From an uncultured Bacteroidota bacterium (lineage in GTDB: Bacteria; Bacteroidota; Bacteroidia; Bacteroidales; Bacteroidaceae): a DNA stretch of 40,677 nucleotides. Below the pieces are notes generated by a model. That model had not been told where the DNA came from. It worked only from the letters and a program-made list of their open reading frames with translations, and did not search any database. A program made the translations under genes and the position numbers. The stretch is taken from NCBI GenBank assembly GCA_947168315.1, contig CAMVLL010000011.1, forward strand, positions 1 to 40,677. Reading direction: 5' to 3'. Positions 1 to 40,677 of this stretch are shown here, piece by piece. Numbering within the stretch: the first letter of the stretch is position 1; every line of letters begins with the position of its first letter.

Positions 1-119
1 ATATTTCAGCGACTTTTTTCATACAAAAACACACGTTTTCACGCAAAACACTGATTTGCAATGAGAAAAGTTTTGCAGGAAATATGCAAAATAAGATCTG
101 AGCCATTCCTAAATAATAA

Positions 120-150
120 AGTGGGGATGCAATATGTTTGCATCCCCACT
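120..150 (-). terminator. Rho-independent terminator of the fkp/GH78/esterase operon
   Basis: A perfect 13-bp stem (120-132 with 138-150, core GTGGGGATGCAA) has a 5-nt loop. It lies about 20 bases past the stop of the esterase gene. Read on the minus strand it is followed by a T-rich run (TTTATTATTT), so it probably ends this operon. The plus-strand side has a short CTTTTAT, so some bidirectional activity is possible. Bases 1-119 hold no gene I can recognise. Confidence 0.85.
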
Positions 151-169
151 CTTTTATACAATATAGTTA

Positions 170-1585
170 TTACCAGTTATCTGTTCTAAAAGAAGAAACA
201 GGTATATCATAATCATTAAATAACGTAGCCTCGGTGTAGTTTTTAAAACCATAGCGCAAAGCTACTGGATTAGGAACCTCTTTGCACTCTGCATACAGTT
301 TATTACCTCGAATATAAGCAGTTGCCTCATGGAACACTTTATCTTCACCCGCAATCTCTACGTTATCGACTTTCCAAGTGGAATGTGTACATAATCCATG
401 CTTTGTTTTAAAAGATACTACAGCCTTACCCTCTTCAACAGCAAAAGACTCATATACCGGACTTTCACAAGGAATTCCAGGTATATTGTAAGTCTTTGCT
501 AATGCCCAGTAAGCCAGACGTTCTCCTGCCTCTTTTTTCTTTCTTGGATGAATAATATAAATCTGACCTGTATCCATGGTCACAGCCATTCCTGAGTTTG
601 GAATTAGATCCATACATTTCAATTGAGACTCCCGCAACAAAGCAGAACCTACTTCATTTTCCTTTCCATAAGCATAGGGAGCAATCTGTACATAATAGAA
701 AGGGAAGTCACCCTGCTTAAAATTCTTTCGAATATCCTTAACAAAAGCTGGGAACAATCGAGTATAAAGATCAGGATTTCCAGCATTCGACTCACCCTGA
801 TACCAAATAGCACCTTTTATCGTATAATTGATTAAAGGGTGAAGTTTGGCATTATATAAATAACAAGGTGTCTGATTGTCATTACGGCCTGATGGTTGGT
901 CATTATCCAGATATGAGAGATCATACTCATCCTTGAACTCGTTCATTGCCTCACGACTCATCCAAGCTTCTACGTTGGAGCCTCCCCAGTTAGAGATAAC
1001 CAAGCCGATAGGAACTTCCAATACTTCTTGCAGATAACGTGCAAAGAAGTATGCCGTGGCGCTGCAGGAGCTTACACCCTCTGGATCATGCTCTTTCCAA
1101 GTACCAGGAACATCATCCATCGGAGTCTTGCTAACCTTATTTACGGCTGTATACATGCGAATAGGTGTTGATTTCTTAGCCTTTATCACATAGTCGAGAG
1201 CGCCTTCAACAGGTTGACCACCGAAGCCTCTCATTGGCATCTCCATATTGGATTGACCAGAGCAGAACCATACTTCACCTATTAATATATTCTTTAATGT
1301 TACGGTTTCTCCATCATTGAAACTGATTTCATAAGGTCCGCCAGCAGAAGGAGTTTGGACCTTAACAATCCACTTACCATCTTGGTCAGCAGTAACTCTA
1401 TACACGACATTACTCCAAGAAGGAGTAATTTTCACAACCTTATTAGGTGTTGCTTTACCCCACAAGTTCACTTTTTCATTTTGTTGTAAAACCATGTTGT
1501 CGGCTAAAACCGTTGGGAACGTTACTTTTGCTGAAAGTGATAATGAACAACATAGAAGTAACCCCATTAACCATTTACATCTCAT
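170..1585 (-). CDS. Sialate O-acetylesterase-like SGNH hydrolase (secreted)
   Basis: 471 aa, about the usual length for this family. Residues 1-19 form a signal peptide (hydrophobic MGLLLCCSLSLSA), so the enzyme is exported. The SGNH/SASA block I motif GQSNME (nucleophile near Ser112), the later WYQGESNAGNP motif, and a C-terminal DTGQIYIIHP segment carrying the likely Asp/His pair are all visible. The family removes acetyl esters from sialic acid or from plant polysaccharides; which substrate applies here cannot be read from the sequence. The gene starts only 12 bases after the GH78-like gene stops, so both are probably on one mRNA. The pairing suggests it de-esterifies a glycan for that hydrolase. 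Confidence 0.85.
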   Translation of the reverse strand: MRCKWLMGLLLCCSLSLSAKVTFPTVLADNMVLQQNEKVNLWGKATPNKVVKITPSWSNVVYRVTADQDGKWIVKVQTPSAGGPYEISFNDGETVTLKNILIGEVWFCSGQSNMEMPMRGFGGQPVEGALDYVIKAKKSTPIRMYTAVNKVSKTPMDDVPGTWKEHDPEGVSSCSATAYFFARYLQEVLEVPIGLVISNWGGSNVEAWMSREAMNEFKDEYDLSYLDNDQPSGRNDNQTPCYLYNAKLHPLINYTIKGAIWYQGESNAGNPDLYTRLFPAFVKDIRKNFKQGDFPFYYVQIAPYAYGKENEVGSALLRESQLKCMDLIPNSGMAVTMDTGQIYIIHPRKKKEAGERLAYWALAKTYNIPGIPCESPVYESFAVEEGKAVVSFKTKHGLCTHSTWKVDNVEIAGEDKVFHEATAYIRGNKLYAECKEVPNPVALRYGFKNYTEATLFNDYDIPVSSFRTDNW

Positions 1586-1597
1586 ATTATATCTGTT

Positions 1598-3835
1598 TTA
1601 AATTTGGACAATTTCTAGTATATCCGATTGATTGTTTGGCTCAATTTCTGCTTTATACCCTTTTGGTAAATCCAAACGATAGCTTAACTTCCCTTTTTCA
1701 AGAGTCCATTCCAACCTCATTTCATCATCACCGATAGGCAATGCACCTTTACAATGTTTCAGTCCGGAATCAACAAAACGGAGTCGAATAGTTTTTTCTG
1801 TTGGAGAAACATCATAAACACCCAAGATGTCACGAACAAGAACCCTTTCCAGATGAGCAGCAAAACCATGATTACAACTAGCCGTTGAGGTCATATTCTC
1901 CCAAAGTGTTCCTGTCTGGTTAGCCATGATGAGATACTCAGCGATGGATTCGTTCAACAGTTGCTTGGACAACCCTTCACGAGAGAGCAGTTCCAAACGT
2001 AGATAGTTCCCGATAAAAGCATTGGCAAACTCCACACTAGGATACGGATTATATTCTTTGCGTGCCGGACCAAACTCATCCCGTAGCGTTCTCCACAAAT
2101 CAGGGTATGTCTCAGGGGTAGCCGTACGGAAGAAGAAAGCATAGTACTGACAAACCTCGGTGTGATGGTCTGTGCGCTCTAACTTCCCATTTACCCGGAC
2201 AGCATTGTCACAGAAGAACTGCCCGTCAAACGCCTGTTCACGAATTGCCTTTCGTACAGCCTCAGCTCGTTTGCCAAGTTCCTCATCTTGGTATAGACGT
2301 GATACCACATCCAGCATTTCAGCATACAACATATTGGTTGGATAGTTCACATCCTGAACATAACTGTTGGCAGCCGACCACTCCACAAATATCCATTTAT
2401 CAAGTTTCTCCAACAATCCGTCTTCGTTTAGGTATGGCTTAAAATAGTCAACTAACTCATAAACCCGTCGCTTAGCCTGATCAACCATTTCACGATCACC
2501 GCTGCGATGCAGGTATTCTTCCAGTTCAAGGACAAACCACATCGCCCAATTTGGTATATAGTTATGGTTCCAATGATCGGAAGGATAACACATCGGAAGC
2601 ATTCCTTTATCAATATCCTTAAATTCGGTTGGCAGTAAGAAATTCTCAATGAAATTTTTCTCAAGTTTCGTATGTCCGGAAAAGTCAAATGCTACCCGTG
2701 CCGAGAAATAGCTATCGCACAACCACCCTGCCCGCTCACGAGAAGCACAATCCATAAAGACATCCAAAGAATTCTGACGATGAGTCTCTCGAGCAGTCTC
2801 GAACAAACGGTTCAAATCCGCGTTATCTGATTCGAAAGTAGCACGTTTCACATCTGCATTACAATAGTCGCGCATGTACATCCGACTGATCTTTCCTTTT
2901 CCTTCCAAGAAAGTACATTGCACATATTGCATCGTATACGGCTCAAATGATTCCAAGTCGTACGTTCCTGGTTGGAGTTCATACATAAGAAAAGCATTAC
3001 AACCAAGACGTTCGACATGTACCTTCCCATCTTCTCCCAACAACTCGTCAAAAGAGATTTTCAACCATGATGGTTCCGTAACCTCTACATGTAAGCCTAA
3101 GAATCCACTACTATTACAATCAAATTTGAATATACTATCGTTCATCATCGTGGCATCATGCTTTCGATAATCAGGATAGGCAACACGACGCTTGATTAAC
3201 TGTTTTTCTGAAACTTGAAATAAGGACACCTGATATCCAGGATCTTTCCAGTCTTTTTTAGTCATCCAATCGGCATAGTCTGGAGCCAAGATATAGTATT
3301 CTGTGAAGGGGCGCTGAAAGCTGAAACGCGGTACATCCGATTTCCGTTGTGCCAATTGAAAAGCTTCGAAGTTTGTTCCTGTTGCTGCTACCACTTTATT
3401 GTTCAACTCGACCTCGCACTGTAGGAAAGAGGGTTGATTCAAAAGATAATAGCTCGGTTCATTATAACCGGCTACCTCAACAGCCACCACATTGTCTCCT
3501 TCACGCAAGAAGGAAGCAATATCATAACAGTCTACCCTGTAGAAGTCGTGTGCAGCCACGCAAGGTCCATGCGCCACGAACTGTCCATTCACGTGCAAAC
3601 GATAATTGGTCGACGCGGCTAAACGGATTGTCGCGGAAGACAAACGTTCTACAGTTATCACTTCTCGGAAAGATAAAGTCTGATTCTTTACCGTATCTTG
3701 ACCGTCAGCCCAAACAGGCACAGCTTTCACGAAAGAATCAATTGTTGCCAAATCACTTGTCGACTTTGGGGAAGTACATCCTATCCACAAAATAGTGCAG
3801 ATAATAGAACTCAATAAGGCTATAAACGATTTCAT
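1598..3835 (-). CDS. GH78-like (alpha-L-rhamnosidase family) lipoprotein
   Basis: 745 aa. The N-terminus MKSFIALLSSIICTILWIGC ends in a lipobox, so the mature protein should be lipid-anchored at about Cys20. The N-terminal half is beta-rich with the look of GH78 accessory domains. The (alpha/alpha)6-barrel core contains DCASRERAGWLCD, matching the GH78 signature DCPxREx2GWxGD; Glu367 is the candidate general acid. The expected product is an exo-acting alpha-L-rhamnosidase, but GH78-like proteins include other specificities. It lies 73 bases after fkp and 12 bases before the esterase gene. The Cys replacing the usual Gly in the GWxGD part is a small deviation. Family call is firm, substrate is not. 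Confidence 0.8.
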   Translation of the reverse strand: MKSFIALLSSIICTILWIGCTSPKSTSDLATIDSFVKAVPVWADGQDTVKNQTLSFREVITVERLSSATIRLAASTNYRLHVNGQFVAHGPCVAAHDFYRVDCYDIASFLREGDNVVAVEVAGYNEPSYYLLNQPSFLQCEVELNNKVVAATGTNFEAFQLAQRKSDVPRFSFQRPFTEYYILAPDYADWMTKKDWKDPGYQVSLFQVSEKQLIKRRVAYPDYRKHDATMMNDSIFKFDCNSSGFLGLHVEVTEPSWLKISFDELLGEDGKVHVERLGCNAFLMYELQPGTYDLESFEPYTMQYVQCTFLEGKGKISRMYMRDYCNADVKRATFESDNADLNRLFETARETHRQNSLDVFMDCASRERAGWLCDSYFSARVAFDFSGHTKLEKNFIENFLLPTEFKDIDKGMLPMCYPSDHWNHNYIPNWAMWFVLELEEYLHRSGDREMVDQAKRRVYELVDYFKPYLNEDGLLEKLDKWIFVEWSAANSYVQDVNYPTNMLYAEMLDVVSRLYQDEELGKRAEAVRKAIREQAFDGQFFCDNAVRVNGKLERTDHHTEVCQYYAFFFRTATPETYPDLWRTLRDEFGPARKEYNPYPSVEFANAFIGNYLRLELLSREGLSKQLLNESIAEYLIMANQTGTLWENMTSTASCNHGFAAHLERVLVRDILGVYDVSPTEKTIRLRFVDSGLKHCKGALPIGDDEMRLEWTLEKGKLSYRLDLPKGYKAEIEPNNQSDILEIVQI

Positions 3836-3858
3836 GATCTTGTTTTTCAGATATGGTT

Positions 3859-3884
3859 ACCGATTATCCCATAGGATTCTCGGT
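3859..3884 (-). other. Hairpin between fkp and the GH78-like gene
   Basis: In the 73-base gap the arms ACCGA (3859-3863) and TCGGT (3880-3884) enclose an inner ATCC/GGAT pair with a CATA loop. There is no U tract, so this is not a terminator. It may be an mRNA processing or stability element that separates fkp output from the two hydrolase genes. No promoter is recognisable in the gap. Confidence 0.3.
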
Positions 3885-3908
3885 GATTAATCATTATTTC
3901 AACATGAT

Positions 3909-6749
3909 TTAGCTGCGACTTATCTGGAAGCCCTTATCCGACAAGGTCATTCCTACAAATCGGGCACGATCATTAATTGGATGTTGTGTCAAAATGTTTC
4001 GGATTCTTGCAGCCGCTTCAGTATCCTTCGCAACCATATAGAGGAATCCACCACCTCCTGCACCTGGAAGCTTATATCCTAAACAATAATCATCAATAAG
4101 TTGGATGATTAACTCTATTTGAGGCGGATTTGTTCCGGAATCCAGCTTTTTATTTTGTTCCCAAGTCTTCCTAATCAATAACCCCATTTCCTCAAACTGT
4201 TCACGTTGAATAGCCTCATATAGATCCAGTGCATGATGTTTCATCTGAGCCAACAGTTTGAGATGTTCTGTTGAATTGAGGAACATACCTCTCACAATGT
4301 CCGCCAAGATATTCTTGGCCGTTCGTGTGATTCCGGTATAGTATAATAAATGACACTGCTGGTATTCTGCGCTCGTAAACAGATGATCGGGCAACCAACG
4401 TACTTGAGGATTTTGATCAATACCACTCGATGTCATCAACAGTTTTGCGCCACCTAAGAATCCGCCGTATTGGTCTTGCCATCCGCCACCTGTCGTAAGC
4501 ATTTGCTCTAGAATCAGGGTCCGATTACAAATCTCGTTCTTATCCCAGTTCAATCCGCAGAAATCAGCGAGAGCGCCTAAAACGGTTGCTGACAGAATCG
4601 AGCTAGTGCCCAAACCTGAACCCGCAGGGATAGCTGATAAGAGTGTAATCTCGAAACCACTTCCAAAGGCCTTTAACTGATCCTGAAGTGTTTGAAATCT
4701 ATCTAAAGAGAATTGAGGTAAGAAACCTGCCAAAGCTATTGCAGCCTTTGGTATGGAGAATGGTGAACCAACATGTTTGAAATCACCCAACTCTTCATAA
4801 GTTGTTACTTTCTCCATTGCACCCAGGTCAATAGAACGAAGTACAATGTGATATTCCTTACATGGTTTTACATATACCTGCAATGGAGGCTGACCATTCA
4901 ACTCAATAGCGATATTAACGACATTTCCACCCTCCATCAGACAATATGGTGGTGTGTCGGTCCAACCTCCAGCTAAATCGATACGTACAGGACTACGTCC
5001 CCATACGATTTGATCTGAAAACACCGACAATCGTGGTTGCTGTTTTTGTCGGAAAGCAGATGCTGTCAGACCTTCTCTCATCAATGAGAACGCTTTTTCT
5101 TCCTCCTGCATGTATGGCAAGTCCCTTAATCTAAGAACGCGTGAACGGAACAACCGGTCACTGATTTGTGCCAATAAAGGTGCTTTATCTGGTAACTCAT
5201 CCGGTAAAGGAAGTTGATGTTTCACATATTCTTGCGCAGCCTCCTCCAAATTGATCTGATAAAAGACGCTCCGTTCATAGTTACGTGCCAACAACTCCCA
5301 GTTAGCACTACGGAATGTTTCACGTTGCTGAGTCAGTCGGTATAGATTAGCGTCGGTAGCTATCTCATCAGCCGAATATTTCCGACTCGCTCTCCAGCAT
5401 TGTTTCCCTTCCTTAAGATGAGGTTCTGAAACCATCCATCGTATGACTTTCCCCAAGTCATCTATATTATCCACAATGGGAAAAATACGAGCCGACTGTA
5501 AATCCTCCTTGCCTTCGATTTCGGATAATTGTACTCCCCGATCTTCCATCCATTCCACGAAAGGACGACCGAGGAAACAAGTTTCTGGAGAATCTACCGC
5601 ACCTTTGAACTTATCCATAAAGCCATAAGGACGGGCAACAAACTCTTTTTCTCCGATTGGAACGACGTCGATACAAACACTCGATGGGACATCTAAGGTC
5701 CAATCATTCTGAGGGACGCCTGTAATGATATGTTGAGCATGGATTGTCCAGTTCGAGCTCACCCAACTATTCTCTATCCATACTTCAGAGTTCTCTGGTT
5801 TCAATGTCTTTCCAATAAAGGCATTTTGTACAAACATCGCAGGATGAGGTTTTACCTTTAGGTGCATAATCCTACGTTGGTCGTTCACCAAGTTTTGTAT
5901 TGAAACTGTCGATGAAATCAGTTCTCTGCTCGTACCGTAATGATAGAACTCACCGCCGGGCAACGGCAATATAGCCACCGATAAACTGTTCAGTTCCTCA
6001 TCCACTATGCGAGGATGGTCACCTAAGGTCAGTCCAAAGTCGGAATACAAATCATAATAGCCAATCTTTCCTTCCCGTTTTGAGTGCTCCACAAGTTTTT
6101 GTACGGCACGGTCGCTTAGCAGCCAGACACCGATATCCATTAAGAAGAAATGTGATTGAGCCAGTTTACCCAACTCCTCTACTGAAGGTTTCTGAAGCAT
6201 GAAATCCAGTCGTTCCGGATTCGCTCTGGAGGAGAGGAATACTCCATGATTCTTTGCCAAGTTTGGATCCGCCCAAAGACCATAACAAACGACATCGACA
6301 TCAGGGATTGATTGCAGTTTTTCCTCTGAACGGATATATACATCACCACTCGCGATAAGGGTGTGTAAGTTATCCGGTGCTTTCTCCATTATCTGCTCAT
6401 AAAGAGGTAATTGCAGTGATAATAAATTCTGAGTTAATCGTTGTCCCCTTGCCCAGCGGAAAACTGGGATAGGTGTCAGAATCTTTCCTGAAGGAGCATA
6501 GCCCGGTAAGCGACGGCTTTGCCCTCCTGCATGAAGAAGAATTCGCTTCTCCTGGCCTAGCCAACTCATGAAATCGGCTGTTGGTTCATCATTTTGCCGG
6601 CAAGCCTCTAAAAGCCATGCCGTTCCACCCCCCGATCCAAGTTTACTACCTACAGGATCGGATGTACAAAACCATTCGTTTACATCCGCATGTTCGATTT
6701 CATGAAAGCAATCCACCAGATTAGGCGGTAATGAAAGCAATTTCCTCAT
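3909..6749 (-). CDS. fkp: Bifunctional L-fucokinase / L-fucose-1-phosphate guanylyltransferase (Fkp)
   Basis: 946 aa, close to the Bacteroides fragilis Fkp (about 949 aa). The enzyme converts free L-fucose to fucose-1-phosphate and then GDP-fucose, the salvage route that lets gut Bacteroidales decorate capsule and glycoproteins with host fucose. The N-terminal half carries the nucleotidyltransferase loop HAGGQSRRLPGYAPSGKILT (residues 73-92). The C-terminal half is a GHMP kinase: substrate motif SPVRIDLAGGWTDTPP near 585, ATP loop PAGSGLGTSS near 708, and LPGAGGGGF near 894. It is the first gene of a minus-strand unit with the GH78-like and esterase genes. A promoter lies at 6770-6801, divergent from sppA. 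Confidence 0.97.
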   Translation of the reverse strand: MRKLLSLPPNLVDCFHEIEHADVNEWFCTSDPVGSKLGSGGGTAWLLEACRQNDEPTADFMSWLGQEKRILLHAGGQSRRLPGYAPSGKILTPIPVFRWARGQRLTQNLLSLQLPLYEQIMEKAPDNLHTLIASGDVYIRSEEKLQSIPDVDVVCYGLWADPNLAKNHGVFLSSRANPERLDFMLQKPSVEELGKLAQSHFFLMDIGVWLLSDRAVQKLVEHSKREGKIGYYDLYSDFGLTLGDHPRIVDEELNSLSVAILPLPGGEFYHYGTSRELISSTVSIQNLVNDQRRIMHLKVKPHPAMFVQNAFIGKTLKPENSEVWIENSWVSSNWTIHAQHIITGVPQNDWTLDVPSSVCIDVVPIGEKEFVARPYGFMDKFKGAVDSPETCFLGRPFVEWMEDRGVQLSEIEGKEDLQSARIFPIVDNIDDLGKVIRWMVSEPHLKEGKQCWRASRKYSADEIATDANLYRLTQQRETFRSANWELLARNYERSVFYQINLEEAAQEYVKHQLPLPDELPDKAPLLAQISDRLFRSRVLRLRDLPYMQEEEKAFSLMREGLTASAFRQKQQPRLSVFSDQIVWGRSPVRIDLAGGWTDTPPYCLMEGGNVVNIAIELNGQPPLQVYVKPCKEYHIVLRSIDLGAMEKVTTYEELGDFKHVGSPFSIPKAAIALAGFLPQFSLDRFQTLQDQLKAFGSGFEITLLSAIPAGSGLGTSSILSATVLGALADFCGLNWDKNEICNRTLILEQMLTTGGGWQDQYGGFLGGAKLLMTSSGIDQNPQVRWLPDHLFTSAEYQQCHLLYYTGITRTAKNILADIVRGMFLNSTEHLKLLAQMKHHALDLYEAIQREQFEEMGLLIRKTWEQNKKLDSGTNPPQIELIIQLIDDYCLGYKLPGAGGGGFLYMVAKDTEAAARIRNILTQHPINDRARFVGMTLSDKGFQISRS

Positions 6750-6769
6750 AATGCTATATTTTTGTTAAG

Positions 6770-6801
6770 CAAAGATGCATAAAATCCTCAAAAACACCAA
6801 A
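6770..6801 (-). promoter_or_regulatory. Probable fkp promoter
   Basis: On the minus strand, a -33 box TTTG (6798-6801) is followed after 20 bases by CATCTTTG (6770-6777), one base off the Bacteroidetes -7 consensus TAnnTTTG. The fkp start is 20 bases further on. The region is divergent with the sppA promoter. Confidence 0.6.
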
Positions 6802-6826
6802 TAAATACATAAAAACAAATACTTTC

Positions 6827-6857
6827 TTTGTTTTTTGATTTCAAAGCCCTAACTTTG
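6827..6857 (+). promoter_or_regulatory. sppA operon promoter (TTTG-N19-TAnnTTTG)
   Basis: The -33 box TTTG at 6827-6830 and the -7 box TAACTTTG at 6850-6857 are separated by exactly 19 bases, a full match to the Bacteroidetes housekeeping promoter. Transcription should begin near 6864. That rules out the in-frame TTG at 6859 as a start and supports the ATG at 6895. Confidence 0.8.
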
Positions 6858-6894
6858 TTTGAAATTTATTAATCACAAAAAAAGAAAAAAGATA

Positions 6895-8673
6895 ATGAAA
6901 GATTTCTTGAAATACACGCTTGCTACCGTTGTCGGTATTTTCTTAGCAGGCATCGTGTTTACAATTCTAGGAATTATATCCTTAGTCGGCATGGTTGCAA
7001 CCTCTGACACAGAAACGAAAGTAAAAGAAAATTCTATTTTTGAACTTCAGTTAGATGGGACCATCGAAGAACGTTCACAAGCGGAAGATCCATTCTCGAA
7101 ATTACTGGGTGCTGCTTCCACCACTACTTATGGTTTGGATGATATCCTCTCTTCTATCAAGAAAGCTAAAAACAATGATAACATCAAAGGCATCTACATT
7201 GAGGCTGGTGTCACTGGAGGGAGCTCTTTTGCAACCTGCGAAGCTATCCGACGTGCGTTAGTCGATTTCAAAGAAAGTGGAAAATTCATTGTAGCCTACT
7301 CTGACAACTATGGACAAGACACTTACTATCTGGCCAGTGTAGCTGATAAGATCTTTATTAATCCTCAAGGCTCTCTTGCTTGGCACGGACTCTCCTCACA
7401 ACCTATTTTCTACAAAGAATTACTGGATAAGATTGGCGTGAAGATGCAAGTTTTTAAAGTGGGTACTTATAAGTCGGCTGTCGAGCCATATATTGCCACT
7501 TCAATGAGTGATGCTAACCGCGAACAGGTAACGGTCTTCTTAGAGGATCTATGGGGCAAGATGTTGAACGACATCTCAGTAAGTAGAAATATTACTGTTG
7601 ATTCATTGAGTACCTATGCTGACCGATTTATGGATCTCCAACCGGCACAGACTTATTTGAATTATGGGTTGGTTGATTCTATCGTTTACAAGAGTGATGT
7701 TCGTGAATACCTGAAGCAACTTACGAATCGCAAGGATGACGAAAATATACGTTCTTACCTCGTTAGCGATATGGTAAATGTGAAACGCAATGTACCAAAA
7801 GACAAGAGTGGCAATATCATCGCTGTTTATTATGCGGCCGGTGATATCGACGGTGGTGGCGTTATATCAGTGGGACCTGCCGGTATTCAGTCACCAAAGG
7901 TTGTGAAAGACTTGCGCAAGTTAAGAGAAGACAAAACTGTCAAGGCTGTGGTTTTGAGAGTAAACTCTCCAGGTGGAAGTGCGTTCGGATCAGAACAAAT
8001 ATGGAATGAGGTTGTAGCATTGAAAGCAGAGAAGCCAGTAATCGTTTCTATGGGTGACTATGCTGCTTCAGGTGGATATTATATCTCATGTGCTGCCGAC
8101 ACAATCGTTGCAGAAGAGACCACCCTGACAGGCTCTATCGGTATCTTTGGCGTATTCCCAGATGCCAGTGAGTTGATGAACAAGAAATTAGGAATCAACT
8201 TCGATGTCGTAAAGACCAATAAGATGAGTGATTTCGGAACAATGAGCAGACCGTTCAATGCAGACGAGCAACAGATTCTGCAACAATATATCAATAACGG
8301 TTATAGCCTATTTGTAAAACGTTGTGCTGACGGACGCGGAATGACAACTGAGGCTATCGAGGCAATCGCCGAAGGACGTGTTTGGACCGGTATTCGTGCC
8401 AAGGAATTGGGATTGGTAGATGAAATTGGTGGTCTGGACAAGGCTATCGAACTGGCTGCACATAGTGCAGACATTGAAGGTTATTCCGTTGTCAGCTATC
8501 CGAAAAAAGAAGGAATGCTTAGTAGCTTCCTTGAAGGAGAAAAAGACAAAATGGTCAAGAGTAAATTACAAGAATATATTGGTGAATATTTCAATGGATT
8601 GCAATATATAAAAGGACTTAAGGAGATGGATCCAATTCAAGCAAGGATTCCATTCGATTTAAACATTCATTAA
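6895..8673 (+). CDS. sppA: Signal peptide peptidase SppA, 67-kDa type
   Basis: 592 aa from the ATG at 6895. An in-frame TTG at 6859 would add 12 Lys-rich residues, but it sits next to the -7 box and cannot be in the mRNA. One N-terminal membrane segment follows (residues about 5-32). Two S49 peptidase domains are in tandem, as in the long E. coli-type SppA. The general-base Lys is in GTYKSAVEP (Lys193) and the nucleophile Ser in GDYAASGGYY (Ser392), an arrangement matching the E. coli Lys209/Ser409 dyad that is shared between domains. It degrades cleaved signal peptides in the inner membrane. It is the first gene of sppA-lpxK-punA-thiL, with lpxK starting 3 bases after its stop. Confidence 0.95.
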   Translation: MKDFLKYTLATVVGIFLAGIVFTILGIISLVGMVATSDTETKVKENSIFELQLDGTIEERSQAEDPFSKLLGAASTTTYGLDDILSSIKKAKNNDNIKGIYIEAGVTGGSSFATCEAIRRALVDFKESGKFIVAYSDNYGQDTYYLASVADKIFINPQGSLAWHGLSSQPIFYKELLDKIGVKMQVFKVGTYKSAVEPYIATSMSDANREQVTVFLEDLWGKMLNDISVSRNITVDSLSTYADRFMDLQPAQTYLNYGLVDSIVYKSDVREYLKQLTNRKDDENIRSYLVSDMVNVKRNVPKDKSGNIIAVYYAAGDIDGGGVISVGPAGIQSPKVVKDLRKLREDKTVKAVVLRVNSPGGSAFGSEQIWNEVVALKAEKPVIVSMGDYAASGGYYISCAADTIVAEETTLTGSIGIFGVFPDASELMNKKLGINFDVVKTNKMSDFGTMSRPFNADEQQILQQYINNGYSLFVKRCADGRGMTTEAIEAIAEGRVWTGIRAKELGLVDEIGGLDKAIELAAHSADIEGYSVVSYPKKEGMLSSFLEGEKDKMVKSKLQEYIGEYFNGLQYIKGLKEMDPIQARIPFDLNIH

Positions 8674-8676
8674 TAC

Positions 8677-9801
8677 ATGGAGGATAACCCGAATGCAATA
8701 AACAAATGGCTTTTACCTCTCTCATGGATATATGGGATTATCGTAAAAGTTAGAAATAAGCTCTTCGATTCCGGTATTTTGGAAGAGCGGGGTTATCCTA
8801 TACCTATTATTTCGATTGGAAACATCACCGTTGGAGGAACAGGGAAGACGCCTCATACGGAGTATTTAATTCGTTTACTGAGCAAACAATGGCACGTCGC
8901 TGTCCTCAGCAGAGGCTACAAGCGTAAATCGGAAGGATTCCAACTGGCTACAAAAGATACTCCTACGTCAGTACTGGGTGATGAGCCACATCAAATCAAG
9001 CAAAAATTCCCCGACATCTTCGTAGCCGTAGATGCCGACCGTCGTCATGGCATTGAGCAGTTGATGAAAGAGACTGTGGCTCCTGGCCTAGACATCATAC
9101 TGATGGATGACGCTTTTCAGCATCGGTATGTGAAACCTGGACTAAACATCTTGCTAGTTGACCATAATCGTCTGCTTTGTGACGATGCGCTCTTACCGGC
9201 AGGAAGATTAAGAGAACCTGAATCAAGCAAGGAAAGAGCCAACATTGTCATCATTACCAAGTGCCCGAAGTATATGAGTCCAATGGATTACCGTATTCTA
9301 ACCAAGAAAATGGACCTCTACCGCTATCAACAGCTCTATTTTACCACGTTGAACTACGGCAATCTCTATCCTCTTTCACGGGAAGGGAAGACACACTCCT
9401 TGAGCAGTATCCAAAAAGATGTGAACATCCTGTTGCTCACCGGTATTGCATCACCGAGTAAGTTGATTGAGGATTTGAAACCTTATAATTCGCATGTTCA
9501 TCCTTTGACATTCCCTGATCATCATGACTTCTCCGCTACGGATTTGGCATTACTTAAGGAACGTTTCTTTGAGTTACCGGAGAATCGACGCATGATTATT
9601 ACAACTGAAAAAGATGCATCCCGTCTGATGAACCATCCTTTATTGGATGAACAACTGAAACCATACATCTTTGTATTGCCAATCGAAGTCTCCTTCCTTC
9701 AAGAAAAAGAAGAATCATTCAAATTTAATATTTCAGACTATGTTAGAAAAAATCAAAGAAACAGCCGCCTTTCTAAAGCAGAAAATGAATACTCAGCCTA
9801 A
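8677..9801 (+). CDS. lpxK: Tetraacyldisaccharide 4'-kinase LpxK
   Basis: 374 aa. It phosphorylates the 4' position of the lipid A disaccharide precursor at the cytoplasmic face of the inner membrane. The membrane-associated N-terminus (WLLPLSWIYGIIVKVRN) precedes a Walker A loop in GNITVGGTGKTPHTE (residues 48-62). The later stretch MDDAFQHRYV is the typical LpxK DDGFQ-like motif with Gly replaced by Ala. It starts 3 bases after sppA and its last 62 bases overlap the start of punA in another frame, which suggests translational coupling. No lipid A genes other than this one are adjacent. Confidence 0.95.
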   Translation: MEDNPNAINKWLLPLSWIYGIIVKVRNKLFDSGILEERGYPIPIISIGNITVGGTGKTPHTEYLIRLLSKQWHVAVLSRGYKRKSEGFQLATKDTPTSVLGDEPHQIKQKFPDIFVAVDADRRHGIEQLMKETVAPGLDIILMDDAFQHRYVKPGLNILLVDHNRLLCDDALLPAGRLREPESSKERANIVIITKCPKYMSPMDYRILTKKMDLYRYQQLYFTTLNYGNLYPLSREGKTHSLSSIQKDVNILLLTGIASPSKLIEDLKPYNSHVHPLTFPDHHDFSATDLALLKERFFELPENRRMIITTEKDASRLMNHPLLDEQLKPYIFVLPIEVSFLQEKEESFKFNISDYVRKNQRNSRLSKAENEYSA

Positions 9802-10549
9802 GACTGCTATTATCTTAGGTACTGGTCTGGGACGTTTAGCTGATGAAATCACTGATTCATATAGCATTCCATATAAAGATATTCCTAATTTCCCGATTTC
9901 CACCGTCGAAGGACATAGCGGAAAACTTATTTTTGGTAAGTTAGGTGGAAAAGATATCATGGCCATGCAAGGTCGCTTCCATTTCTATGAAGGATATAGC
10001 ATGAAACAAGTCACCTTCCCTATCCGTGTAATGCATGAGTTGGGCATTAAGACCTTGTTTGTTTCAAATGCTTCCGGAGGAACAAACCCTCTTTTCAAAG
10101 TGGGCGACTTGATGATTATCACCGACCATATCAATTTCTTCCCGGAGCACCCACTTCACGGACCGAATATTGGAGACGGCCCACGATTCCCGGATATGAG
10201 TGAGGCATATTCTAAGAGACTCAGAGATCTCGCCCTGACTATTGCCGAAGAGAAGAACATCGATGTTCGACAAGGTGTTTATCTTGGCACGCAAGGTCCA
10301 ACCTTTGAGACACCATCAGAATACAAGATGTTCAAACTGTTTGGAGCAGATGCCGTAGGTATGTCAACTGTTCCAGAGGTTATCGTCGCACGCCATTGTG
10401 GTATCGATGTATTTGGTATCTCTGTTATTACCGATATTGGCGTCGAAGGTCAAATCCAGAAGATTACTCATGAGGATGTACAGAAAGCTGCCAACGCATC
10501 TCAAGAAAAGATGACAGATATCATGAGGGAAATGATTAAAAGAAGCTGA
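9740..10549 (+). CDS. punA: Purine-nucleoside phosphorylase (trimeric, family 2)
   Basis: 269 aa from ATG at 9740 (MLEKIKETAAFLKQ). A longer reading frame to 9671 adds residues unlike the family, so I chose the internal start, which gives the usual length. Motifs of the trimeric PNP family are present: GTGLGRLADEI, VEGHSGKLIFGKLGGKD, QGRFHFYEGY, and VSNASGGTNP for the phosphate/purine pocket. It splits guanosine or inosine with phosphate in nucleoside salvage. The start lies inside lpxK with a 62-base overlap, and thiL follows after one base. No signal peptide, so cytoplasmic. Confidence 0.93.
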   Translation: MLEKIKETAAFLKQKMNTQPKTAIILGTGLGRLADEITDSYSIPYKDIPNFPISTVEGHSGKLIFGKLGGKDIMAMQGRFHFYEGYSMKQVTFPIRVMHELGIKTLFVSNASGGTNPLFKVGDLMIITDHINFFPEHPLHGPNIGDGPRFPDMSEAYSKRLRDLALTIAEEKNIDVRQGVYLGTQGPTFETPSEYKMFKLFGADAVGMSTVPEVIVARHCGIDVFGISVITDIGVEGQIQKITHEDVQKAANASQEKMTDIMREMIKRS

Positions 10550-10550
10550 T

Positions 10551-11585
10551 ATGCAGGAAACGAAAAGAACAGAAATATCTACATTAGGCGAGTTTGGCCT
10601 TATCAAACACTTAACCGAGAACATTCAATTCGTACATCCCGAAACCTGTTATGGTGTTGGTGATGATGCTGCCGTACTTTCATATCCTAACAAAGCAGTA
10701 TTGGTTACCACCGATATGCTGATGGAAGGTATCCACTTTGATTTGGAATATACTCCATTGAAACATCTTGGATACAAAGCAGCAGTTGCCAATTTCTCAG
10801 ACATCTATGCGATGAATGGTACTCCAAAACAAATTACCGTCTCTTTAGCTATCTCAAGACGCTTCAGTTTAGAAGATGTTGAAACATTATATGCTGGTAT
10901 CCGTCTGGCTTGTCAGTCATACCACGTCGACCTTATCGGTGGTGACACAACACCGTCACTCACTGGTTTGGCCATCAGCATAACCTGTATTGGTGAAGCC
11001 GACAAAAATCAGATTGTTTACCGTAACGGAGCTAAGGAAACCGACCTGATCTGCGTCTCAGGTGACTTAGGAGCTGCATATATGGGACTCCAATTACTGG
11101 AGCGTGAAAAGGCTGTCTTCCGAGGACAAAAAGAAGCTAACCCCGACTTTTCCGGAAAAGAATATATCCTAGAACGCCAACTGAAACCAGAAGCAAGAAA
11201 AGATATCATTGAGGAACTAGCACGCTTAGGCATTAAGCCGACCTCCATGATAGATATCTCGGATGGCCTCTCTTCTGAATTGAAACATATCTGCAGTCAA
11301 AGTAATGTTGGTTGCAGAATCTATGAGGATCGCATCCCTATCGACTATCAAACGGCTGTAATGGCAGAAGAGTTAAACATGAATGTGACTACATGTGCCC
11401 TCAACGGTGGAGAAGACTACGAGCTTTTGTTCACTGTACCTCTGACTGAGCATGAAAAAGTTCAGTCGATTAACGGTGTCAAAGAGATCGGTTATATCAC
11501 CAAAGCAGAACTTGGCTGTGGTTTGATCACCCGAGATAATCAAGAATTTGAGCTTAAAGCTCAAGGCTGGAATCCATTATCATAA
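10551..11585 (+). CDS. thiL: Thiamine-monophosphate kinase ThiL
   Basis: 344 aa. It makes thiamine diphosphate from thiamine monophosphate with ATP. The PurM-like fold signatures are present: YGVGDDAAVL (residues 35-44), VTTDMLMEGIHFD, LIGGDTTPS, and MIDISDGLSSEL in the second half. It follows punA with one intervening base (TGA T ATG), so it is the last gene of the sppA operon. No TPP riboswitch is visible, since it has no leader of its own. Copy A of the dispersed repeat begins about 25 bases after its stop, and no separate terminator is evident. Confidence 0.95.
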   Translation: MQETKRTEISTLGEFGLIKHLTENIQFVHPETCYGVGDDAAVLSYPNKAVLVTTDMLMEGIHFDLEYTPLKHLGYKAAVANFSDIYAMNGTPKQITVSLAISRRFSLEDVETLYAGIRLACQSYHVDLIGGDTTPSLTGLAISITCIGEADKNQIVYRNGAKETDLICVSGDLGAAYMGLQLLEREKAVFRGQKEANPDFSGKEYILERQLKPEARKDIIEELARLGIKPTSMIDISDGLSSELKHICSQSNVGCRIYEDRIPIDYQTAVMAEELNMNVTTCALNGGEDYELLFTVPLTEHEKVQSINGVKEIGYITKAELGCGLITRDNQEFELKAQGWNPLS

Positions 11586-11619
11586 GCCGTATTCGACTTC
11601 ATATTAATACCCCTTTCAG

Positions 11620-11724
11620 AAACTCGATGTTTGATTTCAAAAACTTGATTTTTGAGCTCAAAAACTCGATATTTGGCTTCAAAAACTCGAATTCTGAAAA
11701 GAAAAACTCAGTTATAGAAAGTTA
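11620..11724 (+). repeat. Five tandem 21-bp iterons (copy A)
   Basis: Units begin at 11620, 11641, 11662, 11683 and 11704. The first three read AAACT(C/T)GAT-TTTGA-TTCAA with few changes; the fourth and fifth are more degenerate. The exact 21-bp period equals two DNA turns and also seven codons. Confidence 0.8.
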
Positions 11725-11766
11725 TTATCGTTTTTCTGTAGGGGACGACAGTATTTTAGGTAGAAA

Positions 11767-11855
11767 GCCGCGGAGCGGCAGTAGTGTCTAGCCGTGGGTA
11801 AGCGAAGCGTAACCCGCGGTAAACAATCAATACCACAAACAAACCGCGGAGTGGT
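11767..11855. repeat. GC-rich palindrome cluster inside copy A
   Basis: Three hairpins lie within 90 bases: GCCGC-GGA-GCGGC (11767-11779), CCGTGGGT/ACCCGCGG (11792-11799 with 11812-11819), and ACCGC-GGA-GTGGT (11843-11855). The first and third share the same GGA triloop. Base composition is far richer in G+C than the AT-rich flanks, and copy B lacks this segment, so it may be a small palindromic insertion. Confidence 0.6.
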
Positions 11856-12068
11856 GACAGAAAATCCCCCTATACTCTGATATTAAAAAATAGCCTTCAC
11901 CTTCACCATTTTTATAATTCATTTATAATCAACCAATTGTAAAGGCGTAAGATTTGAAAAGGTGAACCCTTAGGCTTCACCTGGCCGAAAATCCCCAAAA
12001 TGACCTCTTGGGATAATTTACAAATACTGCATGCTTGGTATAAAGTATCATTAAAATAAATCATAAGC

Positions 12069-12102
12069 AAAAAAAACGGGTTCCACCATAAGTGACAACC
12101 CG
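12069..12102 (-). terminator. Terminator of the pnt operon
   Basis: On the minus strand CGGGTT pairs with AACCCG (12097-12102 with 12077-12082), with an inner CAC/GTG pairing, and an eight-T run follows directly (12069-12076). It lies about 25 bases after the pntB stop. Confidence 0.85.
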
Positions 12103-12126
12103 CTCTACATATAAAAATAAACTGCT

Positions 12127-14073
12127 TTAGAATTGACTCAACAACTTGTTCAGACTCTCTTTTGCATCACCCAACAAGAGGTAAACACCTTCTTTGCGAG
12201 TGTACAACGGATTCTCTACACCTGCATAACCAGGCTTCAAATCGAAATTACAGATAATCACTTCCGGAGCCTGGTCAACATTCAATACTGGCATACCGTA
12301 AATCGGAGTTCCTTCGGCATTACGGGCAGCTGGATTCAAAACATCGTTCGCACCGATTACGACAACTGCATCAGCCTTACCAAAATCATCGTTGATAGCC
12401 TCCATCTCATAGAGCTGATCGTATGGGACATCAGCCTCGGCCAACAACACATTCATGTGTCCTGGCATACGACCTGCAACAGGATGGATAGCAAAACGAA
12501 CATTTGCACCATTAGCCTCCAACTTATCTGCCAACTGTTTCACCTGATGTTGTGCCTGAGCCAACGCCATACCGTAACCCGGAACGATGATTACGTTCTT
12601 CGCAGATGAAAGAACTGAACCCGGAGTCTTCTCCTTTTTATCTTCCTGGACAACTTCCTTGGTTGGATTCATGGATGACATCAATTTGTTCAGACTCTCC
12701 TTTGCATCACCCAACAAGAGGTAAACACCTTCTTTACGAGTGTACAACGGATTCTCTACACCTGCATAACCAGGCTTCAAGTCAAAATTACAGATAATCA
12801 CTTCCGGAGCCTGGTCAACATTCAATACTGGCATACCGTAAATCGGAGTTCCTTCGGCATTACGGGCAGCTGGATTCAAAACATCGTTCGCACCGATTAC
12901 GACAACTGCATCAGCCTTACCAAAATCATCGTTGATAGCCTCCATCTCATAGAGCTGATCGTATGGGACATCAGCCTCGGCCAACAACACATTCATGTGT
13001 CCTGGCATACGACCTGCGACAGGATGGATAGCAAAACGAACATTTGCACCATTAGCTTCCAACTTATCTGCCAACTGCTTCACCTGATGTTGTGCCTGTG
13101 CCAACGCCATACCATAACCCGGAACGATGATTACGTTCTTCGCAGATGAAAGAACTTCGCCTGCTGTTTTCTTTTCTTCCGACTTAGCTGTCTCTACTTT
13201 TTGTACATCATCTTTTGCTACCGCTTCAACCTTTGGCTGAGTAGGAGCCGCTTTCATTCCACCCAAAAGGATACTCATCAGACTACGGTTCATAGCTTTA
13301 CACATAATTTGAGTCAGCAACAAACCAGAAGCACCGACAATACCACCGACTGCAACCAAGAAAATATCGCTAATTGCCATACCGGCAATGGCACCAGCCA
13401 CACCAGAGAGAGAGTTCAGTAAAGAAATTGTAATCGGCATATCTGCACCGCCCACTCGCACGGAAAAATATAAGCCAAACAAAGCAGAAGTGAGCACAGT
13501 ACCAAAGACACACCATCCAATACCCGTCCCCGCTGTTGTTCCAATACAGATAAAGAAAACAGTTGCAACCAACAACACCAAAGTGATAACCGAGTGTGAA
13601 GCCCAGATAATAGGTTTCTGCGGTAAAACACGATGCAGCTTGCCTGCGGCAACCAAACTACCAACCAATGTGATCATACCGACAGCAATCGCAAGTAAAG
13701 AAGTGAACCGAACAAAAGGAATATATCCTTTCATAATCTGCTCACCACTGAACGCAACAAATGTAGCTGATAATATACCAACCAAAGCAGAAGCACCACC
13801 ACCGAGTCCATTAAACAGGGCAACAGTCTGAGGCATTTGGATCATCTGCACCTTACGTGCTATAAAACTACCGATCAAAGCACCAATAATCAATGCCGGA
13901 TAAATTGTCCAAGCTCTTATCACACCAGAGAAGAGCAATGTCATCACCACACCAACCAACATCGCCATTGCGGAAATCATGTTTCCACGAACCGCCGTCT
14001 TTACCTTACTCATGAAAGAGATGCCAATCAAGACGGCAATGGATAGCAATACGCTTAATACTATTTGTGCCAT
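12127..14073 (-). CDS. pntB: NAD(P) transhydrogenase subunit beta with duplicated NADP(H)-binding domain III
   Basis: 648 aa; the family is usually about 460-480 aa. Residues 1 to about 275 are the multi-helix membrane domain II. A charged linker leads to domain III (from Ser309 to about 463), which already completes a normal PntB. A second charged linker and a second complete domain III (Ser489-648) follow. Both copies keep the NADP(H) motifs VPGYGMALAQAQ, GRMPGHMNVLLAE, VVIGANDVLNPAA and GYAGVENPL, and are identical in protein sequence from SSAKNVI to KESLNKL. Their DNA (12146-12616 and 12686-13156) differs at nine positions, all third codon positions. The enzyme couples proton flow to hydride transfer between NADH and NADP+. 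It follows pntA2 after 3 bases. Family call is firm; the role of the second domain is unknown. Confidence 0.93.
   Translation of the reverse strand: MAQIVLSVLLSIAVLIGISFMSKVKTAVRGNMISAMAMLVGVVMTLLFSGVIRAWTIYPALIIGALIGSFIARKVQMIQMPQTVALFNGLGGGASALVGILSATFVAFSGEQIMKGYIPFVRFTSLLAIAVGMITLVGSLVAAGKLHRVLPQKPIIWASHSVITLVLLVATVFFICIGTTAGTGIGWCVFGTVLTSALFGLYFSVRVGGADMPITISLLNSLSGVAGAIAGMAISDIFLVAVGGIVGASGLLLTQIMCKAMNRSLMSILLGGMKAAPTQPKVEAVAKDDVQKVETAKSEEKKTAGEVLSSAKNVIIVPGYGMALAQAQHQVKQLADKLEANGANVRFAIHPVAGRMPGHMNVLLAEADVPYDQLYEMEAINDDFGKADAVVVIGANDVLNPAARNAEGTPIYGMPVLNVDQAPEVIICNFDLKPGYAGVENPLYTRKEGVYLLLGDAKESLNKLMSSMNPTKEVVQEDKKEKTPGSVLSSAKNVIIVPGYGMALAQAQHQVKQLADKLEANGANVRFAIHPVAGRMPGHMNVLLAEADVPYDQLYEMEAINDDFGKADAVVVIGANDVLNPAARNAEGTPIYGMPVLNVDQAPEVIICNFDLKPGYAGVENPLYTRKEGVYLLLGDAKESLNKLLSQF
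12146..12616 (-). repeat. Tandem intragenic repeat, copy 2 (PntB second domain III)
   Basis: 471 bp aligned with 12686-13156 at an offset of exactly 540 bp (180 codons). By eye there are nine mismatches: 12160, 12196, 12241, 12244, 12478, 12517, 12538, 12559 and 12574. All are silent. About 98% identity. Confidence 0.95.
12686..13156 (-). repeat. Tandem intragenic repeat, copy 1 (PntB first domain III)
   Basis: Partner of 12146-12616. The sequences on either side of the repeat, which encode the linkers, are only loosely alike, so the near-identity is confined to the folded domain. Confidence 0.95.
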
Positions 14074-14076
14074 CTG

Positions 14077-14376
14077 TTACTCCTCCGTCTTCTTTTTGTT
14101 AAACATCTTTAGCATCCGATCGGTAACGCCGAAACCGCCAACCACATTAATCGTTGCCAAAATAATGGCAAGGCATCCTGCGAATTGAGAACATAAACCT
14201 CCGGTCATGAGAGAGAAACCTGTTGCAGTGATAGCTCCAACAACGGTTACGCCCGACAAGGCGTTCATGCCCGACATCAAAGGAGTATGTAACAAACTTG
14301 GAACAGTCTTAATAATGAAATAACCAGCTACGGTACAAACAACAAATACCAATAGCAGTACATACGGACTAATCAT
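14077..14376 (-). CDS. pntA2: NAD(P) transhydrogenase subunit alpha part 2 (membrane subunit)
   Basis: 99 aa with three hydrophobic segments (about residues 3-20, 35-57 and 65-87) and the family stretch LMSGMNALSGVTVVGA. This is the alpha-subunit share of membrane domain II, encoded as a separate gene as in Rhodospirillum rubrum-type three-subunit transhydrogenases. It ends 3 bases before pntB and is 75 bases downstream of pntA1, with a structured hairpin in that gap. The charged C-terminus MLKMFNKKKTEE is cytoplasmic. Confidence 0.93.
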   Translation of the reverse strand: MISPYVLLLVFVVCTVAGYFIIKTVPSLLHTPLMSGMNALSGVTVVGAITATGFSLMTGGLCSQFAGCLAIILATINVVGGFGVTDRMLKMFNKKKTEE

Positions 14377-14389
14377 GCTTTTATGAATT

Positions 14390-14431
14390 AAAAAGGGGTG
14401 TTCATCAAGCTTTCGCCTGACGACCGCCCCT
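14390..14431 (-). terminator. Terminator-like hairpin between pntA1 and pntA2
   Basis: On the minus strand an outer AGGGG/CCCCT stem encloses a 9-bp stem (14415-14423 with 14402-14410) capped by a GAAA tetraloop, and a TTTTT run follows. It sits between the stop of pntA1 and the start of pntA2. It may terminate part of the transcripts or stabilise the upstream 3' end, and so set subunit ratios. Confidence 0.5.
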
Positions 14432-14451
14432 CGAATTATTACTCTATGCTA

Positions 14452-15609
14452 TTAAAGACCCATTGCCTCACGAGCACCAGCATGTACCAATTCGCCATCA
14501 ATACATACAAGACTCTTTGCAATTACCTCGTCAGAACGGTCAAGTGCAATCTTACCATCCTTAACCAAGTACTTAACCAAGTTGTACATGTTATTAGAGA
14601 ACATCCATGTAGAACTTGTTGGGAGTTCACCCGGGATATTCTTCACACCCATCAAAGTAACGCCGTGCTTAACTACGATGTCTCCAGCAGGAGTCAACTC
14701 ACAGTTACCACCTTGATCGATAGAGATATCAACGATAACAGAGCCGCGCTTCATTCCCTTAACCATCTCTTCTGTGATAATGATTGGAGCCAAACGACCC
14801 GGAATCAAAGCAGAGCAGAATACGATATCCATCTGCTGGATTGTCTCCTTCAAAGACTCACGCTCCTTAACCAGTACATCGTCTGGTAAGCGGTTAGCAT
14901 AACCACCTTCAGCTATTGCCAATTCAGCAGGGACATTGGTAGAAACTACTTTTGCACCCAAACTCATAGCGTTCTCAGCAGCCGCCGGACGAATATCAGC
15001 AGCATAAGTGATAGCACCCAAACGTTTTGCTGTAGCCAAAGCTTGCAAACCAGCCACACCAACACCGATAACCATTACCTTTGCAGGCTCAATCTTACCA
15101 ACAGCTGTAAACATTTGAGGCATAAACTTTGTCAGGCGGTCGGCAGCCATCAAGATTCCTTTATAACCTGCACATGTACTCATGGAGGTCAGAGCATCCA
15201 TATTCTGTGCACGAGATATACGTGGAATACCATCCAAAGTAATTGCGATAACACCTTGTGCTGCCAATCTCTTAACCATCTCATGGTTTACAGGAGCAGC
15301 CGGGTGGATAAACGTGATCAGATATTGACCCTTATGCATCATCTCAACTTCATGTTTTCCTACTTTCTCATTGAAAAGAGGCTCCTTAACTTTCAAAATC
15401 AACTCAGCTTTCTGATAAATTTCAACTGGATCATCTACCATCTTGGCACCAGCTTTAATGTAATCTTCATCACTGTGCAAAGCACCTTCTCCGGCTGATT
15501 TTTCTACAAGGACTTCAAAACCGTCTTTTACAAATTTACCCACTGTTTCAGGAGTACAAGCAACACGAGCTTCGTCGTGCATAATTTCTTTTGGAATACC
15601 AATAATCAT
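14452..15609 (-). CDS. pntA1: Re/Si-specific NAD(P)+ transhydrogenase subunit alpha part 1 (NAD(H)-binding)
   Basis: 385 aa, soluble domain I. It starts MIIGIPKEIMHDEARVACTP, the conserved N-terminus shared with alanine dehydrogenase. The NAD(H) Rossmann motif GVGVAGLQALATAKRLGA is in the middle, and VDISIDQGGNCE follows. It passes hydride between NADH and the NADP(H) held by domain III of PntB. It is the first gene of pntA1-pntA2-pntB. A -7 element TAAATTTG lies at 15644-15651 on the minus strand, about 35 bases upstream of the start. Confidence 0.95.
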   Translation of the reverse strand: MIIGIPKEIMHDEARVACTPETVGKFVKDGFEVLVEKSAGEGALHSDEDYIKAGAKMVDDPVEIYQKAELILKVKEPLFNEKVGKHEVEMMHKGQYLITFIHPAAPVNHEMVKRLAAQGVIAITLDGIPRISRAQNMDALTSMSTCAGYKGILMAADRLTKFMPQMFTAVGKIEPAKVMVIGVGVAGLQALATAKRLGAITYAADIRPAAAENAMSLGAKVVSTNVPAELAIAEGGYANRLPDDVLVKERESLKETIQQMDIVFCSALIPGRLAPIIITEEMVKGMKRGSVIVDISIDQGGNCELTPAGDIVVKHGVTLMGVKNIPGELPTSSTWMFSNNMYNLVKYLVKDGKIALDRSDEVIAKSLVCIDGELVHAGAREAMGL

Positions 15610-15643
15610 GATACTATTTATTTAAGGTTAATTGTTTATGGTT

Positions 15644-15651
15644 CAAATTTA
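15644..15651 (-). promoter_or_regulatory. -7 element of the pnt operon promoter
   Basis: TAAATTTG on the minus strand matches TAnnTTTG exactly. No convincing TTTG lies 19-21 bases upstream, so only the -7 box is called. Confidence 0.5.
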
Positions 15652-15721
15652 ATGCCTTTTTTGACATCTTGTCACTTATCAGGCAACAATTAACATAAAT
15701 TTAAGGATGTGATGACTATTT

Positions 15722-15759
15722 GAAAAAGAAAGAGGCGCCCTTTACGCAAAAGACGCCTC
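15722..15759 (-). terminator. Terminator after the nitroreductase gene
   Basis: On the minus strand GAGGCGTCTTT pairs with its partner through AAAGGGCGCCTC (15732-15759), about 12 pairs with G-U wobbles and a 4-nt loop. TTTCTTTTTC follows. It is just downstream of the nitroreductase stop at 15782. Confidence 0.85.
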
Positions 15760-15781
15760 AAAAAAATATCATTATGTTATT

Positions 15782-16411
15782 TTAATCCACGAATCTTGCT
15801 TTGCTGTCATCACGTGGACGAGCAGCAGGAGCTTCTGCCGGATAACCGAAACCAATTGTCAACAAAAGTTCGTAGTTTTCACTGAAACCTAACTTCTTCA
15901 TGATTTCAGCAGCCGGTTCAGATTTGAGGAACGGTACAGGACCGCCCATACAAACAGAACCGATGCCCATTGACCATGCTGAAAGCATCATATTCTCAGC
16001 CAATAACGCACAGTCAACTGGTGCATAGCTGAATGTCGTATCATAAGCGATAAAAGCTACGGTAGGAGCACTGCGAAACATATTACGGGCATCTTTATCA
16101 AGCGCCGCTGCTTCTGGGTTTTGTTTATTGTAGATTTCTGTCAATCCATTCAAAATCTCAGGATTATCAACGACACGTACTTCCCATGCTTGACGATTAA
16201 TCGCATTAGGTGCATTGATACCACATTTCATAACCAAGCTCATGGTGTCACGGTTCACAGCCTGCGGCTGGTATTTTCGAACACTTCTACGCGTTAGGAT
16301 ATTTTCGATAACTGGATTCACCTCATCACTCTTCTCTTCTTGAACAGTCTGTGCTTGTGGCTGACAAGCAAACATCATCATTGCCAAAACGGCGAAACAT
16401 AAATTCTTCAT
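15782..16411 (-). CDS. Nitroreductase-family lipoprotein
   Basis: 209 aa. A lipobox ends MKNLCFAVLAMMMFAC, so Cys16 is probably lipidated and the protein sits outside the cytoplasm, which is unusual for an FMN-dependent nitroreductase. The fold signatures are RRSVRKYQP (FMN phosphate contact), INAPNAINRQAWEVRVV, and the C-terminal LLTIGFGYPAEAPAARPR. It likely carries out FMN-dependent NAD(P)H reduction of quinones or nitro compounds, but the electron source in that compartment is unclear. It lies after pckA, with a terminator hairpin between them. Family call is good, the function is not resolved. Confidence 0.85.
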   Translation of the reverse strand: MKNLCFAVLAMMMFACQPQAQTVQEEKSDEVNPVIENILTRRSVRKYQPQAVNRDTMSLVMKCGINAPNAINRQAWEVRVVDNPEILNGLTEIYNKQNPEAAALDKDARNMFRSAPTVAFIAYDTTFSYAPVDCALLAENMMLSAWSMGIGSVCMGGPVPFLKSEPAAEIMKKLGFSENYELLLTIGFGYPAEAPAARPRDDSKARFVD

Positions 16412-16437
16412 CTTATCCTTTATTTTAATGACAAAAC

Positions 16438-16466
16438 GAGGGAAGCGTCATAAGACTGCTTCCCTC
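16438..16466 (-). terminator. Terminator of pckA
   Basis: A perfect 9-bp stem GAGGGAAGC/GCTTCCCTC (16438-16446 with 16458-16466) is followed on the minus strand by GTTTTGTC. The U tract is short, so read-through into the nitroreductase gene is plausible. Confidence 0.7.
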
Positions 16467-16491
16467 ATTATAGTCAGGTTATAATTTACAA

Positions 16492-18105
16492 TTAAAGTTG
16501 TGGACCTGCAGCTACCAAAGCCTTACCAGCTTCGTTAGTTGTATACTTACCAAAGTTCTTAATGAAACGAGCAGCCAAATCCTTAGCTTTCTCTTCCCAT
16601 TCGCAATCGCAAGCGTAAGTGTCACGTGGATCCAAGATACGACGGTCAACACCTTCCAAAACAACAGGAACTTCGAAATTGAAGTAAGGGATGTGCTTTG
16701 TCTCAACCTTGTTGATAGCACCGTTCAAGATAGCATCGATAATACCACGAGTATCGCGGATAGAGATACGTTTGCCAGTTCCGTTCCAACCAGTATTTAC
16801 CAAGTAAGCCTTAGCACCGCTCTTCTCCATCTTCTTAACCAATTCTTCAGCATATTTTGTCGGGTGCAATTCCAAGAATGCCTGACCGAAGCAAGCAGAG
16901 AATGTAGGAGTCGGTTCAGTGATACCACGCTCTGTACCAGCCAATTTAGCAGTGAAACCAGACAGGAAATAGTACTTAGTCTGCTCCGGAGTCAAGATAG
17001 ATACTGGAGGCAATACACCGAATGCATCAGCTGACAAGAAGATAACTTGTTTAGCAGCAGGACCTGAGCTCTTACCGTTCACCTTCTTAACGATATTTGT
17101 AATATGCTCGATTGGGTAGCTAACACGTGTATTCTCAGTAACACTCTTATCATTGAAGTCGATCTTACCGTTAGCATCAACTGTAACATTTTCAAGCAAT
17201 GCATTACGCTTGATAGCGTTATAGATATCAGGTTCACTATCCTTATCCAATTTGATAACCTTTGCATAGCAACCACCTTCGAAATTGAATACACCATCAT
17301 CATCCCATCCGTGCTCATCGTCACCGATCAACAGACGCTTAGGATCTGTAGACAATGTAGTCTTACCTGTACCAGAAAGCCCGAAGAAGATAGCTGTGTT
17401 CTTTCCTTCCATATCTGTATTAGCAGAACAGTGCATAGAAGCGATACCTTGCAATGGCAAATAGTAGTTCATCATAGAGAACATACCCTTCTTCATTTCA
17501 CCACCATACCAAGTATTCAGGATAACCTGCTCACGGCTTGAAACGTTGAAAGCAACACAAGTTTCTGAACCTAAACCTAATTCTTTATAATTCTCAACCT
17601 TAGCCTTAGAAGCACAGTAGATAACAAAGTTAGGAGTAAAGTCTGCCAATTCCTCTTCTGAAGGCTGGATAAACATATTCTTTACGAAATGTGCCTGCCA
17701 TGCAACTTCCATAATAAAACGAACTGCCATACGAGTGTCCTTGTTGGCACCACAATAAGCATCCATCACATACAGATTCTTATTGCTTAATTCTTTCTTA
17801 GCAAGATCCTTTACCTTTGCCCAAACTTCTTCAGACATTGGGTGATTATCATTCTTATAACCTTCAGTTGTCCACCAAACAGTGTCCTTTGAAGTCTCGT
17901 CCATTACGATATATTTGTCTTTAGGAGAACGACCAGTGAAAATACCTGTCATTACGTTTACTGCGCCAAGCTCTGTAACTTGACCAACTTCAAAACCTTC
18001 CAAACCTGGTTTTGTTTCTTCCTCAAAAAGATACTCATAAGAAGGGTTGTGAGCAATTACGGTAGACCCAACAATACCGTACTTCGTCAAATCTAAATTT
18101 GCCAT
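16492..18105 (-). CDS. pckA: Phosphoenolpyruvate carboxykinase (ATP)
   Basis: 537 aa, normal length for the ATP-dependent family. It carries the PEPCK P-loop [11 protein letters not shown] (near residue 242), the metal-binding [18 protein letters not shown], and the early motif [12 protein letters not shown]. It interconverts oxaloacetate and PEP. In Bacteroidales it usually works in the CO2-fixing direction, feeding the succinate and propionate branch (established for the group, not visible here). It is transcribed from a leader with a TAATTTTG -7 box at 18186-18193, divergent from upp. Confidence 0.97.
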
Positions 18106-18185
18106 TTTAATTTATTTAAAGTTATTTTTTGTTATTAATTGATTCGTTTTTGTCAGAACTTGAAAGTCCCTTTTTGAACTCGATG

Positions 18186-18193
18186 CAAAATTA
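18186..18193 (-). promoter_or_regulatory. -7 element of the pckA promoter
   Basis: TAATTTTG on the minus strand matches TAnnTTTG. It implies a leader of about 75 bases before the pckA ATG. The -33 box is not clear. Confidence 0.5.
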
Positions 18194-18337
18194 ACATTTT
18201 ATTCCCAAAAAAAGAAGTGATAACTGATTTTCTTCTTTTTACATAAATTATTTAGGTTTCCATAACATTTATGCAATTTCTACTTTACAAATCCGAATAT
18301 TTTTTGTTTCTTTGTCTAAATATTAAATATAAATACC

Positions 18338-19006
18338 ATGAAAATATACAATTTAGGAGAGGAACATACGATTATCAACCAATATGTGGCTGAACTCCGC
18401 GATGTTAATGTTCAAAAAGACCGTATGCGTTTCAGAAGAAATCTAGAACGGATTGGAGAAATGATGGCATACGAAGTCAGTAAGACGTTAAGTTATTCGA
18501 CAAAAGAAGTACAGACTCCTTTAGGTATTGCTAATGTTTGCACACATGATGACGAATTGGTAATCGCAACGGTATTCCGTGCCGGCTTACCTCTTCAAAA
18601 TGGTTTCTTACAAGTCTTTGACCATGCTGATTGTGCTTTTGTATCTGCTTTCCGCTACTACAAAGACACAGAGCATCGCGTAGTGGACGTAAAAATTGAA
18701 TATATCGCAGCCCCTCTTCTAAGCAACAAGACCCTTCTGTTGGTTGATCCAATGTTGGCAACGGGTGAAAGCTTGGAACTCGCATGGAAAGCATTCCTGA
18801 CAAAGGGTGCCCCGAAGAAGATGCACATTGCTTGTGTCATCGCAAGCTTGGACGGTGTCAAACATCTACAAGAGCTCTTTGCTGACGATGTGGATGACAA
18901 CATAACGCTTTGGTGCGCTACAGTCGATCCTGGAATGAACGAACATAAATATATTGTTCCTGGTCTGGGTGATGCTGGCGACTTGGCATACGGAGATAAG
19001 ATTTAA
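18338..19006 (+). CDS. upp: Uracil phosphoribosyltransferase
   Basis: 222 aa. The PRPP-binding loop VDPMLATGESLELA (residues 136-149) and the C-terminal uracil loop GLGDAGDLAYGDK are diagnostic. It makes UMP from uracil and PRPP in pyrimidine salvage and is cytoplasmic. It is transcribed alone, divergent from pckA; only a degenerate -7-like TTTCTTTG is seen upstream. It converges on ispG, with a shared hairpin terminator at 19021-19061. Confidence 0.95.
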   Translation: MKIYNLGEEHTIINQYVAELRDVNVQKDRMRFRRNLERIGEMMAYEVSKTLSYSTKEVQTPLGIANVCTHDDELVIATVFRAGLPLQNGFLQVFDHADCAFVSAFRYYKDTEHRVVDVKIEYIAAPLLSNKTLLLVDPMLATGESLELAWKAFLTKGAPKKMHIACVIASLDGVKHLQELFADDVDDNITLWCATVDPGMNEHKYIVPGLGDAGDLAYGDKI

Positions 19007-19020
19007 AACTTACAATCCAT

Positions 19021-19061
19021 AAAAAAAAGTGCACATCAAGGAGATTCCCTGATGTGCACTT
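19021..19061 (-). terminator. Terminator of the rpoN-ispG operon, shared with upp
   Basis: A 12-bp stem AAGTGCACATCA/TGATGTGCACTT (19027-19038 with 19050-19061). On the minus strand the stem runs into eight T residues, so it mainly ends ispG transcription. It may also stop upp transcripts. Confidence 0.85.
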
Positions 19062-19101
19062 CCTATATAGTAAATTTGATACTCAACCCACAAAAAGAAG
19101 A

Positions 19102-20949
19102 TTATTTCTCCCGATAATCTCCATTTGCTTTAATTAATTCAATTAGTCGATCCACCGCTTCTTCTTCCGGAATGTTCTTTTCCAAACACACTTTCCGACG
19201 GTAAAGACTGACCTTTCCGCGAGCAGCCCCGACATATCCATAATCAGCATCCGCCATCTCTCCCGGTCCATTGACAATACATCCCATAATACCGATTTTC
19301 AATCCTTTCAGATGAGATGTTGCTGCCTGGATTCGGGCAATTGTATCCTCCAGATTATACAAAGTACGTCCGCAACCCGGACATGAGATATATTCTGTTT
19401 TCGAAGTACGCAGACGACCGCCCTGTAAGATACTGAAAGCCGTCTCGTCTACCTTCTCATGGGATATATTACCTTGGTTCAACAAGAATATGCCATCACA
19501 TAACCCATCAATCATCAAGGCACCCATATCTGCCGCTGCCTTCACTTGCAGGTTTTCCAATTCATCTTCCTGATAATGCTGGAAGAAAACAACCGGATTC
19601 ATCATGCCTTCGTTCATCAGTTCATGAACCAATGCCCGCATCTCGCCCAAACGATTCACATGATTGCTTTGAACGATGAGAACCACCTCCGGATGGTACT
19701 TCAATCCTGCAATCACCTCATCGTTAAAACCGACATAAGGGATGAACAGGAACTTCAACGTGGCCGGACAATAATGTAGTTCCAACATACGGTTATATGT
19801 GAAAGCCGGATAGACCTGTTGCATGTTTGGTGACCAAGCATCTACATCTACAATTGCAGGAATTGAGGTGTCTCGGTTTTTGGGAAGTTGTGCGCCATAA
19901 TAAACGTAGTCAGGGATAAAGTCAGGATGGATTGTAGATGAACCATCCAATCGGTCTGAGATAACAACCGGCACTTGATCTCCACCAACATTCGATACGG
20001 GTTTTGTTACGCGCCGTGAAGGATGCAAATAGTCGAAGTCAGGAGATTCTTTCGCAGGAATATACGGATGTTTTTCCCGACCAACAAGATAATCACGCAA
20101 CTTCTTCGCAACAGGTATCTCTTTTTCCGGAGCTTCACTTAACGAAACACGGATAGTATCACCTAAACCATCTGCCAACAGCGCACCAATTCCGATAGCC
20201 GATTTGATTCGACCATCCTCACCACCACCAGCCTCAGTCACTCCGAGGTGCAGTGGGAATTGCATTCCTTCTTCATCCATCTGTGCGACTAACAAACGAA
20301 CTGTCTGCACCATGATAACAGTGTTGGATGCCTTAATAGAAATGACAACATCCATGAAATGTTCAGCCACACATATACGGAGAAACTCTATACACGACTC
20401 CACCATTCCTTCCGGTGTATCTCCATATCGGGACATGATACGGTCCGACAGTGAACCATGGTTTACTCCGATACGAATAGCAGTATGATGCTCCTTACAA
20501 ATGTTCAAGAAAGGAACAAAACGATTCCTGATCTTCTCTATTTCCTTTGCATATTCCTCATCGGTATACTCCAAATGCTTGAAGGTACGTCCCGGATCAA
20601 CATAGTTTCCGGGATTGATTCGAACTGCTTCCGCATAATGAGCAGCTACATCCGCCACATTCGGATTAAAATGCACATCTGCTACCAAAGGCGTGTCATA
20701 TCCTTGCGAACGTAATCTACTATTTATCCACTGCAGATTCTCAGCCTCACGAGTGCCCTGCGTTGTCAGTCGGACATATTCTCCTCCTGCCTCAATAATT
20801 CGTTTCGCTTGTTCCACACAACCCTCCGTGTCCATTGTGGATGTATTGGTCATACTTTGTAAACGGATTGGATTGTTACCGCCCAAAGGAGTAGCACCTA
20901 CATGAACCACTGAAGATTCACGGCGGGAATAGTTGAAAAGATCCATCAT
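19102..20949 (-). CDS. ispG: 4-hydroxy-3-methylbut-2-enyl-diphosphate synthase (IspG/GcpE), long form
   Basis: 615 aa; enterobacterial IspG is about 370 aa. The extra length is a central insertion between the TIM barrel and the iron-sulfur domain, as is usual in Bacteroidetes, Chlamydia and plants. The barrel begins with VGATPLGGNNPIRLQSMT. The [4Fe-4S] ligands are Cys523 and Cys526 (CPGCGRT), Cys557 and Glu564 (GCIVNGPGEMADADYGYVG). It catalyses the reductive ring opening of MEcPP in the MEP isoprenoid pathway. It follows purE after 7 bases. Confidence 0.96.
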   Translation of the reverse strand: MMDLFNYSRRESSVVHVGATPLGGNNPIRLQSMTNTSTMDTEGCVEQAKRIIEAGGEYVRLTTQGTREAENLQWINSRLRSQGYDTPLVADVHFNPNVADVAAHYAEAVRINPGNYVDPGRTFKHLEYTDEEYAKEIEKIRNRFVPFLNICKEHHTAIRIGVNHGSLSDRIMSRYGDTPEGMVESCIEFLRICVAEHFMDVVISIKASNTVIMVQTVRLLVAQMDEEGMQFPLHLGVTEAGGGEDGRIKSAIGIGALLADGLGDTIRVSLSEAPEKEIPVAKKLRDYLVGREKHPYIPAKESPDFDYLHPSRRVTKPVSNVGGDQVPVVISDRLDGSSTIHPDFIPDYVYYGAQLPKNRDTSIPAIVDVDAWSPNMQQVYPAFTYNRMLELHYCPATLKFLFIPYVGFNDEVIAGLKYHPEVVLIVQSNHVNRLGEMRALVHELMNEGMMNPVVFFQHYQEDELENLQVKAAADMGALMIDGLCDGIFLLNQGNISHEKVDETAFSILQGGRLRTSKTEYISCPGCGRTLYNLEDTIARIQAATSHLKGLKIGIMGCIVNGPGEMADADYGYVGAARGKVSLYRRKVCLEKNIPEEEAVDRLIELIKANGDYREK

Positions 20950-20956
20950 CTAAGGT

Positions 20957-21466
20957 TCAATTCGTTTTATAATCGTATTTGATTTCTTTTAATTCAGCGT
21001 TTGCTTTTTCGATTTTCTTTTTCAAGCCTTCTTTGTAATCAGCAAACTTCTGTGCCAGTTCTGCATCCGACAGTGCCAACATCTGTACAGCCAGAATAGC
21101 TGCATTCATAGCGCCATTGATTGCAACCGTTGCAACAGGAATTCCTGGAGGCATCTGAAGAATAGAATACAAAGCGTCAACACCATCCAGAGCCGAGCCT
21201 TTGATTGGAACACCAATCACAGGTAATGTGGTATTGGCAGCGATAACACCAGGAAGAGCTGCAGCCATTCCAGCGCCTGCTATGATGACTTTTAGTCCAC
21301 GTCCTGCAGCGTTTTTTGCAAAGGACTCCACAGCCTCGGGTGTACGATGTGCTGACAATGCGTTGATTTCGAATGGGATATGCATTTCATCCAACAATTT
21401 TGCCGCTTTCTCCATAACAGGGAGGTCGGATGTACTTCCCATGATAATACTTACAAGAGGTTTCAT
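20957..21466 (-). CDS. purE: N5-carboxyaminoimidazole ribonucleotide mutase PurE (class I)
   Basis: 169 aa. MGSTSDLPVM (residues 9-18), SAHRTPE, GAGMAAALPGVIAA and GVPIKGSALDGVDAL are the class I PurE hallmarks. It moves the carboxyl group of N5-CAIR to give CAIR in purine synthesis. It lies between gcvH and ispG, which is pathway mixing within one operon. A hairpin sits in the 79-base gap upstream. The Lys-rich C-terminal helix is normal for the family. Confidence 0.95.
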   Translation of the reverse strand: MKPLVSIIMGSTSDLPVMEKAAKLLDEMHIPFEINALSAHRTPEAVESFAKNAAGRGLKVIIAGAGMAAALPGVIAANTTLPVIGVPIKGSALDGVDALYSILQMPPGIPVATVAINGAMNAAILAVQMLALSDAELAQKFADYKEGLKKKIEKANAELKEIKYDYKTN

Positions 21467-21485
21467 ATACTATCTTTTTATAAGA

Positions 21486-21524
21486 ATCGTGTGAGTAGAC
21501 AGCCTCAGCGTCCGCTCACACGAT
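21486..21524 (-). other. Hairpin between gcvH and purE
   Basis: A perfect 10-bp stem ATCGTGTGAG/CTCACACGAT (21486-21495 with 21515-21524) has a 19-base loop. It lacks a clean U tract on either strand. It may be a weak terminator, a processing site or an operator controlling purE. Confidence 0.45.
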
Positions 21525-21545
21525 ACCTTTATACATTATTCTTCA

Positions 21546-21926
21546 TTATTCGCTAATCAAAGCTTTATAAGCTTCAGCATCTAACAATTCATCCATTTCA
21601 GAAAGGTTGGATGGCTTAATCTTAATAATCCAGCCTTCTCCATAAGGATCTGTATTTACTAACTCAGGTTGATCTGCCAATGCTTCATTTTGCTCTAAAA
21701 CTTCACCACCTACCGGAAGGAACAAGTCAGATACAGTCTTTACAACCTCAATTGTTCCGAAAACTTCACCTTTCTCCAAAGTTTCACCTTCTGTTGGAAT
21801 ATCTACAAAGACGATATCACCCAATTGGTCTTGTGCGTAATCTGTAATACCTACATAAGCAACATCACCTTCAACACGAATCCATTCATGCTCGCTGGTG
21901 TACTTTACATTGTTAGGAAAATTCAT
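21546..21926 (-). CDS. gcvH: Glycine cleavage system H protein
   Basis: 126 aa, normal length. The lipoyl domain carries the acceptor Lys63 in EVVKTVSD, with the upstream SEHEW and [16 protein letters not shown] typical of H proteins. It shuttles the aminomethyl group between the P, T and L proteins. Those partners are not in the window. It is the third gene of rpoN-PAP2-gcvH-purE-ispG, 41 bases after the PAP2-like gene. Confidence 0.96.
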
Positions 21927-21967
21927 AATCTTTCAATTTAAAAATAAGGTTAATATCAAAATTTTCT

Positions 21968-22621
21968 TCAAATAAACAAAATTCCAATGACTCCACAAAA
22001 CAAACCGACTAGAAATCCGATAAAAACCTCTAAAAGGGTATGTCGGCAAAGAATCATTCGGGCAGTACCCAAAATTCCGGTTAAGAGGATAAACCATCCC
22101 AACCAAAAAACCGGGTTAAAGTTGAACATCACGCCATACGATATCAAACCACCAATCATCAGTCCGCCACTGGCCACATGTACACTGATTTTCCACTTGC
22201 AATTAATAAGTATACACATCACCATACACAACAAAGAGGCCATGATAATGCCTGTCATATAGCGTGGCAGACGTAAGCGATACATTGCTATCAGGCATGT
22301 GACATAGCTAAGAATCGTCAGAATATACAAAAGAGGGCGATGTTCCTGCTTCCCAAGGTCCTTAAAACTCCATCCTTTAAGCCATTGCAGAACATAAATA
22401 GCCAATAAGGGGATAGCAATGGTAAAGCAAACCACCAGACTGAGAACTTGTATTCGAGCTTGGAATGGAATAATTCGCAGATATGTACAAAAGAACAAGA
22501 GGCAAAAAGCAATCAAAGGGACCAAGAATGGCGTAAAGATGACCGATACTAATCGGGCACAATAAAGCAACCATTTGTTCATGGGCTGTTCAACAACCTT
22601 TTGTTCTTCTATCTGTTCCAT
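21968..22621 (-). CDS. PAP2-like multi-pass membrane phosphatase
   Basis: 217 aa with about six hydrophobic segments. Weak PAP2 signatures are visible: KQEHRP (91-96) as motif 1, SVHVASGG with His148 as motif 2, and an R-x5-H-x3-E arrangement (Arg188, His194, Glu198) where the canonical motif 3 ends in Asp. The family removes phosphates from lipid phosphates such as undecaprenyl-PP or PAP. The substitutions leave activity uncertain. Its ATG overlaps the rpoN stop (TAATG), so it is translationally coupled to sigma-54. Confidence 0.65.
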   Translation of the reverse strand: MEQIEEQKVVEQPMNKWLLYCARLVSVIFTPFLVPLIAFCLLFFCTYLRIIPFQARIQVLSLVVCFTIAIPLLAIYVLQWLKGWSFKDLGKQEHRPLLYILTILSYVTCLIAMYRLRLPRYMTGIIMASLLCMVMCILINCKWKISVHVASGGLMIGGLISYGVMFNFNPVFWLGWFILLTGILGTARMILCRHTLLEVFIGFLVGLFCGVIGILFI

Positions 22622-24087
22622 TATTTTCTCCTTAATCGCGCCACCGGAATATTTAAAGTCTTACGGTATTTGGCAACAGTTCTCCTTGCGACAGGGTATC
22701 CTTTACTCTTCAAAATATCCACAATTTGTTCATCCGTCAACGGTTTCTGCTTATCTTCTTGATCAACCAATTCCTGTAAGATACGTCTAATCTCCCTTGA
22801 CGAGAGTTGCTCACCGTTTTCAGATGACTTATACCCAGTGCTAAAGAAGAACCGTAGCGGGAAAATGCCATAGTCGGTTTGAACATATTTGCTATTGCTA
22901 ACCCTAGAGACAGTTGAGATATCCAGCTTGGCAATTTCAGCAACGTCTTTTAGGATCATCGGTTTAAGCAGAGCTTCATCACCATCTTCGAAGAACGGCA
23001 TTTGTAACTTAACGATTGCATTCATCGTCATCATCAACGTATGCTGACGCTGTTTAACGGCATTGATAAATCCCTTTGCCGCATCTACTTTTTGTTTATA
23101 ATAACTAAAAGCGACCTTGTTGTCTCTACTTTGGTTCTCCTTATTCTTAGTATATTCTTCCAGTAACATTTTATAATCCTGGCTAAGTCGAAGCACAGGA
23201 ACGTCCCAGTTATTCAAGCTTACCGTGATTTGTCCTTCTTCATCTTTCTCAACGATAAAGTCGGGTACTATTTGTTGTAAGTTTTTTCCGATGGCCTCAC
23301 CCAAAGCACTTCCAGGACGAGGGTTCAGTTTCACCAATTCCGCATACGCCTGTGCATAAACCTCCTCTGAAAGACCAAGTCGTTGCATGATGCGTTCCTT
23401 GTTCTTTCGAGTGAAATCGTCCATATTATTCTCAATAATATCTTGTTCGATATTCTTAAGTGGAGAATCTGGTTTCCGCTTTATCTGCAACAACAGACAT
23501 TCTTGCAAGGAACGAGCACCGATTCCAGCTGGGTCAAACTCCTGAATAATACTTAGGATACGTTCTAGCTCAGCCTCATCGGTTTCAATGTCATAGTTAA
23601 TCACCAAATCATCAATCATTGGGAGGAAATCTCTTCGCAGGAAACCATCACTATCTAATGATAGAATCAAGTATTCAGCGATCTCCTTCTCATGTTCCGA
23701 GAATGGCTGCATGGCCAACTGTTCTTTCAGAACATCATAGAATGAGTCAGTATCCGAAAATGGGATTTCTTCTACACGTTCTCCCCGACTTCGGTTATGT
23801 TCTTGTAACTTATAATCCGGAATATCATCTTCGTTAGCGTAATCACCCAGGCTATCATCCTCACTTGAACGATATTCAAGTTCCTCCGTTGATTCATCCA
23901 CTTCTTCAGTTTCAGAAGAATTCGGTTCTGTTTCTAAAGCAGGGTTATCAAGTACTTCTGCACGAATTCGTTCTTCTAATTCCTGCTTCGACAGTTCCAA
24001 CAACTTCACTACCATAATCTGTTGAGGAGATAGTGTTTGTAACTGTTGCTGTTCCTGTATCTGTATTTGCCCTGCCTTTTCTGACAT
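22621..24087 (-). CDS. rpoN: RNA polymerase sigma-54 factor RpoN
   Basis: 488 aa. The Gln-rich activator-interacting region (QIQEQQQLQTLSPQQIMVV) begins the protein. A strongly acidic linker (about 50-95) follows, then the core-binding domain, the HTH, and the RpoN box ARRTVAKYR (467-475) that reads the -24 element. It directs transcription that depends on bacterial enhancer-binding proteins. None of those activators is in the window. It heads the operon that continues with PAP2, gcvH, purE and ispG. A TAATTTTG -7 box and a GTGATTTATCAC palindrome lie just upstream. Confidence 0.97.
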   Translation of the reverse strand: MSEKAGQIQIQEQQQLQTLSPQQIMVVKLLELSKQELEERIRAEVLDNPALETEPNSSETEEVDESTEELEYRSSEDDSLGDYANEDDIPDYKLQEHNRSRGERVEEIPFSDTDSFYDVLKEQLAMQPFSEHEKEIAEYLILSLDSDGFLRRDFLPMIDDLVINYDIETDEAELERILSIIQEFDPAGIGARSLQECLLLQIKRKPDSPLKNIEQDIIENNMDDFTRKNKERIMQRLGLSEEVYAQAYAELVKLNPRPGSALGEAIGKNLQQIVPDFIVEKDEEGQITVSLNNWDVPVLRLSQDYKMLLEEYTKNKENQSRDNKVAFSYYKQKVDAAKGFINAVKQRQHTLMMTMNAIVKLQMPFFEDGDEALLKPMILKDVAEIAKLDISTVSRVSNSKYVQTDYGIFPLRFFFSTGYKSSENGEQLSSREIRRILQELVDQEDKQKPLTDEQIVDILKSKGYPVARRTVAKYRKTLNIPVARLRRK

Positions 24088-24108
24088 ATTGTTCTTTATT
24101 TATGCTCG

Positions 24109-24128
24109 CAAAATTAGTGATTTATCAC
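24109..24128 (-). promoter_or_regulatory. rpoN promoter -7 box with adjacent palindrome
   Basis: On the minus strand the -7 element is TAATTTTG (24109-24116). Directly upstream, in the spacer, is the perfect inverted repeat GTGAT-TT-ATCAC (24117-24128), which resembles Crp/Fnr-type half sites. A repressor bound there would cover the promoter. Confidence 0.5.
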
Positions 24129-24159
24129 GAATAAGTCACCTTCCAAAACATTATTTGTG

Positions 24160-25830
24160 TTAATATTTAAAGCTACTTCCACCCAGGAACTCACGCAGCA
24201 AAGAAGTTGGTGGAATTTCCCGACTAGGTACAGATGTGATATAATCCAAGAACTTCAGTAAACGGAAAGCTTCTGAGTAAACCGGATTATCTTCTGGTAC
24301 ACGACGCAAGATAGGTTCCGCAACATCTTTGATTACTGCCAGTTCGAAGAGAAGTGCAGAGTTGAACATAGCATCAGCATTTTCTTGGTATGGATAGATC
24401 CACTTATCCTCACCGGCCCTCACGCTTGGCCAACGACTGATTGTTTCCTCAGCAGAGTAGCTCCGATACTTATAGTCGCGAATGATTCTACGGAGCAAAC
24501 GGTTATCGGTAGTCGGAATATAGTTATGATCATCGAGCAAAATAGTAGTCATTGCAGACACAAAGATCTTGAACTTGCATGCATCTGGTATATGAGGTGT
24601 TAAATCTGGATTCAGTGCGTGAATACCTTCCAATAATAATATGGTATTAGGTCCCAATTTGAACTTATCGCCTGCTTCTCTCTTTCCCGTAGTAAAGTTA
24701 AAGCGTGGCAGTACGACCTCTTCCCCCGCCAACAAATCGTTTAGCTGTTGGTTGAAGTAGTCCAAATCCAAAGCATAGAGAGATTCAAAGTCGTAGTCAC
24801 CCTTTTCGTCCCTTGGAGTATGCTCTCGGTCAACAAAATAATTATCCAAAGAGACAGGGAACGGCATCAATCCATTCGCAATAATCTGAACAGAAAGTCG
24901 TTTGCTAAAAGTCGTCTTTCCTGAAGAAGAAGGTCCGGCGATAAGAACTAACCTGACAGGATTCTCACTATGGTATCTTTTATAGATTTCATCGGCAATA
25001 TTCGATATTTTCTTTTCTTGCAGAGCTTCTGAAACTTGAATCATGCCTGATGCCCATTTATTTTTGCAAGCCACATTAAACTCACCCACAGTACCAAGTC
25101 CAACGATTTGATTCAAGTGACGGAATTCCTTCAGCACATCAAACATTTTCTTTTGCTTGACAACCTCTTCCAATTCTTCAGGATTGGATTTTTTTGGAAT
25201 TCGGAGAAGGAGTCCATCATAGTATTTCACTAAGTCGAAGTTCTTCAGAAAACCTGTACTTGGGACCAAAGAACCATAATAATAGTCGACACAATCTTCC
25301 AGTGTATAATAATAGGAATAGATCTTTCCAGAAGTTTCCAACAACTTCACCTTATCCTCCCGCCCTTTCTCCATAAAGAGCTTCACCACGTCTGAGGTAT
25401 GTTCTTGGTGGCGTTTGAACGGAATATCCTGTGCAATAATTTCTTGCATACGTTTTTTCAGTCGAAGAGCGTCATCCAATCCCACTTCCCGATCGATAAG
25501 CAACCGACAATAGAAACCATTTGAGATAGGATGTTCCAAGACGAAGTCACCTCCAGGATACAAATCCTCCACCGCCTTGCACAATACAAAACAAAGGGAG
25601 CGTACATAGGTTCGCATACCCGAATCACAAGTAATATCCAAGAATTCGACATCCTTGTTATTATAAATGCGATATTTTAAACCTTCCACCTTATTATTTA
25701 CCTTTGCACTGACCACACCATAAGGCATTGATAAATTAAATCCCTGATAAACTTCCAAAAGAGTGCTTCCAACTGGGAATTCTTTGGAGCTGTTACTATT
25801 CTTACAATAGATCTGTACTACCTGTTTCAT
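24160..25830 (-). CDS. Uridine kinase-like protein with TGS-like and ThrRS-like N-terminal region
   Basis: 556 aa from the ATG at 25830 (MKQVVQIYCKNS). An in-frame ATG at 25875 would add 15 residues, but a TATCTTTA box resembling a -7 element lies between the two, so I prefer the shorter form. Residues 1-60 resemble a TGS domain. A second region (SGMRTYVRSLCFVL...) resembles the threonyl-tRNA synthetase editing-like fold. The C-terminal half is a phosphoribulokinase/uridine kinase domain with Walker A GPSSSGKTTFSKR (near 297) and LLLEGIHALNP. It is a conserved Bacteroidetes architecture whose physiological substrate I cannot name; nucleoside kinase is the likeliest. Confidence 0.85.
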   Translation of the reverse strand: MKQVVQIYCKNSNSSKEFPVGSTLLEVYQGFNLSMPYGVVSAKVNNKVEGLKYRIYNNKDVEFLDITCDSGMRTYVRSLCFVLCKAVEDLYPGGDFVLEHPISNGFYCRLLIDREVGLDDALRLKKRMQEIIAQDIPFKRHQEHTSDVVKLFMEKGREDKVKLLETSGKIYSYYYTLEDCVDYYYGSLVPSTGFLKNFDLVKYYDGLLLRIPKKSNPEELEEVVKQKKMFDVLKEFRHLNQIVGLGTVGEFNVACKNKWASGMIQVSEALQEKKISNIADEIYKRYHSENPVRLVLIAGPSSSGKTTFSKRLSVQIIANGLMPFPVSLDNYFVDREHTPRDEKGDYDFESLYALDLDYFNQQLNDLLAGEEVVLPRFNFTTGKREAGDKFKLGPNTILLLEGIHALNPDLTPHIPDACKFKIFVSAMTTILLDDHNYIPTTDNRLLRRIIRDYKYRSYSAEETISRWPSVRAGEDKWIYPYQENADAMFNSALLFELAVIKDVAEPILRRVPEDNPVYSEAFRLLKFLDYITSVPSREIPPTSLLREFLGGSSFKY

Positions 25831-25928
25831 TGGTGTATAATTTTTTGTTCTATAATCAGTTTTAAAGATAGACATTTTATTTAAAATAGCGCTGAAAAGC
25901 GTATCATAATTTAATTAAAATATGTCGA

Positions 25929-25960
25929 TTTGGATTTTTTTAAACTTATCAGTACTCTTG
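25929..25960 (+). promoter_or_regulatory. Candidate promoter in the uridine-kinase/GH127 gap
   Basis: TTTG (25929-25932), 20 bases, then TACTCTTG (25953-25960), one mismatch to TAnnTTTG. The region 25831-26181 contains no gene; this box and the hairpin at 26076-26105 are the only features I see. Confidence 0.4.
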
Positions 25961-25966
25961 CACTTT

Positions 25967-26105
25967 TGAATTACGGTATAAAATCGAGTAATAGTTAGTC
26001 TTCAACTCCATCACTTCTTTGTAGTAAGAGCCACAAACCAATTTACAAGGATCAACAGAATAATACGTAAAATACAAAAAGGTGGAGCTAAGGTTTCACC
26101 TTTTT
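25967..26105 (+). ncRNA. Candidate small RNA or GH127 leader ending in a terminator
   Basis: About 140 bases run from the predicted start near 25967 to a terminator-like hairpin at 26076-26105: AAAAAGGTGGA pairs with TTCACCTTTTT, 11 pairs including one G-U. No reading frame of note is inside. It could be an independent sRNA or an attenuated leader of the GH127 gene that starts 76 bases later. The hairpin also resembles the GGTGAACCC hairpin of the dispersed repeat element, so it may be a decayed piece of one. Confidence 0.35.
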
Positions 26106-26181
26106 CTGTTATTTACTTGCAAATATTGAGTTTTTTATGCAATATTGTAACTTATTCTTTGAATGAAATATCAAAACCAAT

Positions 26182-29100
26182 ATGAAAAGTTTTATGAAAG
26201 TAAAGACACTCTTATGTACAGCAATGGTAGGTTTATGTTGTTCATGTGCGCCAACAGGAAATCAAACGGCTTCTTCTGGTTTTAAAGACATCGTAAACGT
26301 TGAAGCCATCAACGTAGAAGCGCCGGTGGGTACTGCTCCTCGCCTACCTTTCCAAGTATGGGTCACTTACTCGGACGGTAGTAAGGAATATCGCCAAGTG
26401 AAGTGGACCAACTCTTCTCCTGTTACCGAGGAAGCTGAGGCCAATCCTGAGATTAATCCAAGTGGAACAAGTTACAGTATCAAAGGATTTATCATTGGTG
26501 ACAACACCACTGTTAACGGTTTCCCTGTTTCCGCTGCTATAAAAGTGGTGGATCATCCTTATGTCACTCCTTCGAACGCTCCTGTTGCTGAGACCTTACC
26601 TCTCAACAAGGTGAGCGTAACGGGCGATAACCGCTTGACATGGAACCGCGACTTGGATATTGATGAGATTCTGAAATGGGATGTCAGCCAACAACTCTAT
26701 AACTATCGTGACACATACGGTCTCAGCACTGAAGGTTATAAGGAATCTGATGGTTGGGACTCTCCAACCACGAAGTTGAAAGGACACGGAACAGGTCATT
26801 ATATGTCGGCTTTAGCCTTTGCCTTCGCCAGTTGTCAAGATCCGACCAAGAAAGAGCAGCTCAAACAAAATATCACGCGCATGGTAAACGAATTGCGTGA
26901 GTGCCAAGAAAGGACATTTGTATGGAGCGATGAGCTAGGTCGTTATTGGGAGGCACGCGACTTGGCTCCTGAAGCTGAGTTACGACAATTGAATGGTACG
27001 TGGGCTGACTTTGACGTGTACAAGAAAGACTATCAAAAATATGGATACGGCTATCTCAACGCCATACCGGCTCAACATCCTGCCTTGATAGAAATGTACC
27101 GGGCATACAATAATGACAATTGGGTATGGGCACCTTATTATACCATTCACAAACAATTGGCAGGTCTTATCGACATTGCCACATATATAGATGATCAGGC
27201 AATTGCCGACAAAGCTTTGCTGATTGCCAAAGACATGGGATTGTGGGTATGGAACCGTTTGCATTATCGTACCTATGTCAAAAGTGACGGTACCCAAGAG
27301 GAACGTCGTGCAAAGCCGGGTAACCGTTATGAGATGTGGAATATGTACATTGCCGGTGAGGTTGGCGGTATGAGTGAGTCATTGGCTCGGCTTTCTGGTA
27401 TGGTTACTGATGCTACAGAGAAGGAACGTCTGCTCGAGGCATCCAACTTCTTCGACAGTCCGGCATTCTTCCAACCGTTATCCGTCAACGTAGATGCGAT
27501 ACGTACCCGTCATGCCAACCAGCATATCCCAATGATAATCGGTGCATTGCGTAGTTATCGCTACAATAATAATCCTTATTATTATAATATCGCTCAGAAT
27601 TTCTGGTCGTTTATCCAAGGTCGTTATCGTTATGCGATGGGTGGCGTTGGCAATGGGGAGATGTTCCGCCAACCTTATACCCAAGTGCTGAATATGGCAA
27701 CCAACGCTTCATCATGGGGTGGCCAAGGTCTGATGCCTGAGCCGACCATCAACGAGACTTGTTGCGCATATAATCTTGCGAAACTGACGAAAGACTTGAA
27801 TTGCTTCAACCCTGATGACGCTTCCTATATGGATTATTACGAACGGATACTCTATAATCAGATTGTTGGTTCTGTCAATCCTCACAAGTATGAGACGACT
27901 TATCAGTATGCTGTTGGATTGAATGCTTCGAAGCCTTGGGGTAATGCGACCCCACAAGAGAGTTGTTGCGGTGGAACAGGCTCCGAGAACCATGTTAAAT
28001 ACCAGGAAGCCGTTTATTTTGTTGGAGAGAACACCATATGGATTGGACTTTATATGCCGACTACCGCAGAATGGGATGCCAAAGGTGTGACTCTGCAACA
28101 GGAATGTGCATGGCCTGCTGAGCGTTCAGTGATCCGAGTATCCAAAGGTTCGGGAACGTTCGCCATGAAACTTCGTGTTCCTTATTGGGCAACAAATGGC
28201 TTCGACGTGAAATTGAATGGCAAGTCGGTTTCAGAGAGCTACCAACCTAGTTCATATGTCACTATTCCAGAACGTGAATGGAGTACTAGCGACAAGGTGG
28301 AAGTCATCATGCCGTTTACAAAACATATCGACTTTGCACCCGACAAGATGGAGACAGCCGTTGTCGCAAACGGCGGTGGAAGAACCAGCTTTGAGCCAAT
28401 GTGGGCAGGTGCCTTTATGTACGGTCCGCTGGTAATGGCAACAACAGGATATGAAACTTGGGAAGATGCCACTATCGACGTGAAGTCCGACCTCAGTGAT
28501 ATCAAGTTAAACAAAGCAAAGAGTGGTAAGGGTGCCGATGCAAATGTCTATACTTTGACCTTCAACGGCAAGACTTTCATTCCAGATTACTATGGCGATG
28601 AGAACATCACTCACTATTTCCGCATGAACATTTTAGGTGATCCGAACGCTACGTTCAGAGCATCATTGCAACCGGAGATTCAAAAGGCCAAAGTGTTCAT
28701 GGAAGAGAATTACGAACCAGCTTCATTCGCTGCTTTGAAGAATGCGATTGCTGAAGCAGATAAGTTATACGAGTCCTCATCCATCACTCAGACAGATACA
28801 GAAAAGGTTATTTCAGTATTGCGTCAGGCTGTCCAAGGATTGAAGCAGAAAGCATTGAATAAAGCCTTTTTGGAGGAAGTTGTTCAGAAGGCAGCCTCTT
28901 TGGACATGAAACAGTATACTTCCGACAGTTGGAACAAGCTCCAATCCATTCTAACAGCCGCCAAGGAGTTGATTGGACAAGGTAATGTACAAAGTGATAT
29001 CGATTTAAAGACCTTTGAGTTGAATAATGCGATTACCGACCTCGTTCCAGCCAGCAGTGTTGACAAGAGTGGTTTGGAAGAAGTCATGCAGATTGCCAAG

Positions 29101-29508
29101 AGTTGTCGGGATGCCCAACAGGCATGGAACAAATTGGCTGTGAAAGTTCCTGAGTATGCACCTTGGGCACCTCACGGGTTTGCTCGACTGATGGAAGAAT
29201 ATGATCATGCCAACGAAATCTTGAACAATCCATCCGAGAACTATAGTCAGGAAGAAGTAGACAAGGCAGCAGCAACTTTGAATGCAGCTATCAATGCAAT
29301 GCGTCCAGGTAACCTACCAGAGTTGGAAGACCTGAAAGATCTCCTTCCTCTCATCGAGAAAGCAAAGGCATCGGCCGATGCCAACAATGATGGGGTGAAA
29401 CAAGCAATCGGATATGCCGAGATGGTAGTCAGATATGTGAGCGACGGTAGCGGTACCCACGACATGATTCAAAGGGCAACTGATCGTATGAAACGAATCT
29501 TGAAATGA
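26182..29508 (+). CDS. GH127 (beta-L-arabinofuranosidase family) lipoprotein with Ig-like and FIVAR-type modules
   Basis: 1108 aa. A lipobox near CCSC (residues 20-23) suggests lipid anchoring. Residues about 30-120 look like a bacterial Ig-like domain. The DUF1680/GH127 barrel follows, with the family segment SPTTKLKGHGTGHYMSAL. The expected zinc/nucleophile set of HypBA1-type enzymes is present: Glu525 and Cys527 (NETCC) and Cys595-Cys596 (ESCCGG). Cys595 is the likely nucleophile. The C-terminal 250 residues are helical repeats rich in Ala and Leu, like FIVAR modules, ending near residue 1108. The family releases L-arabinofuranose from plant glycans. Monocistronic, with a hairpin terminator just after. 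Confidence 0.9.
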   Translation: MKSFMKVKTLLCTAMVGLCCSCAPTGNQTASSGFKDIVNVEAINVEAPVGTAPRLPFQVWVTYSDGSKEYRQVKWTNSSPVTEEAEANPEINPSGTSYSIKGFIIGDNTTVNGFPVSAAIKVVDHPYVTPSNAPVAETLPLNKVSVTGDNRLTWNRDLDIDEILKWDVSQQLYNYRDTYGLSTEGYKESDGWDSPTTKLKGHGTGHYMSALAFAFASCQDPTKKEQLKQNITRMVNELRECQERTFVWSDELGRYWEARDLAPEAELRQLNGTWADFDVYKKDYQKYGYGYLNAIPAQHPALIEMYRAYNNDNWVWAPYYTIHKQLAGLIDIATYIDDQAIADKALLIAKDMGLWVWNRLHYRTYVKSDGTQEERRAKPGNRYEMWNMYIAGEVGGMSESLARLSGMVTDATEKERLLEASNFFDSPAFFQPLSVNVDAIRTRHANQHIPMIIGALRSYRYNNNPYYYNIAQNFWSFIQGRYRYAMGGVGNGEMFRQPYTQVLNMATNASSWGGQGLMPEPTINETCCAYNLAKLTKDLNCFNPDDASYMDYYERILYNQIVGSVNPHKYETTYQYAVGLNASKPWGNATPQESCCGGTGSENHVKYQEAVYFVGENTIWIGLYMPTTAEWDAKGVTLQQECAWPAERSVIRVSKGSGTFAMKLRVPYWATNGFDVKLNGKSVSESYQPSSYVTIPEREWSTSDKVEVIMPFTKHIDFAPDKMETAVVANGGGRTSFEPMWAGAFMYGPLVMATTGYETWEDATIDVKSDLSDIKLNKAKSGKGADANVYTLTFNGKTFIPDYYGDENITHYFRMNILGDPNATFRASLQPEIQKAKVFMEENYEPASFAALKNAIAEADKLYESSSITQTDTEKVISVLRQAVQGLKQKALNKAFLEEVVQKAASLDMKQYTSDSWNKLQSILTAAKELIGQGNVQSDIDLKTFELNNAITDLVPASSVDKSGLEEVMQIAKSCRDAQQAWNKLAVKVPEYAPWAPHGFARLMEEYDHANEILNNPSENYSQEEVDKAAATLNAAINAMRPGNLPELEDLKDLLPLIEKAKASADANNDGVKQAIGYAEMVVRYVSDGSGTHDMIQRATDRMKRILK

Positions 29509-29525
29509 TGAATAGATAAAAATAG

Positions 29526-29556
29526 AACGGGAGGTCAAATGATGACCTCCCGTTTT
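29526..29556. terminator. Bidirectional terminator between GH127 gene and FKBP gene
   Basis: A perfect 12-bp stem AACGGGAGGTCA/TGACCTCCCGTT (29526-29537 with 29543-29554) has a 5-nt loop, a TTTT end on the plus strand, and an A-rich run on the opposite side that gives T residues on the minus strand. Confidence 0.9.
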
Positions 29557-29577
29557 CATATCCTATCAGATTAAAAC

Positions 29578-30447
29578 TTATTTCTTTGCACCAGCATCAA
29601 GTAATTCAACTTCGAAAACCAATGTAGAATACGGATCAATCTTTGCGCCAGCACCTTCTGCACCGTAAGCTAATTCCTGAGGAATATAAATCATCCACTT
29701 AGAACCTTCCGGCATCATCTTCAGAGCCTCAGTCCATCCAGGGATTACACCGTTGACATTGAAAGAAGTAGGTTCCTGACGGCTGTAAGAGCTATCAAAC
29801 TCCTCACCATTGATAGTTGTACCTCTATAATGAACCTTTACAGTTGCATCTTCTCCTGGAACAGGACCATTGCCAACCTTCAAGATCTTATACTGTAAAC
29901 CGCTCGGAGTAGTCTGAACGCTATCGTTCTTTGCATTCTCAGCCAAGAACTTCTCACCAGCAGCCTTGTTGTCAGCATATTTCACTTCGTTGATCTTAGC
30001 CTTGATAGCCTTGCTCTTAGCTTCATAATAAATGTTAGCACTATCAGGAGAAACCTTTACATGGTGCTTAATAGCATCTACGAAACCAGCGAGCATGTTA
30101 TTCTTATTCAGCTTATTGACAGAGTCATTAGCGAAAAGACGTCCATTCATCATTTCATACATACGGCTTCCTACAGATTGACCAACTTGAAGACCAGCCA
30201 TATAAGCTTCGTCTTTCTTGGTTGTCTTTTTCAGACCAGCCTCGACACCACGAACGAAATCTGCATACACTGTTGAGTCCAAGCCTAACTGCTGCTCATA
30301 ATACATATCCAAACCCTGTGTATTAGCAATACCAGCCATATAAGAGAGGCTGTCGATCTCATTACTAAAAGTTGCTTTAGGGGCATTTCCACAAGAAGAA
30401 AGCCCAGCTGTTGCAATAACAGCTACAATAAAAGCTAATTTTTTCAT
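29578..30447 (-). CDS. FKBP-type peptidyl-prolyl isomerase, lipoprotein
   Basis: 289 aa from the ATG at 30447; the in-frame upstream codons read as a poor leader. MKKLAFIVAVIATAGLSSC is a lipoprotein signal, so Cys19 is the anchor. Residues about 30-170 are the FkpA-like dimerisation domain with repeated helices. The C-terminal FKBP domain has VKVHYRGTTINGEEFDSSY and MPEGSKWMIYIPQELAYG. It isomerises prolyl bonds and chaperones proteins in the periplasm or at the outer membrane. It follows the cytosolic FKBP gene after 16 bases. Confidence 0.93.
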   Translation of the reverse strand: MKKLAFIVAVIATAGLSSCGNAPKATFSNEIDSLSYMAGIANTQGLDMYYEQQLGLDSTVYADFVRGVEAGLKKTTKKDEAYMAGLQVGQSVGSRMYEMMNGRLFANDSVNKLNKNNMLAGFVDAIKHHVKVSPDSANIYYEAKSKAIKAKINEVKYADNKAAGEKFLAENAKNDSVQTTPSGLQYKILKVGNGPVPGEDATVKVHYRGTTINGEEFDSSYSRQEPTSFNVNGVIPGWTEALKMMPEGSKWMIYIPQELAYGAEGAGAKIDPYSTLVFEVELLDAGAKK

Positions 30448-30463
30448 TTTTATTATTATTAAA

Positions 30464-31051
30464 TTAAACGATTTGTAACAATTCAACATCAAAGATCAAT
30501 GTGCTGTGAGGAGGAATCAATTCACCAGCCTGTTGATCACCGTATGCCAACTCGGAAGGGATGTACAAACGCCATTTTGAACCTTCACTCATCAGTTGCA
30601 AAGCCTCAACCCATCCTTGAATAACTTGGTTCACGCCGAACACCGCCGGAACGCCACGCTTCACAGAACTGTCGAATACTGTACCATCAATCAAAGTACC
30701 TTCATAATGACACTTCACTCTGTCGGTAGCAGACGGCTTTTTACCATTACCTTCTTTCAACACCTCATATTGCAAGCCACTCGGCAAGGTAACCACGCCT
30801 TCACGTTTTTTATTCTCATCAAGGAAAGCCTTACCCTTAGCAATATTCTCTGCATTAATCTTTGCTTCCATCTCAGAAAAGAACTTATTCACCAGGTCAC
30901 GAGCCTCTACAAAGGTCATCTGAGTCTTCTCTTTTCCGAATACATCCTTCAAAGCCTGAGCGAAAACATCCACATCAATATTTTGTGCAGCACCCATACT
31001 CACCAGGTTTTGAGCAATGCCCATTCCTATAGCATAACTGAATTTATCCAT
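30464..31051 (-). CDS. FKBP-type peptidyl-prolyl isomerase, no signal peptide
   Basis: 195 aa. MDKFSYAIGMGIAQNLVSMG is the FkpA/FklB-type N-terminal helical domain without a signal sequence. The FKBP domain has VKCHYEGTLIDGTVFDSSV and MSEGSKWRLYIPSELAYG and ends at residue 195. It is probably cytoplasmic (FklB-like). Its start is about 30 bases below a perfect promoter (31082-31112). The two FKBPs share the same domain plan and may come from a duplication. Confidence 0.92.
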   Translation of the reverse strand: MDKFSYAIGMGIAQNLVSMGAAQNIDVDVFAQALKDVFGKEKTQMTFVEARDLVNKFFSEMEAKINAENIAKGKAFLDENKKREGVVTLPSGLQYEVLKEGNGKKPSATDRVKCHYEGTLIDGTVFDSSVKRGVPAVFGVNQVIQGWVEALQLMSEGSKWRLYIPSELAYGDQQAGELIPPHSTLIFDVELLQIV

Positions 31052-31081
31052 ACCTTTTTATTCCATTTCATAAAAACGCGA

Positions 31082-31112
31082 CAAAATTACGCATAAACGA
31101 GTGAAAAACAAA
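31082..31112 (-). promoter_or_regulatory. Promoter of the FKBP pair (TTTG-N19-TAnnTTTG)
   Basis: On the minus strand -33 TTTG (31109-31112), 19 bases, -7 TAATTTTG (31082-31089): an exact match. Confidence 0.8.
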
Positions 31113-31124
31113 AACATTTTTTGA

Positions 31125-31228
31125 TTTTTACGAGTGCGAGTAATTTAGGCGAAGCCAAAATTGCGAGAACAAGTAAAAAATAAAAACCGCTTTTTACGAG
31201 TGCGAGTAATTTAGGCGAAGCCAAAATT
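31125..31228 (+). repeat. Two perfect 38-bp direct repeats with internal hairpin
   Basis: 31125-31162 and 31191-31228 are identical over 38 bases, 66 bases apart. Each contains the near-perfect hairpin AATTTAGGC-GAA-GCCAAAATT (one A-A mismatch) and the doublet CGAGTGCGAG. The spacer and the preceding bases carry related fragments (ACGAGTGAAAAAC, GCGAGAACAAG). The pair lies between the FKBP promoter and the sirtuin promoter, so it could be a shared operator, a structured leader or a mobile palindromic repeat. Confidence 0.9.
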
Positions 31229-31270
31229 AGTATTCTTTTTGATTGAATCCTCTTTTAAAAATTATTTTAT

Positions 31271-31278
31271 TACATTTG
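31271..31278 (+). promoter_or_regulatory. -7 element of the sirtuin promoter
   Basis: TACATTTG matches TAnnTTTG, 29 bases before the ATG at 31308. No well-placed TTTG lies upstream. An unusually clear Shine-Dalgarno AAGGAG (31295-31300) follows. Confidence 0.5.
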
Positions 31279-31307
31279 TAATATTACAACCTATAAGGAG
31301 AAAAGAT

Positions 31308-32009
31308 ATGAAAAAGAACTTAGTCGTATTAACAGGTGCAGGAATTAGTGCAGAGAGTGGATTCAGTACATTTCGTGATTCTGGCGGACTTTGGGAGAAA
31401 TATAATGTGGAAGATGTAGCTACTCCGGAGGGCTATAATCGCAATCCTAAGTTGGTGACCGATTTTTATAATATCCGACGCAAACAGTTGATTGATGCAA
31501 AGCCCAACCGTGGGCATGAAATTCTCGCGGAACTGGAGAAGGATTTTAATGTAACCGTCATTACTCAAAACGTCGACAACCTTCATGAGGTGGCAGGAAG
31601 TACGCATGTTATTCATCTTCACGGAGAGTTGATGAAGGTTACCTCATCATTCAGTCCGAACGACCCACGATATATCCGTACGTTGAAGCCAGAAGAATGG
31701 GAAGTCAAGATTGGCGACACAGCTGCCGACGGAAGTCAACTCCGTCCATTCATCGTATGGTTTGGTGAGGCCGTTCCGAAGATTGAGGAAGCTATCACTT
31801 ATGTAGAAAAAGCGGATATCTTCCTGATTGTCGGAACCTCGTTGAATGTTTACCCGGCTGCTGGCCTGCTCAATTATGCTCCAACTGATATTCCTGTTTA
31901 CCTCATCGACCCGAAGGAAGTACATATTCCCTCGTACCGCAAAGTTCATGTCATTCAGGATGTCGCATCCAAGGGAATGGAAGAATTTAAAAAGTTAATG
32001 GAGGAATAG
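31308..32009 (+). CDS. cobB: NAD-dependent protein deacylase, Sir2/CobB family, without zinc cysteines
   Basis: 233 aa from the ATG at 31308, chosen because AAGGAG sits 7 bases upstream; an in-frame TTG at 31239 lies before the promoter. Sirtuin motifs GAGISAESGFSTFRDSGG, TQNVDNLHEVAG and catalytic His105 (HLHGE) are present. The Tyr54/Arg57 pair in FYNIRR is the Y-x2-R signature linked to desuccinylase and demalonylase activity in CobB and SIRT5. The zinc module normally following HGE has no Cys at all. It removes acyl groups from lysine using NAD+. Rubredoxin follows 74 bases later. Confidence 0.93.
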   Translation: MKKNLVVLTGAGISAESGFSTFRDSGGLWEKYNVEDVATPEGYNRNPKLVTDFYNIRRKQLIDAKPNRGHEILAELEKDFNVTVITQNVDNLHEVAGSTHVIHLHGELMKVTSSFSPNDPRYIRTLKPEEWEVKIGDTAADGSQLRPFIVWFGEAVPKIEEAITYVEKADIFLIVGTSLNVYPAAGLLNYAPTDIPVYLIDPKEVHIPSYRKVHVIQDVASKGMEEFKKLMEE

Positions 32010-32031
32010 AGTATTTCTACTAAAATTCTAC

Positions 32032-32039
32032 TATATTTG
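32032..32039 (+). promoter_or_regulatory. -7 element of the rubredoxin promoter
   Basis: TATATTTG is an exact -7 match, 45 bases before the rubredoxin ATG. The -33 box is not clear. Confidence 0.5.
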
Positions 32040-32083
32040 CTTTATCAAATTTATTATTTATCTAAAACTAAAAACTAACAGTT

Positions 32084-32242
32084 ATGAAGAAGTATGTTTG
32101 CACAGTATGTGGTTGGGAATATGATCCTGAAGTAGGTGATCCAGAAAACGGCATTGCTCCGGGCACTGCTTTTGAGGATCTTCCAGAAGATTTCGTTTGT
32201 CCACTTTGTGGTGTTGGCAAAGAAGACTTTGAAGAACAATAA
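32084..32242 (+). CDS. Rubredoxin
   Basis: 52 aa, the classic size of this small electron carrier. The single iron is held by four Cys in two CxxC knuckles: Cys6/Cys9 (CTVCGW) and Cys39/Cys42 (CPLCGVGK). The aromatic core residues Tyr4, Tyr13, Phe30 and Phe49 are present. It is an electron donor to oxidoreductases such as rubrerythrin or superoxide reductase in anaerobes; no partner gene is adjacent. It has its own -7 element and a terminator after. Confidence 0.97.
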
Positions 32243-32265
32243 TTTGAATTTGTATAACGTGATGA

Positions 32266-32300
32266 AGGGCAGGCTCTTTGTGAGTCTGCCCTATTTATTT
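32266..32300 (+). terminator. Terminator of the rubredoxin gene
   Basis: AGGGCAGGCTC pairs with GAGTCTGCCCT (32266-32276 with 32282-32292), 11 pairs including one G-U, then ATTTATTTTATT. Confidence 0.85.
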
Positions 32301-32330
32301 TATTATGGTTCTAGTTTAACTTGAGTGTGT

Positions 32331-32656
32331 ATTATCCTCATAGGTCATTTTGCGGATTTTCGGCCTGGTGAACCCTAAGGGTTCACCTTTTTGATTTTTT
32401 CGACTTTACAATTATTTGATTATAAATGAATTATAAAGTCGGTGAAGGTGAAGGGTATTTTTTTATTTCAGTGCATAGGGAGGTTTTACGATAACGGGAA
32501 CGTTAACGATAACACAAGGTCATCCCTACAGAAATTCAATAATAACTTTCTATTATCGAGTTTTTCTTTTCAGAATTTGAGTTTTTGAAGCCGAATGTCG
32601 AGTTTTTGAGCTCAAAATTCAAGTTTTTGAAGTCAAACATCGAGTTTTGTAAAGGG
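32331..32656 (-). repeat. Dispersed intergenic element, copy B (inverted relative to copy A)
   Basis: This matches copy A (11611-12020) read on the minus strand. It fills the gap between rubredoxin and the GH88 gene, again two convergent genes. Parts in element order: iterons (32543-32647), the TTTCTGTAGGG block, a short variable middle with two CGATAAC words and the palindrome CGTTAACG, the CCTTCACCTTCACC block (32441-32454), a hairpin GACTTTA-x-AATT/AATT-x-TAAAGTC (32402-32440), the perfect hairpin GGTGAACCC/GGGTTCACC (32367-32387), and the conserved end. No coding gene is visible. Confidence 0.85.
32543..32647 (-). repeat. Five tandem 21-bp iterons (copy B)
   Basis: In element order the units start at 32647, 32626, 32605, 32584 and 32563 and read downward. 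Against copy A the mismatches per unit are 1, 1, 2, 1 and 3. Confidence 0.8.
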
Positions 32657-32663
32657 TGGATGA

Positions 32664-32697
32664 AGAAAAAAAGGCTGCACCCTTTTAGATGCAGCCT
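32664..32697 (-). terminator. Terminator of the GH88 gene
   Basis: The 8-bp stem AGGCTGCA/TGCAGCCT (32672-32679 with 32690-32697) is followed on the minus strand by a run of seven T residues, then CTTC. Confidence 0.85.
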
Positions 32698-32717
32698 ATT
32701 ATCTTGATGAAAAAAAC

Positions 32718-33914
32718 TTATTGCAATAACTTCTTCAAACGAAGCAGTGCCTCGATATAGTAATAATCAGCATAGGTTAAAGGAACATCAACTTCTGAAT
32801 GCCCCGGCTTGCTACCAACTGAATGTTTCAAAATAAAGTTGCAGTTAGTACCAACCTCTGCCATAAAATCATCCGATGTCAAGGTCTTCAGAATCTGACA
32901 TGCCAAATCGAAATAAGCCTTTGACTCATCACCTTCAACGAACTGACTCAACTCGATCAATGCTGATGCGATGATAGAACCTGCAGATGCATCACGCTCC
33001 TCATTCGGAATATTAGGTGCATTAAAGTCCCAGTAAGGAACCTTGTCGGCTGGAAGATTCGGGTGATTCATGATAAACTGTGCAATATGTCTTGCCTGCT
33101 CCAGATACTCAGCTTTCTTAGTCTCACGATACATCATTGTAAAACCATAAAGTCCCCAAGCCTGACCTCTTGCCCAAGAAGATTCGTCGGCATAGCCTTG
33201 AGCTGTCTGACGAGCCAGTACTTCTGTTGTCAATGTATCATAATTCACCACATGATATGTGCTGAAATCATCACGGAAGTGATTCTTGATAGTTACGTGA
33301 GCGTGGCTATTAGCAATCTCATCATATTTTGGATCCTTTGTAATCTTGCTTACTTCCTCCAGGAACTCCAAGTTCATCATATTATCGATGATAACCGGGC
33401 ATTGCCATCTCTTGCTTGAGCCCCAAGACTGGATGATTCCGATATTCGGGCGGAAGCGGGTACAAAGAGAGTTAGCACCTTGGATAAGTACATTCTTATA
33501 ATATTCGTCACCTGAGAGCCGATAAGCATGTCCATAACTACAATACAGCATAAAACCAAGGTCGTGTGTACCTGTGTTGAACTGCTCCTTTTCTACCCTG
33601 CGGGTGTAATTATCAGCCAAAGTCTTCAAAGACTCATCACCTGTGTATTCATAAAGCATCCAAAGTTCGCCTGGGAAGAACCCACTGCACCACCAACTAG
33701 AGTTGGAAGTAACGAAAGCACCGTCTTTTCCAATGGTACGTGGAAGTTTATCAGGCTGGCTCATCAGGTCGGCAGCCATTAACTTCACTTGAGCCAAGCT
33801 ACGGTCAAGACCTTTATCAATCATTCCCTGTAATGAATCCTTTGCAGGCTCATTCTTGCAGGAGAAACCTATGGCAATTAACAATGCCAAGCTAAGATAA
33901 ATCAGTTTTTTCAT
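32718..33914 (-). CDS. GH88 unsaturated glucuronyl hydrolase-like lipoprotein
   Basis: 398 aa. MKKLIYLSLALLIAIGFSC is a lipoprotein signal (Cys19). The (alpha/alpha)6 barrel carries the two family aspartates: Asp118 in GTHDLGF and Asp177 in VIIDNMMNLE, spaced like Asp88/Asp149 of Bacillus UGL. SSWARGQAWGLYGF is also typical. GH88 enzymes hydrate unsaturated uronic acids released by polysaccharide lyases from glycosaminoglycans or plant gums. No lyase or susCD pair is next to it in the window. Transcribed alone, with its own terminator. Confidence 0.92.
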   Translation of the reverse strand: MKKLIYLSLALLIAIGFSCKNEPAKDSLQGMIDKGLDRSLAQVKLMAADLMSQPDKLPRTIGKDGAFVTSNSSWWCSGFFPGELWMLYEYTGDESLKTLADNYTRRVEKEQFNTGTHDLGFMLYCSYGHAYRLSGDEYYKNVLIQGANSLCTRFRPNIGIIQSWGSSKRWQCPVIIDNMMNLEFLEEVSKITKDPKYDEIANSHAHVTIKNHFRDDFSTYHVVNYDTLTTEVLARQTAQGYADESSWARGQAWGLYGFTMMYRETKKAEYLEQARHIAQFIMNHPNLPADKVPYWDFNAPNIPNEERDASAGSIIASALIELSQFVEGDESKAYFDLACQILKTLTSDDFMAEVGTNCNFILKHSVGSKPGHSEVDVPLTYADYYYIEALLRLKKLLQ

Positions 33915-34024
33915 GATACATTATTTAATATAGACAAATACCACACTTGTTTATTTTTACAAAAATACAAAAAAACATTTAATACCAGTTTCTAAACGAA
34001 AATAATTCACACAAACTTAATAGA

Positions 34025-34056
34025 AACAAAAAAAGCGTACCGGTAAGGTACGCTTT
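34025..34056 (-). terminator. Terminator of pnp
   Basis: A 10-bp stem AAAGCGTACC/GGTACGCTTT (34032-34041 with 34047-34056) is followed on the minus strand by seven T residues, G, then TTTC. Confidence 0.9.
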
Positions 34057-34074
34057 CATATAGAAGATAACTTG

Positions 34075-36357
34075 TTATTCTTCGTTATTGCGTTGCTCTT
34101 TCTGATGAGGTCTGTTCGGACGGCGCTCTCTACGATCACCGTTCTGTGGACGACGCTCTCTGTTTTGAGGACGCTCTGGACGTTCAGCACGTTCCGGACG
34201 TTCTGGGCGCTCTTGATAACCTTCCGGTTTTGGGAGCAAAGCACGACGAGACAATTTGAACTTACCAGTCTTCGGGTCGATATCAACCAACTTCACGCTG
34301 ATGGTATCACCTTCCTTCAAACCTGATTCCTCGATAGTCTCCAAACGTTTCCAATCGATTTCAGAGATATGTAACAAACCATCCTTACCAGGCAAGAACT
34401 CTACGAACACACCGTAAGGCATAATTGACTGAACCTTACCTTCGTAAACCTCACCAACTTCAGGAACTGCTACAATACCCTTGATCATCTTCATAGCTGC
34501 ATCAATACTATCTTTGTTGGCAGCAGCTACTTCTACATGACCACCATCAGCCTGTTCCTCAATAGTAATGGTAGCACCTGTTACTTCCTGCATGTTCTGA
34601 ATGATCTTTCCGCCCGGGCCAATCACTGCACCGATAAACTCCTTCGGGATAACCAAAGATTCGATGCGTGGAGCATGTGGTTTCAGATCTGCACGAGGCT
34701 CAGCGATGCATTCAGTCAACTTACCCAAGATGAACTCGCGACCTTCCTTAGCTTGAAGCAATGCCTTCTCAAGAATGTCATAAGAAAGACCATCCACCTT
34801 GATATCCATCTGAGTAGCTGTGATACCATCACGAGTACCAGTTACCTTGAAGTCCATATCACCCAAGTGATCCTCATCACCCAAGATATCAGAAAGGACA
34901 GCATACTTATCACTCTTATCATCTTTGATCAATCCCATTGCGATACCAGAAACCGGCTTCTTGATAGGTACACCAGCATCCATCAATGCCAATGTTCCAG
35001 CGCAAACGGTTGCCATAGATGATGAGCCGTTAGATTCCAGGATATCTGAAACCAGACGAACACAATACGGATAGTTTTCAGGAATCTGACCCTTCAATGC
35101 GCGCCATGCCAAATGACCGTGACCAATCTCACGACGGCCTACGCCACGTTGAGCCTTAGCCTCACCTGTAGCAAAAGGCGGGAAGTTGTAGTGCAACAAG
35201 AAACGTTGTTTGCTTTGGTCGAGTACATCGTCGATAATCTTCTCGTCCAACTTCGTACCGAGTGTACAAGTTGACAAGGACTGAGTCTCACCACGTGTAA
35301 AGATAGAAGATCCGTGAGGACCTGGCAGCGGACTAACCTCGCACCAGATAGGACGAATCTCAGTAGTCTTACGACCATCGAGACGTTTACCTTCATCCAA
35401 TACACAACGACGCATTGCATTACGCATCACATCATGATAGTAACGTTCCATCATTGCCTCTTTCTCTGCCAACTCATCCTCAGAAAGTTCAGTATGAGCA
35501 GCTATATACTTCTCTTTGAAGTCGGCAAGGATCTGATCAAAAGCCTCAGCGCGAGCATGCTTGTCGAGGGCTTTCTCTGTGATATCATAAGCAGGCTGAT
35601 AGAGTTCGTTCTCCATTTGAGCGCGAAGTTCCTCATCGTTTACTTCATGATCATATTCACGTTTCACAGTAGAGCCAACTTCTTCTGCCAATTCCATCTG
35701 AGCCTTACATTGAACCTTAATAGCTTCGTGAGCAGCTTTCAAAGCGTTGAGCAAGTCTTGCTCACCTACTTCGTTCATCTCACCTTCCACCATCATGATA
35801 TTCTCATATGTTGCACCAACCATCAAATCCATATCTGCCTTCTCAAGTTGGTCAAATGTAGGATTAATAACAAATTCGCCATCAATTCTTGCTACTCTTA
35901 CCTCTGAGATCGGGCCACCGAATGGGATATCAGAGACAGCCAGTGCAGCCGAAGCAGCCAAACCAGCCAATGCATCAGGCATATCTACGCCGTCAGCTGA
36001 GAAAAGAATGATGTTTACATAAACTTCTGCATGGTAATTGTCCGGGAACAATGGACGGAGAGCACGGTCAACCAGACGGCTCGTCAAAATCTCATAATCA
36101 GAAGCTTTACCTTCACGTTTCGTGAAACCGCCAGGGAACCGTCCAAAAGCTGAGAACTTTTCCTTATAGTCAACCTGCAGCGGCATAAAATCTGTACCGG
36201 GAACTGCATCTTTTGCTGCACAAACAGTAGCCAACAACATGGTGTTGCCCATGCGGAGCATAACAGAACCGTCTGCCTGTTTTGCCAGCTTTCCCGTTTC
36301 GAGTGTGATGGTTCTTCCATCAGAAAGCTCGATTGTCTTCACAATAGGATTAATCAT
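34075..36357 (-). CDS. pnp: Polyribonucleotide nucleotidyltransferase (PNPase)
   Basis: 760 aa from ATG at 36357. An in-frame ATG at 36381 is only about a dozen bases below the -7 box, so the later one is preferred. Two RNase PH-like domains flank a helical domain. A KH domain ([20 protein letters not shown]) and an S1 domain ([20 protein letters not shown]) follow. The last 55 residues are low-complexity, rich in Arg, Glu, Pro and Asn, with repeated ERPER and ERRP units. PNPase degrades and tails RNA with phosphate. The tail may bind RNA or an RNA helicase. Confidence 0.97.
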
Positions 36358-36393
36358 AATAAAATTTTTATCTTTATACATCTAAAATTCGTG

Positions 36394-36401
36394 CAAAGAT
36401 A
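36394..36401 (-). promoter_or_regulatory. -7 element of the pnp promoter
   Basis: TATCTTTG on the minus strand is an exact match to TAnnTTTG. The -33 box is not obvious. It supports the start at 36357. Confidence 0.55.
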
Positions 36402-36496
36402 ACCATTTATTTACATACGGAACGGGTTCTTGCATAAAATCTTACACAAATTATCGTTTTTTTTCATTTCGTCGTCATAAAAACGAAAGTTTGCAC

Positions 36497-36504
36497 TATA
36501 TTTG
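36497..36504 (+). promoter_or_regulatory. -7 element of the thioredoxin-fold lipoprotein gene
   Basis: TATATTTG matches the consensus. It leaves too little leader for the ATG at 36509, so the start at 36530 is favoured. Confidence 0.5.
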
Positions 36505-36529
36505 CACGATGAAATTAAAAATACAATTT

Positions 36530-37681
36530 ATGAAAAAGAACGCATATTTAATCATGGCTTTATTTCTAGGCCTTGCTGCTTGTGACAGCGAACCTAAATT
36601 TCTCGTCGAAGGTGAAGTGAACGGTGCCGAAAGCCAGACACTATACTTTGAGGAATCAAGCCTTGAGGGAATTGTCACTTTGGATTCAATGAAGCTAAAG
36701 GAAAACGGTACTTTCCGGTTCACGCAAAAACGTCCGGAAGCTCCTGAGTTCTACCGTATCCGTCTCAATAACAATGTTATCAATTTCGCTGTCGACTCTA
36801 CCGAAACCGTTAAGATCAAGGCGAATGCAAGCGACTTCCCTATCGGCTATACCATCGAAGGATCAAACAGCAATAAGAAGATTAAAGAACTGGTTTTGCT
36901 TCAGTCCGAACTTCAAACGAAGGTAAATCAACTTTCACAGAACCGTGATATCCCTGCCGGTATCTTGCAGGAGAATATCAACACACTGGTTAACGAATAC
37001 AAGGATCACGTTAAGAAGAACTATATCTTTGCTGAGCCTAACGAGCCATACGCATACTTCGCATTGTTCCAGACTTTGAACGGCTACCTTATCTACAATC
37101 CACTTTCTGATAAGGAAGATATAAAGTGCTTTGCAGCCGTAGCAACGAGTTTGAATAATGCTTATCCACACTCCGACCGTTCAAAGAACCTATATAACAT
37201 GGTTATCAAGGGTATGAAGAACACTCGTCCACCGAAAGTTGAGGAAATCAATGTTTCGGAAGACAAGATCAGTGAGACAAGCCTTATCAATATCGAGTTG
37301 AAAGGTGTGAACAATCAGGTTTACAACTTGACCGACTTAAAAGGCAAGGTCGTATTGCTCGATTTTACCGTATACAACAATGCGATGTCACCTGCACACA
37401 ACCTGGCATTACGTGAGTTGTATAACAAATATGCTTCAAAAGGACTTGAGATCTATCAGGTTTCTCTGGATGGCGACGAGCATTTCTGGAAGACTCAAGC
37501 AGACAACTTGCCATGGATTTGTGTTCGTGATGCTAACGGTATTTATTCAACATATGTTTCACTATACGGTGTGAACAATTTACCAGCTTTATTCCTTATC
37601 AATAAGGATAACGAGTTGAGGAAACGTTACGATGCTGATAGCCAAGTAGATATCGAAAAAGATATTCAATCTATGCTTTAA
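36530..37681 (+). CDS. TlpA/AhpC-like lipoprotein with N-terminal DUF4369-type domain, no CxxC
   Basis: 383 aa from the ATG at 36530 (MKKNAYLIMALFLGLAAC, lipobox at Cys18). Residues about 22-120 (FLVEGEVNGAESQTLYFEE...) resemble DUF4369. The C-terminal third is a thioredoxin fold: KGKVVLLDFTVYNNAMSP followed by GLEIYQVSLDGDEHFW and NNLPALFLINKDNEL with the cis-Pro loop. At the place of the usual WCGPC active site the sequence is YNNAMSP, so there is no redox cysteine pair. It is therefore unlikely to be a thiol-disulfide oxidoreductase; a binding or structural role is more probable. Upstream of greA, on the same strand. Confidence 0.82.
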   Translation: MKKNAYLIMALFLGLAACDSEPKFLVEGEVNGAESQTLYFEESSLEGIVTLDSMKLKENGTFRFTQKRPEAPEFYRIRLNNNVINFAVDSTETVKIKANASDFPIGYTIEGSNSNKKIKELVLLQSELQTKVNQLSQNRDIPAGILQENINTLVNEYKDHVKKNYIFAEPNEPYAYFALFQTLNGYLIYNPLSDKEDIKCFAAVATSLNNAYPHSDRSKNLYNMVIKGMKNTRPPKVEEINVSEDKISETSLINIELKGVNNQVYNLTDLKGKVVLLDFTVYNNAMSPAHNLALRELYNKYASKGLEIYQVSLDGDEHFWKTQADNLPWICVRDANGIYSTYVSLYGVNNLPALFLINKDNELRKRYDADSQVDIEKDIQSML

Positions 37682-37733
37682 GTTGAAAAAAGAATGTTTT
37701 TCAAATAAAAATGTTTTAAAACAGCATAAAAAT

Positions 37734-37764
37734 TTTGAATTATCATATTTAGATTGTATATTTG
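37734..37764 (+). promoter_or_regulatory. greA promoter (TTTG-N19-TAnnTTTG)
   Basis: -33 TTTG at 37734-37737, 19 bases, -7 TATATTTG at 37757-37764. Transcription should start near 37771, 15 bases before the leader hairpin. Confidence 0.8.
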
Positions 37765-37785
37765 CAAAACATTATAGCAAAGGGG

Positions 37786-37822
37786 TTCCGACATGCAGAA
37801 TGTCGGAATTCTTTTTGTTTTT
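37786..37822 (+). promoter_or_regulatory. Terminator/attenuator in the greA leader
   Basis: A perfect 9-bp stem TTCCGACAT/ATGTCGGAA (37786-37794 with 37800-37808) has a 5-nt loop, followed by TTCTTTTTGTTTTTG. It lies between the greA promoter and the greA start codon. The transcript would end after about 50 bases unless read-through occurs, giving a short leader RNA. No second promoter is visible between the hairpin and greA. Confidence 0.7.
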
Positions 37823-37860
37823 GTCTCATTTTGGAAAATAAGAAATAAGGAGGAAATATT

Positions 37861-38325
37861 ATGGCATACATGTCAGAAGAGGGTTACCAACAATTGGTAA
37901 AAGAATTACGGTACTTAGAGGCCGTTGAGCGTCCAAAGATAAAGGAGGCTATTGCAGAAGCACGCGACAAAGGAGACTTGTCAGAGAATGCAGAATATGA
38001 TGCAGCCAAAGAGGCTCAGGGTATTCTGGAAGCAAAAATCAACAAGTTGAAGAGTGATATCAGCGATGCTAAGATTATTGACACATCGAAGTTGAAGAAC
38101 GATACCATTCAGATCCTTAGCAAGGTTGAGTTGAAGAACGTCAAGAACAAGATGAAGATGGAATACACCATCGTTCCAGAGCAGGAAGCTAACCTGAAGT
38201 TAGGAAAGATTTCTGTGAACACTCCGATTGCACAAGGTCTGATCGGTAAGAAAGTTGGTGATGTTGTTGAGATTCAGATTCCGAAGGGAACTATCACATT
38301 AGAAGTATTGAACATTTCGTTTTAA
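37861..38325 (+). CDS. greA: Transcription elongation factor GreA
   Basis: 154 aa, normal size. The N-terminal coiled coil contains GDLSENAEYDAAKEAQ, with the acidic tip residues that reach the polymerase secondary channel. The C-terminal FKBP-like domain ends with GDVVEIQIPKGTITLEVL. GreA rescues backtracked RNA polymerase by stimulating transcript cleavage. A strong Shine-Dalgarno AAGGAGG (37847-37853) lies 7 bases upstream, rare in this group. Its leader carries an intrinsic terminator. Confidence 0.97.
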   Translation: MAYMSEEGYQQLVKELRYLEAVERPKIKEAIAEARDKGDLSENAEYDAAKEAQGILEAKINKLKSDISDAKIIDTSKLKNDTIQILSKVELKNVKNKMKMEYTIVPEQEANLKLGKISVNTPIAQGLIGKKVGDVVEIQIPKGTITLEVLNISF

Positions 38326-38329
38326 CACT

Positions 38330-38366
38330 AAGGCAAACCTGCTTTATGCGGGCTTGCCTTTTTAAC
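38330..38366 (+). terminator. Terminator between greA and the HIT gene
   Basis: AAGGCAA pairs with TTGCCTT (38330-38336 with 38354-38360), with further inner pairs CC/GG and GC/GC, then TTTTTAAC. The HIT gene starts 12 bases later without an obvious promoter, so it may depend on read-through. Confidence 0.8.
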
Positions 38367-38377
38367 ATTATACCATT

Positions 38378-38782
38378 ATGGCTACCATATTCAGTAAGAT
38401 TGCCGCTGGAGAGATTCCCAGCTATAAGATCGCAGAAGATGACCGCTTTTATGCATTTTTGGATATCAATCCGCTGGTAAAAGGTCATACGCTCGTCATT
38501 CCTAAGAAGGAAGTAGACTATCTTTTTGATTTAGACGATGACACCTTAGCCGCTATGCAAGTATTTGCCAAAGGTGTAGCTGCTGCCATCAAGCAGGTTT
38601 GTCCTTGTATCAAGGTCGGACAGGCTGTTCTTGGCTTGGAAGTCCCTCATGCACACATCCATCTGATTCCTATCAACAAGGAAACAGACATGCTGTTCTC
38701 CAATCCGAAGTTGAAACTCACTCAAGAAGAGTTCCAGAAGATTGCATCAGCCATCCATGCTGCTTGGGAAAGCAACCGTTAA
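38378..38782 (+). CDS. HIT-family nucleotide hydrolase
   Basis: 134 aa. The histidine triad is PHAHIHL (His91, His93, His95), with the family N-terminus FSKIAAGEIPSYKIAEDD. HIT/HINT proteins cleave nucleoside phosphoramidates or dinucleoside polyphosphates, with the second His of the triad as nucleophile. Cys75 and Cys77 are not in a zinc pattern. It lies after greA and converges on manC. Confidence 0.93.
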   Translation: MATIFSKIAAGEIPSYKIAEDDRFYAFLDINPLVKGHTLVIPKKEVDYLFDLDDDTLAAMQVFAKGVAAAIKQVCPCIKVGQAVLGLEVPHAHIHLIPINKETDMLFSNPKLKLTQEEFQKIASAIHAAWESNR

Positions 38783-38805
38783 AAACCCTCTTTCTTATAT
38801 AAAAG

Positions 38806-38835
38806 AAGCCGCTTGAGTTTACAAGCGGCTTTATT
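38806..38835. terminator. Bidirectional terminator between the HIT gene and manC
   Basis: A perfect 10-bp stem AAGCCGCTTG/CAAGCGGCTT (38806-38815 with 38822-38831) has T-rich runs on both sides: TTATTATTTTATT on the plus strand and CTTTTATATAAG on the minus. Confidence 0.9.
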
Positions 38836-38852
38836 ATTTTATTCAATTTTGC

Positions 38853-39896
38853 TTAGATAAAATCATCTCCCTTCTTCATCTGCAACTCATTAAAGTATTT
38901 GCGAAGAGAGCCCACGTTCTCCTTTTTACATATCAGCAAAACACCCTTATTATAGGCCACCAAATAGCCATCCAATCCTTGGATGATAGCGACCGAATCT
39001 TTCGGCATGGAAACCATGTTGTTCTGACTATCATGCAACAAAGCCTCACCACTCATGACGGCATTCTTGTCCTCATCTTTCGGTGTCTCCTCATAGAGAG
39101 AGTCCCAAGTACCGAGGTCGGCCCAGCCAAAGTCGCACAACTGCACGTAAACATTGTTGGCTTTTTCCATGATTGCATAATCAATTGAAATGTTTGGACA
39201 AGAAGAGAAACCACCTTCCTCACGTCCTCCCAACTTGGCACAAATATCCGGAGTCAGTTCTCGGAACGATTCGAGGATTGTCTGCACATTCCAGAGGAAG
39301 ATACCCGAATTCCAATAGAACTCACCACTATCTACAAACATCTTAGCGAACTCCAACTCCGGCTTTTCAATAAAGGTCTTCACTTTGAAGAACCCATCGA
39401 TAGCCTCATCAGCTACCTGTAAATAACCATACTCTGTCACCGGACGATTTGGTCGGATACCCAAAGTAAGCAAATACGGCTTCTGATCAACAAAACTCAA
39501 TCCTCTTTGGATAGCCTCCAGGAATTCCGGTTCCTTAATGATAAGGTGATCGGTTGGAGCCACGATGACATTTGCGTTCCTGTCACGTTGGGCAATATGA
39601 TAAGAAGCCAAAGCAATACTTGGAGCGGTATTCCGATGTGAAGGTTCCAATATGATTTGCGATTCGTCTAGTTCCGGTAATTGTTCGTGTACCAATTGCT
39701 TATAGCTTTCATTTGTCGTGACAAAAATATTTTCTATAGGAATTATTTTTTTATACCGGTCAAACGTCTGTTGGATAAGGGTTCGTCCTGTCCCGAAAAA
39801 GTCCATAAACTGTTTAGGTAACGAATATCTGCTGACGGGCCAGAATCTGCGTCCAACGCCCCCTCCCATAATAATACAATAACACTTATTATCCAT
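38853..39896 (-). CDS. manC: Mannose-1-phosphate guanylyltransferase (ManC type)
   Basis: 347 aa, the shorter single-function form without the isomerase domain. The nucleotidyltransferase loop MGGGVGRRFWPVSRYSLPKQ (residues 10-29), VAPTDHLI and the sugar-binding FIEKPE are present. It makes GDP-mannose from mannose-1-phosphate and GTP. GDP-mannose feeds capsule and O-glycan synthesis and is also the de novo route to GDP-fucose, parallel to the Fkp salvage route in this window. Transcribed alone from 39920-39950. Confidence 0.94.
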   Translation of the reverse strand: MDNKCYCIIMGGGVGRRFWPVSRYSLPKQFMDFFGTGRTLIQQTFDRYKKIIPIENIFVTTNESYKQLVHEQLPELDESQIILEPSHRNTAPSIALASYHIAQRDRNANVIVAPTDHLIIKEPEFLEAIQRGLSFVDQKPYLLTLGIRPNRPVTEYGYLQVADEAIDGFFKVKTFIEKPELEFAKMFVDSGEFYWNSGIFLWNVQTILESFRELTPDICAKLGGREEGGFSSCPNISIDYAIMEKANNVYVQLCDFGWADLGTWDSLYEETPKDEDKNAVMSGEALLHDSQNNMVSMPKDSVAIIQGLDGYLVAYNKGVLLICKKENVGSLRKYFNELQMKKGDDFI

Positions 39897-39919
39897 GAGC
39901 GAACGATTAATATATGCTG

Positions 39920-39950
39920 TAAATATAAGGGTTATTTTTTATAATCCAAC
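39920..39950 (-). promoter_or_regulatory. Probable manC promoter
   Basis: On the minus strand GTTG (39947-39950), 19 bases, then TATATTTA (39920-39927). Each box is one base off consensus, with ideal spacing. Confidence 0.5.
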
Positions 39951-40007
39951 ATAAAGAAAGTTTAAAAAGTTGAAAGCCCATCTTTTTATAAAAAAAGTGA
40001 TATAAAA

Positions 40008-40038
40008 TTTGCAGATATAAAAAAATAGCGTACCTTTG
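40008..40038 (+). promoter_or_regulatory. tRNA-Leu promoter (TTTG-N19-TAnnTTTG)
   Basis: -33 TTTG at 40008-40011, 19 bases, -7 TACCTTTG at 40031-40038: an exact match, 21 bases before the mature tRNA 5' end. Confidence 0.85.
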
Positions 40039-40059
40039 CATCCGCAATCGATAAAAATT

Positions 40060-40143
40060 GCCCAGATGGCGGAATCGGTAGACGCGCTGGTCTCAAACAC
40101 CAGTGGATTCACTTCCATCCCGGTTCGACCCCGGGTCTGGGTA
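40060..40143 (+). tRNA. tRNA-Leu (anticodon CAA)
   Basis: 84 nt. Acceptor GCCCAGA pairs with TCTGGGT (G1-U72 wobble), discriminator A73, and CCA is not encoded. The anticodon stem CTGGT/ACCAG holds the loop CTCAAAC, anticodon CAA, decoding UUG. The long variable arm TGGA/TCCA marks a class II tRNA. The T arm is CCCGG-TTCGACC-CCGGG. Flanked by a consensus promoter and a strong terminator, it forms a single-gene unit. Confidence 0.97.
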
Positions 40144-40161
40144 CAAGGTTAGCCTGAACAG

Positions 40162-40208
40162 AATTGCTAAATCCTTTATTGACAAGGATTTAGCAATTTT
40201 TCTTTTTT
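40162..40208 (+). terminator. Terminator of the tRNA-Leu gene
   Basis: A perfect 15-bp stem AATTGCTAAATCCTT/AAGGATTTAGCAATT (40162-40176 with 40184-40198) has a 7-nt loop, then a run of T residues with one C. Confidence 0.95.
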
Positions 40209-40212
40209 CGAA

Positions 40213-40234
40213 TTTCCCCACATTTTCCCCACAT
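40213..40234 (+). repeat. Tandem 11-bp direct repeat next to tRNA-Leu
   Basis: TTTCCCCACAT occurs twice without a gap (40213-40223, 40224-40234). It lies five bases past the tRNA terminator, in a gene-poor stretch (40209-40574) where I find no reliable gene. Such short repeats near a tRNA can be integrase arm sites left by a mobile element; that reading is inference. Confidence 0.6.
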
Positions 40235-40574
40235 CTGCAACAAATTACATGTATAGATAGTCATAACCGATCTGCAACATTCTCAATCATTGGAATAATC
40301 CCAGTATAGAAAAAATTTTTTAATTGAAAAACAAATATTGTGTTTTTTGTGTCTTCGCCTGTTCGCTCTTTAATATCTTTCATACGTTCCTAACTAATTT
40401 TTACATCCTGCTAACCATAAATAAGTTGTACAAATTGTTCAATAGGAGAGTTTAATTGTCCAACTGTATATTGAATAGATAACATCATTCCTGAAGTCAA
40501 TTATTACATGAACAACAAATGCGGCTGCAATAATTGTAATTACAATGTTTTTTATTTCATTAATGGAACATCCT

Positions 40575-40677
40575 TCAGTGACAAGAGGTAAACCACCGTG
40601 CTAAATCACCTTCGCACTCCAGCTGGTCACCCTTGCGGTAAGCGATTTCTTCACCCTCCCGTTCGCAGAACTCCCGA
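40575..40677 (-). pseudogene. Fragment resembling the N-terminal part of a Crp/Fnr-family regulator
   Basis: Reading on the minus strand from the window edge, 33 codons end in TGA at 40575-40577. The residues EFCEREGEEIAYRKGDQLE and EGDLARWF fit the start of a Bacteroidetes Crp/Fnr cyclic-nucleotide-binding domain (…KGD…EGD… pattern), but the frame ends where the beta roll should continue. It is either a broken gene or the real gene shifted in frame; the upstream part lies outside the window. Low-certainty family call. Confidence 0.4.

Follow-up and report, generated by a model that had tools for sequence, protein, structure and literature searches.

Tandem domains III in the transhydrogenase beta subunit of an uncultured Bacteroidota bacterium and its relatives

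The pntB gene of an uncultured member of the Bacteroidaceae (assembly GCA_947168315.1) encodes a transhydrogenase beta subunit in which two domains III follow one another on a single membrane domain II. The gene lies on contig CAMVLL010000011.1, of which positions 1 to 40,677, the whole stretch of DNA analysed, are referred to here as the window. The tandem is real in the window pntB, and the architecture is recurrent and without description in the open-access literature searched. Our best explanation, to which we assign a probability of roughly 0.5, is that the window encodes a transhydrogenase made of three subunits, belonging to a subclass whose loop E reads N-x-D, and that its beta subunit bears, on a single membrane domain, two domains III that are largely interchangeable. 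The set of observations behind it comprises two complete and conserved copies, linkers predicted to be flexible, recurrence at two to four copies, and equal conservation of first, middle and last copies.

Structure of the pntB gene and its product

The window PntB matches PF02233 with 797.1 bits in two stretches, against a curated Pfam cut-off of 31.7, and the gene contains an internal direct repeat with a spacing of 540 bases (Table 1). Neither a stop nor a frameshift, which the sequence-only reading had set as refuting, separates copies A and B within the 12127-14073 open reading frame. The layout proposed in that reading, a domain II followed by two complete domains III in tandem, is thereby borne out, as is its length of 648 aa. 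Its placement of a full PntB in the first 463 residues requires a small correction, as copy A ends nearer residue 466. It had also described the two domains III as identical in protein sequence, and residues 307-464 and 487-644 indeed agree at 158 of 158 core positions. Across this core the copies differ at 10 nucleotides in 10 codons, all 10 synonymous, an outcome with a chance of about 1e-6 if the differences were unconstrained and independent. The linkers around the two copies differ in sequence. The longest exact nucleotide run common to both copies is 233, which paired short reads could bridge, and PntB maps to a single place in the genome, which is 89% complete and consists of 167 contigs.

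Table 1. Features of the transhydrogenase genes in the window
Feature	Positions	Strand	Basis
pntB, transhydrogenase beta subunit with two domains III, 648 aa	12127..14073	-	ORF; PF02233 in two stretches, 797 bits; single place in own genome
Membrane domain II, residues 1-275	13249..14073	-	
Linker from domain II to domain III copy A, residues 276-300	13174..13248	-	pLDDT <50 for residues 273-300
Domain III copy A, residues 301-466	12676..13173	-	
Loop E N429-F430-D431 of copy A, replacing K-R-S/G	12781..12789	-	gap-free alignment to solved structures
Linker between domains III, residues 467-480	12634..12675	-	pLDDT <50 for residues 471-480
Domain III copy B, residues 481-646	12136..12633	-	
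Loop E N609-F610-D611 of copy B	12241..12249	-	sequence and alignment
pntA2, four-helix part of domain II, 99 aa	14077..14376	-	PF12769, 101.5 bits
pntA1, NAD(H)-binding domain I, 385 aa	14452..15609	-	PF05222 and PF01262

In the AlphaFold2 model, copies A and B have the same secondary structure and are joined by low-confidence linkers, and structure comparison of the model matches copy B to known domain III structures. A chain with two domains III is not among the structure matches listed, which does not exclude such chains. The folds of domains II and III are those of PntAB (E. coli 9l76, T. thermophilus 4o9u and R. rubrum domain III 1pno), and the window shares with PntAB the coupling aspartate, the HPVAGRMPGHMN and PGYGMA motifs and the gene order pntA1-pntA2-pntB. 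Identity of the model over aligned residues is 38% both to 9l76_A and to 4o9u_D. In contrast to the window, PntAB has one domain III per beta subunit and K-R-S/G rather than N-F-D in loop E. Single-domain PntB proteins of the N type (G001, G022 and the Prevotella bins L019 and L025) belong to the window's subclass and have its kind of loop E, but carry one domain III. Sirtuins (SIRT3/SIRT5) also have the fold in common; they are a different enzyme, and the likeness shows no function. Rearranged domain order is known in transhydrogenase from the alpha-beta and beta-alpha fusions of apicomplexans, and Porospora has tandem whole transhydrogenase genes, whereas a repeated domain III within a chain is not described for the apicomplexan fusions in the excerpts of the source that report them (PMC7614955). 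The sequence-only reading had known of no described enzyme with the window's layout, and the open-access literature searched likewise yielded no description of a tandem domain III in transhydrogenase, within the best-ranked part of longer result lists.

The surroundings of the gene offer few clues. Across ten flanking genes from eight related loci, no common theme emerged beyond AsnC-type regulators in two loci (L007, L045); one of the ten flanking genes had no family match. A degenerate 21-base direct repeat of several units lies at 11616-11720, between pntB and a convergent AIRS-domain gene ending at 11585. Elsewhere in the window, positions 19102-20949 hold a GcpE (IspG) open reading frame of 615 aa with two Pfam stretches; long GcpE forms are ordinary.

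Loop E and the nucleotide-binding sites

The NADP(H) site of the E. coli enzyme includes K424-R425-S426, a KRS motif located at the NADPH site; specificity for NADP over NAD is reported to be set by loops D and E (excerpts of PMC9529548). The window's N-F-D aligns without a gap to the K-R-S or K-R-G of the E. coli, T. thermophilus, ovine and R. rubrum chains, and the solved chains that match the window all come from K-R proteins among the five alignments listed. Every NADP(H) motif had been thought to be kept in the window, which proved wrong for loop E, where both copies have N-F-D instead of K-R-S/G. The change extends to the whole subclass. All 144 domain III copies have N at the first place of loop E; the second is F in 71, Y in 48, L in 15, M in 5, S in 3, K in 1 (L052) and R in 1 (L122); and the third is D in 140, S in 3 and N in 1. 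The classical K is lost in 144/144 copies and R in 143/144, while classical domains keep each in 75 of 75. Among the class-specific columns listed, no conserved positive residue has been gained near loop E. One three-domain protein (L116, from G757) has C-N-S-S in place of C-N-x-D in all its domains III.

The aspartate of the ADIRP motif in domain I, which we take to be a mark of an NAD-type site, is kept in 82/82 subclass rows. Judged by this aspartate and by the missing K-R of domain III, both nucleotide sites of the subclass look NAD-type, which makes the NADH/NADP+ reaction itself a putative one. The pntA1 alignment (14452-15609) also contains class-specific stretches of domain I, at residues of about 68-73 and 94-95, which are mostly gaps in the K-R class. 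In domain II, the window retains the fold and the Asp, Asn and Arg of the coupling region, and the coupling aspartate is kept in 90/90. The channel histidine is absent from the window at the TM3 place, which is probably Ser41 of pntA2, and at the TM9 place (Asn88). Its loss was rejected as a mark of the subclass because most K-R proteins examined lack a histidine at the same two places (64/74 at TM3 and 69/75 at TM9).

Occurrence and evolution of multiple domains III

A homologue search, proposed in the sequence-only reading, returned 39 intact PntB proteins with two, three or four tandem domains III from the Bacteroidota, Bacillota, Mycoplasmatota and Spirochaetota. Carriers of at least two domains III include Dysgonomonas hofstadii DSM 104969, three Parabacteroides isolates, Treponema putidum OMZ 758 (a complete genome), and metagenome bins named Clostridia, Candidatus Fermentithermobacillaceae, Haloplasmataceae and Acholeplasmatales. 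The full set, from a scan of one genome per species and from genome draws, held 170 proteins with enough of domains II and III, of which 158 were counted after five second fetches of the same gene and seven contig-truncated proteins were set aside. Among 83 intact proteins with an N-type loop E, 44 have one domain III, 20 two, 16 three and 3 four; 39/83 is not a frequency, because the scan query itself has two domains III and the scan kept the best 80 of at least 585 loci. All 75 K-R proteins examined have a single domain III. In what was examined, multiple domains III are thus confined to the loop E variant subclass.

Some sequences need separate mention. The copy counts omit fragments short of domain II; three of these would be multiple, namely L028 with three domains III, L037 with two and L180 with one and part of another. 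L043, which has masked letters, and L051, whose second domain III is out of frame, were kept in the counts and in the domain II tree. In L051 (3950-5925, a metagenome bin), a domain II-III open reading frame is followed by an overlapping, out-of-frame domain III open reading frame, which may reflect a frameshift or an assembly error. An extra domain III open reading frame, L188, lies near a contig end in G1126 beside the same genome's four-domain gene. Read-through of a stop codon into further domains III was considered because the matches in G378 and G459 ran over the stop, and was dropped since the coordinates of L088 and L027 show the natural end of the reading frame drawn into the match. 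The NCBIfam equivalog PRK09444 (Re/Si-specific transhydrogenase subunit beta, cut-off 689 bits) is passed by L014 (916.7 bits, four stretches) and L027 (720.5 bits, three stretches), while the window (569 bits) and T. putidum PntB (501.8 bits) fall below it, each with two stretches.

The genome draws give a wider view; they overlap (G347 and G1118 yield the same gene), and the centres G453, G456 and G452 were picked for being multiple. In the order draw, 101 of 393 genomes had a PntB match, and the 30 examined comprised 22 K-R proteins and 8 of the subclass, 7 of these 8 multiple with the window counted in. One order-draw member, G316, belongs to the subclass by 60% identity and has its gene divided between two contig ends, each of which bears pieces of domain III. 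In the class of G453, PntB was present in 15 of 391 genomes, 9 of them subclass (2 multiple, one being the centre) and 6 K-R. The phylum of T. putidum yielded a match in 81 of 247 genomes, and among 30 examined there were 17 K-R and 13 subclass proteins, 5 of the latter multiple, again with the centre as one. The family of G452 gave matches in 18 of 61 genomes: 8 multiple (one the centre), 8 single and 2 truncated. In the window's own genus, with 61 genomes, many incomplete, PntB was matched in four: the window has two copies, G001 and G022 have one each, and in G044 contig ends interrupt the gene within domain III at either side, breaks that a repeat could cause.

Single and multiple forms appear to interchange often. 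On a domain II tree of the 83 subclass proteins, the single/multiple state changes at least 19 times and copy number at least 27 times; on a domain I plus II tree of 68 proteins, which omits L043, L051, seven rows on long branches and six lacking a long domain I, the minima are at least 13 and at least 23. Both trees are quick, often weakly supported (28 of 86 inner branches of the domain II tree are under 80) and give no direction, and the counts are rough minima on those trees. In both trees the window is surrounded by single-copy relatives (G001, G022 and two Prevotella bins), which makes a recent duplication probable. The two-copy L167 and L168 are separated from the single-copy L175 by a domain II dS of only 0.06-0.07. 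In five Treponema genomes the inter-copy linker is recognisably the same, and the tandem there was therefore probably shared by descent.

Conversion-like tracts are present in some copies: 20 of 86 copy pairs show clustering of identical codons at p<0.05, with about 4 expected when codons are treated as exchangeable and pairs of one protein as independent; for the window, p is 0.012. The inter-copy dS of L133 is 0.23 against 0.45-0.70 to same-place counterparts, and that of L134 is 0.21 against 0.28-0.67, a likeness that conversion would give. No excess likeness of copies is seen in L018, L132 and L136, with within-protein dS of 0.39-0.54. Between related genomes the dS of domain III is often, not always, above that of domain II, which would fit exchange too.

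The copies are under similar constraint. At 62 columns near-invariant in 44 single-copy subclass domains, the mean number of misses is 0.49 in first, 0.55 in middle and 0.54 in last copies, compared with 0.52 in single ones. Inter-copy dN/dS within proteins is 0.04-0.57 in 85 of 86 pairs, with one saturated; for the pairs of L021 and L171 whose dS reaches about 1 or more, it remains near 0.1. Differences between first and last copies are concentrated at the edges of the domain: per column, a mean of 24 of the 39 proteins differ in the initial 11 residues and 8.9 in the final 22, against 1.2-4.1 in other regions. The 61 inter-copy linkers are 8-35 residues long (median 15), with a high content of A, S, E, K and T. 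At residue 461, within the last helix, 17 of 39 proteins have Leu in the last copy and another residue in the first, and none shows the reverse, the sole stand-out (p 1.5e-5) among 564 residue-by-column tests uncorrected for kinship; it may reflect the last helix running on into the linker, and the equivalent residue is Leu in both copies of the window. In L027 and L029 the third copy stands apart, with 53-60% identity to the others and a loop E of its own, YNLDRAP, and is the best candidate for a specialised copy. These patterns suggest that most copies can bind nucleotide and dock, and they appear to fit largely interchangeable copies better than a division of labour, with residue 461 counting against.

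Mechanism, alternative explanations and meaning

Hydride transfer requires domain III to contact domain I, and proton coupling requires it to contact domain II. The two domains III of a dimer cannot face up towards domain I at once, and in a low-resolution crystal structure of the complete enzyme one of them points up and the other down (excerpts of PMC5742237). An ovine structure titled "double face-down", with both domains III down, is among the structure matches, and its title indicates that strict up/down alternation is not settled. In a beta subunit with two domains III, each copy would be able to use two docking sites, one under domain I, where hydride is transferred, and one on domain II, where proton-coupled nucleotide exchange takes place, and one copy could exchange nucleotide at the channel while another of the same chain reacts with NAD(H). 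Alternation between protomers might then no longer be needed. The sequence-only reading had offered three candidate roles for the second domain III: one domain facing each side, more NADP(H) sites, or a spare. The dimer would hold four nucleotide carriers, and up to eight in relatives, giving a greater local supply of loaded domain III and letting the two half-reactions overlap. With four to eight carriers per dimer most would wait undocked, so the gain would be in the supply of loaded carriers and would be most useful if loop E grips NADP(H) less tightly. More tentatively, the altered loop E may loosen the grip on the 2'-phosphate, with the extra copies making up for it; for comparison, the NADP(H) affinity of isolated domain III is sub-nanomolar and that of the whole E. 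coli enzyme is in the micromolar range (excerpts of PMC5742237). Recombination between the repeats would raise and lower copy number, and conversion would keep some copies alike. Against this explanation, single-copy members of the subclass are as common (44/83) and occur in the window's genus (G001 and G022), so the extra copies are dispensable; the NAD-type look of both sites, the asymmetry at residue 461 and the divergence of the L027/L029 third copy also weigh on it.

The main rival is copy-number drift, in which recombination makes nearly harmless tandem duplications that gene conversion keeps alike and that bring no benefit. We regard it as rather unlikely, though the frequent single/multiple changes on the two trees (at least 19 and at least 13), the excess of clustered identical codons and the closeness of L167/L168 to L175 speak for it. 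Useless copies should decay, yet those at dS of about 1 or more keep dN/dS near 0.1 (L021, L171) and full sets of invariant residues, an objection softened by the fact that conversion from an intact copy would slow decay. The single copy in every K-R protein examined further argues that drift is not general to the family. A still less probable explanation is that the copies are specialised, one catalytic and another regulating the enzyme or docking a partner enzyme. The YNLDRAP third copy of L027/L029 and the one-directional difference at residue 461 speak for such roles, but the window copies are identical over 158 residues, and the one position that stands out lies near the domain end and may be a helix or linker effect. 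As for the tandem being an assembly artefact, the window comes from a draft genome of 167 contigs and has single-copy relatives in its genus, G001 and G022, of the kind that the sequence-only reading had set as refuting. Such relatives do occur, but they do not imply an artefact, because the two cores differ by 10 synonymous codons and the layout recurs in other phyla; the unlike linkers add to this. Moreover, ten multi-copy genomes (G378, G757, G975, G880, G1014, G456, G868, G1135, G1128 and G1121), the complete Treponema putidum being included, have a pntB contig whose length is close to that of the genome, which indicates that assembly error is not the general cause. We consider an artefact exceedingly improbable.

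The boldest rival is a switch of domain III to NAD(H). Here, the N-x-D domain III would bind NAD(H) and the enzyme would be an NAD(H)-handling proton device, such as a leak valve, a sensor or a hydride carrier to a partner; the multiplied domain III would serve as a carrier and the enzyme would not be an NADP+ reducer. This switch strikes us as improbable, less so than specialised copies and more so than drift. The complete loss of K, the near-complete loss of R and the frequent gain of D across the subclass, with no positive residue gained nearby among the columns listed, favours the switch, as does the reported role of KRS and of loops D and E in NADP/NAD specificity (excerpts of PMC9529548). 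However, domain I is also NAD-type by look, which would make the net redox reaction zero; backbone or other side chains may bind the phosphate; and the coupling aspartate of domain II is kept throughout, as though proton coupling were still important.

In the transhydrogenase dimer, the division of work between the two domains III is still debated (excerpts of PMC5742237). A broader reading of our analysis, which we offer as speculative and rather unlikely, is that anaerobes possess a widespread, unrecognised transhydrogenase subclass that lacks the classical 2'-phosphate clamp and works on one to four interchangeable domain III carriers tethered to the chain, the nucleotide possibly being NAD(H) or a loosely bound NADP(H), in which a tunable, recombination-driven domain number sets rate or coupling. 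The N-type subclass calls into question the automatic naming of these proteins as ordinary NAD(P)+ transhydrogenase in redox models of anaerobes. The natural two-, three- and four-domain enzymes, with a near-identical single form (L175 compared with L167/L168), allow the number of carriers to be varied without engineering from scratch, and this copy-number series lets one ask whether alternation between protomers is obligatory. Transhydrogenases with multiple domains III therefore provide a natural test of how the enzyme works.
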